NCBI GenBank assembly: GCA_001438605.1
Contig: LIDE01000019.1
Coordinates: 1 to 61,367 of the forward strand
Length of the DNA: 61,367 nt
From: SAR92 bacterium BACL16 MAG-120619-bin48
GTDB taxonomy: Bacteria > Pseudomonadota > Gammaproteobacteria > Pseudomonadales > Porticoccaceae
Direction of reading: 5' to 3'
Shown here: positions 1 through 61,367 of the stretch, piece by piece
Numbering within the stretch: position 1 is the stretch's first letter
How the letters are laid out: every line of letters starts with the position of its first letter
Program-made: the position numbers and the translations under genes
The notes under the pieces: generated by a model
What the model saw: only the letters and a program-made list of their open reading frames with translations
Database searches by the model: none
Told to the model about the DNA's origin: nothing

Positions 1-234
1 ATCCATACCTTCGCCACACTTACCTTCGCCTTTGGCCTTGTCCATGGCTTCGCCGCACTTACCTTCGCCACATTTTCCTTCGTTGTGGTGTGCTGCGAGG
101 TTATAGCCTGACTGCAATAGATCAGCTTGGAAGGGGTTTTCTGCGGCAGATAGGTTTGTCGCTGACAGTGCTGCAGTGGCAATAAACGCGGCGCTTATTG
201 CTGTGACCAGTGGTTTTGTAGTTTGATTTTTCAT
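1..234 (-). CDS. hvfA: HvfA-like RiPP metallophore precursor (3' end beyond the window)
   Basis: The reverse strand from the ATG at 234 encodes at least 78 residues and stays open at the window edge. It starts with a basic, then Ala-rich hydrophobic segment (about residues 1-32) that looks like a Sec signal peptide. A short linker and a Cys-containing repeat region follow, with EGKCGEGKCGE at about residues 54-64 and a further EGKCGEG near 73. Repeated EGKCG behind a signal peptide is the hallmark of HvfA-type precursors. In that family the cysteines are converted to copper-binding oxazolone/thioamide groups by the DUF692 (MNIO) enzyme HvfB with its partner HvfC. A ribosome-binding site GGAGAA lies 8 nt upstream. 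hvfB and hvfC, if present, should lie to the left of position 1. The family call is from motif recognition, and modification is inferred. Confidence 0.8.
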   Translation of the reverse strand, partial: MKNQTTKPLVTAISAAFIATAALSATNLSAAENPFQADLLQSGYNLAAHHNEGKCGEGKCGEAMDKAKGEGKCGEGMD

Positions 235-290
235 TCGACTTTCTCCATTGTTGGCGTGTGTTGCCAAGTTAACGTCCTTAGGTCCCGAGC

Positions 291-316
291 CACGACGGCG
301 TCCGGACAGGGGTTAG
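291..316 (-). promoter_or_regulatory. Possible ECF-sigma promoter for the hvfA-like gene
   Basis: On the minus strand CTAACC (complement of 311-316) is followed after 16 nt by CGTG (complement of 291-294). This resembles the GTAACC-N16-CGAA type of promoter that I recall for metal-responsive ECF sigma factors controlling related precursor operons. It would give a leader of roughly 50 nt before the ATG at 234. The match is short and no sigma factor gene is visible here, so this is tentative. Confidence 0.35.
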
Positions 317-383
317 ACCCAGCAATTAGTTAATAGTTTCACCCTATGTTCAGTATCTGGTTGGCCGTTCGCAAACCTGCGCG

Positions 384-3300
384 CTATATTCTGACGCGTC
401 GCAGCTGATCGTCGATCTCCTGCCAGCGTTTTTGCAGGCGTTTTAGCGACACTGGAACCCGGGTCTTTAGCTGTTGTGCAAACAAAGACACACGATATTC
501 CTCAACAAGCCAGGTAAAGTCTCGCAATGCACCTTCAATTTCAAGAGGGAGCGGCTGATCCTCTACCAAGGCCAGCTTACAAGGTGCCAGCAACTCGTGC
601 AACTCAGCGATATATTCGCGATCTTTGCTGGGTTGGCCGGCAACTTTTTCAAGCCGCACTTGAATTGCTTTTACGTATCTCGGGTACTGGGCGATCACTT
701 CGCTATTGGCTGCGGCCAGCGTATCCACAGAAAACAACCAATCGATTTGTTGGCGAATATCCTCTGCTGCGTAAATGGCCGGTAAGCCAAGAGTACGAAG
801 CTGCTTTTGCGCGGCATGAAGCGGGGTCAACAGGGACTCTATGGCGAGGCCGTAGCCTTGAGCAAGGCTAACAACCTGACCAATACCCGACTCAAATGCC
901 TGCTCGAATTGCTCTTTATCTCGGACAATTTTACCGTTTGGAAACAGCGCTTGTTGAAAACTGGCACGAATTAGCGCGTCGACAATACTCTGCCGCTCGC
1001 CTATTTTACTCGCCGTCAGCGCCAATTCCTTGCCGCGCAACAACTGCTTGCTGAGGTACTTAACTTGCTCACGACCTTTCAGCAGCATCAATCGAAGTTG
1101 CCCATCACGGCTCAAGCGCTCTGCTTGCAATGGATTGTCGATCACTTCAAGGGCGACAGACTCGCCGCAATCGCGCAGTGCTGGCCACGCCTTTATCGCC
1201 ATCTTTCCGTGAGCTAGAGCGACTTCTTGGGGTAACTCGTTAAAATCCCACTCAGTGATGCCTTGCCGCGAGGCACTTTTATCGGCCGCTTTTTCCAGTC
1301 CGCGGCTAATCTGCTGTTTAAACTCAAGCTGTAGTTTTTCCAAGCTGCGCGCCTTGGCGACAACATTTCCCCGCTCATCTTCCAGAATAAAATTCATCTG
1401 GTACCAAGGATCGAGATTCGCGCTGTTCCAGTGCTCTGGCGCGATAGAAACGCCCGTCACTCGCTGCAGATGCTCGCCTAATCTTTCCGTCAGTGGGCGA
1501 TCTTGGGCTTTCTCTTTGGCCAAGAAGCCATCAACATAGTCTGGAACAGGGACAAAGTTGCGTCGTGTCTGCTTGGGCAGACTTTTCACCAGCGCGATGC
1601 ATTTGTCCCGCAGCATGCCTGGCACGAGCCATTCAAAGAAGTATTTTGGCAACTGGTGTAGCAGGGGCAGCGGCACAACGACGCTTACACCGTCATCGCT
1701 GTGACTGGGTTCGAAATGATACTGCAGGGGGTAATTCACGCCATCGCACTCAACAGACTCTGGGAATTGCGCCTGTTCATCTTGGGAAAGGCCGCGTAGC
1801 AACAAATACTCTTTTTCGAGAAACAGTAATTTAGGCTGCTCTGCCTCTGCCTGTTTGCGCCACTTTTCAAAGGCCACAAGGTTGTAGATATCCGCTGGCA
1901 CGCGCTCATTGTAGAAGGCAAAAATTACCTGTTGCTCGGCGAGCAAGTCACGCCGACGGAAGCGATCTTCAAGGGCTTGCAGCTCTTCGACAAGCTGTTG
2001 ATTGTGCTGATAAAAGTGGCCTTTGCCACGATAGCCCTCCTCCACCAGCGCTTGTTGGATAAAAATACTGCGCGCTTCGTCTGGAGCAACTTGGCCGTAG
2101 ACACGATTTTTGTTTTCGACAATGGTTAAGCCAAACAGGGTCTGCCTCTCTTTGGCCATCACCTGACCAGACTTAACACTGTAGAAGGGTTCGCTGTAGG
2201 TTTTATTAACCAAATGGGCGGCCAATGGCTCGAGCCAATCTGAATCGATTTTTGCCACATCGAGGGCGAACTGCTTGGTCGTTTCCATTAAAGACCCGGC
2301 CATCAACCACTTTGGCGGTTTTTTACTCACACCGGAGCCTGGAAAGATAAAAAACTTGCGATTGCGCGTGCCGAGATACTCCCACTTTTCCTGAAGCATA
2401 CCGATTTGACCCAGCAGGCCAGCCAGTAGCGAGCGATGAACCGCTTCCGGCTCACTGGGCTGGGTGTTGTCAGTCAGTTTTAAGTCGCGACAGGCGCTGT
2501 GTATTTGGTGGTGCAGGTCGCGCCACTCCCGCATGCGCAGGTAAGAGACATAATTGCTTTTGCAATAGCGGCTAAATTGGTTGCTGGAGAGGGTTTGTCG
2601 CTGCTCTTCAAAGTGCCGCCAGAGATTTAACAGTGAGATAAAATCAGACTCAGGGTCCTGCCATTGCTTGTGGCATTGATCAGCCGCCTGCTGTTTGTCC
2701 GCTGGCCGCTCGCGAGGATCTTGGATACTGAGACCGGTGGTGATGATGAGCACTTCGGCGAGGCAGCTATTTTTGGCTGACTCGAGCAGCATCCGCGAAA
2801 AGCGTGGGTCCAGTGGTATATTGACCATCCGTTTGCCAAGGGGACTCAATTGGCCATCAGCAGTAACTGCCTGCAATTCTTCAAGCAATTTAAAGCCATC
2901 GCTAATCATTCGACTGTCTGGTGCGTCGACAAAGGGGAAGTTGCGAATATCGCCAATCTTTAAATGCAACATCTGCAAAATAACAGCCGCTAAGTTGGTG
3001 CGCACAATTTCCGGATCGGTAAATTCCGCTCGCGCGTTGAAATCATCTTCCCCATACAACCGGTAGCACACGCCTTCGCTGACACGGCCACAGCGGCCCG
3101 CGCGCTGATTAGCACTCGCTTGCGAGATAGGCTCAATCGGCAAGCGCTGTACTTTAGTGCGGAAGCTGTAGCGTGAAATACGTGCACGGCCAGTGTCGAC
3201 AACGTAGCGAATACCGGGCACTGTCAGGGATGTTTCAGCGACATTCGTACTCAGTACGATGCGGCAGCCACGGTGCGGCGAAAATATTTTACTCTGTTCA

Positions 3301-4304
3301 GCAAGGCTTAACCGCGCATACAGTGGAACCACTTCGGTGTGCGGTAACTGGGCGCGCTTAAGCGCAAGATTGACCTCGCGAATCTCCCGCTCACCGCTGA
3401 GAAAAATCAATATATCGCCGGGCTTTTCGTGTGCTTGAATATCTTGCACACAGTTCACAATGGTTTGATCGCGATCGCTGTCCACATCGTCGGGATCTTT
3501 ATAGATAACTGTTACGGGGAAGCTTCGTCCCGTAACTTCAACAATTGGCGCACCGTCAAAATGATTGGAAAACTTTTCTACATCGATGGTCGCAGAGGTA
3601 ATAATGATTTTTAAGTCAGGCCGCTGCGGCAGCAATTTTTTAAAGTAGCCCAGCAAAAAGTCAATATTCAGACTTCGCTCGTGCGCTTCATCAATAATTA
3701 AGGTGTCGTATTTGCTCAGAAAGCGATCGTGCTGAATTTCTGCGAGCAAAATACCGTCTGTCATCAACTTGATATAACTGTCGGGCGATGTCTGTTCAGA
3801 AAAGCGCACTTGATAGCCCACTGCACCGCCCACCTCCACCTGCAGCTCTTCGGCAATTCGGTTGGCTACAGTGCGCGCAGCGATTCTGCGAGGTTGTGTG
3901 TGGCCGATTAACCCTTTGACGCCGCGGCCCGCTTGCAGACAAATTTTCGGTAGCTGGGTGGTCTTGCCAGAACCGGTCTCGCCAGCCACAACAATGACTT
4001 GATGCTTTTGTATTAAGGCGGCAATTTCATCGGCACGGGCGCTGACGGGGAGGTCGGGAAAGCTGAATTTGGGCAGGCTCTCACTGCGCTGCTGCAGCTC
4101 GGCTTGATTACTGAGTAGCGCTGTGTGCCATTTTTCCCAATCGCGATCTATCACTTTTCCGCGCTGACTGGCCTGTTTTAGGGTAGCTAGCTGACGACTC
4201 ATACGATGACGGTTGCGGGTGGTTGTCAACGTATCGACAAGCGATTGAAGTTGCTTAAAATCACTCGCCGTCTGCGGCAGACCTCTGTTTTCGGTGTTGG
4301 ACAT
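384..4304 (-). CDS. hrpA: ATP-dependent RNA helicase HrpA
   Basis: A 1306-residue DEAH-box helicase, about the length of E. coli HrpA (1300). Walker A GETGSGKT lies near residue 108, DEAH near 203, and the QRAGRCGR helicase motif VI further on, followed by the helicase-associated and long DUF3418-type C-terminal regions. HrpA unwinds RNA and in E. coli rescues stalled or collided ribosomes. It begins 10 nt after the dnaQ stop and is probably the last gene of a run with the methyltransferase, rnhA and dnaQ. No strong terminator is seen between its stop and the hvfA-like gene. Confidence 0.97.
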   Translation of the reverse strand: MSNTENRGLPQTASDFKQLQSLVDTLTTTRNRHRMSRQLATLKQASQRGKVIDRDWEKWHTALLSNQAELQQRSESLPKFSFPDLPVSARADEIAALIQKHQVIVVAGETGSGKTTQLPKICLQAGRGVKGLIGHTQPRRIAARTVANRIAEELQVEVGGAVGYQVRFSEQTSPDSYIKLMTDGILLAEIQHDRFLSKYDTLIIDEAHERSLNIDFLLGYFKKLLPQRPDLKIIITSATIDVEKFSNHFDGAPIVEVTGRSFPVTVIYKDPDDVDSDRDQTIVNCVQDIQAHEKPGDILIFLSGEREIREVNLALKRAQLPHTEVVPLYARLSLAEQSKIFSPHRGCRIVLSTNVAETSLTVPGIRYVVDTGRARISRYSFRTKVQRLPIEPISQASANQRAGRCGRVSEGVCYRLYGEDDFNARAEFTDPEIVRTNLAAVILQMLHLKIGDIRNFPFVDAPDSRMISDGFKLLEELQAVTADGQLSPLGKRMVNIPLDPRFSRMLLESAKNSCLAEVLIITTGLSIQDPRERPADKQQAADQCHKQWQDPESDFISLLNLWRHFEEQRQTLSSNQFSRYCKSNYVSYLRMREWRDLHHQIHSACRDLKLTDNTQPSEPEAVHRSLLAGLLGQIGMLQEKWEYLGTRNRKFFIFPGSGVSKKPPKWLMAGSLMETTKQFALDVAKIDSDWLEPLAAHLVNKTYSEPFYSVKSGQVMAKERQTLFGLTIVENKNRVYGQVAPDEARSIFIQQALVEEGYRGKGHFYQHNQQLVEELQALEDRFRRRDLLAEQQVIFAFYNERVPADIYNLVAFEKWRKQAEAEQPKLLFLEKEYLLLRGLSQDEQAQFPESVECDGVNYPLQYHFEPSHSDDGVSVVVPLPLLHQLPKYFFEWLVPGMLRDKCIALVKSLPKQTRRNFVPVPDYVDGFLAKEKAQDRPLTERLGEHLQRVTGVSIAPEHWNSANLDPWYQMNFILEDERGNVVAKARSLEKLQLEFKQQISRGLEKAADKSASRQGITEWDFNELPQEVALAHGKMAIKAWPALRDCGESVALEVIDNPLQAERLSRDGQLRLMLLKGREQVKYLSKQLLRGKELALTASKIGERQSIVDALIRASFQQALFPNGKIVRDKEQFEQAFESGIGQVVSLAQGYGLAIESLLTPLHAAQKQLRTLGLPAIYAAEDIRQQIDWLFSVDTLAAANSEVIAQYPRYVKAIQVRLEKVAGQPSKDREYIAELHELLAPCKLALVEDQPLPLEIEGALRDFTWLVEEYRVSLFAQQLKTRVPVSLKRLQKRWQEIDDQLRRVRI

Positions 4305-4313
4305 GGTCTGTGA

Positions 4314-5033
4314 TCAATCGCTGTTGCGCAACCATACACAGGCCCCGCTCTTCTTGTCGATACCTTCAAGTCTCTGTTGATGCAGTGCAATCTCTGCGTC
4401 ACTGGCGCGGACAACTGTTAAGGCCGGACGATCTGCGGCAAGGCGACGAATAGCGCTCTTGCCACTAACCTCCCCCGAGTCGGATGCCTGCTGGTCACTC
4501 ATATTGAAATTGACTTGACCGCCAGTCATCAACAGATAAACGTCGGCGAGAATTTCCGCATCGAGGAGCGCGCCGTGCAAATCGCGCTGGGAGTTATCAA
4601 CGCCATAGCGTTTACAAAGCGCATCGAGATTGTTTTTTTGCCCCGGATGTTTCTGACGAGCAAGGGCAAGGGTATCAATAATGCGACAGCCGCTTTCTAT
4701 CTCGAGATATTTACCATTGAGTTTGGCAATTTCATGGTTGATAAAGCCGACGTCGAAGGGGGCATTGTGGATAATCAGATCGGCGCCATCAACAAAACTG
4801 AGAAACTCATGAACCACTTGACTAAAAACAGGTTTGTCGAGCAAGAACTCATCGGTGATTCCATGCACTTCCATGGCGCCTTCATCCACTTTTCGCTGCG
4901 GATTCACATACTGGTGATAGTGGCGGCCTGTGAGCTTGCGTCCGATAAGTTCAACGCAGCCAATTTCAATAATACGATGGTCCTGAGAGGTTTCTAAACC
5001 AGTCGTTTCTGTGTCAAGAACAATTTGTCTCAT
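4314..5033 (-). CDS. dnaQ: DNA polymerase III epsilon subunit (3'-5' proofreading exonuclease)
   Basis: A 239-residue DEDDh exonuclease. Exo I is DTETTG (D7, E9), Exo II is HNAPFD (D94 near residues 89-94) and Exo III supplies H153 and D158. The family uses these residues to hold two metal ions that remove mispaired 3' ends within the replicative polymerase core. The C-terminal tail after about residue 175 is the part that binds the alpha subunit in characterised homologs. It lies 32 bp downstream of rnhA on the same strand. The rnhA-dnaQ pair is conserved in enterobacteria too, though there the two genes are divergent. Confidence 0.97.
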   Translation of the reverse strand: MRQIVLDTETTGLETSQDHRIIEIGCVELIGRKLTGRHYHQYVNPQRKVDEGAMEVHGITDEFLLDKPVFSQVVHEFLSFVDGADLIIHNAPFDVGFINHEIAKLNGKYLEIESGCRIIDTLALARQKHPGQKNNLDALCKRYGVDNSQRDLHGALLDAEILADVYLLMTGGQVNFNMSDQQASDSGEVSGKSAIRRLAADRPALTVVRASDAEIALHQQRLEGIDKKSGACVWLRNSD

Positions 5034-5065
5034 AATATCTGCTGCTTGGGGTCGTCTTTTATGGG

Positions 5066-5497
5066 TTAGAGTTCGTCAATGCCGCGATTGGCCAACTGAT
5101 CCGCAATTTCGTTTTCGCGATGGCCGCTGTGTCCCTTAACCCAATGCCAATCAATGTCGTGGCCAAGAATGGCAGCATCGAGCTTCTGCCACAAATCCAC
5201 GTTTTTCACCGGCTGCTTACTGGCGGTTTTCCAATTGCGCTTTTTCCACGCCGGTAGCCATTCTTGGATGCCTTTTAAAACATAGGTCGAGTCTGAGGTC
5301 ACGGCTATTTTACAGGGTTCCGTCAGCGCAGCGATGCCCTCGATGACCGCAGTTAACTCCATACGATTGTTGGTGGTTTCACGCTCACCGCCAAACAACA
5401 TTTTTTCTTTGTCGCCGTAGCGCATCAAGACGCCCCAACCGCCAGGGCCAGGATTGCCGCGACAGGCCCCATCGGTAAATAATTCAACTGATTTCAT
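5066..5497 (-). CDS. rnhA: Ribonuclease HI
   Basis: A 143-residue type 1 RNase H with the four metal-binding acidic residues in place (D9, E47, D69, D133) and the HSGH loop near 123-126. The enzyme cleaves RNA in RNA/DNA hybrids such as R-loops and primers. Its ATG follows directly after the TAG stop of the upstream methyltransferase gene, which suggests translational coupling. The handle region (WKKRNWKT, about 84-91) is also present. Confidence 0.97.
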
Positions 5498-6343
5498 CTA
5501 GTTCTCGTTAGCTGTATGTCTTGTTAGCGAATGGCTGCTCTCTTTTCGCTCGGCGCTGTGCTTCAGCCCCTGCGTGACTCTGTAACCGGTCACTGCCGCT
5601 CGCCATGATTTTGCGGGGTTAATAATACCGCGTGGCACGCGTTTAATGGCGTGGATCATATAGAAATTCCCCATAGGCAGGCGAGCTTTTTGGCAGACCT
5701 TTTCCCAGCGGCTGTCGTGATCGATCCAATGAGGATAATTTAACGGCACATTATACGCCCCATGCTCCACCGCCATAACGTGAAAATTGAGCAGAGACAA
5801 CCAGTCAATAACCCGTCCAAGGCGCAAATTATGGAAGGAATACTGCGCGTGACCAAAGCACAATTGCATTGAAAATTTTGCCATTCCCATAGGACCATAG
5901 GGGTTGAATGCGCAGAGCAGAATATGGCCACCCGGCATAACGACTCGACTGGCTTCCGCCAAAACGGCTTTTGGCGACCGCGAAAACTCTAACGCATGCT
6001 GCAATAACAGCACGTCAATGGTCTCAGACATTAGCGGCAGCTCAACAAAGGTCGAGAGCGCTGAGTGAGCGCCCTCTAACTCATTGGGATGCATGCTAAA
6101 TCGATGAATATGGTTGAAGCAATCGAGCGTTTCCGGATCTGACGTGAGCCCCAAGCGCATTAACCGATACCCCGGCAGCTGTGAAAAGTGCTCTTCGATC
6201 ACTCTGCGCTCGCGCACCTGCAAATACCGACCAAAATCACTCTGCAACCAATGGCGCAGCGCTGGGGCTGTGTTCTCTAGGTCTTTCACCTGCAAGCGCT
6301 CACGGAGCGATTGAGCAGCATTTTTCAGAAGCGTAAAAGCCAT
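5498..6343 (-). CDS. YafS-like class I SAM-dependent methyltransferase
   Basis: A 281-residue protein with a methyltransferase 11-like core. The segment around residues 106-145 (LLLQHALEFSRSPKAVL, then RVVMPGGHILL) matches motifs IV to VI of class I methyltransferases. In E. coli, yafS lies between gloB and rnhA, and this gene occupies the matching place directly before rnhA. The substrate is unknown. Residues in the usual glycine-rich SAM loop are poorly conserved (a GLTSDPET stretch stands there), a feature I recall for YafS relatives. No gloB is found between it and mltD. Confidence 0.8.
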   Translation of the reverse strand: MAFTLLKNAAQSLRERLQVKDLENTAPALRHWLQSDFGRYLQVRERRVIEEHFSQLPGYRLMRLGLTSDPETLDCFNHIHRFSMHPNELEGAHSALSTFVELPLMSETIDVLLLQHALEFSRSPKAVLAEASRVVMPGGHILLCAFNPYGPMGMAKFSMQLCFGHAQYSFHNLRLGRVIDWLSLLNFHVMAVEHGAYNVPLNYPHWIDHDSRWEKVCQKARLPMGNFYMIHAIKRVPRGIINPAKSWRAAVTGYRVTQGLKHSAERKESSHSLTRHTANEN

Positions 6344-6479
6344 AGTATCTAATTAACCGTGGGTGAAGACCTATTATGTTCGCTGCGCTAACCAAAGACC
6401 AGCGTGCGATTTCTGTACAGCTGCCACATTAGCGAAGTGTCGCAGATCTCATTAATCCCCCGCAAGCGGAACTCTTTCG

Positions 6480-6508
6480 TTGTTTCGAGCGCGACTGATC
6501 GATACAAT
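6480..6508 (+). promoter_or_regulatory. Sigma-70-like promoter of mltD
   Basis: TTGTTT at 6480-6485 and TACAAT at 6503-6508 are separated by 17 nt and end 23 nt before the GTG start at 6532. The region 6344-6531 separates the divergent methyltransferase and mltD genes, so promoters in both directions are expected. Only the mltD one is clear. Confidence 0.5.
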
Positions 6509-6531
6509 TCCAAGCCCTAAATGCGACAAGA

Positions 6532-8124
6532 GTGCCCAGTTTGCCGTCAATCGCTTTTCATATTCAAGCATTCGCCGTTGGCACAGCTCTATTATTGGCG
6601 GGCTGCGCGCAGCTCTCTGATCAAACGACAACCGGAGTCGATAAGCAACCCGCTGTCCGACAGGTCGAAAATCAACGGCCAACTATAACGTCAGACGGCA
6701 GTGGCAGTTCTGCGCAGAATGACGAGCCTAATCGAGCAATTCTCACCGAACCAACAGATATGGACCTTTGGCAGCGGCTGCGTGAGGGATTCGCAATAGC
6801 GCCCACGACACTCCACCCAAGCGTTGAAGCTCAGCGCGACTGGTACCTTGAAAACCCCAGTTACCTAGAGACGGTTTTTGCGCGAGCACAACCCTATATA
6901 TTTTAAGTCACCGCCGAACTCGACAAAGCCGGCCTGCCACTTGAGTTAGCACTGCTGCACATTGTTGAGAGCACCTACGACCCGCTGGCATACTCACACA
7001 GCCACGCAGTGGGCCTGTGGCAGTTTATTCCCTCGACCGCCAAGTCTCTCGGTTTGCGCCGAGACCGCTGGTACGACGGCAGGCGTGACGTTATCTCATC
7101 GACGCAAGCGGCGATCACCTATTTAAGTAATCTCAATGGTATTTTTGACGATGACTGGCTTTTGGCATTGGCCGCTTATAATTCGGGACAAGGTTATGTC
7201 GGCCGGTCGATGGCGCGCAACCGAGCGTCGGGCAAGGAAACCGACTTTTGGTCAATCGATCTGCCGCGAGAAACACGCAACTACGTGCCTCAGTTACTTG
7301 CCTTAGCGGAGCTTATTGGCAATCCTGAAAAATATGAGCTGCAGCTGCCAGAGATGCCCAACCAGCCCTACTTCGAAGTCGTCGAAATTGATTCGCAAAT
7401 TGATCTAGGTAGCGTGATCAAGCTAACTGACACTGATGTTGCTGAGTTCACCCGGCTAAATCCCGCCTATCGCCGCGCGTTAACGCCTCCAACAGGCTCT
7501 CACACGGTGCTTCTACCTATTGGCAATGCAGGCCCATTACGCGAATTCTTAGCGTCCACAGACCCTAAAACGTGGATTCCTCACACGGAGTACACTGTTA
7601 CAAAAGGTGACACGCTGTCTCAGATAGCCAGTCGCTTTAAAGTTCCCACGCAGTGGTTGCGCACACGCAATGATTTAACCTCAGATCAGCTGAAAATTGG
7701 ACAGTTACTGCTAATCCCTCACGCCGGCGATGATAGCAGTTTTGCTTCGACCAGCCGCAGCAAGGTGCCCAACTACTATCATGTGCGCCAAGGGGATTCG
7801 CTCTGGAGCATCGCAAAGGCAAGTGAGACCAGCATTAAGAGGTTGCGAGAAATAAATAAACTCAGTAGCGATACACTGCAGGTTGGCGACCGGCTGCTGG
7901 TTGAAGGCAAACTCGACAAGGCCACCAACACTGCAGGCGATATAGAATCCGATAACCTGCGACGGCTCTCCTATCGCGTCAAACGTGGCGACTCGTTGTC
8001 GCGTATAGCGAGTAGATTTGATATTGCTATTCGCGACATCAGGCGCTGGAACAAATTAAGTCAAACTGCTCTCTTGCAACCTGGGCAGCGGCTAACGCTT
8101 TTTATTGATGGCCTGAAAATCTAG
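6532..8124 (+). pseudogene. mltD: Membrane-bound lytic transglycosylase D, interrupted by an in-frame TAA
   Basis: One reading frame from GTG 6532 to the stop at 8124 encodes a complete MltD of 530 residues, except for a single TAA at 6904-6906 (codon 125). Before the stop there is a lipoprotein signal (LLLAGC near residues 20-25). After it the frame resumes with LALLHIVES, where E146 is the expected catalytic glutamate, then GLWQFIPSTAKSLG, the AYNSGQGYV motif and three LysM repeats (around residues 345-388, 408-452 and 474-525). MltD cleaves peptidoglycan glycan strands at the outer membrane. The downstream fragment starting at GTG 7009 lacks E146, so neither half should be active alone. 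There is no frameshift. A recent nonsense mutation, a sequencing error or stop-codon readthrough are all possible. Confidence 0.85.
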
Positions 8125-8185
8125 CAAAAGCTGTCCAACGCAAAAGCTGCCACACATTTGTGCAGCTTCAGCTAAAAAGAAAGGA

Positions 8186-8249
8186 AGCCACAGAGAGGGA
8201 AAGCCACCGCGAGAGAAAGCCACCGCGAGAGAAAGCCTCCGCGAGAGAA
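8186..8249. repeat. Four tandem 16-bp repeats in the mltD-ppiD gap
   Basis: Units begin at 8186, 8202, 8218 and 8234. Units 2 and 3 are identical (AGCCACCGCGAGAGAA), unit 4 differs at one base and unit 1 at a few. A degenerate partial copy follows to about 8264. The array lies between the convergent genes mltD and ppiD. A 38-codon frame runs through it on the minus strand but shows no coding signs. Confidence 0.85.
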
Positions 8250-8289
8250 AGATAAAGAGAGGCTAGATCACAAAGAGAGGGAAAGAATA

Positions 8290-8312
8290 GGCTGGCCAGC
8301 TCTGGACCAGCC
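8290..8312 (-). terminator. Hairpin after ppiD, possible weak terminator
   Basis: GGCTGG (8290-8295) and CCAGCC (8307-8312) form a stem with further inner pairing. On the minus strand it is followed by a pyrimidine-rich stretch (TATTCTTTCCCTC). It begins 10 nt beyond the ppiD stop. The U run is poor, so efficiency is doubtful. Confidence 0.4.
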
Positions 8313-8321
8313 CCAACTGCT

Positions 8322-10172
8322 TTAACGAACGATATCCGCATTGGCCTGCAATGACGATTGCAAGCCTTGTAGCTCACGGCTGGTACTCGATGAAGCACCC
8401 AGATAGGCTAAGCTGGCTTGCTGCTCACTGTTTAACTTGGTCGCATCACCCAGCGTTACCTCGGTTAAGCGCACCGCAACAAAATCACCACTGCGAGTAT
8501 AAAAGCTCTCTACTCCGCCAGCAGAAGTGGCCGGCAGCGTGAATACAAAACGTGCTACTTCTGGATTGTTGCCACCTGCAGAGCGGGTAGCATCCATCAC
8601 GACCTGCCAATCTAACTTTTGGCTTTTCGCAACAGCTTCAACGCTCTCACCGGCCTTGATACGGGCAACCAGAGCTGCGCCCTGGGCGGCTATTTCGGCG
8701 CGCGCTGTTTCGCCTTTCAAGGTATCCGTGATCAGCGATTTTACTTCCTGAAGCTCTTTCTGGCGCGCTGGAATGTAGTTCTTCATTTTTAAGACAAGAT
8801 AGCGATCATCGCCTAAGTCTAAAACATTGCTGGCATAATTATCTTTTAACACATCGCCACCAAAGGCCGCCTCTACCACAGATGGATAGGCAGTAATGCC
8901 GTTGCCACCGTCACGGGTAAAGGGTTCGGAGACTTGGGCAGTCAAGCCTAAATCCGTTGCGACTTCGGTCAGGTTCTCCGCGTTAAAGCTAAGTTCTTTG
9001 AGCTTGGCCAATTTTTCTGCCATCCACTCACCACTCTGCTCCGCAAGCAGTTGATCGCGAATGCGTTGACGCTCGCTCTCGAAATCCACTTTTTGCTCTT
9101 GAATATCGAGCAATTTGATTAAATGGGTGCCGCTATCCGTCTTCACTGGCGCGGATACTTGACCCAAGGCCAGAGCGGCGAGAGCGTCTTCAAACGCTTC
9201 AGGGAAGGTATCGCCGCTGGTGTAGCCTAGATCGCCACCAAAGTCAGCAGAGCCAACGTCTTCAGAGTAGGTCTTGGCGAGGGCTGAAAAATCGTCGCCC
9301 GCGTCTAACTTGGATTTAATCTCAGCAAGTAACGCATCTGATGGCTCAGTCAGCAAGATGTGCGCCGCTTGACGTGAAATGGTCGACTCGAGGGCGTCCA
9401 CTTGCTCGTCAAAACGCGCTTTGATCTGCTCTTCACTAACGTCATTGGTTTGAATAAATAGACCACGATCGAGCTCGATGTACTCCACAACCACTTGCTC
9501 TTCCGCTTGGAAACGATCTTTATTGGCGTCGTAGTAACTCTGAACTTGATCGTCAGTCAGAACCACAGCACCCTCAATCGGCTGAATTGGCAGCGTCAGA
9601 TAATAATAATCACGCTGCTGTTCAGTAAGCGCCGCGAGTTGCACAAACTCGTTTGGCGTAATAAAACTGGACGTTGCAAAACCACGCACGTATTGCTCGA
9701 TGACCATGTCTTCTTTGATCATCTCGAGAAACGTGCCATTGGTGTAGCCTTGATTGCGAATTTTGTAGAGATACAGCTCTTGATCAAAACGGCCATCTGT
9801 TAGGAAAGCCGGCGTGGCCAACAATAACTTGCTGGTCGCTCGCGAGGAGATTGCCATGCCGCCATTTTGGGCAGCCTGCGCTAGGAGCTTGCGCCCGATA
9901 ATCTGCTCTACAACCTGAGGTCGGATAAGATCATCTTCCAGCAACGCGGGGTCAAGCCCTTCGTTTTGATTGAGAATTCGTTGTTTTTCGGTATTTATCG
10001 CCTGCTGAATCGCAAACTCTGACACAGGCTCACCATTTACTTCTACGGCCGTTTCGACAGCAGTTCCAGAGACGTTTAAAGAACCGATCCCAGAAAACGC
10101 AAAAACTATAGCGATTAAAATAACGATACCAAACGCTATACCTTTCATATTATGTCTAAAGCTGTCTAACAT
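8322..10172 (-). CDS. ppiD: Periplasmic folding chaperone PpiD (SurA N-terminal and parvulin domains)
   Basis: A 616-residue protein with one N-terminal transmembrane helix (about residues 12-31) and a periplasmic body. It has a SurA_N-like region, a parvulin-type domain at about residues 262-360 (AAHILL, then DFGGDLGY and GTHLIKL) and a C-terminal rotamase-like region. PpiD sits at the SecYEG exit and helps newly exported proteins fold. Many PpiD proteins have little isomerase activity. The gene follows hupB after an intrinsic terminator, the usual gammaproteobacterial order lon-hupB-ppiD. Confidence 0.93.
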   Translation of the reverse strand: MLDSFRHNMKGIAFGIVILIAIVFAFSGIGSLNVSGTAVETAVEVNGEPVSEFAIQQAINTEKQRILNQNEGLDPALLEDDLIRPQVVEQIIGRKLLAQAAQNGGMAISSRATSKLLLATPAFLTDGRFDQELYLYKIRNQGYTNGTFLEMIKEDMVIEQYVRGFATSSFITPNEFVQLAALTEQQRDYYYLTLPIQPIEGAVVLTDDQVQSYYDANKDRFQAEEQVVVEYIELDRGLFIQTNDVSEEQIKARFDEQVDALESTISRQAAHILLTEPSDALLAEIKSKLDAGDDFSALAKTYSEDVGSADFGGDLGYTSGDTFPEAFEDALAALALGQVSAPVKTDSGTHLIKLLDIQEQKVDFESERQRIRDQLLAEQSGEWMAEKLAKLKELSFNAENLTEVATDLGLTAQVSEPFTRDGGNGITAYPSVVEAAFGGDVLKDNYASNVLDLGDDRYLVLKMKNYIPARQKELQEVKSLITDTLKGETARAEIAAQGAALVARIKAGESVEAVAKSQKLDWQVVMDATRSAGGNNPEVARFVFTLPATSAGGVESFYTRSGDFVAVRLTEVTLGDATKLNSEQQASLAYLGASSSTSRELQGLQSSLQANADIVR

Positions 10173-10204
10173 TATCCGTTCCCTAATACAGTAGTGACTC
10201 TAAT

Positions 10205-10233
10205 TAAAAAAGGCGCATCACCGATGCGCCTTC
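10205..10233 (-). terminator. Rho-independent terminator of hupB
   Basis: On the minus strand AAGGCGCATC, a short loop and GATGCGCC precede six T residues. The stem is GC-rich and starts about 26 nt after the hupB stop. It separates hupB from ppiD. Confidence 0.88.
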
Positions 10234-10258
10234 TAAGCGATATTAATTCAATAACAAA

Positions 10259-10531
10259 TTAATTCACTGCATCCTTCAGTGCCTTGCCAGCTTTGAAGCT
10301 GGGCACGTTGGCAGCTTTGATCTGGATTTCTGCGCCAGTCTGTGGATTGCGACCAGTGCGCGCTGCGCGGTGCTTAACAGCGAAAGTACCAAAGCCAACC
10401 AATGAAACTTGGTCACCATTCTTCAAAGATCCTGCTACTGCAGACAGAGCAGAATCAAGTGCACGTCCTGCAGAAGCTTTAGAGATGTCTGCGCCAGCAG
10501 CGATTGCGTCAATTAGTTCAGATTTATTCAC
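10259..10531 (-). CDS. hupB: DNA-binding protein HU-beta
   Basis: A 90-residue HU/IHF-family protein that starts with GTG after a GGGGAA ribosome-binding site. It shows the N-terminal helices ([19 protein letters not shown]), the [21 protein letters not shown] beta-arm region near 46-66 and a [15 protein letters not shown]-terminus. HU dimers bend and compact DNA. Placement directly after lon is the classic hupB location. It has its own promoter at 10633-10661 and terminator at 10205-10233, so it is probably expressed apart from lon. Confidence 0.96.
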
Positions 10532-10632
10532 GGTATTCCCCTTTTTTGGAGTTAGTTATTCCTAGTCAAATAGAAAGGCTTTGAAGAGTCCAAACAGCCT
10601 AAACAAGCGGTCTTCAGCACAATCGTGCGTAC

Positions 10633-10661
10633 GTTATACCAATAGCCATTTAGCGGGTCAA
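10633..10661 (-). promoter_or_regulatory. Sigma-70 promoter of hupB, inside a long inverted repeat
   Basis: On the minus strand TTGACC (complement of 10656-10661), 17 nt, then TATAAC (complement of 10633-10638). The leader is about 95 nt. The promoter overlaps an 11-bp inverted repeat, TAGCCATTTAG at 10643-10653 with CTAAATGGCTA at 10673-10683. That repeat may end lon transcription, although it has no U tract. Confidence 0.65.
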
Positions 10662-10695
10662 GCTTCGATTAACTAAATGGCTAATTTCTTTAATG

Positions 10696-13110
10696 CTAGT
10701 GAGTACTTGGCCTAGCGGCAGAAAGATTACTATTGTTGGACACACTACTGCGATTAAATTCTTCTTCACTCAGCGATTCAGGTGTGCTCTCCAACGCGAT
10801 CGCCAACACCTCGTCAATCCATTTGACGCGACAGATGTTGAGGTCCGCTTTAATATTGTCTGGTATCTCCTTCAAATCACTACCATTATCGTCTGGAATG
10901 ATAACAGTGGTGATACCTCCGCGGTGGGCGGCGAGGAGTTTTTCCTTCAACCCCCCTATCTTCAAGACTTGCCCTCGCAGGGTGATCTCGCCGGTCATGG
11001 CGACGTTCGCCCGGACGGGTATGCCGGTCAAAACCGAGACTAAGGCAGTACACATCCCCACACCGGCTGAAGGGCCGTCTTTGGGCGTCGCACCTTCAGG
11101 AACGTGAATGTGTAGATCGCGCTCTTGGAAGATGTCTTTGCGAATACCGAGGGATTTTGCACGACTTCTGACCACGGTTAAGGCAGCCTGAATCGATTCC
11201 TGCATCACATCACCCAGAGAACCGGTTTTAATGATGCGCCCTTTACCGGGCATGGCGGCAGACTCGATGGTCAACAATTCGCCGCCAACCTGTGTCCATG
11301 CCAGCCCTGTGACCTGCCCTACCTGATTTTCAGCCTCTGCGCGGCCATAATCAAAACGTCGCACGCCAAGCATATCTTCTAAATGTTCAGACCCTACTTT
11401 TTCTGTGCTCGAGGTATTGTTGCGAATGTGCTGCGTAACCGTTTTGCGGCATATTTTAGCAATATCGCGATCTAGTCCGCGCACGCCAGCCTCGCGGGTG
11501 TAATAGCGAATAGTATCGCGCAGCGCGTCTTGGCTTATTTCTAGCTCGCCTTCTTTGAGCCCGTTGGCCTTGCATTGCTTTTTCACCAAATACTTTTCGG
11601 CAATCGCGACTTTTTCACCCTCTGTGTACCCAGGAATTCGAATGACTTCCATGCGGTCGAGCAGCGGCCCTGGAATATTCATCGAGTTGGCAGTACAGAT
11701 AAACATTACCTCAGAGAGATCGAAGTCAACCTCAAGATAGTGATCATTGAAGGTGTGATTTTGTTCTGGATCCAAGACCTCAAGCAATGCGGACGCAGGA
11801 TCGCCACGCTGATCCATGCCCATCTTGTCGATTTCGTCCAACAAAAAGAGTGGATTCTTGACCTTCACTTTGGAGAGTTTTTGTACGATTTTGCCGGGTA
11901 GAGAGCCAATATAGGTTCTGCGATGACCACGAATCTCTGCCTCATCGCGAACGCCGCCTAAGCTCATACGGACAAACTCACGCCCTGTTGCGCGGGCAAT
12001 GGATTCGCCCAAGGATGTTTTGCCGACGCCGGGTGGGCCAACCAAACACAGCACGGGGCCTTTTAGTTTCTTGACTCGCTGCTGCACCGCAAGAAACTCT
12101 AAAATCCGCTCTTTCACCTCTTCAAGGCCATAATGGTCTTGGTCAAGGGTGGTCTGCGCTTCAATCGAGTTGTGTTTGACACGACTGCGCTTACTCCACG
12201 GCATACCAACCATCCAGTCGATATAGGTGCGCAAAACTGACGCCTCGGCTGACATTGGCGACATCAACTTTAATTTGGCCAGCTCAGCACGCGCCTTTTC
12301 CAGCGCTGCTTTGGGCATTTTCACGTCTTCGATTTTTTTCTCGAGTTGGTCGAGCTCAGAGCCTGCTTCGTCATTGTCGCCCAGCTCTTTTTGAATCGCT
12401 TTTATCTGTTCATTCAAATAATACTCGCGCTGGCTCTTCTCCATTTGCTTTTTCACGCGCCCGCGAATTCTCTGCTCGATTTGAAAGAGATCAATCTCGG
12501 ATTCCATCAAACCCATGAGCTGTTCGAATCGCTCGGTGAGATTTGCCACTTCCAGCACATCTTGCTTTTGCGCCAAACTCAGGGTCATGTGGGCAGCAAT
12601 GGTGTCGGCGAGCCGATTTGGGTCGTCAATACCCGACACAGTGGCAATCACCTCTGCCGGTATTTTTTTGCTTAAATTGACATACTGCTCAAACAGAGAG
12701 ACGGCTGCACGGGTAATCACATCTGACTCACGTGGTTCTATCGCGCCGGTAGAGAGCTCCTCCACTTGGGTTTGAATAAAATCATCGCCTTCACGCACGT
12801 TGGTGAGGCTCACTCGACCGATACCTTCAACCAATACTTTTAGCGTGCCATCAGGCAGTTTCAAAAGCTGTAAAATCGTCGCTAATGTGCCTACAGCGTA
12901 GAGATCATCAAGGGATGGGTTATCTTCGGAGGGATGCTTCTGAGCCACTAGAACGATTTCTTTATTTGTCGCCATGGCCTCTTCCAGTGCCAATATGGAC
13001 TTTTCGCGACCGACAAACAGCGGTACCACCATGTGTGGATAAACAACGACATCGCGCAAAGGTAACAGCGGATAGGTTGCAGAGACGGGATCAATTGGTT
13101 TTGCTGCCAT
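10696..13110 (-). CDS. lon: ATP-dependent Lon protease
   Basis: An 804-residue LonA protease. It has an N-terminal substrate-binding domain (about 12-205), a coiled coil, an AAA+ module with GPPGVGKTSLG near 355 and LLDEIDKM, and a proteolytic domain with catalytic S681 in DGPSAGVGM and K724 by family spacing. Lon degrades misfolded and selected regulatory proteins in the cytoplasm. It lies between clpX and hupB. A heat-shock-type promoter candidate is found upstream at 13242-13270. Confidence 0.97.
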   Translation of the reverse strand: MAAKPIDPVSATYPLLPLRDVVVYPHMVVPLFVGREKSILALEEAMATNKEIVLVAQKHPSEDNPSLDDLYAVGTLATILQLLKLPDGTLKVLVEGIGRVSLTNVREGDDFIQTQVEELSTGAIEPRESDVITRAAVSLFEQYVNLSKKIPAEVIATVSGIDDPNRLADTIAAHMTLSLAQKQDVLEVANLTERFEQLMGLMESEIDLFQIEQRIRGRVKKQMEKSQREYYLNEQIKAIQKELGDNDEAGSELDQLEKKIEDVKMPKAALEKARAELAKLKLMSPMSAEASVLRTYIDWMVGMPWSKRSRVKHNSIEAQTTLDQDHYGLEEVKERILEFLAVQQRVKKLKGPVLCLVGPPGVGKTSLGESIARATGREFVRMSLGGVRDEAEIRGHRRTYIGSLPGKIVQKLSKVKVKNPLFLLDEIDKMGMDQRGDPASALLEVLDPEQNHTFNDHYLEVDFDLSEVMFICTANSMNIPGPLLDRMEVIRIPGYTEGEKVAIAEKYLVKKQCKANGLKEGELEISQDALRDTIRYYTREAGVRGLDRDIAKICRKTVTQHIRNNTSSTEKVGSEHLEDMLGVRRFDYGRAEAENQVGQVTGLAWTQVGGELLTIESAAMPGKGRIIKTGSLGDVMQESIQAALTVVRSRAKSLGIRKDIFQERDLHIHVPEGATPKDGPSAGVGMCTALVSVLTGIPVRANVAMTGEITLRGQVLKIGGLKEKLLAAHRGGITTVIIPDDNGSDLKEIPDNIKADLNICRVKWIDEVLAIALESTPESLSEEEFNRSSVSNNSNLSAARPSTH

Positions 13111-13241
13111 GATTACCTCTGGTTAAGTCTGGATCGAGGGCGGTAATGTTCCTGAACAACTGTGTTTCAACACAAGTACGGTGTGAGTCGTCAACTGATT
13201 CACACCCATAAACATTAGCGCCAATGAATACACTACTCTTG

Positions 13242-13270
13242 TATATTGGGACGCACAAAATAAAAACAAG
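13242..13270 (-). promoter_or_regulatory. Candidate sigma-32 heat-shock promoter of lon; contents of the 13111-13433 gap
   Basis: On the minus strand CTTGTT (complement of 13265-13270), 14 nt, then CCCAATATA (complement of 13242-13250). This is close to the heat-shock consensus CTTGAA and CCCCATNTA. The leader of about 125 nt contains an inverted repeat, GGTGTGA 13180-13186 with TCACACC 13200-13206. The rest of the 323-bp gap holds imperfect AATAAAAAG-rich repeats (about 13330-13393) and the clpX terminator. I see no gene in it. Confidence 0.45.
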
Positions 13271-13385
13271 CGTAAACGTTACTTAATTCTCAAAATGAGA
13301 CTGTGCCGCGCGGTGACCGGCATGCGCAGTTAACCGACAATAAAAAGATAGCAGGCGATAAATAACAGGCAATAAAAAGCAGACA

Positions 13386-13410
13386 ATAAAAAGGCGACTC
13401 TCGTCGCCCT
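13386..13410 (-). terminator. Rho-independent terminator of clpX
   Basis: On the minus strand GGCGAC, loop GAGA and GTCGCC (13393-13408) are followed by a T-rich run. The stem begins about 25 nt after the clpX stop, so lon is likely to depend on its own promoter. Confidence 0.8.
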
Positions 13411-13433
13411 TGAACGCTTAAAGATGGGAAAGC

Positions 13434-14720
13434 TTAGCCTTCATCACCCACCAGTTTCTGATCAGTCTGCTCGTGAACCAACAGAGGCTCGTTTTCGCCA
13501 TTGATCACGGCAGCATCAACCACCACTTTCACCACGCTGGGATCAGAGGGGATCATGTACATCGTATCGAGCAGAACTGTCTCGAGAATTGAGCGCAGGC
13601 CTCGAGCACCAGTTTTGCGCTCTATGGCTTTGTCAGCAACCGCATCCAGCGCATCTTTGCGTAGATCCAGCTCCACTCCTTCCATCCCGAACAGCGCCTG
13701 ATACTGCTTAACTAGAGCATTTTTGGGCTCAATCAGAATATTAACCAACGCTTCACGGTCCAATTCTTGCAACGTGGCTACCACTGGGAGACGGCCTATG
13801 AATTCGGGGATTAATCCATAGCCAATCAGATCGCTCGGCTGGACATCTAACAGCGTTTCACCAATAGATTTTTGTGAGGATTTGCTATTCACCTCAGCCT
13901 TAAAGCCAATCCCACCCTTTTCAGAGCGATCGCGAATGACTTTTTCCAAACCTGCAAAGGCGCCACCACAAATAAACAGAATATTGGAGGTGTCTACTTG
14001 AAGAAACTCTTGCTGCGGGTGCTTGCGCCCACCCTGAGGCGGAACCGACGCTACAGTGCCCTCAATTAATTTGAGAAGAGCCTGCTGCACGCCTTCACCA
14101 GACACGTCGCGGGTAATCGAGGGGTTGTCTGACTTGCGCGAGATCTTGTCAATCTCGTCGATATAAACGATACCACGCTGGGCTTTTTCTACGTCGTAGT
14201 CGCACTTCTGCAACAACTTTTGGATAATATTTTCGACGTCTTCGCCCACATAGCCGGCTTCGGTCAGCGTTGTCGCGTCGGCAATAGTAAAGGGAACATC
14301 GAGCATTCTAGCGAGGGTTTCGGCGAGCAGTGTTTTACCACTACCGGTGGGGCCTATCAGCAGAATATTGCTTTTGCCGAGTTCCACGCCAGTATTATTT
14401 TTGCCAGACTGACTGACCTGTAGTCGCTTGTAGTGGTTGTAAACGGCAACAGAAAGTATTCGTTTGGCGCGCTCTTGACCGACAACGTATTCGTCGAGAT
14501 TGCCTTTGATGTCGGAGGGGACAGGTAACCGATCACTGCCCTCTTTGGCGTCAGCGACAACCGTTTCCTCTGTAATGATGTCATTGCAAAGATCGACGCA
14601 CTCGTCGCAGATGTATACCGAAGGTCCTGCAATCAAGCGCCGCACTTCATTCTGGTTTTTCCCACAGAATGAACAGAAGAGGAGCTTTCCGCCTTCTCCT
14701 AACGTGTCACTGTCGCTCAT
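13434..14720 (-). CDS. clpX: ATP-dependent Clp protease ATP-binding subunit ClpX
   Basis: A 428-residue AAA+ unfoldase. The N-terminal zinc-binding domain has C16, C19, C38 and C41. Walker A GPTGSGKT lies near 120, Walker B VYIDEIDK near 180, and the IGF-type ClpP-docking loop corresponds to IGYGLIPEF and neighbouring residues. ClpX hexamers recognise tagged substrates, unfold them and pass them into ClpP. The gene lies 90 bp downstream of clpP on the same strand, the usual pairing. Confidence 0.97.
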
Positions 14721-14810
14721 AGTCTCTCTCCAGAAAATCCATTAACCCGCTCTAAAACAATCCGTATGGGTAGAACTTTAAAGTGTTTGCGTTAAAGCCT
14801 AATGGCTAGA

Positions 14811-15440
14811 CTAGCGCTTGTCCAGAACCTCATCAACCAAACCGTAGGCCTTTGACTCTTCTGCACTCATAAAATTATCGCGCTCTGTGTCTTCGGCGAT
14901 CTTTTTAACGGTCTGGCCAGTGTGCTTAGCCATAATATCGTTCAAACGCGCTTTAACTTTAAGAATTTCTTGCGATTGGATGTGAATATCCGTCGCTTGA
15001 CCCTGCGCACCGCCACTTGGCTGGTGAATCATGGTGCGTGAGTTGGGCAGTGCGTAGCGCTTGCCCTTCGCGCCAGCCGCTAACAAAAAGGCGCCCATGC
15101 TCGCGGCCTGACCGATACAAATAGTGCTCACATCAGGTTTGATAAACTGCATGGTATCGTATATCGAGAGGCCAGCAGTGACAGAGCCGCCGGGAGAATT
15201 GATATAAAGATGTATATCTTTGTCTGGATTTTCGGATTCTAAGAAGAGCATCTGCGCCACGATAAGATTGGCCATATGATCTTCCACTTGACCGACCATA
15301 AAGATAACGCGCTCTTTGAGAAGGCGCGAGTAGATATCGTAGGCTCTTTCTCCGCGCGACGTCTGCTCTACCACCATTGGCACTAAACCGCTGGCCTGTG
15401 GATCCTGAATAAGACCGGCACTTGATTGCTGAAAATTCAT
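14811..15440 (-). CDS. clpP: ATP-dependent Clp protease proteolytic subunit
   Basis: I chose the ATG at 15440 (209 residues, MNFQQSS). A GAGGAA ribosome-binding site precedes it, and the 15-residue extension of the longer frame does not resemble ClpP. The catalytic triad is S114 in [10 protein letters not shown]139 in MIHQPSGG and D188 by family spacing. ClpP forms a tetradecameric barrel that degrades substrates delivered by ClpX. It stands between tig and clpX, as in most gammaproteobacteria. Confidence 0.97.
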
Positions 15441-15481
15441 CGCTTCCTCGCTATTTTCTCTATTAATGCACTTAATGCATG

Positions 15482-15509
15482 ACAATACAGGCCGGTATAC
15501 GCTTGTCAG
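15482..15509 (-). promoter_or_regulatory. Promoter candidate for clpP with the -35 inside a long inverted repeat
   Basis: On the minus strand CTGACA (complement of 15504-15509), 16 nt, then TATTGT (complement of 15482-15487). The -35 falls in one arm of a perfect 13-bp inverted repeat, TGTCAGTGACTTT 15504-15516 with its complement at 15530-15542. The repeat lies 17 nt after the tig stop and lacks a U tract. It may be a factor-dependent stop for tig or a protein-binding site. Confidence 0.45.
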
Positions 15510-15558
15510 TGACTTTTTGGATCCACCATAAAGTCACTGACACTCGTTCTAGAGGAAA

Positions 15559-16881
15559 TTACTCGGCCTCTATGCCCGGCTCAGGATCTGGCTTTACTGC
15601 GTCTTCATAGGACAGCTCTTCCTGCTTGACCTTCGCTTTTGACAGCACCAGTTCAGTGACCTGATCTTCTAAGACCACAGCCTCGACGGAGCTTAACAGT
15701 TCCTGCTGGCTGTAGTAGTAGTCAACCACTTCTTTTGGCTGCTCGTATGTGGATGCTATTTCATTAATTCGCTCACGCACACGATCTTCATCGGGCGTAA
15801 GCGCTTCAACTTTAATGATTTCAGACACAATAACACCCAAGGCTGCACGGCGCTTGGCCTTGTCCCTGAACATATCGTCCGGCAACATGCTCAGATCAAT
15901 CTGACGACCACCGCCAAACTGCTGAACCATCTGCTGCTTGAGCTGGATTATTTCATTGGCAACCAAGGCACTTGGCAACTCAACCTTATTGAGGTCAAAC
16001 AACTGATTCATTACGCGGTTTTTGACTTTGTTACGGATTGCATTGCGCAGCTCGCGTTCCATGTTGTTTTTGACGTCTTCACGGAATTTTTCTTCGCCGC
16101 CTTCATTAACGCCATAAAGCTTGAAGAAATCGTCGTTCATCTCAGGTAGCGTCTGCACTTCAACTGCATTGACAGTCACGGCAAACTCTACTTTCGCGCC
16201 CTTGAGTTCTTCGGCGTGATAATCTTTCGGAAACTTAAGCTTTAGCGTCTTAGTGTCGCCAGCTTTCAGACCAATTAATCCGTCTTCGAAGCCAGGAATC
16301 ATGCTGTTCGAGCCCAAGACCAAGGTCTGGCCCGCTGCCTTGCCGCCGGCAAACTCTTCTCCACCCTTGGTGCCAACGTAGTCGATATTTACACGTGAGC
16401 CGTCTTCACCAGGCGTATCTACCGCTTCAAACTTGGCCTGCTGCTTGCGCAACACGTCAATCATGGTCTCGACATCTGCGTCCGTAAGGTCGGTGACCGG
16501 GCGAGTAATTTTCACTTTGCTTAGGTCAGCCAATGTTAGCTCGGGGTAGACTTCGAAAATCGCTAAATATTCGAGATCGGCGCCTTCAGTGTCTTTCAAC
16601 TCATCGATACGAGGCTGCCCTACTGGACGAAGGTCTTCCTGTCGGATCGCTTCATAGAAGGTTGAATTGATAATCTCACCAACAACTTCTTGGCGAACGC
16701 CCTTGCCGAATTGCTGTTTAACAACCTTTAAGGGGACCTTTCCTTTGCGAAAGCCTTTGATTTTGACTGTTTTAGTCGCCTTCTCAAGACGTTCGGTAAC
16801 TTCTTTTTCAACACGTTCGGCAGGCACACCAATCTTCAGCTGACGCTCAAGACCTGTACTTGACTCAATGGAAACCTGCAT
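15559..16881 (-). CDS. tig: Trigger factor
   Basis: A 440-residue ribosome-associated chaperone. I chose the ATG at 16881 (MQVSIESS), which is preceded by AAGAGG. The ribosome-binding signature GFRKGKVP lies near 43-50, the PPIase domain around 155-245 contains a VNIDYVG stretch, and a helical C-terminal domain follows. It meets nascent chains at the tunnel exit. It stands upstream of clpP in the conserved tig-clpP-clpX order. The gene begins 30 bp after tRNA-Leu on the same strand. Confidence 0.96.
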   Translation of the reverse strand: MQVSIESSTGLERQLKIGVPAERVEKEVTERLEKATKTVKIKGFRKGKVPLKVVKQQFGKGVRQEVVGEIINSTFYEAIRQEDLRPVGQPRIDELKDTEGADLEYLAIFEVYPELTLADLSKVKITRPVTDLTDADVETMIDVLRKQQAKFEAVDTPGEDGSRVNIDYVGTKGGEEFAGGKAAGQTLVLGSNSMIPGFEDGLIGLKAGDTKTLKLKFPKDYHAEELKGAKVEFAVTVNAVEVQTLPEMNDDFFKLYGVNEGGEEKFREDVKNNMERELRNAIRNKVKNRVMNQLFDLNKVELPSALVANEIIQLKQQMVQQFGGGRQIDLSMLPDDMFRDKAKRRAALGVIVSEIIKVEALTPDEDRVRERINEIASTYEQPKEVVDYYYSQQELLSSVEAVVLEDQVTELVLSKAKVKQEELSYEDAVKPDPEPGIEAE

Positions 16882-16910
16882 GGATTTGCCTCTTGATATC
16901 ACTTAATAAA

Positions 16911-16995
<85 letters not shown>

Positions 16996-17298
16996 ATAAA
17001 ACGGGCTTTTAAAGCTTCTTTTAGCGCGGCATCTCAGATGATCGAGACCCCCTTTAAAAGCGGCGTGAAGTTTGCCACAGCGCATCTGGATCGGCAACTA
17101 ATTCCAACCAGAATAACGCCATCAATTAAATTAACCCTTTAAATCGGACTTCACGCTGCAGCTGCGCCAGTTATTTTTCTGAAATGGGCTTCACGCTGGT
17201 AACGCGTTAGACTATGCTTTAGCTGAGCTTTAGCTAACCGTGATGCTTGGTTCAAAAAATTTGGCAATCAATTACAAAATCTGGAAAGGAGTAGACAT

Positions 17299-17574
17299 AT
17301 GAAGAAGTACAACGCTTTATTAATCGCCATGCTGGCAACTATTGGACTGAGTGCTTGCGATCGCGATGCCGCAGAGTCCACCGCACCTGCTGTTGAAGAA
17401 GCAACGATGAGCGACGCTGTTGAGCAAGCCGCTAGCGACGCACAAGAAGCTGTAGGCGAAGTGATGGAGACTGCAGAAGAAGCTGCTGGCGACGCGATCG
17501 ATAGCGCGCAAGAAGCTGCAGAGGGCGCTGTTGAAGAAGCGTCTGACGCAATGGACGAAATGCTAGAAGAATAA
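17299..17574 (+). CDS. Small Ala/Glu-rich lipoprotein
   Basis: A 91-residue protein with a lipoprotein signal (LSAC, lipidated Cys at residue 20). The body is almost entirely Ala, Glu and Asp with spaced Val/Met. It shows repeating EAAxxAxxxAxEA-like 11-residue periodicity, predicting a long, strongly acidic amphipathic helix. A good ribosome-binding site (GGAAAGGAG) precedes the ATG and an intrinsic terminator follows, so it is a single-gene transcript. I do not recognise a named family. The pattern resembles stress-linked or envelope-spacing lipoproteins. The long minus-strand frame opposite it (17268-17732) is a compositional shadow. Confidence 0.8.
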   Translation: MKKYNALLIAMLATIGLSACDRDAAESTAPAVEEATMSDAVEQAASDAQEAVGEVMETAEEAAGDAIDSAQEAAEGAVEEASDAMDEMLEE

Positions 17575-17603
17575 AGCTCGAAAAAAACGTAAGACAAAAA
17601 AAA

Positions 17604-17627
17604 CCCAGCCAAAAGCTGGGGTTTTTT
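17604..17627 (+). terminator. Intrinsic terminator, probably bidirectional
   Basis: CCCAGC, loop CAAAA and GCTGGG followed by GTTTTTT, with an A run on the left side. It serves the lipoprotein gene and can also act on the convergent VPxPA-CTERM gene that ends at 17669. Confidence 0.9.
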
Positions 17628-17668
17628 ATTCCTCGCGGAAAGGCTCCTTGCCGACCGCTCAGAATGCG

Positions 17669-18313
17669 TTAGGCTGCGATTTTGCGACGACGCAGACCTG
17701 TAAGACCTAGCAACGCAGAACCGAACAACCAAACAGCGGCAGGAATAGGCACTTCGTTAATTCCGGCAACGTAAAGATCAGTCGTTGTTCCTCTGCCATA
17801 CTTCTCAGCCATAGCACCAGTCATGGTTCCAAATACTTTTAGCGTGGTCAGGTAAAAACCCAGTGTGATTTTGTCTGACGCTACTTGAAGCAGATCCCAA
17901 CCCTGGGTGTCAGTCCAAATTCGCACCCACTGACCATTGGCAGAAATGTGCGGACCATTGATGCCAACCACAGACACTTTTTTAGCTGCATCAAAGACAA
18001 ACTTCAGAACTTCGTTTGCCTGTAGGTTGTCATCGCTGGCAGGATTACACCAGTTGGTGCCCTGCTGTTCGCTGAGCAACTTTCCACAAACGCCGATACC
18101 TGCTTTGACACCGCTATCTAAATAGGCATTTGCCTCAGCGCCATTTTTATAGCCGTAGACGTTTAAATCGCCAAAGTTCAATGGCTGTGCGCCGCGCTCA
18201 GCTTCGTCTGCATCAAAATCATAATCGTAGGTGGCAGCCATTGAAAAACTGGCTGATGACAACAACACTAAGCCTGCGAATGACTGCAGTAATTTTCGAT
18301 AACTCATTTTCAT
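17669..18313 (-). CDS. VPxPA-CTERM (exosortase-sorted) surface protein
   Basis: A 214-residue exported protein with an N-terminal signal peptide (about 1-27). The mature region is beta-rich, with two Cys near 76 and 89 that could pair. A C-terminal sorting tail spans about 188-214 and reads VPIPAAVWLFGSALLGL followed by a basic RRRK end. Proline motif, hydrophobic helix and basic tail define the PEP-CTERM/VPLPA-CTERM class handled by exosortase. No exosortase or archaeosortase gene is in the window, so the sorting enzyme must be elsewhere. The ribosome-binding site GAGGAG supports the start. The upstream region 18314-18608 holds an inverted repeat, GTACCT 18370-18375 with AGGTAC 18383-18388. 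Confidence 0.85.
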   Translation of the reverse strand: MKMSYRKLLQSFAGLVLLSSASFSMAATYDYDFDADEAERGAQPLNFGDLNVYGYKNGAEANAYLDSGVKAGIGVCGKLLSEQQGTNWCNPASDDNLQANEVLKFVFDAAKKVSVVGINGPHISANGQWVRIWTDTQGWDLLQVASDKITLGFYLTTLKVFGTMTGAMAEKYGRGTTTDLYVAGINEVPIPAAVWLFGSALLGLTGLRRRKIAA

Positions 18314-18507
18314 AACGTACTCCTCAAACTCCTGAAACTAATATTCCGCATGACCACCTGAACATTCCCGTACCTACAATCTAGGTACCCAGAACACAAG
18401 TAAATGCGACCAAATCCAAATTTTGGAACTTAAAAACATAACTGCTTAACAGGCTAACTAAACGTAGTTCTCATTTTTGGAATTGTCAAAAAATAAGCGG
18501 GGTTAAA

Positions 18508-18538
18508 AACTTGATTTTTCGCAAGAAATCAACAAGTT
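18508..18538. other. Inverted repeat (AACTTG ... CAAGTT) upstream of the VPxPA-CTERM gene
   Basis: The outer arms AACTTG and CAAGTT and inner arms GATTT and AAATC form an interrupted stem. It lies in the 295-bp gap between the surface-protein gene and tetR, about 70 bp beyond the tetR stop. It could end tetR transcription or bind a regulator. No U tract is present. Confidence 0.4.
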
Positions 18539-18608
18539 ACCTAGCGGCGGGAAGGAGTCAAAAATATTAAGGGGCAGCGGGAAAAATAACACATTGAAAA
18601 ACAGTTAG

Positions 18609-19232
18609 TTATGGCGTTTTATTAATAAAAATATTAACTGCGCAGAGCGCCACGGCCTCAATTTGGCCGTCGTCTGTGTAGATACCATCTATCCACAACT
18701 TAGCTATTCCATGCACAGCGCCCCAGATAACTTGAGATGTGCGCAGAGGGTTATCGTCCTTCGACAGCAGCCCGCACTCCTGCCAACAGCGGATCATGTC
18801 GACGCTGTGCTGAAAACAGGGATACGCCACGTCACGCAGCTCTTGAGTGCTGTTTTTCTGCTTCCATATACTGCGCCCAAACATCAACTCATACTGTTCT
18901 GGGCTCTCAACAGCAAAGCGAATGTAATCGCAGATATAGGCTTCAAATTTTTCCCTTTGCGTCTTACTGGGATCATTGAACGAGGCAATCGCCTCTCGGT
19001 GTCTGCGCTGAAACCCCTCGGCAGCAATGGCGCAGAGCAAATCATTCTTGTCCTGAAAGTGATGGTATGGCGCTGTGCGCGAGACACCCGCGCGCTCGGC
19101 GAGCTTGCGCAACGACAAACCCTCAATCCCCGCCTCCGCGATCATATCCCGCGCGGCAGCCAACAGTGCGGCGCGCAAGTCGCCGTGGTGGTAACTTGAA
19201 CGTGAAGTTTCGATGGACGTTGATGCTCTCAT
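18609..19232 (-). CDS. TetR/AcrR-family regulator divergent from fadH
   Basis: A 207-residue regulator. The N-terminal helix-turn-helix covers about residues 28-62 (GLSLRKLAERAGVSRTAPYHHF). The C-terminal domain has the W-G-A-V-H-G-I motif (WGAVHG near 170) of the WHG subgroup. It is transcribed away from fadH, and a perfect TTGACA-G-TGTCAA palindrome sits between them, so repression of fadH and of itself is likely. The predicted -10 of its promoter ends only 7 bp before the ATG, implying a nearly leaderless mRNA or a slightly later start. The effector is unknown; an acyl-CoA or fatty acid would fit the target. Confidence 0.88.
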   Translation of the reverse strand: MRASTSIETSRSSYHHGDLRAALLAAARDMIAEAGIEGLSLRKLAERAGVSRTAPYHHFQDKNDLLCAIAAEGFQRRHREAIASFNDPSKTQREKFEAYICDYIRFAVESPEQYELMFGRSIWKQKNSTQELRDVAYPCFQHSVDMIRCWQECGLLSKDDNPLRTSQVIWGAVHGIAKLWIDGIYTDDGQIEAVALCAVNIFINKTP

Positions 19233-19238
19233 ACCGGC

Positions 19239-19283
19239 AATGTATCAACGTATCTTGACAGTGTCAAAATTACCCCTTAACCT
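19239..19283. promoter_or_regulatory. Divergent tetR/fadH promoters sharing a 13-bp palindrome
   Basis: The palindrome TTGACA-G-TGTCAA occupies 19255-19267. Each arm is a consensus -35. Plus strand: TTGACA 19255-19260, 17 nt, TAACCT 19278-19283. Minus strand: TTGACA (complement of 19262-19267), 17 nt, TACATT (complement of 19239-19244). One bound dimer would cover both -35 elements. Confidence 0.65.
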
Positions 19284-19472
19284 GCCATTTCGTCGCCAAA
19301 AACGGTGCATTGCAGAACTGTCAGGCGCACCGATTTTAAGAGCTATAGTTTTTAAACCTGTAGATTTATAACAAGAGCACAGCCACAACCTAAGATCGGT
19401 TGGCGGTGCTAACACTATTTAAAGGTAGCCAATTGCAAAAAAAACGCCCAGTAGCCGTTAATGGCGCTGTTG

Positions 19473-21703
<2,231 letters not shown>

Positions 21704-21910
21704 CAATGGAATCGGATACCCTGTTGGGCGACCATACGTGGCTGACCCAATAGGGGTTTTGTATAAAATAGAATTTTTGCACATTAGCGGCGCTTCGTTG
21801 GCCGCGGGACACAGCCCCAGATTAGCTGAGCACCCAAACAATTATTATTAGCCCGGCTCGCTCCACCCTCCTCGGCGCGATCCAAAAATAGGACCTAAAA
21901 CGGAAAATAT

Positions 21911-22411
21911 ATGACCGACTCAAACGCTATGGCCGAATCCCCGACCAACAATACCGGTAATTTTCGCAATGCTCTGGGCAGTTTTGCCACTGGGGTCACG
22001 GTGGTCACCGCCATCGGTAGAAATGGCGTAAAAGTGGGTATGACAGCGAACAGTTTTAACTCTGTGTCTCTCGACCCAGCGCTGGTGCTGTGGAGCATTG
22101 ACCGAAAGTCGTCCTGTTTCGATGATTTTATGCAAGCCAAAGCCTTTGCAATTCACGTGCTTGCCGCCGACCAGCAGGCGGTTTCAAATCATTTTGCCAG
22201 AAGTGGCAGTGAGAAGTTTGCCGATCTGCATTACACGTCAGGCATCGACGGCGTGCCCATTCTGTCGCACTACAGCGCGTGCTTTCAATGCAGTACAGAG
22301 AGCCAGTACGATGGTGGCGATCATGTCATCTTAGTGGGGAAAGTGATTGAATTTGTCAACAATGAGTTGGAGCCACTGCTGTTCTACCACGGGAAATACG
22401 CCACACTATAG
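21911..22411 (+). CDS. Flavin reductase-like FMN-binding protein
   Basis: A 166-residue protein of the flavin reductase (HpaC/RutF) family. It carries FATGVTVVTA near 26-35, GMTANSFNSVSLDPALVLWSI near 43-63, and a late SQYDGGDHVILVGKV, where GDH is the characteristic segment. Such proteins reduce FMN or FAD with NAD(P)H for a partner monooxygenase. No partner oxygenase is adjacent. It is 207 bp downstream of fadH on the same strand, and a TATAAA at about 21761 could start its own transcript. The partner and pathway are unknown. Confidence 0.85.
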   Translation: MTDSNAMAESPTNNTGNFRNALGSFATGVTVVTAIGRNGVKVGMTANSFNSVSLDPALVLWSIDRKSSCFDDFMQAKAFAIHVLAADQQAVSNHFARSGSEKFADLHYTSGIDGVPILSHYSACFQCSTESQYDGGDHVILVGKVIEFVNNELEPLLFYHGKYATL

Positions 22412-22460
22412 ATAGAGCCTTTAGCGCCGTTCCGAGCCCTATTCGGCCAGCGTGACTCGT

Positions 22461-23078
22461 CTACGCAAGCTTAGCGAGCGTGGGTAAATAGGCGAGTATC
22501 TCGCTCACAGACTGCACGTCTGCGTACTTGGCGTTGAGGTCAAATAAGTTTGCACGATGGGCCTCTGGATTTCTATCGCCCACAGCCTCCTCCGCCACAA
22601 CCACCCGATAGTCATTCTGCAAGCCGTCAACTACGGTTGCGCGCACACAACCGCTGGTTGTGAGGCCGGTAACCACGAGTGAATCAACCTTTAAGCTGCG
22701 CAGATGGTCATCGAGCTGTGTTTTAAAGAAACCACTCGCCCACTGTTTTTCGATGAGCATTTCGCTAGTTTTGCGTCCAAGGGCGGGATCAATCTGCACC
22801 CAGTGCGAGTCAGGGGTAAGAACATTGAGCGCCGGCACCTTTTGACGAAAGACTTGCGCTTGCTGTTCGCTGCGATAAACAACAGTGGTAAAAAATATGG
22901 GCAGCGAGAAGGCTCTAAACGCGTCTAAAAGCTGAATGTTCGCGGCGACAACGCTTGGGCAGGAGGTGCCCAGCGGACAGTCTGGATCGGTAAATCCGTT
23001 GATCATATCAACCAGCACCAACGCTGGACTGACGCCCAAACCAAGGCGATTTTTAGGTAGATTTTTTATTGTTTCCAT
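22461..23078 (-). CDS. Isochorismatase-fold amidohydrolase, N-carbamoylsarcosine amidase-like
   Basis: A 205-residue cysteine hydrolase with the triad D24 (VDMINGF), K111 (IEKQWASGF) and C144 (TTSGCVRAT). The cis-peptide loop preceding the Cys is present. The spacing and segments such as SHWVQIDPAL and VGDRNPEAH resemble, as I recall them, N-carbamoylsarcosine amidases more than isochorismatases. Those enzymes hydrolyse N-carbamoyl groups to CO2 and ammonia. It is the last gene of the minus-strand run after hyuA, hyuB and the TonB receptor. In creatinine breakdown, an N-methylhydantoinase (HyuA/HyuB type) feeds just such an amidase. An intrinsic terminator lies 29 nt before its start, so it may be read only by read-through. 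Maleamate amidase is an alternative. Confidence 0.8.
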   Translation of the reverse strand: METIKNLPKNRLGLGVSPALVLVDMINGFTDPDCPLGTSCPSVVAANIQLLDAFRAFSLPIFFTTVVYRSEQQAQVFRQKVPALNVLTPDSHWVQIDPALGRKTSEMLIEKQWASGFFKTQLDDHLRSLKVDSLVVTGLTTSGCVRATVVDGLQNDYRVVVAEEAVGDRNPEAHRANLFDLNAKYADVQSVSEILAYLPTLAKLA

Positions 23079-23106
23079 AACACGCCTGACACTGTTTTTG
23101 CGGAAT

Positions 23107-23143
23107 AAAAAAAGCGGGCCGCCTTTTCAGCACAGCCCGCCGT
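23107..23143 (-). terminator. Intrinsic terminator after the TonB-dependent receptor gene
   Basis: On the minus strand GCGGGC (complement of 23135-23140), a 15-nt loop and GCCCGC (complement of 23114-23119) are followed by seven T. It begins about 20 nt beyond the receptor stop, between that gene and the amidase gene. Confidence 0.85.
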
Positions 23144-23162
23144 TTATACTACTTTTTACGAC

Positions 23163-25679
23163 TTAGAAACGGTAGCTAAAATCAATACCGTAGGTGTCTT
23201 GCGCGCCCGGATGAACGAACGAGCCACCAAACTCTGGTGCTGGAATGACTTCCTCAAGATACTTCTCATCGGTGACATTCCGGCCCCACAGTGTTACGCC
23301 CCAGTTCTCACCATCAATGGATATGCGAGCATTGAGTGTATCGTAGGCATCTCTCTTGGCTTTACTAAAGTCCTGGGTAATGGTCGCACCTGGATAGAAT
23401 ACCTGCCAGATCGAGGGCGTAGCCTCACCCTGTAGGGTGTGGAAAGCCATCTCACCAACATACTGCCAGTCGAGGCGTGCGGTTAGATTAACGCCATCGG
23501 TCACTGCGGTCTCAAACTGCGCGCCAAGGTTGTAGGTGCGATCGGGTGCCTGAGGAGCACTGTTTCCAACAGTGGCGGGACGGTGATCGTTGCGTTTGAT
23601 TTCACTGTCCAAAATACCTAGGCCGCCGAAGACCGAAACACTTTCGGATAACACTGCATTGAAATCCATCTCAAAGCCCTGAATCTGAAGATCTTCTATA
23701 GTGGTTACCACGCGCATCAAACCAAAGGGACCAGCGAAGAATTCGAAGAATTGGTTGTCTTCGACGTCAGTATTGAATACCGATGCATTAATTCGCAGAC
23801 GGTTATCCATAAGCTGCATCTTGGCACCCACTTCGTAGCTTGTGGACACTTCTTTGTTGTACTCATCTTTGACCAGCAAATTGCCATCAACTAGCGCGCC
23901 GGGGTTTGTTCCGTCGCCATTGTTGTTGTACCAGAAGTCGATCAGCGCTTCGCTACCAATTGAGTTAAAGCCGCCACTGCGGAAACCAACACCCCAGCTT
24001 GCATAGACATTGACGTCATCGCTTGCGGTCCAGCTCCAAGTAACCTTTGGCTGAAACTGACTGAAACTAGCGTTTCGATCAGGTATGCCATTGGGGTTGC
24101 TGGCGAATGCTGGGTTAATCGGGCCCGATGCGTTGATGTTGAGGCCTGACGTTTGTACGTTGGGCACCTGATTGCTGACATCTCGATCTTCTTTATCAAA
24201 ACGTGCAGCAAAGGCTACTTCCATATCGTCGCTAAGTTGAAACTCCATTTGACCGAATACAGCGACAACCGACGTATCAAATTGGTCATCAAACAACAGA
24301 TCTGTTGGGTTGGGACCTGTCGGGCTGACGTAGGGCTGACGGAGGAATCCATTGCCTGTGTCGGCGCCGTAGCCAACGACAACCTGACGCTCAATTTCAG
24401 CCGCGTAAACACCGGCAATCCAGCTTACTTTTGCGTCGTCATCAGAGGTTAAGCGAATTTCCAAACTGGTATCCGATTGGTTGCGCTCTTGGTATTGGTA
24501 GCCGTCACAGGCGGTCGGTGTATAGGGGCCGTAGATGCCTTGGAACTCGACGCCAGCAGGAAACACGCCGAACGGCGCAAAGAAATCACCAAACAGATCG
24601 GTACGGCCTGCCCCGCCCAAGCTTGCGGGCGTGTTGTTTAACGTAGCGCGGTCAGCCTGACAGGCACTGGTTAATTCGTAACCATAGAACGTCGCACTGG
24701 TACCGTCTGACAACAAGTATTCTTCGAGATTGCTGTAGCTGAAGACTGCGCTGACATCAACACCGTCGCGATCCCAATCCGCTTTGATCGAGAACTCTTC
24801 AGTGTCTTGTTTGTTTTCACCTGGCACGTTGTTAGCAAAGATAAACTCATGCTCGTTCACATCAGCGAAGAACGTCGGGCCGAGACCAAAATCATTGGCA
24901 AATGCAGGCAGTGCGAAGACGGCATTGAAGTTAATGGCTCCGCCGCTCACTTCGCTGACACCGGCGCGCATGTCGAGAGACAGTGCGTCATTGACATCCC
25001 AAATCAAACGCCCGCGAACCGTAGTATCTTCGAGAAAATCCACTGAGCTGGCACCGGTAAAGGTGTTTTTGTAGCTACCATCGGTTTCTCTGCGGCTAAC
25101 ACTCAATCGACCCAGAACTTTATCGTCGACTAACGCACCGCTGATGGTAGCTGAGCCACTGCGCGCGCCGTTATTGCCCGCGCCTACTTTCACTTTGCCT
25201 TCAAATTCATTGTCTGGTCGGCTGGTGCTGACGATGATTGCGCCAGCCACTGCGTTGCGACCATAGAGTGCGCCCTGCGGACCCTTGAGCACTTCGATTT
25301 GACTGACATCAAGCAGCTCTTCGTTGAAGCCATTAGGGTTAGTCACCAACACGCCATCGACCACATAGGCGAAAGTGGATTCCGCGTCGCGAGTCGACAC
25401 AATGCCGCGAATACTGACTTGGGTGTCACCCACGTTGGCGGAGTCAACCATAGTTACGTTGGGCATCAAGGAAATAAAGTCGCCGGGGCGCTGAATGCCT
25501 GCACTTTCAATTTGACTCTCGGTAAACGCTGTTACCGCGATGGGCACCTCTTGCAGATTCTCAGCGCGCTTACGCGCCGTTACTACTACTTCTTCGATGC
25601 TCACTTCGGCGACAGCCATACTGGCCATGCTTGCGAGAACTGCTGCTGCTAATGATTTACGTACGTATCTATTTTTCAT
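23163..25679 (-). CDS. TonB-dependent outer-membrane receptor
   Basis: An 838-residue receptor. A signal peptide (about 1-24) is followed directly by a TonB box-like EEVVVTARKR, then the plug (SIRGI near 90, GPQGALYGRNAVAGAI near 133-148) and a 22-strand barrel that ends in SYRF with a terminal aromatic. Sequence style matches the marine receptors often linked to catabolic gene sets rather than to siderophores. It lies 84 bp after hyuB on the same strand, so it probably imports the substrate of that cluster. GGGGGAGAG provides the ribosome-binding site. Confidence 0.93.
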   Translation of the reverse strand: MKNRYVRKSLAAAVLASMASMAVAEVSIEEVVVTARKRAENLQEVPIAVTAFTESQIESAGIQRPGDFISLMPNVTMVDSANVGDTQVSIRGIVSTRDAESTFAYVVDGVLVTNPNGFNEELLDVSQIEVLKGPQGALYGRNAVAGAIIVSTSRPDNEFEGKVKVGAGNNGARSGSATISGALVDDKVLGRLSVSRRETDGSYKNTFTGASSVDFLEDTTVRGRLIWDVNDALSLDMRAGVSEVSGGAINFNAVFALPAFANDFGLGPTFFADVNEHEFIFANNVPGENKQDTEEFSIKADWDRDGVDVSAVFSYSNLEEYLLSDGTSATFYGYELTSACQADRATLNNTPASLGGAGRTDLFGDFFAPFGVFPAGVEFQGIYGPYTPTACDGYQYQERNQSDTSLEIRLTSDDDAKVSWIAGVYAAEIERQVVVGYGADTGNGFLRQPYVSPTGPNPTDLLFDDQFDTSVVAVFGQMEFQLSDDMEVAFAARFDKEDRDVSNQVPNVQTSGLNINASGPINPAFASNPNGIPDRNASFSQFQPKVTWSWTASDDVNVYASWGVGFRSGGFNSIGSEALIDFWYNNNGDGTNPGALVDGNLLVKDEYNKEVSTSYEVGAKMQLMDNRLRINASVFNTDVEDNQFFEFFAGPFGLMRVVTTIEDLQIQGFEMDFNAVLSESVSVFGGLGILDSEIKRNDHRPATVGNSAPQAPDRTYNLGAQFETAVTDGVNLTARLDWQYVGEMAFHTLQGEATPSIWQVFYPGATITQDFSKAKRDAYDTLNARISIDGENWGVTLWGRNVTDEKYLEEVIPAPEFGGSFVHPGAQDTYGIDFSYRF

Positions 25680-25763
25680 ACTCTCCCCCTCGGATTGGGC
25701 TAAAACACATGTGATTTTTCGTTTTCTATTATTTTTTGTCTTCTATTGCTGTTTTTTTAATGG

Positions 25764-27659
25764 TTATTTTGCACTCATCTGCGCACCGCTAAACGTCGGT
25801 TTGACTGGCGCGGGTAGATGCGTTTCCGCTTCACAGCGCGCTCGGATATCTTCCAATTCACCGCCAAAATTAAACAGTGGCTTGTTTTCGCCCCGCGTCT
25901 CAACTAACTGCTTACGCATCGCAGCGGTTGCACCTACATCGACGCTGCCATCTGCGGCAATGACAACGCCATATCGCTTGGCGCCATCAACAGTGACTAG
26001 GCGACGGGCAACGTCCTGTCGAACCAACTCAGGATCGCGAGCGAAAGGATCACCCCAACCGCCGCCACCCCACGTATTAAAGTAAAGCATATCGCCCGCT
26101 TTAACTTTTATGCCTTCCACTTTGGCCGGCAACCACTCTTCGCTGCCATCAACTCTGACTAACTTCTTGGTTGAACGCAACCCCGTGTCACCGCCGAGCA
26201 CGCCCCAAGGATAGGTCAACCAGCGTTCATCGTGAATCCCTATGTCACCGTCGCAGAGGAAGCGGTAGGCCACACTCAGGCCATTACCGCCTCGGTGCAG
26301 GCCCGCGCCACCGGAATCGGCGATGGTTTCATAACGCTCAATGCGCAAGGGAAAATAGGACTCGATAAATTCATTGGGTACGTTGGTAAAGCCTGGCCAC
26401 AGCGAATGCCCGTCGGGGCCATCACCGGCAGGTCGCCCTGGAACGCCGCCGAAGCCAATTTGAAACAACTGGAACCATTCACCATTTTTCTCCGGCCGCG
26501 TGTCGTATCCCGAGAAAAACAGGTGAGGTGAATCGGAAAATCCAGCAGCATTGAGCATCATTTCTGGGGCGCCCATGCCGAGCAGTGCTCCCAGCACATC
26601 GAAAATTCGTCCCAAGGCGTGAGTTCTTCCCGAGAGTGCTGCCGGGTAGTTTGGCTTGAGCAACGTGCCCTGCGGAATACGCACGTCGACGAGGTCATAG
26701 AATCCGTCGTTGAAGACAATCTGCGGATCAACCACGTTGATCGTAAACGAGCCAAAGAACATCTTGAACATGTCTTCGTTGAGGAAAAAGTTCACTGAGC
26801 TCTGAGCCTGCGGGTCTGTACCGGCAAAGTCAAAAATGGCTTTTTCGCCCTCGCGCCACATGGTGCACTTTATTTTATAAGGCCCCATGCCCATGCCATC
26901 GTCGCAAATGTAATCTTCAAATTCGCGCGGCTCTTCCGGAATAAACATCCCGATAATATGTTTCATCGCGTCGTAATTGCGCTGCAGCATAATACCCATG
27001 GTTGAGAAGAGCACGTCATCGCCAAAGCGCACAGCCAACTCGACGCAGCGCTTAGCAGCAGTGTTACAGGCGGCAACCAAGGCGTTGAGGTCGAAACGGT
27101 TCCACTGGGGCGTGCGGACATTGTGCAAAATTAATTCAAGAAGATCCGACTGTAATACGCCTTTTTTGTAAAGTTTGGTCGGCGGAATACGAATGCCTTC
27201 TTGAAAGATATTCGTCGCTTGAATAGGAATGGATCCCGGCACCATGCCACCGTTATCTGACATATGGCCAAACATCGCAGACCATGCAATGTGTCTGCCG
27301 TCTTTGAAGACCGGCACTAACACCACCCAGTCGGGCAGATGCGACACTGCGGCGTTGCACATGTAAGGATCGTTGGTGAGGATCACGTCGCCCTCTTCGA
27401 TCTCGGCATCGTAGGCCTCTAAAAATGGCGCAATAAAGGAACCGAACTGGCCGACCACCATCTTGCCGTCTTTGTTGGCGATCATGGGGAAGCAGTCGCC
27501 CTGCTCGCGGATGCCCGGTGACATGGCGGTTCTAAACAGCACCGCGTCCATTTCTTCGCGGGCATTTCGCAGGGCGTTCTCGATGATATCAACAGTCACG
27601 CCGTCGACATCGACCTTAGCGAGAGGTTGATAATTAGTCTCTATTAAACGTGCTGTCAC
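25764..27659 (-). CDS. hyuB: Hydantoinase B/oxoprolinase family subunit
   Basis: A 631-residue protein of the HyuB family, whose members include N-methylhydantoinase, 5-oxoprolinase, acetone and acetophenone carboxylase and caprolactamase subunits. It shows MSPGIREQGDCF near 46-57, DVILTNDPYMCNAAVSHLPD near 90-109 and a late DSGGAGLHRGGNGL. It overlaps hyuA by the 4 bp GTGA, which fixes its GTG start and suggests coupled synthesis of a heteromeric enzyme. The family uses ATP on the partner subunit to activate an amide or carbonyl. The substrate cannot be read from the sequence. Confidence 0.9.
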   Translation of the reverse strand: MTARLIETNYQPLAKVDVDGVTVDIIENALRNAREEMDAVLFRTAMSPGIREQGDCFPMIANKDGKMVVGQFGSFIAPFLEAYDAEIEEGDVILTNDPYMCNAAVSHLPDWVVLVPVFKDGRHIAWSAMFGHMSDNGGMVPGSIPIQATNIFQEGIRIPPTKLYKKGVLQSDLLELILHNVRTPQWNRFDLNALVAACNTAAKRCVELAVRFGDDVLFSTMGIMLQRNYDAMKHIIGMFIPEEPREFEDYICDDGMGMGPYKIKCTMWREGEKAIFDFAGTDPQAQSSVNFFLNEDMFKMFFGSFTINVVDPQIVFNDGFYDLVDVRIPQGTLLKPNYPAALSGRTHALGRIFDVLGALLGMGAPEMMLNAAGFSDSPHLFFSGYDTRPEKNGEWFQLFQIGFGGVPGRPAGDGPDGHSLWPGFTNVPNEFIESYFPLRIERYETIADSGGAGLHRGGNGLSVAYRFLCDGDIGIHDERWLTYPWGVLGGDTGLRSTKKLVRVDGSEEWLPAKVEGIKVKAGDMLYFNTWGGGGWGDPFARDPELVRQDVARRLVTVDGAKRYGVVIAADGSVDVGATAAMRKQLVETRGENKPLFNFGGELEDIRARCEAETHLPAPVKPTFSGAQMSAK

Positions 27660-29731
27660 AGTGAGTCCCCCCCCAGTGCTGGGTTGATCAAAAGGTTGCC
27701 GATAGCGTCGATCGCGGCAATATAGCCGGGGAGCACTACCGTTGTTGAATCCATCTCGCCGATAATCGCCGGGCCCGCAACCTGCAACCCCTGATGCAAT
27801 TTCTTGCGGTCATAAATATTTGCCGTGTGCCAGTCACCCCCGTAATAGAACTTGCTCTCATGAATTTTGCACTCATCAAGGGTCGTTCCGGCTTCACCCA
27901 TCTTAAATTCAGCAATAGCCTTCGCTTTGGCTTTAGCCATCGCACGAATCATGAGGATCTCGTGACCATCGTTGAGTTTGAAGGTGAACAACTGCTCATG
28001 CTCTGCATCAAACTGGCCTGTGAGGAGCGCTATACCCTTCTCTTGCAACTCAGCTTCACTAAAATCAATGGTAATTTGGAACGCTTGACCGGCATAGCGC
28101 AGATCGGCCTGATAGGAAATCTCGTGCTCTGATTCAGGAATGTGATCAGCTAACAGGGCCTCTCCTGCGCGCACCTGCAACTCGTGCAAGTCAGCGACTA
28201 ACTGTTCATTGGTAAGATCGCTGGCCATCATCAGGTAAGTGCGTGCGGCTTCATCTTGCACCTGCGTGGTAGCGTCGCCATAGGCGCACAACACACCGGG
28301 TCCTGGGGGAATAATGACAGGCCAAGCCTCAGTCAGCACACCCATGGCGTTGGCATGAAGCGGCCCAGCGCCGCCAAACCCAACGAGCGCGAAATCTCGC
28401 GGATCGTAACCCTGCTCAACAGAGACCAAGCGCAGCGCACCAAACATCGATTCGTTGACAATTTTAACAATGCCCTCGGCAGCTTCCATCAGCCCGATAC
28501 CCATGGCATCGGCCACTTTTTGCACAGCCGCCACGGAGGCTTCACGATTGATTTGCATTTTGCCACCCAGCTGCACATCTGACGGCAGATAGCCGAGTAT
28601 GACATTGGCATCGCACACGGTGGGCTGCTCGCCACCCTTCATGTAACAGGCTGGGCCCGGAACTGCTCCCGCAGATTCAGGGCCAACACGCAGGGCTTTG
28701 GTGAGTTCGGGCACAAAGGCGATGGATCCGCCGCCGGCGCCCACTGTGCGCACATCAACCGATGGTGCTCGCACACGCACGTCACCGACAATGGTTTCGC
28801 GGCGCACTCGCGCGCGGGAATTTTGAATCAACGCCACATCCGTCGAGGTTCCACCCATATCAAAGGTGAGAATATTGTTGTATCCCGCGCGGCTACAGAA
28901 ATAGATCGCGCCAGACACGCCCCCCGCTGGGCCCGACATCAATAAATTAACCGGCGATACCGCTGATGCGCGGGCCGAAGCCAAGCCGCCATCTGAGCGC
29001 AAAATAGACAGTTGAGTGTCAGCGCCCATCTTTTCTTCTAAGGCCGCTTGCAGATTATTCACGTAGGTGGCCACTTCAGGGCGCACATAGGAGTTGACGA
29101 CAGTCGTCTCTGTGCGCTCATATTCCTGCATCTCGGGAACCACTTCACTGGAAATGGAGATTGGTGTATCACCAAAGATTTCCGCTGCTATTTCCCGGGC
29201 GCGCACTTCATGAGCACCATTTATGTAGGAGTTGATAAAACAGATAGTCAATGCTTCAACCTGACCCGTGGCGTGCAGGGTTCTGAGATCTTTGCGCAAC
29301 TGCTCTTCATCTAGGGGCGTCACCATCTGGCCAGTGGCGCTGAGACGCTCATGGGCGCCAATAGTCAGTTCAAGGGGCGCTAGGAGAGGCTTCTTGACGA
29401 AACTGACCCAGCCACCAAGACCACCTGGACAGTATGAGCGAGCTACCTGCAGCGTTCCTTCATAACCTGCGGTCGTCACCAACCCCACTTTTGCGCCCTT
29501 TCCCGTCAACACGGCATTGGTTGCCACTGTGGTTCCATGCATCACGCGACTGACTGAGCGCGGATCGATACCGGATTCATCACAGATTCGAGCGATGCCA
29601 TTGAGTACCCCAATAGACGAGTCCTCTGGGGTTGAGGGCACTTTTGCCGTAAATGTTTCCCCTGTCTGCTCATTAATGAGGAGAAGATCTGTAAATGTTC
29701 CCCCTACGTCCACACCTAACCGATAACTCAT
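27656..29731 (-). CDS. hyuA: Hydantoinase A/oxoprolinase family ATP-binding subunit
   Basis: A 691-residue HyuA protein with an actin/ASKHA-like ATPase core. GVDVGGTFTDLLLI at residues 6-19 is the first phosphate loop, VMHGTTVATNAVL near 63-75 the second, and FDMGGTSTDVALI near 291-303 the third. HyuA phosphorylates or otherwise activates the substrate for hydrolysis or carboxylation with HyuB. It lies 22 bp after the lyase-like gene in a tight minus-strand operon. There is no third, acetone-carboxylase-gamma-like subunit nearby, which argues for an ATP-dependent amidase or hydantoinase role rather than a classical acetone carboxylase. Confidence 0.9.
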   Translation of the reverse strand: MSYRLGVDVGGTFTDLLLINEQTGETFTAKVPSTPEDSSIGVLNGIARICDESGIDPRSVSRVMHGTTVATNAVLTGKGAKVGLVTTAGYEGTLQVARSYCPGGLGGWVSFVKKPLLAPLELTIGAHERLSATGQMVTPLDEEQLRKDLRTLHATGQVEALTICFINSYINGAHEVRAREIAAEIFGDTPISISSEVVPEMQEYERTETTVVNSYVRPEVATYVNNLQAALEEKMGADTQLSILRSDGGLASARASAVSPVNLLMSGPAGGVSGAIYFCSRAGYNNILTFDMGGTSTDVALIQNSRARVRRETIVGDVRVRAPSVDVRTVGAGGGSIAFVPELTKALRVGPESAGAVPGPACYMKGGEQPTVCDANVILGYLPSDVQLGGKMQINREASVAAVQKVADAMGIGLMEAAEGIVKIVNESMFGALRLVSVEQGYDPRDFALVGFGGAGPLHANAMGVLTEAWPVIIPPGPGVLCAYGDATTQVQDEAARTYLMMASDLTNEQLVADLHELQVRAGEALLADHIPESEHEISYQADLRYAGQAFQITIDFSEAELQEKGIALLTGQFDAEHEQLFTFKLNDGHEILMIRAMAKAKAKAIAEFKMGEAGTTLDECKIHESKFYYGGDWHTANIYDRKKLHQGLQVAGPAIIGEMDSTTVVLPGYIAAIDAIGNLLINPALGGDSL

Positions 29732-29753
29732 GCTTATCTCCGCGACTCACTTT

Positions 29754-30674
29754 TTATTTTTGTGTTTTTACTAAATACCGCTGTATCCAAGGTTTGGATC
29801 GACCGCCCGGTGCTGTTCCGGTCAACTGCTGTGCCAGATCGGACGCCGCTATTAATTTTGTCATGTCAATACCCGTGGCAAACCCCATCTGGGACAACAT
29901 CATAGTAATATCTTCAGTGGCGACATTACCGGATGCGCCCGGCGCAAATGGGCAGCCACCCAGCCCTGCAATAGAACTGTCGAATCGCCGAATACCCGAC
30001 TCAACCGCGGCAAACACATTGGCCAAGCCCATCGCGCGGGTGTCGTGAAAGTGGCATCCCAACTGCGCGGCGCCATGAGTTTGCACCAACCTCGCTGTAA
30101 GCTCACGCACCTGCTGAGGTTGGGCTGCGCCGATCGTGTCAGCCAAGACCACTTGATCTGCGCCTGCGGCCATAAACTTTGCTGCGATGCGCTCAACAAG
30201 TGCAGGATCAACGGGGCCATCAAAGGGGCATTCAAAGGCGACCGATATCGTCGCTATCACCGCGATGCCATCGCGTTTGGCACAGGCTAGAATATCAAGC
30301 GTCACAGCCTCTGCCTCAGCCATGCTCATCGATGCGTTTTTTTGCGCCATGCCATCGCTGGCGTAGAGCACCATCGTGACAGTCTTGGCACCCGCCGCCT
30401 TGGCGAGTTCGTACCCTTTCATATTTGGGATCAGTGCGATGGACAGGGCGCTGTAATCAGCCTGCCCTTGCAGTTCCGCAAAAACTTGATCCGTTGCCGC
30501 CATCGCTGGCACAGCCTTTGGGGAGACAAAACTACCCACTTCGACTTGCGCGACACCCGCGGCCGCCACAGCCTTAATTAACTGAACGCGCTCGTCGATA
30601 GAGAGCAGTTTCAGCTGATTTTGCAGCCCGTCGCGTGGACCAACATCTGTAATAACGACAGCTTCGCCCGTCAT
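29754..30674 (-). CDS. HMG-CoA lyase-like enzyme of the hyu cluster
   Basis: A 306-residue HMGL-like TIM barrel with VGPRDGLQN at 11-19 (R14), the metal-binding HFHD near 208-211 and the active-site loop GLGGCPFAPGASGN with C241. It therefore keeps the catalytic machinery for C-C cleavage of 3-hydroxyacyl-CoA. The segment near 143-152 reads SVAFECPFDG, whereas the liu operon paralog (39106-39996) has the usual [10 protein letters not shown]. That suggests a different acyl substrate. Its ATG overlaps the stop of the CoA-transferase gene by 4 bp (ATGA), so the two should act in sequence: CoA activation, then cleavage to acetyl-CoA or a similar product. Confidence 0.88.
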   Translation of the reverse strand: MTGEAVVITDVGPRDGLQNQLKLLSIDERVQLIKAVAAAGVAQVEVGSFVSPKAVPAMAATDQVFAELQGQADYSALSIALIPNMKGYELAKAAGAKTVTMVLYASDGMAQKNASMSMAEAEAVTLDILACAKRDGIAVIATISVAFECPFDGPVDPALVERIAAKFMAAGADQVVLADTIGAAQPQQVRELTARLVQTHGAAQLGCHFHDTRAMGLANVFAAVESGIRRFDSSIAGLGGCPFAPGASGNVATEDITMMLSQMGFATGIDMTKLIAASDLAQQLTGTAPGGRSKPWIQRYLVKTQK

Positions 30675-31870
30675 CCAATCACCTCGTTGGCACGCAGTTG
30701 AGCAATTTCTTCAGCACTAAAGTTGAGCAACTCTGCCATCACCTCGTTGGTATGCTCGCCCAACAGCGGCGCCGCAGTGAACAGCTCATGCTGTGTCCGC
30801 GACAACTTAACAGGATTGCCCGGCCCTTTGCTTGATTTGCCGTTAGGATGCTTTAGATCAATCACCATATTGCGGTGCAATACCTGTTGATCAGAGAGCG
30901 CCTGACCCAAATTATTCACTGGCGCACAGGGAATTCGCTCCGCCTCGAACAGCGCAAGCCAATGTTGGCAGCTCTGGGTAGATAGCAATTCGTTTAGCGT
31001 CGAATTAATCATGTCCCGATCAGCCCAGCGGCCAGGCTGCGTGTCATATTTTTCGTCGTCAAATGCGGAGCAATTGACCACTTTTTTGAGATTCTGCCAA
31101 AAATTGTCCGTGATCACCGCAATCACGATAAAGCCATCGGAGCAGGTAAATGTGTTGTAAGGCACGTGGACAAAGTGGCTATTGCCAATCGGATAGGGAT
31201 TCTCCCCCGACAAAAAGTGCATGGTTGCCATGTAGTTGAGCATCGAAATTTGACAGTCGAGCATAGAAATATCCACATGCTGGCCACGGCCACTGCGCTC
31301 GCGCTCATAGAGGGCCGCAAGAACGCCCATCACGCCAAACATACCACCGCCGAGATCACCGATGGGAATGCCCGCTCGCATGGGCTGATTTTCATCCATT
31401 CCAGTAATCGACATGCCGCCGCCCATCGCCTGAGCCACCTGATCAAAGGCAGGCCGCTTGCTGCCTGGGCCATCGGAGCCAAACCCAGAAATCGTGCAGG
31501 TAATAATACGCGGATTAATTTTGCTCAAGGAGTCGTAATCGATTTTCAACCGCTCGGGAACGCCGGCGCCAAAGTTGCTGATTACAATATCGGATTTCTC
31601 GACAAGTCGATTAAAGACTGCACGGCCTTGCTCAGATTTAAGATCAACCGCCACGCTTTTCTTGTTGCGGTTTAAGGTCAAGTAGTAGGCCCCCATGCCG
31701 TCCAGCGAATTCTTAACATCTTTCGCCAACAACTTGCGGGTGCCCTCTCCCTGAAGCGGCTCAACTTTGATGGTCTCTGCCCCAAGGTCGGCTAGAATCA
31801 TACTGCCGTAGGGCCCTGACAACATGTGTGTCAAGTCTAGTACGCGCACGCCGTCTAGAGCGCGCTTCAC
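30671..31870 (-). CDS. Family III (CaiB/BaiF) CoA-transferase
   Basis: A 399-residue CoA-transferase counted from GTG 31870, which has GGAG upstream; a longer TTG start at 31897 is less likely. It has LDGVRVLDLTHMLSGPYGSM at the N-terminus, NRNKKSVAVDL near 66-76 and the catalytic-Asp region GRGQHVDISMLD near 195-206. These enzymes move CoA between carboxylic acids. The human relative SUGCT activates HMG or glutarate, which would pair well with the HMG-CoA-lyase-like gene downstream. It is the first gene of the cluster, divergent from a GntR regulator. Confidence 0.9.
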   Translation of the reverse strand: MKRALDGVRVLDLTHMLSGPYGSMILADLGAETIKVEPLQGEGTRKLLAKDVKNSLDGMGAYYLTLNRNKKSVAVDLKSEQGRAVFNRLVEKSDIVISNFGAGVPERLKIDYDSLSKINPRIITCTISGFGSDGPGSKRPAFDQVAQAMGGGMSITGMDENQPMRAGIPIGDLGGGMFGVMGVLAALYERERSGRGQHVDISMLDCQISMLNYMATMHFLSGENPYPIGNSHFVHVPYNTFTCSDGFIVIAVITDNFWQNLKKVVNCSAFDDEKYDTQPGRWADRDMINSTLNELLSTQSCQHWLALFEAERIPCAPVNNLGQALSDQQVLHRNMVIDLKHPNGKSSKGPGNPVKLSRTQHELFTAAPLLGEHTNEVMAELLNFSAEEIAQLRANEVIG

Positions 31871-32061
31871 GGATAGGACTCCACATGCAACGCACAAGAA
31901 ATAGCCAAGCCGTAAGACCTGAACGCCACGCGAAAATTAAACTCCCCCAACCAACAAGAATTCATATATTTTTAGTAACTCGTCGTGTTAACTGCATCCC
32001 TAGTTGGCGATGGCAGTCTATTCGTTGAAAATCGCGACCACTATTGGAACCGACCGCGCTA

Positions 32062-32089
32062 ATGATATATAGTTATACCAAAGTATCAA
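32062..32089 (-). promoter_or_regulatory. Promoter and GntR-type operator of the CoA-transferase/hyu operon
   Basis: On the minus strand TTGATA (complement of 32084-32089), 16 nt, then TATCAT (complement of 32062-32067). The spacer holds a palindrome ATAC-CAAA-GTAT (32075-32086), the kind of short GT/AC-ended inverted repeat bound by HutC-type GntR proteins. A regulator bound there would block the promoter. The leader to GTG 31870 would be about 185 nt, with no clear structure. Confidence 0.45.
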
Positions 32090-32156
32090 TACGGTCACAA
32101 CAATTAATCGTCACCGGCCTCAATCGATGCCCAATACATAGAAGAGACACCCCTCT

Positions 32157-32939
32157 ATGACAGACCTTCACAGGACTGCCCTATTCAATGAAAGCCAGCG
32201 GCACCACGTGTCGGCGGAGCGCCCACTGCCGCTTTATCACCAGCTTTACACTTTTATCAAAAACTTCATCCTCGATGGCACACTCCATCACGCCGAGCGA
32301 TTGCCCAGCGAGATTGAGCTTGCGGAAATATTTAATGTCTCGCGCATCACGGTCAAACGAGCCGTCAACGAACTCGCCGCCGAGCAGCTCGTCGAGCGCG
32401 CACGGGGAAAAGGGACACATGTGATTTACAAATACACGCCCAAGCCCGTGCAAGCGCCACTGCTGGGCATACTGCAAGAGATTGATAGCATCGCCGCAGA
32501 CTCCGTCGCCGAAATAATCTCTTGCAGCTTGGCGCTGCCGCCCCAGAGTATTCGCTCGGAGTTTGCCATTGACCGCAATGCCCAACTTTTCCATCTCGTG
32601 CGCAAGCGTGAGCGCGCCGGCGCGTTTTTTGGCTACTTTGAAAGCTGGACAGCGGGGGTAAAAATGCCCTCAACAACCGACATTTTTATTCACGAGTCTC
32701 GCCACAAATACTTTCGCGAAAATGGCACCAACGTCAGCCACGTCAAACAGAACCTCAGCGCCGTCGCCGCATCCGAGGCCATAGCCGCTCACCTGCATGT
32801 TCCGGTGGGCTCGCCCCTGTTGAGCTTAGTTCGACTCTCTTACAGTCAGAATGGCGACCGAGAAGAGCTTGTCGATCATTTGCTGGCGCTCTATAACCCA
32901 GAGCTATTTCAATACCAGATGGATATGAAGCTCGAGTAA
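32157..32939 (+). CDS. GntR-family regulator, HutC (UTRA) type
   Basis: A 260-residue regulator with a winged helix-turn-helix at about 24-92 (LPSEIELAEIFNVSRITVKRAV and VERARGKGTHV) and a UTRA effector domain from about 105. The UTRA domain carries a typical late SPLLSLVRLSYSQNGDREE near 220-238. It is divergent from the CoA-transferase/hyu operon, so local control of that operon by a pathway metabolite is the simplest reading. UTRA domains bind small molecules such as urocanate or sugar phosphates in known members. The ligand here is unknown. Confidence 0.88.
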   Translation: MTDLHRTALFNESQRHHVSAERPLPLYHQLYTFIKNFILDGTLHHAERLPSEIELAEIFNVSRITVKRAVNELAAEQLVERARGKGTHVIYKYTPKPVQAPLLGILQEIDSIAADSVAEIISCSLALPPQSIRSEFAIDRNAQLFHLVRKRERAGAFFGYFESWTAGVKMPSTTDIFIHESRHKYFRENGTNVSHVKQNLSAVAASEAIAAHLHVPVGSPLLSLVRLSYSQNGDREELVDHLLALYNPELFQYQMDMKLE

Positions 32940-32981
32940 GAGCCTCGGGCACGCGCCATTCACCATTCACGTCAAGAAAAA

Positions 32982-32999
32982 GCTTACGTTGACGTAAGC
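32982..32999. promoter_or_regulatory. LiuR operator
   Basis: The perfect 18-bp palindrome GCTTACGT-TG-ACGTAAGC stands 50 bp before liuR. It matches the TTACGTNNACGTAA core that I recall for LiuR sites controlling branched-chain amino acid catabolism in Proteobacteria. It overlaps the -35 of the promoter at 32989-33018, which fits autorepression. Confidence 0.82.
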
Positions 33000-33018
33000 G
33001 TAATAACGCCCTTACAAT
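32989..33018 (+). promoter_or_regulatory. Promoter of the liu operon
   Basis: TTGACG at 32989-32994, 18 nt, TACAAT at 33013-33018, about 30 nt before the liuR ATG. The slightly long spacer is common for promoters bound by MerR-family proteins. Confidence 0.5.
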
Positions 33019-33048
33019 GCCGCTTTGTCATCGCTCTGTGGTCACGTC

Positions 33049-33438
33049 ATGCCTAAAACACCCGCACCGCTCGAATACAGCATCAGCCAGCTCACGAAAG
33101 AGTTTGGCATTACCACCCGCAGCATTCGGCACTACGAAGATATTGGGCTGCTCGCACCCACCCGTCGCGGGCAAACACGGGTTTACAGTCCAGCGCAGCG
33201 CACGCGCCTCAAGCTGATCCTGCGCGGCAAGCGCCTCGGCATTTCCCTAGACGACTCTCGCGACATTATCGATATGTACGAACCCGGCAAGAGCAATGTT
33301 GAGCAACTTGAAAAGCTGATCCATGCAATACGCCAGCAGCGCAGCAAGCTCAACCGACAGCTCGACGATATCACCGCCCTGCTCAAAGACCTCAATCAAG
33401 CTGAAAACGACTGTATTGACGCGTTAAAAAACCAGTGA
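33049..33438 (+). CDS. liuR: MerR-family regulator of leucine catabolism
   Basis: A 129-residue MerR protein counted from ATG 33049. A winged helix-turn-helix covers about 8-76 ([23 protein letters not shown], starting at residue 11), followed by a long coiled coil (about 85-125) and no metal-binding cysteine cluster. It heads the liu operon, 40 bp before liuA, and the LiuR palindrome lies directly upstream. In characterised Proteobacteria LiuR represses liu genes until branched acyl-CoA intermediates accumulate. That role is inferred here from gene order and operator. Confidence 0.92.
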
Positions 33439-33478
33439 GCTACCCTTCACTCAACACACGGAAAAATGGAATCCCTCT

Positions 33479-34648
33479 ATGAACACAGCCTACCCCTCGT
33501 TAAATTTTAACCTTGGCGAAGAGATCGACATGCTTCGCGCCAGCGTCTTTCAATTTTGCCAGAGCGAAATTGCCCCGCGCGCAGCCACTATCGATCGCGA
33601 CAATGAATTTCCCATGGATCTGTGGCGAAAAATGGGGGACATGGGGCTGCTGGGCATCACCGTGGCAGAGGAGTTCGGTGGCTCGGGGATGGGGTATCTA
33701 GCTCACTCCGTAGCCATGGAAGAAATTTCTCGCGCATCAGCCTCTGTGGGACTCTCCTACGGCGCGCACTCCAACCTCTGCGTCAACCAAATACACAAAA
33801 ACGGCACCCTCGAGCAGAAGCAGCGCTACTTGCCAAAGCTCTGTTCCGGCGAGCACATTGGCGCCTTGGCCATGTCCGAGCCCAATGCTGGCTCAGACGT
33901 TGTCAGCATGAAGCTGCGCGCGGAAAAACAGGGTGACAAATACATTCTCAACGGCAACAAAATGTGGATTACCAATGGTCCCGATGCCCACACCTACGTG
34001 ATCTACGCTAAGACAGACACCAGCGCGGGTTCGAAAGGCATCACAGCGTTTATTGTCGAGCGCAACACCCCTGGGTTTTCACGCCATCAAAAACTCGACA
34101 AACTGGGTATGCGCGGCTCCAACACCTGCGAGTTGGTCTTTCAAGACTGCGCCGTACCCGCAGAAAATATTCTCGGCGGTGAAGGCCGAGGCGTTGCGGT
34201 ACTCATGTCGGGTTTAGACTACGAGCGCACCGTACTCTCCGGCGGCCCCGTGGGAATAATGCAAGCATGCCTCGATGTGGTGCTACCTTATATCCATGAA
34301 CGCAACCAATTTGGCCAAGCGATTGGAGAATTCCAGCTTATGCAGGGGAAAATTGCCGATATGTACGCCGACCTCAATGCCTCACGAGCCTATCTCTACG
34401 CCGTAGCAAGAGCCTGTGATCTCGGACAAGATTCTCGCAAAGACGCGGCAGCGGTAATTTTATTCACCGCTGAAAAAGCCACGCAAATGGCCCTGCAAGC
34501 GATCCAAGCGCTGGGCGGCAACGGCTACACCAGCGAGTACGCCACCGGTCGTCTGCTGCGCGACGCCAAGCTCTATGAAATCGGCGCCGGCACATCAGAG
34601 GTGCGACGCATGTTGATTGGTCGCGAGCTTTTTAATCAGACTGCCTAA
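33479..34648 (+). CDS. liuA: Isovaleryl-CoA dehydrogenase
   Basis: A 389-residue acyl-CoA dehydrogenase. It is assigned as isovaleryl-specific because the catalytic base sits in the [13 protein letters not shown] segment (E near residue 248). That is the position used in isovaleryl-CoA dehydrogenase, instead of the C-terminal Glu of other family members. [13 protein letters not shown] and MWITNGPDA are the FAD-binding signatures. It oxidises isovaleryl-CoA to 3-methylcrotonyl-CoA, step three of leucine breakdown, passing electrons to ETF. It is the first enzyme gene of the liu operon. Confidence 0.95.
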
Positions 34649-34658
34649 GAGACATCCC

Positions 34659-36266
34659 ATGCCTACTATCAAGACCAGCATTAACACCAAAAGCAGCGAG
34701 TATCAGCAAAACTATGCCGCGATGCAGGGCACGGTTGATGACTTGAAAGCAACACTCGCCACGATCGCCAAGGGCGGCGGCGAAAAAGCCTGTGCCCGTC
34801 ACAGCGGCCGCGGCAAACTGCTACCCCGCGAGCGCATTCACGCCCTGCTTGATCCCAGCTCACCGTTTTTGGAACTGTCTGCGCTGGCCGCGCACGATGT
34901 CTATGGCGAAGATGTGCCTGCCGCGGGCATCATTACGGGTATTGGTCGCATTAGCGGTCAGGAGTGCATCGTGGTCGCCAATGACGCCACCGTCAAAGGC
35001 GGCAGCTACTATCCACTGACCGTCAAAAAGCATCTCCGCGCCCAAGCCATTGCCGAGCAGAACAACCTGCCCTGCGTCTACTTGGTCGATTCTGGCGGCG
35101 CCAACCTGCCGCGCCAAGACGATGTTTTTCCCGACCGCGAACACTTTGGCCGCATCTTTTTCAATCAAGCCAATATGTCCGCGCAGAATATCCCACAGAT
35201 CGCAGCGGTGATGGGATCCTGCACTGCCGGCGGCGCCTACGTGCCTGCGATGGCCGACGAATCGATCATTGTCAAAAATCAGGGGACTATTTTTCTTGGG
35301 GGGCCACCCTTAGTCAAAGCGGCCACCGGCGAAGTGGTGACAGCAGAGGAGCTCGGCGGCGCCGACGTCCACTGCCGTAAGTCTGGTGTTGCCGACCACT
35401 ACGCCAACAATGATCACCACGCCCTAGAAATGGCCCGCGCAGCTATAGCGCGACTCAACCGCAGCAAGCCGCGCCAGGGCGATCTCGCCGACGCCACTGA
35501 ACCACTCTACGACCGCCATGAAATTTACGGCATTGTCCCGAGTCAATCCCGCAAATCCTACGATGTGCGAGAAATCATCGCCCGTGTTGTCGACGGTTCA
35601 GACTTTGATGAATTCAAGGCGCTCTACGGCACGACTCTCGTTTGCGGATTTGCACGTATTTTCGGCTATCCCGTAGGCATTGTCGCCAATAATGGTATTT
35701 TATTCGGAGAGTCTGCGCAAAAAGGCGCTCACTTCATTGAGCTTTGCGCGCAACGCAAAATCCCCCTCGTCTTTCTGCAAAATATCACCGGCTTTATGGT
35801 TGGCAAGCAATACGAAAATGACGGCATCGCCAAGCATGGTGCAAAAATGGTCACCGCCGTGGCCACCGCCAAAGTACCGAAATTTACTGTCCTGATTGGC
35901 GGTTCTTTTGGTGCCGGCAACTACGGTATGTGCGGCCGCGCCTACGATCCACGCTTTTTGTTTATGTGGCCCAATGCCCGCATTTCCGTGATGGGTGGCG
36001 AACAGGCCGCAGGCGTTTTAGCGCAGGTCACCCGAGACAAATACGAGCGCGACGGCAAAAGCTGGAGTGCCCAGGAAGAAGCGGATTTTAAGCAGCCGAT
36101 CATTGATGACTATGAACATCAGGGCCACCCCTACTATGCGTCCGCGCGGCTGTGGGATGACGGCGTAATCGACCCCGCTGACACACGCATGGTCTTAGGC
36201 CTTGCTATTTCAGCCAGTCACAACCGTGAAATTGAAGAGACAAAGTTTGGGGTTTTCCGCATGTAA
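34659..36266 (+). CDS. liuB: 3-methylcrotonyl-CoA carboxylase, carboxyltransferase (beta) subunit
   Basis: 535 residues from ATG 34659, 10 bp after liuA, which is the standard MCC-beta length. It contains the crotonase-like carboxyltransferase halves with [11 protein letters not shown] near 49-59, [14 protein letters not shown] near 185-198 and [16 protein letters not shown] near 415-430. It transfers carboxyl from biotin on LiuD to 3-methylcrotonyl-CoA, giving 3-methylglutaconyl-CoA. The longer in-frame start at 34617 would overlap liuA and is not used. Confidence 0.96.
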
Positions 36267-36288
36267 GTCGCAGAGTTGACTTATCTGT

Positions 36289-36326
36289 CGACTAAAGTGG
36301 CGGCTTAAGCGCCGACTAAAGTGGCG
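36289..36326. repeat. 14-bp direct repeat flanking a small hairpin in the liuB-liuC gap
   Basis: CGACTAAAGTGGCG occurs at 36289-36302 and 36313-36326. Between and around the copies GGCG/CTTAAG/CGCC can pair. The gap of 123 bp is the only long one between liu enzyme genes, so this may adjust transcript levels within the operon. Confidence 0.6.
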
Positions 36327-36389
36327 ACCCTCTAGCACATGCCAGGATTTTGTAAAAACCCAACGCGATAGCGAGGCAAATATACAACC

Positions 36390-37178
36390 ATGCAAACAGT
36401 TCTCTGTGAAGTAGATCAGCGCGGCATCGCTCGGGTAACGCTCAACAACCCCGACAAACACAACGCCTTCGACGATGCCATTATCGGCGAGCTGACGGCG
36501 GTGTTCAGCGCCATTGCCGACAATCCTGCGGTGCGAGTGATGCTGCTCGCTGCAACAGGAAAAAGTTTTTCCGCGGGCGCCGATTTAAATTGGATGCAGC
36601 GCATGGCCAATTACAGCTACGCCGAGAATCTGCGCGATAGTCAAGCCTTGGCCGAGATGTTAAGGGTGCTCAACTTTATGCCGCAACCGACCATTGCTCG
36701 GGTTCAAGGTGCAGCCTACGGCGGCGCGGTGGGTTTAATCAGCTGCTGCGATATCGCCATTGCCGCCAGCGCGGCAACCTTTGCGCTCAGCGAAGTAAAG
36801 ATCGGTCTTCTCCCAGCAACCATCAGTCCCTACGTGATCAACGCCATCGGACAGCGCGCTGCGCGACGCTATTTCACTACCGCCGAACTGTTCAATGCCC
36901 AGCGCGCGCAAGAGATTGGTTTGGTGAGTGAGGTTGTTGACGCAGAGCATCTCGATGAGAAAATTGAAGAGGTTATTGCGCGACTCCTCGGCAACAGCCC
37001 CGCCGCCATCAAAGCGGCCAAACAGCTGATTTTTGATGTCGCTGGCAAAGCCATCGACGAACAGCTTATCGAACAAACCTGCGCCACCATCGCAGCTATC
37101 AGGGTAAGCCCAGAAGGCCAAGAGGGCTTGCAAGCCTTTCTGGCAAAACGAAAACCGAATTGGTTATTAAAGGATTGA
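36390..37178 (+). CDS. liuC: Methylglutaconyl-CoA hydratase (enoyl-CoA hydratase family)
   Basis: A 262-residue crotonase-fold protein with SAGADLNWM near 62-70, QGAAYGGAVGLISCCDIAIA near 106-125 (oxyanion hole) and EVKIGLLPATISPYV near 133-147. Hydration of 3-methylglutaconyl-CoA to HMG-CoA is inferred from its place between the two carboxylase subunit genes, the normal liuC position. The stop lies 8 bp before the liuD start. Confidence 0.92.
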   Translation: MQTVLCEVDQRGIARVTLNNPDKHNAFDDAIIGELTAVFSAIADNPAVRVMLLAATGKSFSAGADLNWMQRMANYSYAENLRDSQALAEMLRVLNFMPQPTIARVQGAAYGGAVGLISCCDIAIAASAATFALSEVKIGLLPATISPYVINAIGQRAARRYFTTAELFNAQRAQEIGLVSEVVDAEHLDEKIEEVIARLLGNSPAAIKAAKQLIFDVAGKAIDEQLIEQTCATIAAIRVSPEGQEGLQAFLAKRKPNWLLKD

Positions 37179-37186
37179 ATGCAGCC

Positions 37187-39109
37187 ATGTTTAAAAAAAT
37201 ACTGATCGCCAATCGCGGCGAAATCGCCTGCCGAATTATCCGCACAGCCAAGGCGATGGGCGTGCAAACCGTCGCTGTCTACAGCGATGCCGATCGCAAC
37301 GCTCTGCATGTTCAAATGGCCGATGAAGCTGTCTATCTTGGCCCCGCACCCTCGAAAGAGTCGTATTTGGTTATCGATAAAGTTATCCAAGCGGCCCTCA
37401 GCAGCGGCGCAGAAGCCATTCACCCCGGCTATGGCTTTCTCTCTGAAAACAGCATTTTCTGCCAACAGTGTGCCGCTCACGGTTTGGTCTTTATCGGGCC
37501 ACCGGTCGAGGCTATTTTGGCCATGGGCTCAAAGTCAGCCGCCAAGACCATTATGGAAGAGGCAGGCGTTCCGCTGGTGCCCGGCTATCACGGCAACGAT
37601 CAAAATCCCGCCGTCCTCAAACAGGCGGCCGATAAGATGGGCTACCCTGTACTGTTAAAAGCAGCGGCTGGCGGCGGCGGTAAAGGGATGCGCGCAGTGT
37701 TCGGCGCCCATGAGTTTGACGAGGCCTTGGCCGCTGCCAAGCGCGAGGCCATGAATGCTTTTAATGACGATATTATGCTGGTCGAGAAGTACTTGCTCGG
37801 CCCGCGCCACGTCGAAATCCAAGTTTTCTGCGACCAGCACCAGAATGCCGTCTACTTGTTTGAGCGCGACTGTTCGGTTCAGCGCCGTCATCAAAAAGTC
37901 ATTGAAGAAGCCCCCGCACCCGGCATGACATCTGACCTCCGCGAGAAAATGGGTGCCGCAGCGGTGCGCGCCGCCCGCGCCATCAATTACGAAGGCGCCG
38001 GCACGGTGGAGTTTCTCCTCGACAGCACTGGGCAGTTTTTCTTTATGGAGATGAATACCCGGCTGCAGGTCGAACACCCTGTCACGGAGATGATCAGCGG
38101 ACAAGACCTTGTGGAGTGGCAATTGCGCGTCGCCGCAGGTGAACCCCTGCCGTGCGCGCAAGAGCAGCTGCAGATCAATGGTCATGCCTTTGAAGCGCGT
38201 ATCTATGCGGAAGATCCCGACAACGACTTTTTGCCAGCTAGCGGTCAAGTGACAGGGTTGCGCACCCCGCAACAGAATCGCCACGTTCGCATCGACAGTG
38301 GTGTGGTCGAAGGCGATGAGGTCAGCATTTATTACGACCCGATGATTGCCAAGCTGATCGTCTGGGACAGCGACCGCGACCGTGCTTTAGCGCGCCTGCG
38401 AGAAGCTCTCAGCGACTATCAGATTGAGGGTTTAACCAGCAATGTCCGCTTCCTCTACAACCTCGCAAGCAGCGACGCCTTCTGTCAGGGCAATATCGAC
38501 ACCGGCTTTATTGAGCAGCATGAAGCAGAAATCTTTCGCCAGCGCGCGGACGATATAAGTTATGCCGCACCTCTCGCCGGACAGGCTATCTCTGCCGCAC
38601 GACAGCAGCGCGCCGCAGCCAAGGCCCAGCGCAGCAATGATCCGAATTCGCCTTGGCATCTCGCCAACAACTGGCGTCTAAATCAGCTGGCAACACCCCC
38701 TGTGACGATTACTATCGGTCAGCAGCAGGTAGAGGTTGAGGTCACCAGCGCGGTATTGGACTCCTGCGTAAAAGTGGTCACGCAGGCCCAAGGGTTTACA
38801 CTGTTCACTCCCCGTGGTGCGTTTCAGTGCAGCGAAGTGGCGCCAGATTTAGGCCTTGATCAAGACAATCATCACAGCGGCAGTCTCAGTGCGCCGATGA
38901 ATGGCACCGTTGTCGCCCTGCTGACTGAAACAGGCAAAACGGTCAGCAAAGGGCAAACCCTTATGGTTATCGAAGCGATGAAAATGGAGCATGCGATCGT
39001 CGCGCCCAGCGCCGGCACCGTGAGTGAATTCTTTTATCAACCGGGCGATCTTGTCGACGGCGGCACTGAACTGCTGGCTTTTGCTGCCAGCGAGGAGATT
39101 CTGCAATGA
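37187..39109 (+). CDS. liuD: 3-methylcrotonyl-CoA carboxylase, biotin-containing (alpha) subunit
   Basis: 640 residues from ATG 37187 ([11 protein letters not shown]). It has biotin carboxylase N-, ATP-grasp and C-domains ([14 protein letters not shown] near 158-171; [16 protein letters not shown] near 286-301) and a C-terminal biotinyl domain with the biotinylated Lys in EAMKMEH near residue 606. It carboxylates its biotin with bicarbonate and ATP, and the carboxyl group then moves through LiuB. The stop overlaps the liuE start by 4 bp (ATGA). Confidence 0.96.
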
Positions 39110-39996
39110 ACCTTCCCAGTCGCGTTAGAATCGTCGAAGTAGGCCCCCGCGATGGTCTGCAAAATGAGGCCACCAGTGTTGATGTCGCGACTAAACTTGA
39201 GCTAATTCAGCAGCTTAGCGATGCTGGCTTAAGCTACATCGAAGCGGGCAGTTTTGTCAGCCCAAAATGGGTGCCACAAATGAACGGCAGCGACGCTATT
39301 TTTCAGCAACTGCCAGCGAACAGCGCAACTGTTTTCGCCGCCCTCACCCCAAACATGCAGGGCTTAGAGCGCGCACTCGCCTGCGGCGTCAAAGAAGTCG
39401 CGGTTTTTGCGGCAGCCTCAGAAAGCTTTAGCCAGAAAAACATTAACTGCTCCATCGCCGAGAGTCTTGACCGATTTCGCCCAGTCGCTGCGCGGGCGAT
39501 TACTGAAGGTGTCAATGTTCGCGGTTATATTTCCTGCGTGGTCGGCTGCCCCTATGAAGGCGCCATCGAGCCAAACAAAGTGGCTGACGTCGCCAAACAG
39601 TTGCTTGCCATGGGTTGTTACGAAATTTCGCTGGGAGACACCATCGGCGTGGGCACCCCTGCCGCCATCGAACAGTTGCTGAATCGACTTCTGCAAGATA
39701 TACCGCCCAACCGCCTCGCCGTGCATCTGCACGACACCTATGGGCAAGCATTGGCCAATGTATTGCGCGCGCTGCAAATGGGGATTTCTGTTGTCGATAG
39801 TTCGGTTGCTGGACTCGGCGGCTGCCCTTACGCCCAAGGAGCATCGGGTAATTTGGCCACGGAAGACCTCGTGTACATGCTCAATGGCATGGGGATAGAG
39901 CACGGTATTGACCTCGCAAAACTGGTTGCCGCGGGTCAGTTTATTAGCCAGCACTTAGGTCGCGTCAATGCCTCAAAAGTCGCTCGAGCGCTCTAG
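39106..39996 (+). CDS. liuE: Hydroxymethylglutaryl-CoA lyase
   Basis: A 296-residue HMG-CoA lyase with [10 protein letters not shown] at 12-21, [10 protein letters not shown] near 143-152, the metal motif HLHD near 207-210 and [14 protein letters not shown] with catalytic C240. It splits HMG-CoA into acetoacetate and acetyl-CoA, the end of the leucine pathway. It is the second lyase-type gene in the window. Its canonical signature residues identify this copy as the true leucine-pathway enzyme. Confidence 0.95.
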
Positions 39997-40075
39997 CTGA
40001 GGCGCAGCACTACTGGCAACATCAACCCAAGACGCTATAATAGCCGCCAAACCCCGCCGCACAGAGACCATCCCC

Positions 40076-40849
40076 TTGACCCAATTTCGCCCTTGTATCG
40101 ATCTGCACCAAGGCAAAGTCAAACAAATTGTCGGCGGCAGTCTCACCGACAGCGGCGCGCAAACAAACTTTGTCAGCGCACACGGCGCTGCCTACTACGC
40201 TGACCTCTATCGCCAGAAAAACCTCCGCGGCGGGCACATTATTGCCCTGGGACCAAACAACCAAGAACAGGTTTTGCAAGCACTTGCCGCCTACCCCAAC
40301 GCCCTGCAATACGGCGGCGGTGTTACCTGCGACAACGCCACAGACTATTTAAGGGCCGGCGCCAGTCACGTTATTGTTACCTCGCATTTGTTTGAACATG
40401 GCCAGTTTTCTTGGTCGCGCCTTGACGCTATCAAAGCTGAAGTGGGCCGCGAGCGTCTCGTGGTGGATCTTAGCTGCCGCAAAACGGCTGACGGCTGGTT
40501 TATTGCAACAGATCGCTGGCAGACCATTACGAGCATGCAAGTCAATCAGAAAACCCTTGCAGAACTCGCCTCTCACTGCGCCGAATTTCTTATCCACAGC
40601 GCCGACGTTGAGGGCTTGCAGGCCGGTATCGACGAACCCTTGGTCAGTCTCCTTGGCCAATACTGCACGGTGCCAACCACCTATGCTGGAGGCGCTCGCT
40701 CCCTCGCGGATCTTGATCGTGTGAAGGCGCTATCGCAGGGTCGTATTGATCTCACCATCGGCAGCGCATTGGATATATTTGGGGGTTCAGGTGTGACCCT
40801 CGACGACTGCATTGCATGGAACACAGATCACAATCAGCCCCCTCGCTAA
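40076..40849 (+). CDS. hisA: Eukaryote-type (HIS6-like) ProFAR isomerase
   Basis: A 257-residue TIM barrel that I recognise as the fungal/plant HIS6 type of the histidine enzyme 5-ProFAR isomerase, not the usual bacterial HisA. Signatures are CIDLHQGKVKQIVGG at 7-21, LGPNNQEQVLQAL near 59-71, the catalytic-type Asp in VVDLSCRKT near 128-136, FLIHSADVEGLQAGID near 170-185, YAGGARSLADL near 203-213 and GSALDIFGG near 230-238. It starts with TTG (no ATG is near) 79 bp after liuE and may be co-transcribed with it. No other his gene is in the window. Bacterial copies of this subtype exist but are uncommon as far as I know. Confidence 0.85.
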   Translation: MTQFRPCIDLHQGKVKQIVGGSLTDSGAQTNFVSAHGAAYYADLYRQKNLRGGHIIALGPNNQEQVLQALAAYPNALQYGGGVTCDNATDYLRAGASHVIVTSHLFEHGQFSWSRLDAIKAEVGRERLVVDLSCRKTADGWFIATDRWQTITSMQVNQKTLAELASHCAEFLIHSADVEGLQAGIDEPLVSLLGQYCTVPTTYAGGARSLADLDRVKALSQGRIDLTIGSALDIFGGSGVTLDDCIAWNTDHNQPPR

Positions 40850-41004
40850 TGCGCGTGTAAAATACTCACTATAGGCCGATTGGCCTGCCATAGTTGTGCC
40901 TAGCTATTCCCTCAACACTGTTCTTGTGTAACCATCCCACCCAACAAAAATTGCCGCACAGCTAGTGTGCGCACAAAAAGATTACTTTAAGGGTGGGGAG
41001 TGTT

Positions 41005-43110
41005 ATGTCTGTTGTCGATTATCAAGTTCACGAACAAATAGGAATTATTTGGATTAACAATCCACCGGTGAATGCCCTCTCCAGCGAGCTGAGAAACGGC
41101 ATTCATCAAGCCGTATTAAATGCTCAAAGCGACGCCACAAAAGCGCTGCTATTGATCTGTAAAGGTCGCACTTTTATCGCCGGTGCCGATATTTCCGAAT
41201 TTGACAAACCTGCAACCAAACCTTCATTTAACGATATCCTCGGTACCATCGAGTCGTCCTCTAAACCCGTTATCGCGGCCATTCACGGCACTGCGCTGGG
41301 CGGCGGCTTGGAGACTGCCCTTGCCTGTCACTATCGCTGCGCTGTCGGCTCAGCCATGGTGGGCCTGCCAGAAGTGAAACTTGGCCTTCTGCCAGGGGCT
41401 GGCGGTACTCAGCGAGTGCCGCGACTAATCGGTATAGAAGCGGCGATTAAAATGATCACCGGTGGCAACCCTATACCCGCCGCCGCGGCACTGAGTGCCA
41501 AGCTTATTGACCATGTGATTGACGGTGACGATCTGCTGCAAGGGGCCCTCGCCTACACGGAACAGCTGATTGCGGATAATGCGCCTCTCAAGCGCGTGCG
41601 CGATATCACCATCGACCCCAGCTCGATACCAGCCGGCACGTTCGACACTATCCGTGCGCAATTTGCGGTGCAGGCCCGCGGCCTGATCGCGCCGCAACAG
41701 ATTATTAACTGCATTGAAGCCGCTGCCACCCTGCCCTTTGATGAGGGACTAGCCGCCGAGCAGCGCTTTTTCCATGAATGCATGGTATCCAGTCAGTCTG
41801 CGGCCATGCGTCATATGTTCTTCGCCCAGCGCGAGGCGAACAAAATAAAAGGTCTGCCAAAGGACACGCCCCAGCGACCGATTAAGTCTGTCGCCATCAT
41901 CGGTGGCGGCACTATGGGCGGCGGTATTGCCATGAACTTTGCCAGCATTGGCATACCCGTGACACTTCTCGAAATCAACCCAGAAGCTCTGCAGCGTGGC
42001 CTCGGTATTGTCGAGAAGAATTACAGTAATTCCGTCAAAAAAGGCAAGCTTAGTGACGCTAAAAAACAAGCCTGCATGGATTTGATCAGCGGTACCACTG
42101 ACTACCAAGACTTGGCCCATGTCGATCTGGTGATCGAAGCCGTGTTCGAAAATCTTGCCATCAAACAGCAAGTGTTCAGCCAGCTCGATAAAGTGTGCAA
42201 GCCTGGCGCAATTCTCGCCACCAACACCTCCTATCAAAATATTGACCAAATTGCGGCTGCCACTCAGCGTCCGCAGGATGTTATTGGTCTGCACTTTTTC
42301 AGCCCCGCCAATATTATGAAGCTGTTAGAGATTGTCCGTGCCGACAAAACCGCTGACGATGTTATTGCCACCGCCATGCAGTTGGCTAAAACCATTGGCA
42401 AAGTGCCAGTTCTTGCGCGAGTCTGCGATGGCTTTATCGGCAATCGTATGTTTAGCGAATACAGCCGCGAAGCACAACTGTGCCTTATCGAAGGCTCAAC
42501 GCCAGAACAGATCGATACGGTGATGCAAGATTTTGGCATGGCCATGGGCCCTATCGCCGTCGGTGACTTGGCCGGCATTGATATTGGCTACAAAGTGCGC
42601 GAAGTGCTCAGCGACGAGCAAAAAGGCAATCCTGCGAGCTACTGTATCGCGGATGCCCTCGTGGAAATGGGCCGACTGGGACAGAAAACCGGCGCCGGTT
42701 ACTACAAATACGATGCTCAGACGCGCGCGCGAACCAATGATCCAGAGGTGATGGCACTGGTCGAGTCGATGGCGGTGGCTCACAATATCACTCGCCGCGA
42801 ATTTTCGGATGCCGAACTTGTCCTGCGTCTGATACTGCCGTTAATTAACGAAGGTGCGAAGATTCTGGAAGAAGGTATCGCTCAACGGCCTGGCGATATT
42901 GATGTGGTGTATGTCTTTGGCTACGGCTTCCCTGTCTACCGCGGCGGCCCAATGCAATACGCCGACGAATTGGGCTTAGCCAGCGTTTACGAGCAGCTGA
43001 CTCGACTCCATCAAGAGACCGGCGAAGCGTCTTGGCAGCCCGCTACATTGATTAAAACCCTTGCCGAAACAGGCAGTAGTTTCGCGCAATGGGCCAATGA
43101 ACAGGCGTAA
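41005..43110 (+). CDS. Bifunctional enoyl-CoA hydratase / 3-hydroxyacyl-CoA dehydrogenase
   Basis: 701 residues from ATG 41005, preceded by GGGTGGGGAG. The N-terminal crotonase domain (about 1-190) has FIAGADISEF and LGLLPGAGGTQRVPRLIG, including the catalytic Glu region. The dehydrogenase part has the NAD motif IIGGGTMGGGIAMNFA near 298-313, the HFFSPA signature near 432 and a duplicated C-terminal domain (YGFPVYRGGPM near 638-648). It performs two beta-oxidation steps on acyl-CoA. The arrangement is closer to the peroxisomal-type single-chain enzyme than to E. coli FadB, and no thiolase or fadA gene follows. It is followed by a strong terminator. Confidence 0.93.
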   Translation: MSVVDYQVHEQIGIIWINNPPVNALSSELRNGIHQAVLNAQSDATKALLLICKGRTFIAGADISEFDKPATKPSFNDILGTIESSSKPVIAAIHGTALGGGLETALACHYRCAVGSAMVGLPEVKLGLLPGAGGTQRVPRLIGIEAAIKMITGGNPIPAAAALSAKLIDHVIDGDDLLQGALAYTEQLIADNAPLKRVRDITIDPSSIPAGTFDTIRAQFAVQARGLIAPQQIINCIEAAATLPFDEGLAAEQRFFHECMVSSQSAAMRHMFFAQREANKIKGLPKDTPQRPIKSVAIIGGGTMGGGIAMNFASIGIPVTLLEINPEALQRGLGIVEKNYSNSVKKGKLSDAKKQACMDLISGTTDYQDLAHVDLVIEAVFENLAIKQQVFSQLDKVCKPGAILATNTSYQNIDQIAAATQRPQDVIGLHFFSPANIMKLLEIVRADKTADDVIATAMQLAKTIGKVPVLARVCDGFIGNRMFSEYSREAQLCLIEGSTPEQIDTVMQDFGMAMGPIAVGDLAGIDIGYKVREVLSDEQKGNPASYCIADALVEMGRLGQKTGAGYYKYDAQTRARTNDPEVMALVESMAVAHNITRREFSDAELVLRLILPLINEGAKILEEGIAQRPGDIDVVYVFGYGFPVYRGGPMQYADELGLASVYEQLTRLHQETGEASWQPATLIKTLAETGSSFAQWANEQA

Positions 43111-43236
43111 CACTTATCGTTAGCAATCAACCATCGGCCTGGCAGTAATTCTAGCGAGCGCTGCGTTTAATACAACGGTTTATCAGTTGGCACGGCGTAT
43201 TCGACTGCGACTGCATCTCAAGACTGCGTCTTTGTA

Positions 43237-43260
43237 AAAGGCCTCTTGATGAGGCCTTTT
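43237..43260 (+). terminator. Bidirectional intrinsic terminator
   Basis: AAAAGGCCTC, loop TTGAT/GA and GAGGCCTTTT form a near-perfect hairpin flanked by A and T runs. It lies between the convergent beta-oxidation gene and the Lys-rich small protein gene and can serve both. Confidence 0.9.
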
Positions 43261-43269
43261 ACGCTGATC

Positions 43270-43380
43270 TTAGTTAGGCTTTTTATTCGCCTGCTTTTCT
43301 TTTTTCTCTACGCGTTTTTCCTTGAGGGTTTTTTCGGGTTTCTTTTTCACCGATTTTTTTGAATCTTGACCTTTGGACAT
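43270..43380 (-). CDS. Lys-rich 36-residue conserved-type small protein
   Basis: ATG at 43380, stop at 43270. The peptide begins MSKGQDSKKSVKKKPEKT and continues with alternating Lys/Glu to the end. About 40 % of residues are Lys. I recall similar short MxKGQDSKKxxKK proteins annotated as hypothetical in pseudomonads and relatives, so this is probably a real member. Function is unknown; the charge suggests RNA or ribosome contact. GGAAAAG lies upstream and the intrinsic terminator at 43237-43260 is just beyond its stop. Confidence 0.7.
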   Translation of the reverse strand: MSKGQDSKKSVKKKPEKTLKEKRVEKKEKQANKKPN

Positions 43381-43689
43381 AAACTTTTCCGGGGGAGTGA
43401 TGGATAACCAATAATATGCCTACAGGATAGGCTCCATAATGAACACAAGCCCAAGCTGGGCCACGCAGATGATTTGCGCATCTTCTTGTGTATATTTAAA
43501 TCTATTAAGCGCCTTTATTCACCGTTCAGCAACAACATTGACGCTTCACCAAAAGCGGGCCGCTTTGGCGATGGTCCTAGATTCGTCGAGGCAGCATTTC
43601 CTGAAGTCGAATATGGGAGTTAACGACTGCATACGAGCCCCGCGAGTCTCGTTGCGAGTCACGCGGGGCCCAGCACAGGATGCCGTCGC
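43381..43689. other. Intergenic stretch without a convincing gene
   Basis: 309 bp between the small protein start and the gcvP stop. Two overlapping plus-strand frames of 70-84 codons exist, but neither has a ribosome-binding site or recognisable sequence. A GC-rich inverted repeat, GCCCCGCG 43637-43644 with CGCGGGGC 43662-43669, lies about 20 nt after gcvP. It may form the 3' end of the gcv transcript, although no U run follows. Confidence 0.5.
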
Positions 43690-46569
43690 TTAGGTTGAGG
43701 CTGTTTCGTAGTCAGAGATTAGCGGACAAGAACAGATCAGGTTGCGATCGCCATAGACATTATCCAATCGACCGACCGGCGGCCAATACTTATTGGCACG
43801 CACGGAAGTCACTGGATACGCTGCTTGGCTGCGACTGTAACCTCTCGTCCAATTGTCGGCGGTCACCACTGCTGCAGTATGGGGTGCATGCACCAGCGGA
43901 TTATCGTCGAGGGAGAACTGTCCCGAGGCGACCTGATTGATTTCCTGTTTGATGGCAATCATGGCATCACAAAAGCGATCCAACTCGGCCTTCGACTCAC
44001 TCTCTGTCGGCTCGATCATCAAGGTTCCAGCAACTGGGAAAGACATGGTGGGTGCATGGAAGCCATAGTCGATCAAGCGTTTGGCGATATCGTCGACGCT
44101 TATGCCAATATCGTCTTTAATGCCGCGGACATCCAAAATACATTCGTGCGCAATACGACCATGTGCGCCTGTGTACAGAATTTCATAGTGATCCTGCAAG
44201 CGAGTGGCAACATAGTTGGCATTCAAAATAGCCACTTCAGTCGCTTGCTTTAGGCCAACACGTCCCATCATGCGGATATACATCCATGTGATCGGCAGAA
44301 TACTGGCACTGCCGTAGGGCGCTGCCGAGACCTGTCCACCGCGGCGCTCACCGCCTTCAAACTCTTTCGGCATAAAGGGCGCTAGATGCGCACCGACGCC
44401 GATCGGACCAACACCAGGACCGCCGCCGCCATGGGGGATACAGAATGTTTTATGCAGATTCAAGTGAGAGACATCGCCACCGAATTTACCCGGCTGACAG
44501 ACACCGACCATAGCGTTGAGATTGGCGCCATCGATATACACCTGACCGCCGTGCTCATGGACAATGTCACAAATTTCCGTGATGCGCTCTTCGAACACCC
44601 CGTGGGTAGACGGGTATGTCACCATAATCGCTGACAAATTAGCAGAGTGCGCTGTAGCCTTGGCCTGCAGATCGTCCACATCCACATTGCCCTGATCGTC
44701 ACACTTCACCACCACCACTTGCATGCCACACATTTGCGCAGACGCTGGGTTAGTGCCGTGTGCCGAACTTGGAATGAGACAGACATTTCGATGGCTGTCG
44801 CCGCGGCTCTCGTGATATCCGCGAATCGCCAACAGCCCAGCATATTCACCTTGAGATCCCGCGTTGGGTTGCAGTGACATTGCATCATAGCCTGTGGCGG
44901 CGCATAACATCGCTTCGAGATCATCGATCATGGCGCGGTAGCCGAGAGTTTGGCTGGCCGGCGCAAAGGGATGCATGTTGGAAAATTCCGGCCACGTAAT
45001 GGGCAGCATCTCCGCCGTCGCATTGAGCTTCATGGTGCATGAGCCGAGCGGAATCATGGCGCGATCGAGGGCAATATCTTTATCCGACAGCTTGCGTAAA
45101 TACCGCAGCATTTCTGTCTCAGAGTGATAGCGGTTAAATGTCGGATGTGTCAGGAAGCTATCGCTGCGCACTAGATCAGTCGGCAGCGCGGCACCCACTT
45201 CTTCAGAAAGCTGCTCGATAGAAAGATTGTGGTTGCCAATCAAAATATCCCAAAGACATGCGATGTCGTCACGTGTCGTCGTCTCATCAAGAGACACGCC
45301 GACGGTGGATGCATCAATTACCCGCAGGTTAATTCCGCGGCCTTCAGCAGCAGCATGAATATCAGCCGTGCGTGCGCCGGTCTTGATGGTGAGAGTATCA
45401 AACCAATGGGTGTTGACCGGCTCAATGTTGTTCAGGTGTAGACCCTTGGCTAGCACAGAGGTCATTAAATGAACCCGCTGGGCAATGCGGCGCAACCCAT
45501 CGGGGCCGTGATAAACCGCATACATGCTGGCAATAACCGCTAACAACACTTGCGCCGTACATATATTGGAAGTCGCCTTCTCGCGGCGAATATGCTGCTC
45601 GCGTGTCTGCAACGCCAAGCGATAGGCTGGCTCGCCATTGGCGTCTTGCGACAGCCCCACTAAACGACCGGGCAAGTTGCGCTTAAACGCTTCACGGGTG
45701 GCCATATAGCCGGCATGGGGGCCGCCAAAGCCAAGAGGCACACCAAAACGCTGGGTGGACCCGATAGCGACATCAGCGCCCAGAGAACCGGGTGACTCAA
45801 GTAGCACCAAACTTAATATATCAGCAGCCATAACGACCAAAGCACCCTGCTGCTGTGCTTGTTTGACGATGTCGCGATAATTGTGGATCTCGCCACTCGC
45901 ACCGGGGTATTGCAGCAATAAACCAAACATTTGCTCGTCCGCAGTCAATGCTGCTGGATCAACGACTACCACGTCGATACCCATGGGTTCCGCGCGAGTT
46001 TTGATAATTTCGATGGTCTGCGGCAGACAATCACGATCGACGACAAAACGCATAGACTTCGATTTCGACATGCGCTGACAAAGAGCCATTGCCTCGGCGG
46101 CTGCGGTGCCTTCATCCAGCATCGACGCGTTGGCCATCTCCATGCCAGTAAGGTCTGTCACCAAGGTTTGGAAGTTGATCAACGCTTCCAAGCGGCCCTG
46201 CGAAATCTCGGGCTGATAAGGCGTATAAGCGGTGTACCATGCGGGGTTTTCAAGAATATTGCGCTGCACAACATTGGGGGTAAATGTGTTGTAGTAACCC
46301 TGACCAATAAAGCTGCGCAGTACCTTGTTTTGTTTCGCCATCACGCGCAACTCAGCAATTGCCTGCGCTTCGCTGCAACCGTCGACAATATCCAGCGCCT
46401 CGGTCATCGCAATTGCCTTGGGGACAACCTGGCGGGTTAAATCCTGGAGGGTCTCGCAACCCACTATCTCAAGCATTTTTTGTTGATCGTCGGCGCTTGG
46501 TCCAACATGACGTGCAATAAACTCTGCCGCGTTTTCCAACCCTGTCAAAGTAGTTTGTGTGTCTAACAT
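43690..46569 (-). CDS. gcvP: Glycine dehydrogenase (decarboxylating), P protein
   Basis: 959 residues from ATG 46569 (MLDTQTTL), preceded by GGGGAG; the frame extends 11 codons further upstream. It is a single-chain P protein with two aminotransferase-fold halves. PLP binds the Lys in [16 protein letters not shown] near residue 700. It decarboxylates glycine and passes aminomethyl to the lipoyl H protein. It follows gcvT at a distance of 97 bp on the same strand. gcvH, usually between or beside these genes, is absent from the window. Confidence 0.96.
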
Positions 46570-46666
46570 TGTTACTGCTCCCCGAAAAAGAATATTGCGC
46601 AAACAAAAAAGTTAAATAATCAGTGCGGCCCACCCGAAACAAACACCGCTAATCCTGCCAATCGCG

Positions 46667-47788
46667 TTAGCCTCGATAGTAGCGCTGCTCAACCAGCGGC
46701 ATTTTAGCCACGGTGATCGGTCTCGCCACGCCGCGAACCAAGGCATTCAACTGCGTCCCAACCGCCGCCAGCTCCGTAGGCACGTAACCCATGGCAATGG
46801 GCGCCTGCAGCGTTGGGCCAAACCCTCCGCTGGTGATTGCGCCAACCACGGCGCCACTGGTATCAACAATCTCAGCGCCCTCACGCACTGGCGCGCGGCC
46901 ATCAACAAGAAAGCCAACACGCTTCTTGGCCACACCATTGGCGATTTGGGCAAAAATTGCCTCGGCGCCCAAAAAGCCGCCCTCTTTCGCACCGCCAACA
47001 CGACGTGATTTGCTAATACTCCACAGAATCCCTGCTTCAACGGGTGAAGTGGTTACATCCATATCATGGCCATAGAGGCACAGTCCCGCCTCAAGACGCA
47101 GTGAATCACGCGCGCCAAGACCAATCCATTCAACAATATCGTAGGAGAGCAGCTTGTCCGCTAAGGCAAGGGCATCGCTTGGCGCAACGGAAATTTCAAA
47201 TCCATCTTCACCGGTGTAACCGGATCGTGTGATGTAACAGTCCATACCATCAATGGTGGCGCGGCAGCCGTTCATAAATACAAGCTTATTCGCCTCCGGC
47301 GCCAGCTCAGCCATAACCTCCTTCGCGCGCACCCCCTGCAGCGCCAAAAGACCGCGATCGCCGAGATAGGTGACATCAAAATCCGGCAGGTGCTGCCGAA
47401 TATGGGCGATATCCGCATGCTTACAGCCAGCGTTGACCACCAGAAAGAAGCTGTCTTCAGCCCAGCGCGTAATAATCAGATCATCGAGCACACCACCGTC
47501 TTCCGCGGTAAAGGTCGCATAGGTCTGTTGATTGATGGCCAGTGCTTCTAGGTCGACTGGAACCAATTTCTCAAGCGCCCGCGCAGCACCTGCGCCGGTT
47601 ACAACCACTTGCCCCATGTGAGAAACGTCAAACAAACCTGCTTTCTCCCGGGTATGCAGATGCTCCTGCATAATGCCGGCGCGGTATTGGACTGGCATAA
47701 GGTAGCCGGCGAAAGGAACCATTTTCCCGCCTGCAGCAATGTGGTAATCGTAAAAAATAGTCTTATTGACTTCAGAATCTATCGACAT
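46667..47788 (-). CDS. gcvT: Aminomethyltransferase (glycine cleavage T protein)
   Basis: A 373-residue T protein with HMGQVVVTG near 56-64, GYTGEDGFEISV near 193-204 and LGARDSLRLEAGLCLYGHDM near 224-243, the folate-site signatures. It moves the methylene group from the H protein to tetrahydrofolate, releasing ammonia. It is the first gene of the gcvT-gcvP pair and is divergent from a LysR regulator. No glycine riboswitch is recognised in its 219-bp leader. Confidence 0.96.
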   Translation of the reverse strand: MSIDSEVNKTIFYDYHIAAGGKMVPFAGYLMPVQYRAGIMQEHLHTREKAGLFDVSHMGQVVVTGAGAARALEKLVPVDLEALAINQQTYATFTAEDGGVLDDLIITRWAEDSFFLVVNAGCKHADIAHIRQHLPDFDVTYLGDRGLLALQGVRAKEVMAELAPEANKLVFMNGCRATIDGMDCYITRSGYTGEDGFEISVAPSDALALADKLLSYDIVEWIGLGARDSLRLEAGLCLYGHDMDVTTSPVEAGILWSISKSRRVGGAKEGGFLGAEAIFAQIANGVAKKRVGFLVDGRAPVREGAEIVDTSGAVVGAITSGGFGPTLQAPIAMGYVPTELAAVGTQLNALVRGVARPITVAKMPLVEQRYYRG

Positions 47789-47901
47789 AGGATGCTTTTA
47801 AACCTCAGGACAATGGGGTTGTGTACGTGGCCGTCCAACTCAACCATTCCTTTGGCTCTAACATCCTAACGTGCGAGCGTCGACCAACGCGCTAACAGCG
47901 C

Positions 47902-47920
47902 ATAATAGGCTTCTGGTTAT
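47902..47920. promoter_or_regulatory. Candidate LysR-type site between gcvT and lysR
   Basis: ATAA at 47902-47905, 11 nt, TTAT at 47917-47920 form the T-N11-A type dyad bound by LysR proteins. It stands between the divergent gcvT and lysR genes and would be placed for autoregulation or gcv control. Confidence 0.35.
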
Positions 47921-48007
47921 AATTTGTTAAATTAATAGATACAATGCTGCTATTAATATTTTAAATGTTAGCTAACTGCGTAAAAACACTGAAAAATCGA
48001 GTTCAAC

Positions 48008-48856
48008 ATGAAAAATTTACCCATGGATTTGCTGCGCGCCTTTGTCTCAGTTGTGCAATTAAACAGCTTCACCAAAGCCGGTGAGCTACTGGGGCGCTCG
48101 CAACCGGCCGTAAGCTTGCAAATTCAGCGTTTGGAAGAACTGCTGGGGGAAAGTTTGCTGCTGCGCAATGGGCAAAACCTCGAGCTGTCCGAGGCCGGCG
48201 AGAACCTCTATGGCCATGCCACACAAATTTTGGCCCTTAACGACCTAGCTGTCAGTCAACTGTCAAAGAGCGCGGTAACGGGGAAAATTCGCTTGGGAAT
48301 TCCGAGTGAATTTGCCACCATTTTACTGCCTAAAATCGTCAGCCGTTTCGCCAAAGCCTATCCCAATGTGACGCTGGAAGTGAACTGTGAACTGAGCAAA
48401 AACCTACTCTCAAAAGTTGGCAAGGCCAGTCATGATCTTATTTTGGCACTCTGTGACGACCCGGGCTCGAGCAATGATGAATTGGTGAATACAGACGAAT
48501 TGGTATGGGTTACCAGCGCCGACCACAGCGCGCAAAAGGCCTCACCTGTGCCATTGATCGTTGCAGCTCAGGGATGCATCTATCGCCAACGCGCTATTGC
48601 GCTGCTCGACAAAGCCAAACAACCTTGGCAAATCGTTTACACCATTCCGGACTTAACCGGCATTCAATATGCCATTCAAGAGGGTTTGGGGGTGACCGTA
48701 CTGGCCAAAAGTACTGTGCCCAGCAATCTTAAAATTATGCGCCCTTCAGAGCAATTTCCCGAGCTTGGGACAGTGGGAATTAGTTTGATTAATGCCAACA
48801 GAAAGAATCAAGCGGTGCATTTGCTGACGGAATTTTTAAGGGCAAGCCTCGCCTAA
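48008..48856 (+). CDS. LysR-family regulator divergent from gcvT
   Basis: A 282-residue regulator with an N-terminal winged helix (about 6-65; FTKAGELLGRSQPAVSLQIQRLEELLGESLL) and a periplasmic-binding-protein-like effector domain from about 92. The N-terminus (PMDLLRAFVSVVQLNSFTKAG) resembles the LrhA/HexA branch, not GcvA, so control of gcv genes is possible from position only. It ends 14 bp before the convergent GNAT gene. Confidence 0.88.
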   Translation: MKNLPMDLLRAFVSVVQLNSFTKAGELLGRSQPAVSLQIQRLEELLGESLLLRNGQNLELSEAGENLYGHATQILALNDLAVSQLSKSAVTGKIRLGIPSEFATILLPKIVSRFAKAYPNVTLEVNCELSKNLLSKVGKASHDLILALCDDPGSSNDELVNTDELVWVTSADHSAQKASPVPLIVAAQGCIYRQRAIALLDKAKQPWQIVYTIPDLTGIQYAIQEGLGVTVLAKSTVPSNLKIMRPSEQFPELGTVGISLINANRKNQAVHLLTEFLRASLA

Positions 48857-48870
48857 ATCGGCGCTGACAG

Positions 48871-49332
48871 CTAGAGCGAAAACCAAAACCGGTAGGGATA
48901 GTCCGACGCTTTTTGCGCTGGCAGTGGCGTCAGGCCAAGATGCTCAAAGAAACTTACAGAAAGACGCTCTGCACGAATTAGCACACCGACGACATCCGCA
49001 TCTAATGCCACGCTAACAAAGGCCTCAGTTAATAAATACTTGCCCCAACCTTTCGCCTGACAGTCTGGCAACACATAGAGTCCATGCACTAACTTTGCTG
49101 GGCCGTTAACCGTGGCATGCACTGACGTTTGATCCCACACCACCACGGCCACTATTTTGTTCCCTTCGAGCCCAACGGTGAAACGAAAATAATCAAAGTC
49201 TAATGGGCTATAAGACATAGCGGTAACGGCAAGGCGTTTTGCACGCTCAGCCATCGGCCAAACCGAGATGGCTTCACTAACAACAGTATTGATCGCATCA
49301 AGATCGGTTTTATCCGCAAACCGAGTGAGCAT
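48871..49332 (-). CDS. GNAT-family N-acetyltransferase
   Basis: A 153-residue protein with a GNAT fold. The acetyl-CoA pyrophosphate loop is LPDCQAKGWGKYL near 92-104 (Q/R-x-x-G-x-G/A pattern), preceded by the beta-4 strand LVHGLYVLP and followed by ADVVGVLIRAERLSVSFFEHLGL. The acceptor is unknown. It is convergent with the LysR gene and 47 bp downstream of the hypothetical protein gene on the same strand. Confidence 0.85.
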   Translation of the reverse strand: MLTRFADKTDLDAINTVVSEAISVWPMAERAKRLAVTAMSYSPLDFDYFRFTVGLEGNKIVAVVVWDQTSVHATVNGPAKLVHGLYVLPDCQAKGWGKYLLTEAFVSVALDADVVGVLIRAERLSVSFFEHLGLTPLPAQKASDYPYRFWFSL

Positions 49333-49379
49333 CTTTTCGGCCTCCTAAACGCTATTCAGCGACGTAAATCACACCTGAG

Positions 49380-49784
49380 TTAATCAAATATGCCGTTGTC
49401 CCGGAGGAACAAAGGCACATCGAAATGCGTGGCAAAATGGATACCCAATACTGTTGCGTCAGCACCTCTGGCAAAGGCATCTTTCAGTGGCTTGTGATCC
49501 ATAAAGTCAATAATATTTTCCCGGCTATTGGGGAGTTGTAACGACGGATTTCCGGCTGTCGCCACCGTTTTAAATATCTCGTACCACTGCGGCCAATTGA
49601 GGGTTTCAACTACTTCGCTGGGCGGCAAAGCCTCTTTGGACGCGTTTTCCAGCGCTCTTTGAATTTGCTCCACGCGATCATGCTTAAATGCACGTTTTTG
49701 AGTATTTGATGTGCCCTGCGAACTCTTTTGTGAAGAGCTCTTTTGTGAAGAGGCCCGTTGTAAAAAGTTCCGCCAAAATGTCAT
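49380..49784 (-). CDS. Hypothetical protein with a Ser/Gln/Lys linker
   Basis: I chose ATG 49784 (134 residues, MTFWRNFL), which leaves 5 bp after the DUF1145-type gene; the longer start at 49814 would overlap it. Residues 8-22 come from two perfect tandem 15-bp units (49723-49752) and give a Ser/Gln/Lys linker. A helical and mixed domain rich in Trp and Phe follows (LNWPQWYEIFKTVA, about 64-77; FATHFDVPLFLRDNG near the end). I do not recognise the family. Confidence 0.7.
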   Translation of the reverse strand: MTFWRNFLQRASSQKSSSQKSSQGTSNTQKRAFKHDRVEQIQRALENASKEALPPSEVVETLNWPQWYEIFKTVATAGNPSLQLPNSRENIIDFMDHKPLKDAFARGADATVLGIHFATHFDVPLFLRDNGIFD

Positions 49785-49789
49785 AGGAT

Positions 49790-50047
49790 TCACCCACGCA
49801 ACAATGGACGCCAATGCAAAATACCAAGCAGCAACGCCATCACACTATTTTTGATGGATGCATGGCCCGCCTCACGGAGTTTCTTAAACATCACCATCAA
49901 CTCCAATGCATGAACCGCAAACATAGCGAGTCCACTCCAAAGAATCCAAGGCAGTTCGGTATCGATAATCGGCACAAAAAAATTGACGGCAAAACCCAAC
50001 CAAAAAATCAACAAGACTAATTTATTAGCAGCGATAAAGGTTTTCAT
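49790..50047 (-). CDS. DUF1145-type small inner-membrane protein
   Basis: An 85-residue protein with three hydrophobic segments (about 8-27, 31-51 and 66-79), a basic loop MFKKLREAGH between the second and third, and a conserved-looking WRPLL end. This is the YhhL/DUF1145 pattern. Function is not known. It is probably co-transcribed with the following hypothetical gene. It is divergent from the DUF442-SQR operon, with 293 bp between them. Confidence 0.75.
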   Translation of the reverse strand: MKTFIAANKLVLLIFWLGFAVNFFVPIIDTELPWILWSGLAMFAVHALELMVMFKKLREAGHASIKNSVMALLLGILHWRPLLRG

Positions 50048-50146
50048 TTGGACAGGTCCCCTTATTTGATACTACTTATTATTTTTACTCGGTTAGATAG
50101 TCTCAAACCACGCCCGATGATGCAAATCTATTCTTACCACAAAGGT

Positions 50147-50152
50147 TATAAT
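50147..50152 (+). promoter_or_regulatory. Possible -10 element for the DUF442-SQR/sulP operon
   Basis: TATAAT within GGTTATAAT is the best -10 hexamer in the 293-bp gap 50048-50340, but no good -35 is found at the right distance, so an activator may be needed. The leader would be about 180 nt. Nothing else gene-like is visible in the gap. Confidence 0.35.
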
Positions 50153-50340
50153 CGCCCCACCTCATCTGTGTGCTCGACGGATTTTCAGCGCAGACCTGCA
50201 CATGCAGAAGTTGATTCTGCTCGCCATCAAGATCACTATGCGTGCTGGCCATTTTCCGCCCGCAGAGTGTGATGGCGTTGTTGAATTAAAGGCCCCCAAT
50301 AATGTTTGTTAATCACAATGGTCGTTAGGAGCGAAATAAG

Positions 50341-51942
50341 ATGAAAATAACCACCGTCAGCAGCCAAGTATCCGTCTCTGATCAGATTCAAAGCAACGAT
50401 ATCGCAACCCTGGCGGACCTTGGCGTAACCACCATTATCTGCAACCGCCCGGATGGCGAGGCCGCCGACCAGCCCAGCGTCGAAGAAATCACTGCGGCTG
50501 CAAACGCCCGCAATATAGTGGTGGTCAACCTTCCCTTTACCGCAGGTAAAATGCCCGACAGCGCAGTGCTGGTATTTCACGAAATTATGGGCAGTGGACA
50601 GCGTATTCACGCCTACTGCCGCACCGGCAACCGCTCCTCCATGATCTTTGAGGCTGCAAATCGGAGTGGCCAATCAACAACACCTGCAATATCACCAACA
50701 GCGACACGGGCAAAACCCACATTTGATATTGTGATTATCGGCGCAGGTGCCGGTGGCATTGCCGTCTCGGCGAGCCTGCTTAAACGCAACAAAAAGCTGC
50801 GTATCACTTTGATCGACCCCTCTAGTAAACACTATTACCAACCCGGCTGGACCATGGTGGGCGGCGGTGTTTTTTCAGCCAAATCCACTGAGCGACGCAC
50901 CGCAGATTTAATTGATCATTGCGCCAGTCTCATTGTGTCAGCAGTCACTCAAGTGGTCGCCGAAGAGAGCAAGGTTGTCCTCAGTGATGGCGGCGAAGTC
51001 TACTATCAACAACTCGTAGTTGCGCCCGGTCTCGTGATTAACTGGGACGCCATCGAAGGCTTGTCGGAGTCCCTCGGCAAGTATGGAGTGACATCAAACT
51101 ACCGCTATGATCTCGCGCCGTACACATGGGAATTGGTCCAGCAAACCACCCATGGCAAGGCGATATTTACCCAACCCCCCATGCCCATTAAGTGCGCTGG
51201 CGCGCCACAAAAAGCACTCTACTTGTCCGCCGACCACTGGTACAAAAACAACACCATCAACAACATTGATATCGATTTTTGTAATGCCGGCGGCCTGTTG
51301 TTCGGCGTCGCCGCCTATGTTGAACCTCTGATGGCGTACATTAAAAAATACAACGCTGCGCTGAGCTTTAATCACAACCTCGTTAAAGTCGATGGCCCGA
51401 ATAAAAAGGCTTGGTTCGACGTGTCCGACAGCCAAGGCAACAAAACCCGCGTGTGCAAAGAGTTCGATATGCTTCATGTCTGCCCACCGCAGCATGCCCC
51501 TGATTTTATTCGAAGCAGCGGTCTCTCCGATCAAGCCGGATGGCTCGATGTCAATCCTCAGACTTTGCAGCACAAGCAGCACAGCAATATCTGGGGCCTC
51601 GGTGACGTCATGAATACAACAAATGCCAAGACAATGGCAGCCGTGCGCAAGCAAGTGCCCGTGGTGGCAAAAAATATCTGTGCCGCACAGGCGGCTCAGC
51701 AGCCCGCGGCACATTACGACGGTTACGGCTCGTGTCCGCTGACGGTTGAGCGAGGTAAAATTATCTTGGCAGAGTTTTGTTATGGCGGTCGCGTTGCGCC
51801 AACCTTTCCAAACTGGCTCAATAACGGCACCAAACCCACACGTTTGGCGTGGTTGCTAAAAGCCGTTGGTTTGCCTTTTGTTTACTGGAACCTCATGCTC
51901 AAGGGTCATGAGTGGTTCACTGATTGTCCTGCGGAAAAATAA
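50341..51942 (+). CDS. DUF442 rhodanese/phosphatase-like domain fused to type II sulfide:quinone oxidoreductase
   Basis: A 533-residue fusion. Residues 1-108 form a DUF442 (beta-lactamase-hydrolase-like) domain with the loop CRTGNRS; C93 would carry a persulfide. After a short Ser/Thr/Ala linker comes a flavoprotein with GAGAGG at 134-139, C285 in IKCAGAPQKALYLS, and C465 in DGYGSCPL. The two Cys and the late YWNLMLKGH segment match the mitochondrial-like (SQOR/HMT2, type II) class. SQR oxidises sulfide to a persulfide and feeds electrons to quinone at the membrane. Fusion to a sulfur-carrying loop suggests direct hand-over of the sulfane sulfur. It is 3 bp upstream of sulP. Confidence 0.9.
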   Translation: MKITTVSSQVSVSDQIQSNDIATLADLGVTTIICNRPDGEAADQPSVEEITAAANARNIVVVNLPFTAGKMPDSAVLVFHEIMGSGQRIHAYCRTGNRSSMIFEAANRSGQSTTPAISPTATRAKPTFDIVIIGAGAGGIAVSASLLKRNKKLRITLIDPSSKHYYQPGWTMVGGGVFSAKSTERRTADLIDHCASLIVSAVTQVVAEESKVVLSDGGEVYYQQLVVAPGLVINWDAIEGLSESLGKYGVTSNYRYDLAPYTWELVQQTTHGKAIFTQPPMPIKCAGAPQKALYLSADHWYKNNTINNIDIDFCNAGGLLFGVAAYVEPLMAYIKKYNAALSFNHNLVKVDGPNKKAWFDVSDSQGNKTRVCKEFDMLHVCPPQHAPDFIRSSGLSDQAGWLDVNPQTLQHKQHSNIWGLGDVMNTTNAKTMAAVRKQVPVVAKNICAAQAAQQPAAHYDGYGSCPLTVERGKIILAEFCYGGRVAPTFPNWLNNGTKPTRLAWLLKAVGLPFVYWNLMLKGHEWFTDCPAEK

Positions 51943-51945
51943 GCC

Positions 51946-53673
51946 ATGCTTCTGAAGAATTTGTTCCTGAGACTGCCCGCCGCCGCATGGCTGCGCGACT
52001 ACAATACCAGCACGTTTAAGGCGGATATGGTTGCAGGTGTGGTGGTCACCATGATGCTGATCCCACAATCTTTGGCGTACGCCCTGCTGGCCGGATTGCC
52101 CGCCGAAACAGGGCTATATGCCAGTATTTTCCCCTTAATTGCCTACGCCGTGTTTGGCAGTAGCCGCGCACTCTCGGTGGGACCAGTCGCAGTCGTATCA
52201 CTGATGACCATGGTTGCGCTGAGCAAGATTGTCGAGCAAGGCTCCGTCGACTATATCAGTGCAGCAACCGCACTGGCGCTGCTCACTGGCGGGTTTTTAC
52301 TGTTGATGGGGACCTTTAGACTGGGCTTTATCGCCAATTTTTTGTCCCACACGGTTGTCTCTGGATTTATTACCGCCTCCGGTATTCTTATTGCGCTCAG
52401 CCAATTACGTCACATTGTTGGCATCTCAGCCCACGGCGATACGGCGCCCGAAATACTACGCACGCTGGCAGCAAATATGACCACCATCAATGGCACTACC
52501 GCGGCAATTGGGCTGCTCGTCTTAGTTTTTTTATTCTGGGCGCGCAGTGGCGTTGCACCCCTGCTAACGCAGCGTGGGCTTACCCAAAACAATGCCGCTC
52601 TCATTGCAAAAGCTGCGCCAGTCATAGGCGTCGTGACAACCATTTTTTGTGTTTGGTATTGGCGTCTTGATCTGCAGGGTGTGGCCATTGTTGGCACCAT
52701 TCCCACTGGGCTGCCGCGTATCGCGATGCCACAGATTTCCTTTGCGCTGATCGAACAACTGTGGCTGCCTGCACTGAGTATTGCGATTATTGGCTATGTT
52801 GAGTCGGTATCAGTGGGGAAAACACTCGCGGCAAAAAAGCGGACTAACATAGATACCAACCAAGAGCTCTTTGGTTTGGGCGCAGCCAATGTGGCATCTG
52901 CAATATCGGGTGGATTTCCTGTCACCGGCGGGCTGTCACGATCTGTGGTCAACTACGACGCCGGCGCCGTAACCCAAGCCGCCAGTATTTATGCCGCCAT
53001 CGGTATTGCTTTCGCCTCACTGTATCTCACACCAGCACTCTACTTTTTACCCAAAGCAACACTTGCGGCCACCATCATTGTGGCTGTGCTGTCAATTGTT
53101 GATCTCGCCATTGTGCGCAAGACATGGACCTTTTCAGCCAGTGACTTCCGCGCGCTAATGATTACCATTCTCGGCACGCTACTGTTTGGCGTAGAAGCGG
53201 GTGTTCTCTGCGGGGTGCTGCTCTCTATTGGCCTCTACCTCTACCGAACATCGATTCCCCATATCGCCGAAGTCGGTCTCGTTGAAGGTACGCAGCACTT
53301 CCGCAACATCCAGCGCTACCGCGTAACCACCAATGTTCACGTGCTCAATCTACGCGTTGACGAAAGCCTTTTCTTTGCCAATGCCTCATTTTTAGAAACG
53401 CTTATTTACAATCGTATTTACGCCAACGACAAAATTGCCCATGTGGTTTTGATGTGCAGCGCCATCAACGAAATTGATTACAGCGCTCTCGAAGTGTTAG
53501 AAATGATTAACGAGAGGCTACGTGATCAGGGTATTTGTCTGCACCTATCAGAGGTCAAGGGTCCGGTCATGGATACTCTGCGCTATTCAGGATTGACTGA
53601 AATGCTCTCCGGCAATATTTATCTCACGCAGTTTGATGCTTTTCAGCAACTTAACCAGCTAACCCAAGACTGA
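51946..53673 (+). CDS. SulP-family anion permease with STAS domain
   Basis: A 575-residue membrane protein with the SulP signature near the N-terminus (MLIPQSLAYALLAGLPAETGLYAS region, about 37-60), 10-12 or more hydrophobic segments to about residue 430 and a C-terminal STAS domain (about 455-565, with VVLMCSAINEIDYSALEVLE). SulP proteins move sulfate, bicarbonate or other anions. The 3-bp spacing to the DUF442-SQR gene indicates one operon, so sulfate, sulfite or thiosulfate handling linked to sulfide oxidation is likely. The direction is not known. Confidence 0.9.
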   Translation: MLLKNLFLRLPAAAWLRDYNTSTFKADMVAGVVVTMMLIPQSLAYALLAGLPAETGLYASIFPLIAYAVFGSSRALSVGPVAVVSLMTMVALSKIVEQGSVDYISAATALALLTGGFLLLMGTFRLGFIANFLSHTVVSGFITASGILIALSQLRHIVGISAHGDTAPEILRTLAANMTTINGTTAAIGLLVLVFLFWARSGVAPLLTQRGLTQNNAALIAKAAPVIGVVTTIFCVWYWRLDLQGVAIVGTIPTGLPRIAMPQISFALIEQLWLPALSIAIIGYVESVSVGKTLAAKKRTNIDTNQELFGLGAANVASAISGGFPVTGGLSRSVVNYDAGAVTQAASIYAAIGIAFASLYLTPALYFLPKATLAATIIVAVLSIVDLAIVRKTWTFSASDFRALMITILGTLLFGVEAGVLCGVLLSIGLYLYRTSIPHIAEVGLVEGTQHFRNIQRYRVTTNVHVLNLRVDESLFFANASFLETLIYNRIYANDKIAHVVLMCSAINEIDYSALEVLEMINERLRDQGICLHLSEVKGPVMDTLRYSGLTEMLSGNIYLTQFDAFQQLNQLTQD

Positions 53674-53817
53674 TCTAGCGCGGCTACTCTTAGCACAAAT
53701 TGACCGCACTTGATCGATTTGAAGTTTGATAAATCTCGCCTGCCAGTCATTATTGACCGCACCGCGTCTGTCTAAAAAGAGATCACAGAACGGTGAAAGA
53801 ACTCTGCAGATCAAGTA

Positions 53818-55329
53818 TCAATGTCGGACTACTTGGTTCAGTTTCACGCCGGGCTTGGCACTATCGACCAACTCGCGTTGGTCTATCACCAAGACACCAT
53901 TAACTAGCACGTAAGGCAAGCCGACGGAGGTTAAAAAAGGCTCGCGGTAAGTTGCGCGGTCACGGAGTGTTTTCAGATCAATCACAGTAATATCGGCATC
54001 CATCCCCTCTTGAATTCTGCCTTTGCGCCCAAACTGCGGTGCGCTTTTTTCCAGAAGTTGAGCGGGAAGCAACGTAATTTTAGCCAACAATGCCAGTGTA
54101 TCTTCAGACTCTCCTTGCGCAAATCCGTAACGCGCCAAGAATCGCGCAAAGGTGCCAACACCGCGCGGGTGCACTCTTTCCTCAAGATTGAAAACAGGCA
54201 TGGCATCACTAGCAATAATAACCCCTGGGGCCAAAATCGCTTGACGGGTCCACGGCTCTTTCCCGTAATGATGGATAATCTGACCTTCGGGATACTTAGC
54301 GCGATACTCTTGCCACATAGCTTCATTGAAACGCTCACCCGTCGCAGCCCACTCCACATCCTCGTAGGAAATATCGAAAATCTCCTGCCAATTGCGCCCA
54401 AAGACAGCTGCGCCAATTTGCGTAGAGCCTGCATTGTAAGGGTAAGCTTCCGTGGTCACCTGCACGCCCTGAGCGCGGGCCTGTTCAATCATGGCCAAAA
54501 ATGCGTCCACCTCACCCATCGCGTTCGCGTTGATATGGCAGACATGGACGGTCGCCCCGTGCTTCTGCGCCAGTGCGATAATATCGCGCAACCCTGAGAT
54601 ATCACCGGGCAAGCCACGCTGAATATGAATAAAAAGGGGCGCGGCATATTTCGCAGCAACCGTAAAAATGACCTCTAACTCATCGGCAGACATTGCCTGT
54701 GTAATGTAATCCAACAGCAATCCAATACCGAAGGCACCCTCGTCGAGCTGTGCGCTGAGCAGTGCTGTCATTGCTTCAAGCTCCGCCGCTGAGGCATGCG
54801 CCGAAAATGTTGCTCCCCTGCGCGTGGCTTTTTCGCCATCAACAACCTTGCGCTGAGCGGTAACGGAAAGCTGTTCAGCCCCTTCCAAGATCGATTGACG
54901 AATCCAGATATGACCAGCCGACGCGCCATAATTGATCAACGCGCCCGCGGGAAACAGTGTCTCAAGTTGACCGACGGGATAGGCGCCCGCTTCAAGCTCT
55001 AATGCCGTTGTCACGCCGTCAGCCACCTGCAAACGCTGGCCGAGTTCATTAATTGCATGGCTGTGGATATCAATAAACCCCGGCGCCACAATCAGCCCTG
55101 ACGCATCAATAGTTCGCGACGCGGCGCGTGTGTCAGACCCGACATAAACGATGCGACCGTCACTCACAGCAACATTGGCAACCACGTCCAAGCCTGTTTC
55201 GGGATCCAAAACACGTCCCCCAACAAACAACACATCAGCACTCTTGCCATCGCCCGTCGGGTCACCTTTGAAGCTGTAAAAAACCACGACCACACAGGTA
55301 ATAAGCACCAACAACAGACTATTTTTCAT
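53818..55329 (-). CDS. Membrane-anchored D-aminoacylase-like amidohydrolase
   Basis: A 503-residue protein with an N-terminal hydrophobic anchor (about 4-19) and an amidohydrolase fold. DIHSHAIN near 91-98 is the HxH metal motif, HVCHINANAMGEVDAF near 264-279 follows, and ASDAMP near 383-388 supplies the late Asp. The layout (LDPETGLDVVANVAVSDGRI at the start, DADITVIDLKTLRDRATY near the end) is that of N-acyl-D-amino-acid deacylases and dihydroorotase-like relatives. The anchor suggests a periplasmic location. The substrate is unknown. It is convergent with sulP; the 144-bp gap contains ATTGACCGCAC twice. Confidence 0.85.
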   Translation of the reverse strand: MKNSLLLVLITCVVVVFYSFKGDPTGDGKSADVLFVGGRVLDPETGLDVVANVAVSDGRIVYVGSDTRAASRTIDASGLIVAPGFIDIHSHAINELGQRLQVADGVTTALELEAGAYPVGQLETLFPAGALINYGASAGHIWIRQSILEGAEQLSVTAQRKVVDGEKATRRGATFSAHASAAELEAMTALLSAQLDEGAFGIGLLLDYITQAMSADELEVIFTVAAKYAAPLFIHIQRGLPGDISGLRDIIALAQKHGATVHVCHINANAMGEVDAFLAMIEQARAQGVQVTTEAYPYNAGSTQIGAAVFGRNWQEIFDISYEDVEWAATGERFNEAMWQEYRAKYPEGQIIHHYGKEPWTRQAILAPGVIIASDAMPVFNLEERVHPRGVGTFARFLARYGFAQGESEDTLALLAKITLLPAQLLEKSAPQFGRKGRIQEGMDADITVIDLKTLRDRATYREPFLTSVGLPYVLVNGVLVIDQRELVDSAKPGVKLNQVVRH

Positions 55330-55400
55330 CGCAATTACACCCCACCCAGAGTGAAGAAATAAACTTCATAGTAAGCACAGTTCTCATCACTGCCAAGAAC

Positions 55401-55429
55401 AAAAAGCGATACCCGGAAAAACCCGGGAT
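55401..55429 (-). terminator. Intrinsic terminator of gcdH
   Basis: On the minus strand CCCGG, loop GTTTTT and CCGGG are followed after a few bases by a run of five T. It starts about 40 nt after the gcdH stop. Confidence 0.55.
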
Positions 55430-55468
55430 AGACAATTATGGGATGACAACTAATATCGACGAAACAGG

Positions 55469-56653
55469 TTAAAACGCAGCAATACCTGTCTGACCACGCC
55501 CTAAGATCAAACCGTGAATATCATGTGTTCCCTCATAGGTGTTGACCGTTTCCAGATTCATCATGTGACGCATCACAGGGTATTCATCTGAAATGCCGTT
55601 TCCGCCCAACATATCACGTGCCATACGGGCAATGGCCAGCGACTTTCCACAGGAGTTACGCTTAATTAACGATACCAATTCAGGGGCGATATTGTTCTCA
55701 TTCATCAGCTGCCCAGCGCGGAAACAACCCTGCAGGGCAAGGCTGATGTCAGTCTGCATGTCGGCCAGTTTTAATTGAATTAGCTGGGTTGCCGCGAGCG
55801 GTCGATTAAACTGCTTGCGCTCCATAGTGTAGGTGCGCGCCGCATGCCAACAGGCTTCTGCCGCCCCCAAAGAACCCCAAGCAATACCGTATCGCGCGTT
55901 ATTTAAACAGCCAAATGGCCCTTTCAGTCCTTTCACATTTGGCAGCAACTGGGACTCAGAGACAAACACATCTTCCATAACAATTTGGCCTGTGGTTGAC
56001 GCGCGCAATGACAGCTTACCTTCGATTTTGGGCGCGCTTAACCCCGGCATACCCTTCTCAAGGATAAAGCCGCGTATTTCGCCATCATCAGTTTTAGCCC
56101 AGACCACAAAGACATCCGCAAACGGACTGTTTGAAATCCACATCTTCGCGCCATTCATCACATAGCCACCGTCGACGCTGCGCGCGCGCGTAACCATACC
56201 ACCGGGATCTGACCCATAGTCTGGCTCGGTCAAGCCAAAGCAGCCGATAAACTCACCGGTCGCCAACTTAGGCAGATACTTGTCCCGCTGTTCATCGTTG
56301 CCGTAGGCATAAATGGGATACATGACCAATGAAGACTGCACGCTCATCATCGAGCGATAGCCCGAGTCAACCCGCTCAATTTCCCGCGCAACCAAGCCGT
56401 AGCTAATGTAATCCATACCCGCACAACCATAGCCGTTAATGGTTAAACCGAGCAGGCCCATCTCACCCATTTCGCGGAAGATACTTGGATCGCTGGTTTC
56501 ATTCTGAAACGCCGCACGAATTTTCGGCTGCAACCGCTCTTGGGCGTATTGACGAGTAGAGTCGCGCACCATTCTCTGTTCGTCAGATAACTGCTGATCC
56601 AGCAAAAATGGATCTTCCCACACAAAGCGCTGCCAAGAATTACCTGTACCCAT
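55469..56653 (-). CDS. gcdH: Glutaryl-CoA dehydrogenase
   Basis: 394 residues from ATG 56653, with GGAG at proper spacing; the frame extends six codons upstream. It is an acyl-CoA dehydrogenase of the glutaryl type: [15 protein letters not shown] near 133-147, the substrate-binding Arg region [11 protein letters not shown] near 93-103, [15 protein letters not shown] near 245-259 and the catalytic Glu in YEGTHDIH near 370. It oxidises and decarboxylates glutaryl-CoA to crotonyl-CoA, the end of lysine and aromatic routes. The neighbouring divergent LysR gene mirrors the gcdR-gcdH pairing of pseudomonads. No glutarate CoA-transferase gene is next to it. Confidence 0.95.
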
Positions 56654-56721
56654 GAAATCTGCTCCAAACAAATGAATAAAACCGGCGGCAAGCTTAACAA
56701 AAGTTGTTTCATATAAAAAAT

Positions 56722-56743
56722 AGTTAATTTATATTAAAACTAT
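56722..56743. promoter_or_regulatory. Candidate LysR operator between gcdH and its regulator
   Basis: TAGTT 56722-56726 and AACTA 56739-56743 flank an AT-only centre with a second TTAA/TTAA dyad. The site lies midway between the divergent genes, as expected for a LysR activator of gcdH. Confidence 0.45.
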
Positions 56744-56771
56744 ATATTTAATAGATAGATGAGAACTCAAT

Positions 56772-57656
56772 ATGAACCTGCGAAAACTCGAAGTATTTGT
56801 CGCTGTCGTCGAGCAGAAAAGCTTTAGTGGCGCCGCTAAGACCTTACCCATGGCGCAATCTGCGGTCAGCATTGCTATTCAAAAGCTCGAGGAAAGTCTC
56901 GGCTGTTTGCTGTTGGAGCGCAAAGGCCGCTCGATTAAGGCGACCCCAGATGGAGAGAGTATTTATCGCCAGGCAAAAACACTTTTAACCCTTGTCGACA
57001 CCCTAAAATCATCAGTCTCCGACAACCAAACCCAACTGACAGGCAAACTAAGCCTCGCCTGCCCTGCCATGTTAGCAGCCTACTTTTTGCCCGACTTACT
57101 CGACCGTTTTTTAAAACTCTACCCAGAACTAACGGCAGATGTTGCACAGGCAGGCAGTAAACGTATCGAAGCGATGCTGCTCAATGATGAGATTGAAGTG
57201 GGCGTGGTCAATGCGGATAACATTGATCCCGCGCTTTCGACAGCGCCATTTATCAAAGAGGAAATGGTTGCCTGCGTCGCACGCGATCATCCCTTCAGCA
57301 GACTGCGTCATATTCGCCCATCACAGTTCGCTGGCGCTCCCATGGCCCTCTATGAGTCTGGGTACTTCTTGCGCACCGCACTGCAACGCCTCTGCACACA
57401 GGCAGGCGTTAAACCTGATATTCGACTGCAAACCAATTTTTTACCGCTGATTATCCGCACCGTCGAGCAGGGCTTTGTTAGCACAGTGGGCCTGCGGATT
57501 GTCGCACAGCAGGAACCTAATTTGATTGCCATTCCACTTAGACCCAAAGTAGCTGTAAATATGGCGATAGCATGGCGCACCGGACGACCACTCTCGAAAG
57601 CCAGCCAAGCATTTATCGATTGGGTTGCGGTGGATAAAAAAACCTTCAAATACTGA
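56772..57656 (+). CDS. LysR-family regulator, probably of gcdH
   Basis: A 294-residue LysR protein with an N-terminal helix-turn-helix (about 2-60; FSGAAKTLPMAQSAVSIAIQKLEESLG) and an effector domain from about 90. It is divergent from gcdH with 118 bp between the start codons, so GcdR-like activation by glutarate or glutaryl-CoA is a reasonable inference. No further partner gene is near. Confidence 0.88.
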   Translation: MNLRKLEVFVAVVEQKSFSGAAKTLPMAQSAVSIAIQKLEESLGCLLLERKGRSIKATPDGESIYRQAKTLLTLVDTLKSSVSDNQTQLTGKLSLACPAMLAAYFLPDLLDRFLKLYPELTADVAQAGSKRIEAMLLNDEIEVGVVNADNIDPALSTAPFIKEEMVACVARDHPFSRLRHIRPSQFAGAPMALYESGYFLRTALQRLCTQAGVKPDIRLQTNFLPLIIRTVEQGFVSTVGLRIVAQQEPNLIAIPLRPKVAVNMAIAWRTGRPLSKASQAFIDWVAVDKKTFKY

Positions 57657-57719
57657 TCGAAACGCATCCCTCGCCGGGGTAATGGTCGATGCAAAGGCCG
57701 CCGCTCGGCACGTATTAGA

Positions 57720-58193
57720 TTAACCAAAATGGCTTAATGGCAGCTCTGTGGTTTTCTTGATGGTTTCCATAACAAAACTGGCGCTGACATCGTTAATATT
57801 AATTTTTATCAGTTCTTTGTAAAGCCGATCGTACCCCTGCACATCTTGCACCACGGCTTTAATCAGATAATCCAGATCGCCGCTCATGCGATACACCTCA
57901 AGCACCACAGGAATGCCCTCCACCGCAGATTTAAACTGTTCTGCCCACTGATCATTGTGCTGATTTGTACGCACAGAAATATAGACCGTCAAAGGCAAGT
58001 TCACGTGCTGCTGGCTGAGCAAAGTGACTCGCTGCTGAATCACGCCACACTCTTCTAATTTCTGAATTCGGCGCCAGCAGGCTGATTTAGAAATATCGAC
58101 ACGCTCAGCAATATCTGCAACAGACAGCGTTGCGTCGCGCTGAAGCAGTTCGAGAATATTTTGATCTTGCTTATCCCACTTATATAACGACAT
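57720..58193 (-). CDS. Lrp/AsnC-family regulator
   Basis: A 157-residue protein with an AsnC helix-turn-helix (about 10-55; LQRDATLSVADIAERVDISKSACWRRIQKLEE) and an RAM/ACT-like effector domain (about 70-150; VLEVYRMSGDLDYLIKAVVQD). It is divergent from the class V PLP enzyme, with 172 bp between them, and is likely its local amino-acid-sensing regulator. A duplicated GGAACATT motif in the gap may be the binding element. Confidence 0.92.
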   Translation of the reverse strand: MSLYKWDKQDQNILELLQRDATLSVADIAERVDISKSACWRRIQKLEECGVIQQRVTLLSQQHVNLPLTVYISVRTNQHNDQWAEQFKSAVEGIPVVLEVYRMSGDLDYLIKAVVQDVQGYDRLYKELIKININDVSASFVMETIKKTTELPLSHFG

Positions 58194-58307
58194 TCATCAC
58201 CCCCCCCAAGTAAACCTCTTAAAATAAATTATTTGGAACATTAAACCACTTATAAAGATTAAATAAATATATCGTTTCACTTTTAATTTCATAAACGCAA
58301 CAATTAG

Positions 58308-58318
58308 GAACATTGTTC
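58308..58318. promoter_or_regulatory. Palindrome upstream of the class V PLP enzyme gene
   Basis: GAACATTGTTC is an 11-bp palindrome. GGAACATT (58307-58314) also occurs at 58235-58242, 72 bp away. A good -10, TATAAT at 58333-58338, follows, so a protein on the palindrome would cover the -35 area. Lrp-type regulators often bind such spaced sites and bend the DNA. Confidence 0.45.
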
Positions 58319-58365
58319 ATGGTGAGTTTTCGTATAATTTTACTCTGGTACAACAGGGGAAAACC

Positions 58366-60036
58366 GTGACAACACTTATTACAAAAATACGCGAGTCACT
58401 TATCGGCGAACAGCAGCTTATTGAAACCGCATTTGGTGTTAAGCCTCTCATTTACGCTGACTACACTGCGTCTGGCCGTTCACTGAGTTTTATCGAAGAG
58501 TTTATTCAGCACAACGTTCTGCCCTTCTACGCAAACACTCATACTGAAACCTCCTACACGGGCGCTCAAACCACAGCGTTGAGAGAGCAAGCGCGGCAAG
58601 AGATTCGCCATGCGGTGAATGCGAGTGACAAAGACGCCGTTATTTTTACAGGCTCTGGTGCAACATCAGCCATTCAAAAAATCATCGATATTCTCAGCTT
58701 AAGATTGCCCGCAGGGCTTTGCGACAAATACCCTCTAGAGGATCAAATACCCGAAACCCAGCGCCCGGTTGTCTTTATAGGCCCCTACGAACACCATTCC
58801 AACGAACTCCCCTGGCGCGAAAGTATCGCCACATTAGTGACCATTCCACTCACTGACGAAGGCTTATTAGATGTCGCAGTCTTAGAAGAAAAATTGCAGC
58901 ACTACAGTGACCGCCGCTTAAAGATTGGCAGTTTTTCCGCAGCATCTAATATCACTGGACTAAAAACTGATGTTGATGCCGTAACGCGCCTGCTACACCG
59001 CTTCAACACTCTCTCGTTTTGGGACTATGCAGCCGCAGGGCCCTACGTTGATGTCGATATGACTGGGATGATTGATCAGCGCGGTGATAGCAGTAAAGAT
59101 GCCGTATTTATTTCACCTCATAAATTTGTCGGCGGCCCAGGCACCCCCGGCCTACTCGTGGTCAAACGGAAATTACTCACTAATAGGATTCCCTCACAAC
59201 CTGCTGGGGGGACCGTGGTATACGTGACGCCTGAAAGTCATCGCTACACCCAAAATCAGGAGCGCCGTGAAGAGGGTGGCACCCCTGCTATTGTCGAATC
59301 GATTCGCGCGGGACTAGTATTTAAGCTTCAACGCGCCGTCGGCGTAGGCGAAATTCAACAGCAGGAAGAAAGTTTTGTCGAGCGCGCAATGGCTCGCTGG
59401 AGCAAGCAAACTAATATCGACATTCTAGGCAACACCACCCAGCCCCGCCTGGCTATTATTTCGCTTCGCATCAAGCACAAAGATCTCGACCTGCACTACG
59501 GCTTTGTCGTTGCTGTACTCAACGACCTTTTCGGCATTCAAGTACGCGGTGGCTGCTTCTGCGCTGGCCCCTACGCCCACAGTTTGCTTGATTTAGATAA
59601 GCCACATAGCGCTTCACTTGAAACCATCGTTAGCGAGGGAGAAACCCTTATGCGACCCGGCGGTGTGCGTCTCAACTTTAATTATTTTATCGATGAAGAG
59701 ACCTTCGAGTACCTTGTAAGCGCCGTGGAATTAGTCGCTCGCTATGGCGCAAAACTTCTGCCCCTGTATAAATACGACACCTCAGCGGGCGTCTGGCGCT
59801 ACCAAAACAGAACAACAGTCCCAGCAAACAACTTTGCTCAGATTGATTTCGACAGTGACCAGCACTACACCGAAAGCGCAAAAAACCAGCAACCTCTGAG
59901 CCACTTTCTGGCTCTGGCTGAAAGTGTGCTGACGCAGCCGAACCTCAACAGAGAGACCTACCCTCTGAGGCTCTCTCCCGCAGCAGAGAATGTGCGATGG
60001 TTTGTTCTGCCGCAAGAGATAGACCAAGGCGGCTAG
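58366..60036 (+). CDS. Class V aminotransferase-fold PLP enzyme (cysteine desulfurase-like)
   Basis: A 556-residue protein starting at GTG 58366 after AGGGGA. It has the class V fold with N-terminal IYADYTASGRSL near 29-40, GSGATSAIQKI near 96-106, PYEHHSNELPWRE near 140-152, D220 in WDYAAAGPY, the PLP-binding K253 in SPHKFVGGPG, and C397/C399 in RGGCFCAGPYAH. The second Cys region lies where desulfurases carry the persulfide Cys, so sulfur or selenium removal from an amino acid is possible. Length exceeds SufS (about 406) because of a C-terminal extension from about residue 440. Neighbouring Lrp control points to amino acid catabolism. The true substrate is unknown. Its stop overlaps the convergent SGNH gene in the tetranucleotide CTAG. 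Confidence 0.87.
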   Translation: MTTLITKIRESLIGEQQLIETAFGVKPLIYADYTASGRSLSFIEEFIQHNVLPFYANTHTETSYTGAQTTALREQARQEIRHAVNASDKDAVIFTGSGATSAIQKIIDILSLRLPAGLCDKYPLEDQIPETQRPVVFIGPYEHHSNELPWRESIATLVTIPLTDEGLLDVAVLEEKLQHYSDRRLKIGSFSAASNITGLKTDVDAVTRLLHRFNTLSFWDYAAAGPYVDVDMTGMIDQRGDSSKDAVFISPHKFVGGPGTPGLLVVKRKLLTNRIPSQPAGGTVVYVTPESHRYTQNQERREEGGTPAIVESIRAGLVFKLQRAVGVGEIQQQEESFVERAMARWSKQTNIDILGNTTQPRLAIISLRIKHKDLDLHYGFVVAVLNDLFGIQVRGGCFCAGPYAHSLLDLDKPHSASLETIVSEGETLMRPGGVRLNFNYFIDEETFEYLVSAVELVARYGAKLLPLYKYDTSAGVWRYQNRTTVPANNFAQIDFDSDQHYTESAKNQQPLSHFLALAESVLTQPNLNRETYPLRLSPAAENVRWFVLPQEIDQGG

Positions 60037-61367
60037 TAAAGTGCCCCTAAGGTCACCGGAAGTAAGCGTTCAACAAATTCGCCGTAGGCAACACTCGACG
60101 GATGCAATCCATCCGTGGCGACCAGTTCAGGCTCGACAATTCCGCGCTGAGTAATATCTGTGATATAGGTGAATGAAATACCGTTTTCGGCGCAGTAGTT
60201 TTCCGCGAAACTGTTATAGACTGCTATCTCAGCACTGATAAGATCAGGATTTCGCGACTGGCCGAACGTCGTGTAGGCATAGTCGGGAATCGATACCACC
60301 AAGACTCGCGTCTTGTCGCCGCGCGCGAAGGCCACGGCGGAATTAACAAGCTCGACAAATTCACGCTCATAAAGCTCAAATGGTTTATTTTGAAATTGAT
60401 TGTTCACACCAATGAGCAAGGTTACAAAATCGAAATCATCCGCCAGAACTTGCGCATCCAATGCACTGATAAGATTTGTTGTTGTCCAGCCAGTTTTTGC
60501 AACCATCTCTAATGCAACGTCATCGCTCGCTGCAAACTCAGCTTTCAACTGCCCTTTTAATTGCTCTGGAAAATTGCACAGCGAGCAAACACTTTGTCCG
60601 ACTGTATAGCTATCGCCCAATGCGAGAAACTTCACTGAGCGCGACTCTAGGCGGTCCGCCGAATCAAAAAATACCCACACTGTGCTAAACAGGTTGAAAT
60701 CATTTTTAAAATCTGCGGCAGTCTCAGTTGTCTCTAACACTGCATAGCGCACTTTCTTGTTCATAAGGCAGCGAGTAAAAGTGAATTCCGCAACAGGCTC
60801 GGTTGCCCACACTCTAGTGCCTTCATCAGGTGTCAGGGTGCAGTTAAAACTCGACGCCCAATTCTCAGCACTCTCTTTTGCAGACAACACTTCGTCAGCA
60901 CTACTCGCCTCCGCAACAGCAGCCTCGAAACCACTTACCTGAAAGACCGACAGCGCTTGCGGCGCAACATAGTCGCGCTGTGCCACAGTCTGATTGCCGA
61001 ACAGAGGCGCAATGCCTGCCAGCAGGGATGTCTCCTTCGCAAGTTTCGTAACAAGCTGCGCGCCATTGCCAATACCCGTCGCGTAAATTCGGTCACGGTC
61101 AATCAGCATTTGATCGAAGCTGCTCACTATTACAGAAACAAACTCAACATCGTCCGCGCCACTGCTGTCGCTGACATTCCATTGCTGCTCATGCCCATCG
61201 GGAAACACGCCGATAAAGTGCCCAGCGTCAATCATGCGAGAAATTTCGGGGTTTTCGCTCAACCAGTTATCTGACTCTTCGCCCGCGTCGTGGAAAAAAA
61301 TAAACACCGGGTAATCATCGTTTGAAAGAGCTTCGGGATAGCGAATGGTATAAGTTCGGTCAACCAC
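60033..61367 (-). CDS. Alpha/beta-hydrolase-like domain fused to SGNH hydrolase (5' end beyond the window)
   Basis: At least 444 residues, open at the right edge (the GTG at 61367 is not necessarily the start). Residues about 4-130 resemble the LpqC/poly-hydroxybutyrate depolymerase type of alpha/beta hydrolase (FIFFHDAGEESDNW; GVFPDGHEQQWN), but the nucleophile elbow reads GIGNG at 98-102, with Gly in place of the expected Ser. Residues about 245-444 form an SGNH esterase domain: GDSYT with S253, a block II Gly in TGWTT, N322/N323 in GVNN, and D419-H422 in DGLHP. The active part should therefore be an SGNH esterase, and the front domain a non-catalytic or binding domain. Residue numbers count from the window edge. 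Confidence 0.82.
   Translation of the reverse strand: MVDRTYTIRYPEALSNDDYPVFIFFHDAGEESDNWLSENPEISRMIDAGHFIGVFPDGHEQQWNVSDSSGADDVEFVSVIVSSFDQMLIDRDRIYATGIGNGAQLVTKLAKETSLLAGIAPLFGNQTVAQRDYVAPQALSVFQVSGFEAAVAEASSADEVLSAKESAENWASSFNCTLTPDEGTRVWATEPVAEFTFTRCLMNKKVRYAVLETTETAADFKNDFNLFSTVWVFFDSADRLESRSVKFLALGDSYTVGQSVCSLCNFPEQLKGQLKAEFAASDDVALEMVAKTGWTTTNLISALDAQVLADDFDFVTLLIGVNNQFQNKPFELYEREFVELVNSAVAFARGDKTRVLVVSIPDYAYTTFGQSRNPDLISAEIAVYNSFAENYCAENGISFTYITDITQRGIVEPELVATDGLHPSSVAYGEFVERLLPVTLGALY

Follow-up and report, generated by a model that had tools for sequence, protein, structure and literature searches.

A captophorin/oxazolin-type copper-RiPP operon of Porticoccaceae, broken within its precursor gene, with a conserved sigma-E-like promoter and a candidate unlinked DoxX partner

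We consider it very probable that the hvfA gene cut off at the left edge of the window, by which we mean the entire 61,367-nt stretch of DNA analysed here, belongs to a Porticoccaceae copper-RiPP operon hvfA-hvfB-hvfC of the captophorin/oxazolin type (HvfA, Buf_EGKCG) that was broken by the assembler within the hvfA array, and whose proposed working leads from RpoE to Cu. Family models and genome comparisons establish the identities of the genes, their place in one broken locus, the conservation of the hvfA promoter and the co-inheritance of a DoxX gene. With less confidence, we lean toward the broader interpretation that the copper-RiPP system of Porticoccaceae is a two-locus regulon, in which hvfABC, situated by hrpA, and a distant hvfX/doxX gene are kept or lost together and share one class of ECF promoter (probably that of RpoE), the hvfA mRNA having a structured 5' end. 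The peptide system itself is already known; what is new is the promoter class common to hvfA and doxX and the DoxX partner at a separate locus. EGKCG-type clusters of a marine group thereby gain a conserved promoter that can be put to the test, and genetic evidence now ties an unlinked DoxX to the system. Among the open-literature matches listed, for which no query was worded in exactly these terms, no paper described an unlinked co-regulated DoxX or the hvfA promoter in Porticoccaceae.

One hvf locus on two contigs

The hvfA fragment (1..234, minus strand) comprises the leader and the first three EGKCG cysteines. Its open reading frame and translation place the start ATG at 234..232 on the minus strand, and the frame is still open at position 1, where it is cut by the contig end. 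A ribosome-binding region (AATGGAGAAAG; 239..249, minus strand) was picked out by eye. The translation, MKNQTTKPLVTAISAAFIATAALSATNLSAAENPFQADLLQSGYNLAAHHNEGKCGEGKCGEAMDKAKGEGKCGEGMD, runs from a Sec-like leader, assigned as a signal peptide by eye and homology, through NPFQADLLQSGYNLA to the repeats EGKCGEGKCGEAMDKAKGEGKCGEGMD. It exceeds the cut-off of the NCBIfam model KCGExKCG_twice (31.5 bits against 19.5), and its score of 36.1 bits against the HvfA equivalog NF050188 (cut-off 95) is expected to fall short because the scanned piece is the 5' fragment alone; a Pfam scan of the fragment gave no match. Together with the adjoining hvfB and hvfC genes, the first of these scores bears out the proposal of an earlier note, made from the sequence alone, that this is an HvfA-type precursor with a leader and EGKCG repeats. 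We compared it with homologous precursors at 89 loci, i.e. 110 (the window and L005-L113) less 13 without a usable hvfA start, seven duplicates and one with a short upstream region. The leader motif [NS]PF...GY recurs in 86 of these 89, a count that is partly by construction because the words NPF, SPF, FQT and FKT helped to place the hvfA starts. The same note had singled out AMDKAKG as an extra spacer; the string AMDK is indeed confined to the window among the 89 precursors, but MDK occurs in five others (L024, L027, L028, L057 and L102), and we reject the spacer as a sign of novelty, regarding it as an ordinary variant, one of many. Other insertions between EGKCG repeats, seen by eye, include an EF-hand-like stretch (L108, 3406-3979) and a long Met-rich insert (L102, 3401-3890).

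The window is the whole of contig C19, one of the 111 contigs of a 2.53-Mb genome, and it ends within the EGKCG repeat array. The sole PF05114 match of this genome is found at the right-hand end of contig C8. There, the last 128 bases (G000:C8) contain the 3' portion of an EGKCG array; next comes hvfB, starting 19 bases past the last stop of the array, and then hvfC. Both are intact frames. HvfB scores 346.7 bits against PF05114 (cut-off 25) and 443.5 against the HvfB equivalog (cut-off 360), and in alignment with 3bww it keeps the motifs HGLSLS, HLS, EN.SYY, LDVNNIYVN, HIAGH, DTHG and LLERDFN. HvfC scores 296 bits against the HvfC equivalog (cut-off 142), is also over the cut-offs of DUF2063 and NGO1945_C, and matches 3dee at 3.4e-8. 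Because hvfB (MNIO/DUF692) and hvfC (DUF2063) thus adjoin the precursor, the assignment of the earlier note stands, as does, biologically, its idea of an operon running leftwards out of the window; the contig itself stops at position 1 and the rest of the operon is on C8. Of the DUF692, DUF2063 and DoxX genes that it had proposed seeking there, the first two are these C8 genes, and DoxX is encoded on yet another contig.

Directly upstream of hvfA lies hrpA, an HrpA-type helicase gene (384..4304, minus strand; named by eye) that serves as a syntenic anchor, and 3' of hvfC on C8 lie an MlaA-like and a PP2C-like gene, both likewise named by eye. Relatives in the genus have the order hrpA-hvfA-hvfB-hvfC-mlaA: hrpA, hvfB, hvfC and mlaA occur together in all 15 genus loci that extend far enough on either side (L005-L014, L016-L019 and L046; L015 and L020, cut by contig ends, were left out), with hvfA between hrpA and hvfB. 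Other Porticoccaceae and Microbulbifer have the same genes nearby at lower identity, some loci having extra DNA before mlaA. Since C19 has hrpA upstream of hvfA and C8 has the mlaA-like gene after hvfC, the contig ends represent the two halves of a single locus. An exact 31-base word within the repeat is common to both; C19 ends ...GGTATGGAT and C8 begins TGGACAAAGCC, which do not overlap cleanly, and therefore either bases are missing or alleles differ. This imperfect junction might be taken to mean that the halves are two different loci with two hvfA genes, a reading that the single PF05114 match, the gene order in relatives and the restriction of the exact DNA pattern GARGGNAARTGYGGNGARGG to these two contig ends in the genome make exceedingly improbable.

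The C8 part of the array contains an in-frame TAG in place of a repeat lysine, reading EG*CGDGKCSEGKCGGAA*, and a degenerate KCS repeat follows. It may be a real truncation, with loss of the last three cysteines, or a consensus error at the contig end. A more drastic interpretation is that the cluster is a decaying pseudogene cluster, its precursor truncated by the TAG, in a system that is undergoing loss, as it is in roughly half of the genus. The stop, the degenerate repeat and the 19 of 36 genus genomes in which no hvfB orthologue was counted all speak for such decay. Against it, hvfB and hvfC are intact and over their cut-offs, the promoter element is present, at least five cysteine repeats (three from C19 and two from C8) come before the stop, in a family where the precursors of 28 Porticoccaceae relatives span 4 to 14 cysteines, and the TAG lies 78-80 bases from the C8 contig end inside the repeat (last ~80 bases of C8, L001 2378-2457), where the consensus is least reliable. 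Decay is thus an unlikely explanation, and we retain that of an operon broken in assembly. In 9 of 102 distinct loci (our own, G096, G037, G008, G039, L069, L083, L105 and L107, counted by hand; 102 being 30 plus 80 less 8 on the same contig) the contig ends no more than 500 bases upstream of hvfB, and in one (G062) it ends within the same distance downstream. This suggests that hvfA repeat arrays break assemblies, and therefore that counts of precursor genes in draft genomes may be too low, or the genes themselves cut short.

The hvfA promoter and transcript leader

A conserved-element search identified a putative sigma-E-like promoter upstream of hvfA, GAAACT-N16-GTCTAA, spanning 340..313 on the minus strand, with the -35 element GAAACT at 335..340 and the -10 element GTCTAA at 313..318. 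The pattern G(A/G)AAC(T/C)-N14..19-GTC occurs within 300 bases upstream of hvfA in 47 of the 89 loci, compared with a mean of 1.8 and a maximum of 6 in 200 letter shuffles and none on the reverse strand. It pairs the two elements in 27 of the 29 Porticoccaceae loci, as against 20 of the 60 others (shuffle means 0.6 and 1.3), and it recurs in 20 of the 58 loci that were unseen when the pattern was drawn (L047 onwards; shuffles 1.2). It was not detected in two Microbulbifer loci or in the Pseudomaricurvus locus. The pair that the earlier note had read as an ECF-like promoter, CTAACC-N16-CGTG (291..316, minus strand), is literally present, once in the window. With spacers of 15 to 17 allowed, it recurs in 1 of 89 hvfA upstream regions, namely the window's own, and we rejected it as a promoter; its CTAACC overlaps the conserved -10 (318..313).

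A putative stem-loop (GTCC...GGAC; 282..307, minus strand) seems to begin a few bases past the -10, at the 5' terminus of the hvfA transcript, and its sequence varies among relatives. The first 36 leader bases of 28 Porticoccaceae fold better than their shuffles (mean z -1.85, with 12 of 28 at or below 0.05), those of 20 other loci less so (mean z -0.86, 3 of 20), and for the 36 bases that follow, folding is again a little better than in shuffles, with a mean z of -0.62 over 36 leaders. When 15 sequences from the genus are aligned, 85.9% of the cells of the stem are paired, compared with at most 57.9% when the partner is slid, and slid stems equal the observed number of pairs changed on both sides (3). 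Among 500 letter shuffles the observed value was reached 16 times for pairing, 106 for pairs changed on both sides, 3 for changed cells and 23 for the covariation score. The MAFFT alignment of 11 leaders from other Porticoccaceae genera gave no consensus fold, and an Rfam search of positions 1-500 of the window, with E up to 1, gave no match. The evidence for the stem-loop is moderate overall, but the leader of the window itself gives weak support (z -1.24, shuffle fraction 0.09).

The unlinked DoxX gene

A DoxX (HvfX) gene is a frequent, though not a universal, member of hvf-type clusters. The source genome has none adjacent to its hvf cluster. It encodes an HvfX-like DoxX on contig C11 (doxX, G000:C11:15538-16242; L126 and L158), with GGAATTT-N16-TCTAA upstream. 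In 31 of the 109 loci of relatives, hvfB has near it a DoxX frame whose product is homologous to this protein (45-65% identity); judged by title or by kinship, none of the 31 is from Porticoccaceae. Precursor, MNIO, DUF2063 and DoxX genes are described in various combinations in a survey of EGKCG-type clusters (PMC12452194), and a report that leaves the function of DoxX undecided allows that such proteins may contribute to Cu binding (PMC13097082). At L052 and L065 (~3250-4840) a DoxX gene directly precedes an HvfB homologue, and the locus has no frame with two KCG motifs.

Across 98 Porticoccaceae genomes, 51 have both hvfB and DoxX, four hvfB only (G002, G007, G019 and G038), five DoxX only (G017, G040, G045, G058 and G097) and 38 neither; the corresponding numbers in the genus are 17, 0, 2 and 17. 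The association has Fisher p-values, uncorrected for relatedness, of 3.5e-17 in the 98 genomes and 2e-8 in the genus. Presence was called at E at most 1e-80 for hvfB, with the fragment in G016 added, and at most 1e-40 for DoxX, with the split gene in G062 added; lower-scoring MNIO paralogues and a broken remnant in G088 were scored as absent. The two genes are hundreds of kilobases or more apart in the single-contig genomes G072, G029, G030, G022 and G025, and in G014 doxX directly follows hvfB.

Upstream of doxX, 20 of 26 loci have the element GGAA(C/T)T-N16..18-TC(T/A)NA, with 0.10 in shuffles and none on the reverse strand; 26 of 28 loci were used, two without a recognisable core being left out. 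It was first noticed by eye in eight loci, and 12 of the remaining 18 have it. The six misses are G010 and G092, which show the near-matches GAAATT...TCTTA and GGAATC...TCTAA, and G023, G031, G058 and G014, the last being the genome in which the two genes adjoin. G058, which has DoxX without hvfB, lacks the element, and G097, an 85% complete genome without detected hvfB, keeps it. In several doxX upstream regions (e.g. L161, L162 and L165) a short inverted repeat flanks the -10 (GGCAA-TCTAA-TTGCC; GGCGA...CCGCC), and by eye its arms seem to change together. The source genome has just two sites that match GRAAYTW-N16-TCTAA, one ahead of hvfA and one ahead of doxX, compared with seven matches to the reversed control pattern; as the pattern was drawn from both sites, the informative part is the absence of further sites. 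If the two-locus regulon is true, DoxX would work at the membrane as a dedicated functional partner for the finished peptide, and would not simply be a gene that happens to adjoin the operon.

The sigma factor, the proposed working and known systems

Elements with AAC and TC are common to many ECF groups. The source genome has an rpoE gene over cut-off, with an RseA-like neighbour that scores 58.9 bits, below the RseA model cut-off of 263, and 28 of the 30 genus loci compared have, upstream of rpoE, an element of the GAACTW type together with GTC (shuffle mean 1.8, reverse strand 2). The E. coli sigma-E consensus is given as GGAACTT and TCAAA (PMC2893595). Measured against this consensus, which is that of E. 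coli, the hvfA promoter fits the sigma-E type in architecture and spacing, features that it has in common with the rpoE upstream element, and the -35 letters vary (GAAACT at hvfA, GGAATT at doxX, GAACTW at rpoE). Given the sigma-E-like hvfA element, the rpoE gene with its RseA-like neighbour and the similar element upstream of rpoE, RpoE is the best candidate for the sigma factor of the hvfA promoter, as judged by likeness of motif. Its presence in 38 of 39 genus genomes is non-discriminating.

It is possible, though we think it rather doubtful, that another and perhaps dedicated ECF factor, comparable to Haemophilus RpoE2 or Neisseria SigE, controls hvfABC and doxX as a small regulon. The restriction of the hvfA/doxX pattern to those two genes in the source genome would fit this, and there are precedents: in H. 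influenzae, a DoxX/UPF0276/DUF2063 cluster is reported to be under the control of RpoE2 after HOCl (PMC7907618), and N. meningitidis sigma-E is reported in the literature to control the NMB2140-2145 operon. We read the H. influenzae cluster, from its domain names, as the hvf cluster. Room for such a factor is also left by the scope of our own-promoter check, which took in 7 of 14 sigma region-4 matches and left out six and L124. Yet among the seven ECF upstream regions checked rpoE alone has the element, and two candidates for a dedicated hvf sigma factor were rejected as neither tracks hvfB. The C9 factor is present in 5 of 17 genus genomes with hvfB and 11 of 19 without it. The other, which we take to be ChrR-type from its neighbouring frame, is present in 33 of the 36 genomes of the genus; in other genera, only 4 of 38 genomes with hvfB have it (E at most 1e-40).

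With RpoE as the preferred candidate, we propose the following working. RpoE, an ECF sigma factor freed from RseA on envelope stress, would start transcription at GAAACT-N16-GTCTAA. The leader of the precursor would be recognised by HvfC, and with the iron enzyme HvfB each EGKCG cysteine would be converted in the cytoplasm to a 5-thiooxazole, with loss of four hydrogens per cysteine. The modified peptide would then be exported by Sec, to bind and buffer Cu(I) in the periplasm. The HvfX-like DoxX, encoded elsewhere under a promoter of similar architecture, may act in the same response. The chemistry, export and Cu binding are predicted here by analogy with characterised homologues, in which HvfB with HvfC is reported to form a copper-binding 5-thiooxazole from each EGKCG cysteine with the loss of four hydrogens (PMC13097082, PMC13419390). 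The earlier note had named HvfB as the modifying enzyme; the oxazolone/thioamide products that it cited follow an older assignment, since revised to 5-thiooxazole in the same two reports.

The fontiphorin system (FonABC) and other captophorins resemble the present one in repeat type, enzyme pair and the 5-thiooxazole product with four hydrogens lost per cysteine (PMC13097082). In that report a single-repeat peptide was left unmodified by FonBC in vitro; in the present precursor, at least one EGKCG seems to stand alone, with linkers of the MDKAKG type on either side. The mmr cluster of marine Microbulbifer, which makes bulbicupramide, likewise combines an MNIO enzyme, a DUF2063 protein and an EGKCG precursor with spaced two-Cys cassettes (PMC12538549); it is a studied marine example of the copper RiPPs that the earlier note had called little studied. 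Its precursor is described as having 5 to 8 cysteines in EGKCG units, and the main text of that paper is without the word DoxX (PMC12538549). In both Microbulbifer loci compared here (L044 and L047) hrpA and mlaA flank hvfBC, as in Porticoccaceae, but the Porticoccaceae promoter element was not detected. The sigma-F-controlled MNIO operons of Caulobacter (bufferins) also place MNIO, DUF2063 and DoxX genes under a metal-responsive ECF factor (PMC3511200), but their precursor is a DUF2282 protein; the sigma-F element GTAACC-N16-CGAA resembles the motif rejected above and is not what is conserved here. The hvf operon of nontypeable H. influenzae, which yields oxazolin (HvfA, HvfB, HvfC and HvfX), is similar in its Sec leader and EGKCG repeats, its MNIO enzyme HvfB and its RRE partner HvfC (PMC13419390), and an RpoE2-linked H. 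influenzae cluster with the same domains responds to HOCl (PMC7907618). The Porticoccaceae system differs from it in that DoxX/HvfX is unlinked rather than inside the operon, the promoter looks sigma-E/RpoE-like and the repeats are spaced by varied linkers.
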